NCBI GenBank assembly: GCA_003557485.1
Contig: PWOI01000120.1
Coordinates: 1 to 5,633 of the forward strand
Length of the DNA stretch: 5,633 bases
Direction of reading: 5' to 3'
From: Elusimicrobiota bacterium
GTDB taxonomy: Bacteria; CG03; SLGR01; PWQF01
This document shows positions 1 through 5,633 of this stretch, one piece after another. The position numbers and the translations under genes were made by a program. Positions within the stretch are counted from its first letter, which is position 1; each line of letters starts with the position of its first letter. Below the pieces are notes generated by a model. That model did not search any database, was not told the DNA's origin, and saw nothing but the letters and a program-made list of their open reading frames with translations.

Positions 1-1063
1 CCCTCGGAGTAAAACCCCCGCTCATAGTAATTGTTTCATCTTTTAAAAATCTGACTTCATAACCTCCACCCACTTTCTTAGAAGTCCACCCTATATCCAG
101 ATTCCCTTCATTGTTCCACCACGAACTCCATCTTATGGTTGGGTGACGCTGATGATCATCTCCCCAGGTCAGGTTCACCCAATCAGTCCAGCCGTCACCC
201 AATGCAGGAAGCTGGGAATATTTGATCTGGCTGACTCCCATACTAGACTCGTCAGTCCCATTCCAAACTACATGAAGATTTCCTGATCCGTCAACGGCTA
301 TATTCGGATCGTATTGATAATTTTCTGATATTACATTTATATGCTCCTTTTCAGACCATTGACCTGTTTCTGGGGTAAAATAGGAATATTTTATCTGGTC
401 ATAATCGGAACTTTCTGTTGATCTGCCATACCATACTGCGTGAACCACATCATCAGGTCCAACCGCTACGGAAGGACGGGTGAGAATTCCAACATCATCA
501 TCAATTTCGAAAGAAGTACTCCAAACGCCATCATGTGGGCTTCGGGAAGCATATTTTAGGGAATTTGGTGCCATTTCAGACCAAATACAATGGATTTTAT
601 CTTTTGAATCAATTGTAATGGACGGAAAAACTTGATTCATTTCCTCATTGATTTCTCCTACCATTGACCACCCTTGGTCTGAAATTTTATAAGCATACAT
701 TATTGTTGAATCCGAACCGCTATTGCCGCCTTCCCATACAAGATGAAGGGTATCCTTTGAATCAGCGACAAGCGAAGGCCGGCTTCCTTCAGGATTAGAA
801 GCACCGACTACAACTATGCCGCTCCAGTTTTCACCATCATCAGAAAATGAATACCTAATCCTATCTGCACCCGAGCGCCATACAAGATGAAGACGGTCTT
901 GAGAGTCAATGGCAAGAGAGGGATGTGGATGTACGCTGGCATTCTCAATAAATTCGCTCTCGTTCCAGGTTTCACCTTCATCGGTAGACCCATAGACATA
1001 AACAAAGTTCCCTCTTGCATGGGCAAAATAAAGTTCGCCCGAAGAAGTTCGTACTATTTGTCT
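1..1063 (-). repeat. Beta-propeller-like blade repeats (BNR/Asp-box type), cut by window edge
   Basis: From residue 652 to the edge (1005), a unit of about 48-56 residues recurs. The core is x-P-S-(I/L)-A-(V/I)-D-S-x-x-x-(L/I)-H-x-V-W, followed by an I-K-Y-S strand. Cores begin near residues 652 (diverged), 699, 747, 798, 848, 904 and 959, giving seven units. A perfect Asp-box, STDEGETW, lies at 677-684, and a variant, SDDGENW, at 725-731. The spacing fits the blades of a sialidase-like propeller. No F/Y-R-I-P motif is visible, so a non-catalytic, binding role is more likely than sialidase activity. The region may continue past the left edge. Confidence 0.8.
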
Positions 1064-3016
1064 TGAGTTGCCATAGGCGGTCGAATACTGGCTGCCCATT
1101 GAGACAAATACACCGGCATCGGGTTCAGCCAACGTCCGCACTTCCACAATATAACCTTCATATAAACCAGTCACTTCCCCGTTATTATTTTTGGCCTGAA
1201 CGCGAAAGTAATAAGTTGTATTTGGATCAAGCCCCATTATGGTTGCGGAAGTTTCGCTGAACCAATCTGTAACCACTCGAGGCGCCGAAATGTCGGGTAT
1301 GTAGGAACGGGACACACAATATTCAGTCCCAAGCGGGTTGCCGTTACTCTCCCAGCTTAAAGTAACGCTACTGATATAAATACTATCTATGGTAATTTCT
1401 CCCGGCAGTGCAGCAAAGGTATAGCTTGAAACAACAATATCAGATGGTTCTGAATGTCCTCCGGGGTTACCTGCTATTACATATCTTTCGTATGATGTGT
1501 TAGGCGAAAGACCGGTCTCTACCCAGGTGGTCGCGCCTTTACCTTCAAGGCTCTTAACTTCTGAATCTTCGGCATCATAAATACGGTAATATGTGGCCCC
1601 TGCCGTTATATTCCACTCCCATCTGATTGATTCAGGTGAAAGAACTGTTGCGGAAAGTCCTTCCGGCTTTAACGGAACATCCCATATATCCGCATATCCT
1701 CCATCCGCTATTGTCCAGTTGTAATCATCTATTATAGCCTGCCTGCTGTCTGCCGCAGGACCGAGATTATATGTTGAATAGCCGCCATGAAAATTTAACC
1801 CGCTTTGAAGTTCCTGCTGAGACCATCCTATAAGAAGAGCATTATAGTTTTCCGTTGAAAGTGTTGCCGTTGCTAAAAAATAATCAAAATTAGTCACATT
1901 TGATACATTCCAACCCGAAATATCCTGATTAAACGCACTTGCACCCTCAAACATCCCTTCCATATCTGTCACATTGCCGACATTCCAACTCCCTATCGGC
2001 TGATTGAATGAGGTTGCGTTATAGAACATTACCGTCATATCCGTTACGTTGCCAACTTCCCAGCCGCTTATATCCTGATCGAATGCAACTGAATCAGCAA
2101 ACATTCCAAACATATCAGTCACATTGCCGACATCCCAGCCGCCGATGTCCTGATTGAATGAACTGGCGCCGGCAAACATCCCATACATATAAGTCACATT
2201 GCCGACATCCCAGCCGCTTATGTCTTGGTCAAATGCGACGGCATCATCAAACATTGCCCCCATATCCGTCACGTTGCTGACATCCCAGCTGCCTATCTCC
2301 TGGTTAAATGAGCTTGCATTAAAAAACATAGCATTCATATCCGTAACACTGCTTACATTTACGCCCCAACTCCCTATCGGCTGGTTGAATGTGTTTGCAT
2401 CATAGAACATCCCTGCCATATTAGTTACGCTTGAGACATCCCAGCCGCTTATGTCCTGGTTAAATGCGGTTGCCTCCATGAACAGCCCCTGCATATTTGT
2501 CACACTTGAGACATCCCAGTTTCCTATCGGTTCGTTAAAGGAGGATGCCTGGTAGAACATATAGGACATATCCTCAACATCTGAAGAAGTGGCATCAAAG
2601 AAGCCTGCAGCGGTAAAAGTTGAGATATTTATCGCGCCCTGGAACATCCTTGCGGCGCTTGTAATACCGGTTACGCCTGGATATACAGGCGTCAAAATAT
2701 CTTTTAGAAGTTCCGGCGTACAATCTGCAGCGCCAAACGCAATTCTGGTTGCTTGGCCTGTTAGAGTAACGGTGTAAGTACCGGCCTGGACATAGGTATT
2801 TTCAAGAATCCCCTCTGTTACACCAACAGGATCTTCACCAAACCCCCAGTCAATATAAAAATCTTCAGGGTTATCTACTATAAAACTAAAAGTTTGATTT
2901 TCAAAAGTCGTTTCAATCAGGAAGTTAAAAGAATCCGGTTCTTCCGCAAGAGCCGGCGCTGCTGCTAACGCAAGAAAGGCGATAATTAAAATTTTATGTT
3001 TTATTTTTTTCCTCAT
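1..3016 (-). CDS. Secreted BspA-repeat / FN3 / beta-propeller surface protein, C-terminus cut by window edge
   Basis: The frame is open from the ATG at 3016 to the left edge: 1005 codons plus one base, with no stop. Domains in order are: Sec signal peptide (1-24); PKD-like domain (about 30-95, with DWGFG and AGTYTVTLTG); a degenerate repeat (about 118-146); nine BspA/DUF285-type repeats (147-373); the family's C-terminal cap (374-440, with LLIGW, F-x-GG-x-S-x-Y, and W-T-I-A-D-G-G); two FN3-like domains (about 447-534 and 538-629); and a beta-propeller-like region (about 636 to the edge). Proteins with such repeats are typically surface adhesins or matrix proteins, so binding to a surface, glycan or protein partner is inferred; no catalytic site is visible. 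The start is fixed by the signal peptide. The nearest purine-rich stretch (AAGAAG) ends only one base before the ATG, so the ribosome site is weak. The anchoring or export signal expected at the C-terminus lies outside the window. The gene has its own tandem promoters and is probably not part of the uxs operon. Confidence 0.93.
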   Translation of the reverse strand, partial: MRKKIKHKILIIAFLALAAAPALAEEPDSFNFLIETTFENQTFSFIVDNPEDFYIDWGFGEDPVGVTEGILENTYVQAGTYTVTLTGQATRIAFGAADCTPELLKDILTPVYPGVTGITSAARMFQGAINISTFTAAGFFDATSSDVEDMSYMFYQASSFNEPIGNWDVSSVTNMQGLFMEATAFNQDISGWDVSSVTNMAGMFYDANTFNQPIGSWGVNVSSVTDMNAMFFNASSFNQEIGSWDVSNVTDMGAMFDDAVAFDQDISGWDVGNVTYMYGMFAGASSFNQDIGGWDVGNVTDMFGMFADSVAFDQDISGWEVGNVTDMTVMFYNATSFNQPIGSWNVGNVTDMEGMFEGASAFNQDISGWNVSNVTNFDYFLATATLSTENYNALLIGWSQQELQSGLNFHGGYSTYNLGPAADSRQAIIDDYNWTIADGGYADIWDVPLKPEGLSATVLSPESIRWEWNITAGATYYRIYDAEDSEVKSLEGKGATTWVETGLSPNTSYERYVIAGNPGGHSEPSDIVVSSYTFAALPGEITIDSIYISSVTLSWESNGNPLGTEYCVSRSYIPDISAPRVVTDWFSETSATIMGLDPNTTYYFRVQAKNNNGEVTGLYEGYIVEVRTLAEPDAGVFVSMGSQYSTAYGNSRQIVRTSSGELYFAHARGNFVYVYGSTDEGETWNESEFIENASVHPHPSLAIDSQDRLHLVWRSGADRIRYSFSDDGENWSGIVVVGASNPEGSRPSLVADSKDTLHLVWEGGNSGSDSTIMYAYKISDQGWSMVGEINEEMNQVFPSITIDSKDKIHCIWSEMAPNSLKYASRSPHDGVWSTSFEIDDDVGILTRPSVAVGPDDVVHAVWYGRSTESSDYDQIKYSYFTPETGQWSEKEHINVISENYQYDPNIAVDGSGNLHVVWNGTDESSMGVSQIKYSQLPALGDGWTDWVNLTWGDDHQRHPTIRWSSWWNNEGNLDIGWTSKKVGGGYEVRFLKDETITMSGGFTPR
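1130..1678 (-). other. Two fibronectin type III-like domains
   Basis: Residues about 447-534 and 538-629. The first shows P-x-x-L-x-A-x-x-x-S-P-x-S-I-x-W-x-W, then YYRIYDAEDS and the hallmark GLSPNTSYERYV. The second shows S-V-T-L-S-W-E-S, YCVSRS and GLDPNTTYYFRVQAKN, a textbook FN3 strand F. They probably act as spacers between the solenoid and the propeller; no RGD-type motif is seen. Confidence 0.85.
1697..1897 (-). other. C-terminal cap of the BspA repeat array
   Basis: Residues 374-440 keep the opening V-T-N of a repeat and then switch to the conserved end module of this family. It shows LSTENYNALLIGW (386-398), an F-H-G-G-Y-S-T-Y segment, a small A/D-S-R-Q-A-I-I-D-D helix and the terminal WTIADGG. 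The intact cap shows that the solenoid is complete and not truncated at this end. Confidence 0.82.
1898..2578 (-). repeat. Nine tandem 25-residue BspA-type repeats (75-base period)
   Basis: Residues 147-373 form nine units of the pattern V-T-x-M-x-x-M-F-x-x-A-x-x-F-N-Q-x-I-x-x-W-x-V-x-x. All are 25 residues long except the third, which has 27. This is the bacterial surface-protein repeat of about 26 residues in the DUF285/BspA-like family. Two unit types alternate: one with SSF/TSF and IG-x-W, the other with AF and DISGW. DNA identity between units is locally high: a 24-base stretch starting at 2118 recurs at 2193. The array ends at the cap domain, which starts at V374. Confidence 0.93.
2729..2929 (-). 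other. PKD-like N-terminal domain
   Basis: Residues about 30-96 look like the Ig-fold (PKD-like) module that commonly precedes BspA-type repeats. Visible landmarks are IDWGFGED at 55-62, the position of the usual WGDG turn, and the strand AGTYTVTLTG at 78-87, followed by a small hydrophobic strand ending in FG (94-95). The call rests on pattern recognition only. Confidence 0.6.
2945..3016 (-). other. Sec signal peptide of the surface protein
   Basis: Residues 1-24 have a basic start (MRKKIKHK), a hydrophobic core (ILIIAFLALAAA) and a type I signal-peptidase site A-L-A before E25. No cysteine follows the cleavage site, so this is not a lipoprotein. The mature N-terminus would begin EEPDSF. 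Confidence 0.88.
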
Positions 3017-3062
3017 TCTTCTTTTTTACATACCCTTCTATGTTTCCCGTGCTTCCGGTTAA

Positions 3063-3091
3063 ATAATAACATAATGTAAAATCTTTGTCAG
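3063..3091 (-). promoter_or_regulatory. Proximal promoter P1 of the surface-protein gene
   Basis: On the minus strand, a -35 CTGACA (3086-3091, 5 of 6 to consensus) and a -10 TATTAT (3063-3068, 5 of 6) are separated by exactly 17 bases. The predicted start is near 3056, giving a 40-base leader. The -35 shares one base with the palindrome at 3091-3104. No transcript data are available; this is prediction from sequence. Confidence 0.65.
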
Positions 3092-3105
3092 TGACTTAGG
3101 TCACA
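3090..3105. promoter_or_regulatory. Palindromic operator O1, Crp/Fnr-like
   Basis: GTGACTTAGGTCAC (3091-3104) is a 14-base inverted repeat with one mismatched pair. With its flanks it reads AGTGA-N6-TCACA with a central TA, one base off the Crp-family consensus TGTGA-N6-TCACA. Its centre (3097.5) lies at -41.5 from the predicted P1 start, the class II activator position. The identity of the regulator is inferred; none is encoded here. Confidence 0.6.
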
Positions 3106-3140
3106 CCCCCTTTTTAAGCTTTCTTTATACCTGCATAGCT

Positions 3141-3169
3141 ATATTAATACACTCTGCAAAAAATGTCAG
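3141..3169 (-). promoter_or_regulatory. Distal promoter P2, same layout as P1
   Basis: On the minus strand, a -35 CTGACA (3164-3169), a 17-base spacer and a -10 TAATAT (3141-3146, 4 of 6) repeat the P1 layout 78 bases upstream. The predicted start near 3134 would give a 118-base leader that contains operator O1. The weaker -10 makes this promoter less certain by itself; the shared geometry with P1 is what supports it. Confidence 0.5.
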
Positions 3170-3183
3170 TGACTTAAGTCACA
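3168..3183. promoter_or_regulatory. Palindromic operator O2, Crp/Fnr-like
   Basis: GTGACTTAAGTCAC (3169-3182) is a perfect 14-base palindrome. With its flanks it again reads AGTGA-N6-TCACA. It is identical to O1 at 13 of 14 bases and also shares the preceding TGTCA, which is the -35 on the other strand. Its centre (3175.5) lies at -41.5 from the predicted P2 start. Confidence 0.62.
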
Positions 3184-3185
3184 AA

Positions 3186-3213
3186 TCACATTTTAATACT
3201 AATGTGACTTAGG
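3186..3213. promoter_or_regulatory. Third half-site and inverted repeat upstream of P2
   Basis: GTGACTTAGG (3204-3213) repeats the left ten bases of O1 exactly, but its right half is replaced by GGGGAAA. In addition, TCACATT (3186-3192) and AATGTGA (3201-3207) form a 7-base inverted repeat with an 8-base loop. It may be a degenerate or auxiliary operator. No T-run follows on the minus strand, so it is not a convincing terminator for uxs. Confidence 0.4.
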
Positions 3214-3237
3214 GGGAAATACAACTGTTTGTTGGAA

Positions 3238-4176
3238 TTACTGATTTGTCAGTCGGGATTGGAAGTATTCTATTGTTTTCTTGAGGCCGTCTTCAAGGCT
3301 GGTTTTTGGTTCCCACCCAAGTTTTTCCTTTGCAAGGGTTATATCCGGCTGACGGACTTGCGGGTCGTTTTCAGGAAGGGGATCGTTTTGGATAGCGCTT
3401 TTTGAACCGGTGATTTCAAGGATTTTTTCCGCAAAGTCGTTTACAGTCATTTCAACAGGGTTTCCGATATTGACCGGCAATGTATAATCCGACTTCATAA
3501 GCCGGTAGATACCGTCTACGGTATCGGCTACATAACAGAAACTTCTGGTCTGAGTACCATCGCCGAATACAGTCAGGGGCTTCCCCTCCAGTGCCTGGCA
3601 TATAAACGAAGGTACAACCCTGCCGTCTCCGGCTCGCATTCTTGGTCCGTAAGAGTTAAAAATTCTGACTATGCGCGTATCAAGGCCATGAGAGCGGTGG
3701 TATGCCATTACAAGAGCTTCAGAAAATCTTTTGGCCTCATCGTAGACTCCGCGCGGACCCACGGTATTGACGTGGCCCCAGTATGTTTCTTTCTGGGGAT
3801 GCTCCTGGGGATCTCCGTAAACTTCCGAGGATGAAGCAAGGACATATCCGGCTTTTTTTTCCCTGGCAAGGCCCAGAGTTTTATGGGTTCCCAGGGAACC
3901 GACTTTCAGGGTCTTTATGGGAAGCTTGAGATAATCAATGGGAGAGGCCGGGCAGGCAAAATGAAAAACCCAGTCCAAGTCCCCCTTTATGAATATATAT
4001 TTTGTGACATCCTGATCTATGAAGGTAAAATTGTTGTTACCGGCCAGGTGATCTATATTATCGGTTCTTCCTGTTATGAGGTTGTCCATACCTATGACCT
4101 GATGCCCCTCTTTAAGGAGCCTGTCCACAAGGTGTGAACCCAGAAAACCCGCAGCGCCGGTTACAAGTATTCTCAT
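3238..4176 (-). CDS. uxs: UDP-glucuronate decarboxylase (UDP-xylose synthase)
   Basis: This 312-residue, full-length cytosolic enzyme of the extended short-chain dehydrogenase family converts UDP-glucuronate to UDP-xylose and CO2, using tightly bound NAD. The NAD-binding G-x-x-G-x-x-G is GAAGFLG (7-13). The family signature SSSEVYGDP (115-123) carries the catalytic Ser/Thr and E118, and YDEAK gives the Y145/K149 pair. R275, in D-P-Q-x-R-x-P-D, is the arginine typical of decarboxylating members and argues against a 4-epimerase or 4,6-dehydratase. SYGPRM (175-180), [10 protein letters not shown] (204-213) and LGWEP (286-290) are also family hallmarks. The position usually Thr in S-T-S-E is Ser116, a conservative change. 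The start overlaps the ugd stop by four bases (ATGA) and has a good ribosome site. It takes the product of the upstream ugd gene. Confidence 0.95.
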
Positions 4177-5474
4177 CTGCCGACTCCCGTGTAATGAAAC
4201 CCTCTTTTTTTCATATCTTCCGGGTCGAAGATATTTCTTCCGTCTACTATAGAGGGAGGATCGTTGAGAGCTTTTTTAATCCTTCCAAGGTCCATATTTC
4301 TGTATTCTTCCCAGTCTGTTACTATCAGCAGCAGGTCACATCCCTGCGCAGTTTCATAAGCGTCAGCGCAGTATTCTACCGAATCGGGAAGTATTTTTTT
4401 TGCATTTGCCGCGGCCTGGGGGTCACAAGCTTTTATTGAAGCGCCTTCCTTCAGAAGATCGTTTATTATGTCTATTGCAGGAGCGTTTCTCATATCGTCT
4501 GTATCGGGCTTGAATGCAAGGCCGAGCACCGCTATTTTCTTTCCCTTCAGGTTCCATAGAGTATTCTTACATTTTTCAACTATATGTTTCTTCTGGTCGG
4601 TATTTATTTTCTCAACTTCCCTTAGAAGGTTGAAATCATATCCTAATTTCGCAGCTATGTCTATGAATGCCGAAAGGTCTTTAGGGAAGCAGCTGCCGCC
4701 GAAACCAGCGCCTGCCTGAAGAAAATGGTTGCCTATTCTCTCATCCAGCCCCATACCCCTTGCCACTTCTTGAACATCGGCCTCTGTCCGCTCGCATATA
4801 TTTGCTATGGCGTTTATATAAGAAATTTTCATAGCAAGAAAGGAGTTGGAAGCGTGTTTAATAAGTTCGGCGCTTTCAATATTGGTCACAAGAATCTCAG
4901 TTTTTTCTTTCAGCGGTTCATAGAGCTCAAGCATTTTTTCTTTTGCCCTCTGACTCTCTACACCTATAACAACCCTGTCGGGGTTAAGAAAATCATCTAC
5001 GGCCTTACCTTCCCTGAGAAATTCGGGATTGGAAGCCACATCATATTCGGCTCCTTCAGGAGCGTACCTGTCTATTGTCTTTTTTATCCATTTGCCGGTT
5101 TCAACGGGAACCGTACTCTTTGAAACCACAACCCGGTAGCCGGGCAGATTCTGCGCTATTTCCCTTGAAACAGCTTCTACATAACATAAGTCCGCCGAAC
5201 CGTCAGGAAGGGGTGGGGTGTTTACCGCCACGAATATAACTTCGCTTTTTTCCAGGGCCTTCTTTATATCGGTAGAAAAAGAGAGCCGGCCGGCTTTTAC
5301 ATTTTTTTCAACAAGTTCCTTTAGGCCGGGCTCGTAAATAGGTATGCCTCCTTCGCGGAGTATCTTTACTTTTTCCTCATTGTTATCAACGCATATGACT
5401 TCATGGCCTAGCTCGGCAAAACATGTACCCGAAACAAGCCCTACGTAACCTGTACCTACTATTGCCGTTTTCAT
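4173..5474 (-). CDS. ugd: UDP-glucose 6-dehydrogenase
   Basis: This 433-residue cytosolic enzyme, of normal family length, oxidises UDP-glucose to UDP-glucuronate with two NAD. The N-terminal Rossmann domain has GTGYVG (7-12), D30 for the ribose of NAD, and NTPP (85-88). STVP (120-123) and NPEF (149-152) line the active site. The central dimer helix carries AELIKHASN, with K206 and N210. The catalytic cysteine is C262 in [10 protein letters not shown], with D266. The C-terminal UDP-binding domain begins near residue 312 and includes [10 protein letters not shown] (318-327) and VDGRN (410-414). All residues expected for the thio-hemiacetal mechanism are present. It overlaps queF upstream and uxs downstream by four bases each. 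The product feeds uxs directly, though UDP-glucuronate may also be used elsewhere. Confidence 0.97.
4184..4188 (-). promoter_or_regulatory. Ribosome binding site of uxs
   Basis: GGGAG on the minus strand lies 7 bases before the uxs ATG, inside the last codons of ugd. It supports the start at 4176 and independent re-initiation at the ATGA overlap. Confidence 0.7.
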
Positions 5475-5633
5475 TTTATCTTTCCTCTCTTTTTACTGTT
5501 ATATTCTGACATTATTTTTATGGATATCCCACCGCGTGGTGTAAAAGAGCCCTCAATTTTCATCCATTTAGGACGGCATGCATCCGAAAGATCATTTAAA
5601 ATTCTGTTTATTATATCCTCTGCAAAACCCTCA
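5471..5633 (-). CDS. queF: NADPH-dependent preQ0 reductase QueF, C-terminal fragment
   Basis: Only the last 53 codons and the TGA stop lie in the window; the gene continues past the right edge. QueF reduces the nitrile of 7-cyano-7-deazaguanine (preQ0) to preQ1, the step before insertion into tRNA on the queuosine pathway. The visible part contains the family's closing signature, a helix ending in I-L-N-D-L, then RPKW, EGSF and TPRGGISI. This aligns without gaps to the remembered end of the Bacillus subtilis type I enzyme. The glutamate of the substrate-binding His-Glu pair is present (visible residue 5), but the residue before it is Ala instead of His. The tail after GGISI is short and basic. 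The catalytic Cys and Asp lie outside the window. The stop overlaps the ugd start (ATGA). Confidence 0.85.
   Translation of the reverse strand, partial: EGFAEDIINRILNDLSDACRPKWMKIEGSFTPRGGISIKIMSEYNSKKRGKIK
5484..5490 (-). promoter_or_regulatory. Ribosome binding site of ugd
   Basis: AGAGAGG on the minus strand ends 9 bases before the ugd ATG and lies within the last codons of queF. It supports the start at 5474, which also places the GTGYVG motif at the usual distance from the N-terminus. Confidence 0.65.

What the first reader, a model, noticed from the sequence alone, without database searches (positions are those of the whole stretch)
3063..3182. Duplicated promoter-operator module with identical geometry
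Two copies of one regulatory unit lie 78 bases apart upstream of the surface-protein gene. On the minus strand each reads GTGAC-YTAA-GTCAC overlapping CTGACA, then exactly 17 bases, then TATTAT or TAATAT. Seen directly: the shared 19 of 20 bases TGTCAGTGACTTARGTCACA, and the equal spacing. From family knowledge: AGTGA-N6-TCACA matches Crp/Fnr-type sites, and a centre at -41.5 is the class II activation position. Inferred: a Crp-like activator drives both promoters, and binding at O1 could block transcripts coming from P2, so that the two starts respond differently.
Basis: partly seen in the sequence, partly recalled or inferred. Interest (0 to 1): 0.72.

Follow-up and report, generated by a model that had tools for sequence, protein, structure and literature searches.

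The report
Twin Crp-type promoters, surface-protein gene
Two near-identical switches sit in front of a surface-protein gene of an uncultured bacterium; they match a small set of switches before exported-protein genes in the same genome that a cAMP-sensing regulator of the Crp type most likely turns on, which extends a known mechanism to an unstudied group of bacteria.

Summary
On the minus strand two copies of TGTGAC-N4-GTCACTGACA, 17 bp, TATTAT/TAATAT lie 78 bp apart upstream of an exported DUF285/fn3/BNR protein; both palindromes centre at a predicted -41.5. It is not chance: the composite pattern occurs 7 times in the 2.07-Mb genome, all with at most 1 mismatch and none with 2-3, all upstream of exported-protein genes. 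The 12 other near-matches to the bare palindrome lie inside ORFs. The genome has one detectable Crp/Fnr gene, with CRP's R-E-R recognition residues and cyclic-nucleotide cassette, and at least three adenylate-type class III cyclases. The box recurs at a fixed position before FecR-domain genes in six of seven genomes of the order that keep a Crp ortholog, and before none of four FecR genes in the one genome lacking it. In two relatives the order is CHASE2-cyclase, box, FecR, outer-membrane-like protein. So this is a small Crp class II regulon for envelope proteins, a new member of a known kind, resembling S. meliloti Clr and the CHASE2-FecR clusters of Campylobacterota. Among sites scanned, only the window gene carries two full copies; what the second does is untested. 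Binding, ligand and transcript starts are inferred.

The parts
3091..3104 (-). O1: palindromic Crp-type operator GTGACCTAAGTCAC (full box TGTGACCTAAGTCACTGACA at 3086-3105)
3086..3091 (-). P1 -35 hexamer CTGACA overlapping O1
3063..3068 (-). P1 -10 hexamer TATTAT after a 17-bp spacer; predicted start near 3056
   Evidence: start inferred, not mapped
3169..3182 (-). O2: perfect palindrome GTGACTTAAGTCAC (full box TGTGACTTAAGTCACTGACA at 3164-3183)
3164..3169 (-). P2 -35 hexamer CTGACA overlapping O2
3141..3146 (-). P2 -10 hexamer TAATAT after a 17-bp spacer; predicted start near 3134
   Evidence: start inferred, not mapped
2..3016 (-). Regulated gene: exported DUF285 / fibronectin III / BNR-repeat surface-type protein, cut by the contig end
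   Evidence: signal peptide by eye
3204..3213 (-). Lone half-box (GTGACTTAGG on the + strand), no promoter at the matching distance; possibly a decayed third site, role doubtful
   Evidence: by eye; not picked up as a second box

Best explanation
O1 and O2 are binding sites for the genome's single detected Crp-family activator (G000:C84:41667-42356, plus stop). Each overlaps the -35 region of its own sigma-70-type promoter at -41.5. When a class III cyclase raises cAMP, Crp dimers bind and recruit RNA polymerase at P1 and P2 (class II activation), raising expression of the surface protein. The two promoters belong to a small regulon of exported proteins whose conserved core is a FecR-domain/outer-membrane-type operon, next to a CHASE2 cyclase gene in two relatives. 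Shown by sequence: motif, geometry, genome-wide restriction, conservation, presence of regulator and cyclases. Inferred: binding, cAMP as ligand, start sites, activation. The doubled module most likely raises promoter strength or cAMP sensitivity of this one gene (inference, lower confidence than the rest).
For: Composite found 7 times in the genome, all with at most 1 mismatch, all before exported-protein genes. All 12 other near-matches to the palindrome lie inside ORFs. One protein with a Crp-type HTH, CRP-like SRExxxR recognition helix and GE...RSA cassette; closest solved relatives are Crp-family regulators, E. coli CAP among them. Four PF00211 cyclases, three with clear adenylate-type K/T residues. 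PWM scan of 25 FecR genes in 8 genomes is bimodal: 8 have a box at -244 to -275 from the FecR domain; G005, without a Crp ortholog, has 0 of 4. CHASE2-cyclase/box/FecR gene order in G003 and G004.
Against: No binding or transcript data. The MAG is 87% complete, so another Crp/Fnr gene may be missing. E. coli CRP's T127/S128 are A/D here, so the ligand is uncertain. G006 (66% complete) has a Crp ortholog but no box, and the G002 and G007 boxes are weaker. The bare palindrome is not enriched. G004 sites also precede genes for non-exported proteins (PilZ, PAS kinase).
Confidence: 0.85

Rival explanations
1. Same Crp activation, but the second module is not a simple second promoter: Crp at O2 acts as an upstream site that helps P1 (synergy), or Crp at O1 blocks polymerase coming from P2.
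For: O2 lies 78 bp upstream of O1, i.e. at -119.5 from the P1 start; tandem CRP sites acting together are known from E. coli (own knowledge). P2 transcription must cross O1 (sequence).
Against: O2 has its own complete promoter in the exact regulon geometry, so a promoter role is the simplest reading. 78 bp is about 7.4 helical turns, not an integral number. Nothing here tests it.
Confidence: 0.3
2. The palindromes are operators of another dimeric regulator, not of the C84 Crp protein; the position over the -35 could then mean repression.
For: The regulator-site link is by inference only; the genome is 87% complete, so other regulators could be missing; overlap with the -35 is also a repressor position in general (own knowledge).
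Against: TGTGA-N6-TCACA half-sites fit the R-E-R recognition helix of the only Crp found. Centre is exactly -41.5 at all seven sites. Boxes are absent where the Crp ortholog is absent (G005), though that is one genome.
Confidence: 0.12
3. The inverted repeats are RNA or DNA hairpins (terminator-like) and the promoter resemblance is accidental.
For: The terminator scan flags O2 as a 5-bp stem followed by T residues.
Against: The stem is only 5 bp; seven sites share the -35/-10 geometry and precede genes; the box is conserved at a fixed place before FecR genes.
Confidence: 0.03

Closest known systems
E. coli CRP (CAP) class II promoters
   Same: TGTGA-N6-TCACA half-sites, operator over the -35 at -41.5; R180/E181/R185-type recognition helix and GE..RS cyclic-nucleotide cassette kept
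   Different: T127/S128 positions are A/D; a small, mainly envelope-protein regulon; two complete modules in tandem before one gene
Sinorhizobium meliloti Clr regulon (PMC10127613, PMC5498481)
   Same: Its core motif GTNNCNNNNGNNAC includes this box; class I/II-like placement; a CHASE2 cyclase (CyaD1) feeds it; a FecR-domain target gene (SMc02177)
   Different: Different phylum and box letters (TGTTN8AACA type); orthology not tested
CHASE2 adenylate cyclase - FecR outer-membrane protein clusters of Campylobacterota (PMC9239204)
   Same: CHASE2 class III cyclase gene next to a FecR-domain exported-protein gene (G003, G004)
   Different: Here a Crp operator lies between the two genes; presence of the TPR and phosphodiesterase genes was not tested
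GlxR of Corynebacterium glutamicum (PMC4254451)
   Same: Consensus TGTGANNTANNTCACA fits O1 and O2; Crp-family chains of this type are among the sequence relatives with solved structures
   Different: Actinobacterial regulator; asparagine rather than A/D at the cAMP contact position (PMC4254451)

Membership tests
Class II Crp-dependent promoter | Operator centred at about -41.5, overlapping the -35 | tested here: met
   seven sites with identical geometry (starts predicted from the -10, not mapped)
Class II Crp-dependent promoter | Activator binds and transcription depends on it | not testable with these tools
   needs EMSA and reporter assays
CRP-type regulator (C84 protein) | Cyclic-nucleotide-binding domain plus Crp-type HTH | tested here: met
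   PF00027 3.5e-26, PF13545 2.1e-14, PF00325 1.1e-5
CRP-type regulator (C84 protein) | R-E-R recognition residues for TGTGA | tested here: met
   GTSREVISRIL against GCSRETVGRIL of E. coli CRP
CRP-type regulator (C84 protein) | cAMP-binding residues | tested here: inconclusive
   E72, R82 and S83 equivalents kept; T127/S128 replaced by A/D
cAMP-Crp circuit | Adenylate cyclase present in the same genome | tested here: met
   four PF00211 proteins, three with clear adenylate-type K/T residues; activity not tested
FNR subfamily | TTGAT-type half-site and E-S-R recognition helix (own knowledge) | tested here: not met
   TGTGA half-site and SRExxxR helix
Clr regulon | Regulator orthologous to S. 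meliloti Clr (cluster G) | not tested
   Clr sequence not compared; functional analogy only

The most novel reading that the evidence does not exclude
The order carries a self-contained envelope-sensing circuit: a CHASE2 cyclase, its neighbouring FecR/outer-membrane operon and Crp form a loop in which cAMP-Crp feeds back on the FecR genes beside the cyclase, and surface genes (DUF285, kelch, BNR proteins) were recruited by gaining stand-alone class II boxes, the window gene taking two for a sharper response.
Probability: 0.35. Interest if true: 0.6.

Novelty: new member of a known kind. Interest (0 to 1): 0.42.

Why it matters
It gives a small, discrete and testable Crp regulon in an uncultured bacterial lineage from sequence alone. 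It also supplies a candidate transcriptional output, FecR-type and surface proteins, for the CHASE2-cyclase/FecR gene clusters seen in other phyla, whose shared pathway has so far been suggested from gene neighbourhood.

Tried and rejected
Bare-palindrome enrichment: not enriched (19 vs 31 control); only the composite is informative. FNR-type reading: half-site and recognition helix do not fit. Block duplication of 78 bp: rejected, flanks and spacers near chance. Terminator reading of O2 (weak hairpin plus T run): not favoured, because the same box sits over promoters elsewhere. A third full module upstream of O2: only a half-box at 3204-3213. Conservation of the tandem pair could not be tested: no full-length ortholog of the window gene in the same-genus genome. 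No second strong box on the same strand within 300 bp of the other sites scanned. One Pfam call failed on a wrong frame and was repeated. A literature search for tandem class II CRP promoters gave no clear precedent and no exclusion.

Full report
Observation. The window is contig C140 of a 2.07-Mb draft genome (212 contigs, 86.6% complete). Three genes run on the minus strand: UDP-glucose dehydrogenase (4173-5474), an NAD-dependent epimerase/decarboxylase-like gene (3238-4176) and an exported DUF285/fn3/BNR protein (2-3016). In the 221-bp gap before the last gene lie two copies of TGTGAC(C/T)TAAGTCACTGACA-17 bp-TATTAT/TAATAT, 78 bp apart. The consensus scanner independently reports both promoters on the minus strand at these places. 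Palindrome centres are 3097.5 and 3175.5, i.e. -41.5 from predicted starts at 3056 and 3134. The box is identical at 19/20, the spacer at 7/17 and the flanks at 9/35 and 11/35. Only the letters a regulator and polymerase would read are shared, so the two modules are not a recent block copy.

More than chance. The palindrome alone allowing 1 mismatch is not enriched in the genome (19 against 31 for the reversed control). The composite TGTGAC-N4-GTCAC-WGACA-N17-TANNNT allowing 3 mismatches gives seven matches, all with at most one mismatch and none with two or three, against two control matches and no control match at two mismatches. All five exact palindromes of the genome are in this composite. 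The 12 near-palindromes that are not in it all lie inside ORFs. The composite was written down after seeing several of the own sites, so its exact score is somewhat favourable; the other genomes and the reversed control are not affected by that.

Targets. The seven sites precede six genes, all with an N-terminal signal peptide by eye (no signal-peptide predictor was at hand). They are the window gene (two sites), a FecR-domain protein (C104), two paralogous kelch proteins (C106, C4), a BNR/sortilin-like protein followed by FecR and a further exported protein (C145), and an fn3 protein (C37, apparent ATA start).

Regulator. Searches for the two Crp HTH families find exactly one gene, C84:41667-42356 plus stop. 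A second cNMP-binding protein (C85) gave no match to the Crp HTH families. The C84 protein has PF00027, PF13545 and PF00325 and matches solved Crp-family regulators, E. coli CAP among them. Aligned to E. coli CRP, it keeps the S-R-E-x-x-x-R recognition residues and the GE...RSA cassette; the T127/S128 pair is A/D. Four class III cyclase genes are present. C32 (with a CHASE2 domain), C37 and C142 show the K...T adenylate-type residues (the residue rule is own knowledge); C160 is less clear.

Relatives. Crp orthologs occur in G001 (88%), G002 (56%), G003 (49%), G004 (50%), G006 (53%) and G007 (44%); G005 has only a distant cNMP-domain hit. Composite sites at up to two mismatches occur in G001 (1), G003 (1) and G004 (8), against ten in roughly 130 genomes of other phyla. 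A PWM from the seven own sites, run over up to 1000 bp upstream of all 25 FecR domains in eight genomes, gives a bimodal result. Eight genes score 13.5-27 at -244 to -275 from the domain: G000 C104, G001 C219, G002 C57, G003 C212 and C217, G004 C51 and C117, G007 C25. The remaining 17 score 8.4 or less at scattered positions. None of the four FecR genes of G005 has a box. C104 was in the training set and is not independent. In G003 C217 and G004 C51 the order is CHASE2-cyclase, box, FecR, outer-membrane-like protein. In G003 the next gene is a relative of the window protein (54% over part of its DUF285 region), which ties the window gene to the same set of genes.

Mechanism. The best reading is cAMP-Crp class II activation of P1 and P2. 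Shown: sites, geometry, genome-wide restriction, conservation, presence of regulator and cyclases. Inferred: binding, ligand, starts, activation. The purpose of the doubled module is open. O1 and O2 are nearly identical and should fill together, which favours a stronger or more cAMP-sensitive output over differential use. A synergy role of O2 on P1 or a roadblock by O1 is not excluded. No other site scanned has a second strong box on the same strand within 300 bp.

Comparison. It works like E. coli class II CRP promoters and like Clr of S. meliloti, whose core motif is GTNNCNNNNGNNAC, whose targets include a FecR-domain gene and which a CHASE2 cyclase feeds (PMC10127613, PMC5498481). CHASE2 cyclase-FecR clusters are described in Campylobacterota (PMC9239204), and CHASE2 kinase-FecR operons in Burkholderia (PMC5192318). 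Orthology to Clr was not tested. Verdict: real, probably functional, a new member of a known kind in an unstudied group.

Noticed in passing
L088:2986-3132 (G000:C37), minus strand: The fn3 exported protein under a Crp box has a clear signal peptide, but the only plausible start is ATA, with a TAG stop directly before it: a rare start codon, an assembly error or a damaged gene.
   Followed up: partly
window 3185-3217: Upstream of O2 lie a lone half-box GTGACTTAGG (3204-3213, + strand) and an inverted repeat of TCACATT and AATGTGA, without a promoter at the right distance; possibly a decayed third site.
   Followed up: partly
L121 (G005:C75) and L066 (G005:C50): G005 appears to keep a cyclase gene next to a FecR gene but lacks the Crp ortholog and all boxes, which suggests joint loss of regulator and sites.
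   Followed up: partly
L032, L033, L035, L038 (genomes G061, G092, G059, other phyla): Several of the few composite matches in unrelated genomes also lie before genes with signal peptides, so Crp class II control of exported proteins may be more widespread.
   Followed up: no
L104:2846-2888, L103:1481-1523, L101:2450-2492 (G004): In G004 the same composite also precedes a PilJ-type histidine kinase, a PAS histidine kinase and a PilZ protein, suggesting a link to pilus or c-di-GMP signalling there.
   Followed up: partly
L090 and L091 (G000:C106, C4): Two kelch-repeat exported proteins are paralogs including their Crp promoters; box letters differ (GTGACCCAGGTCAC, GTGATCAAAGTCAC) while spacer and -10 are nearly identical.
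   Followed up: no
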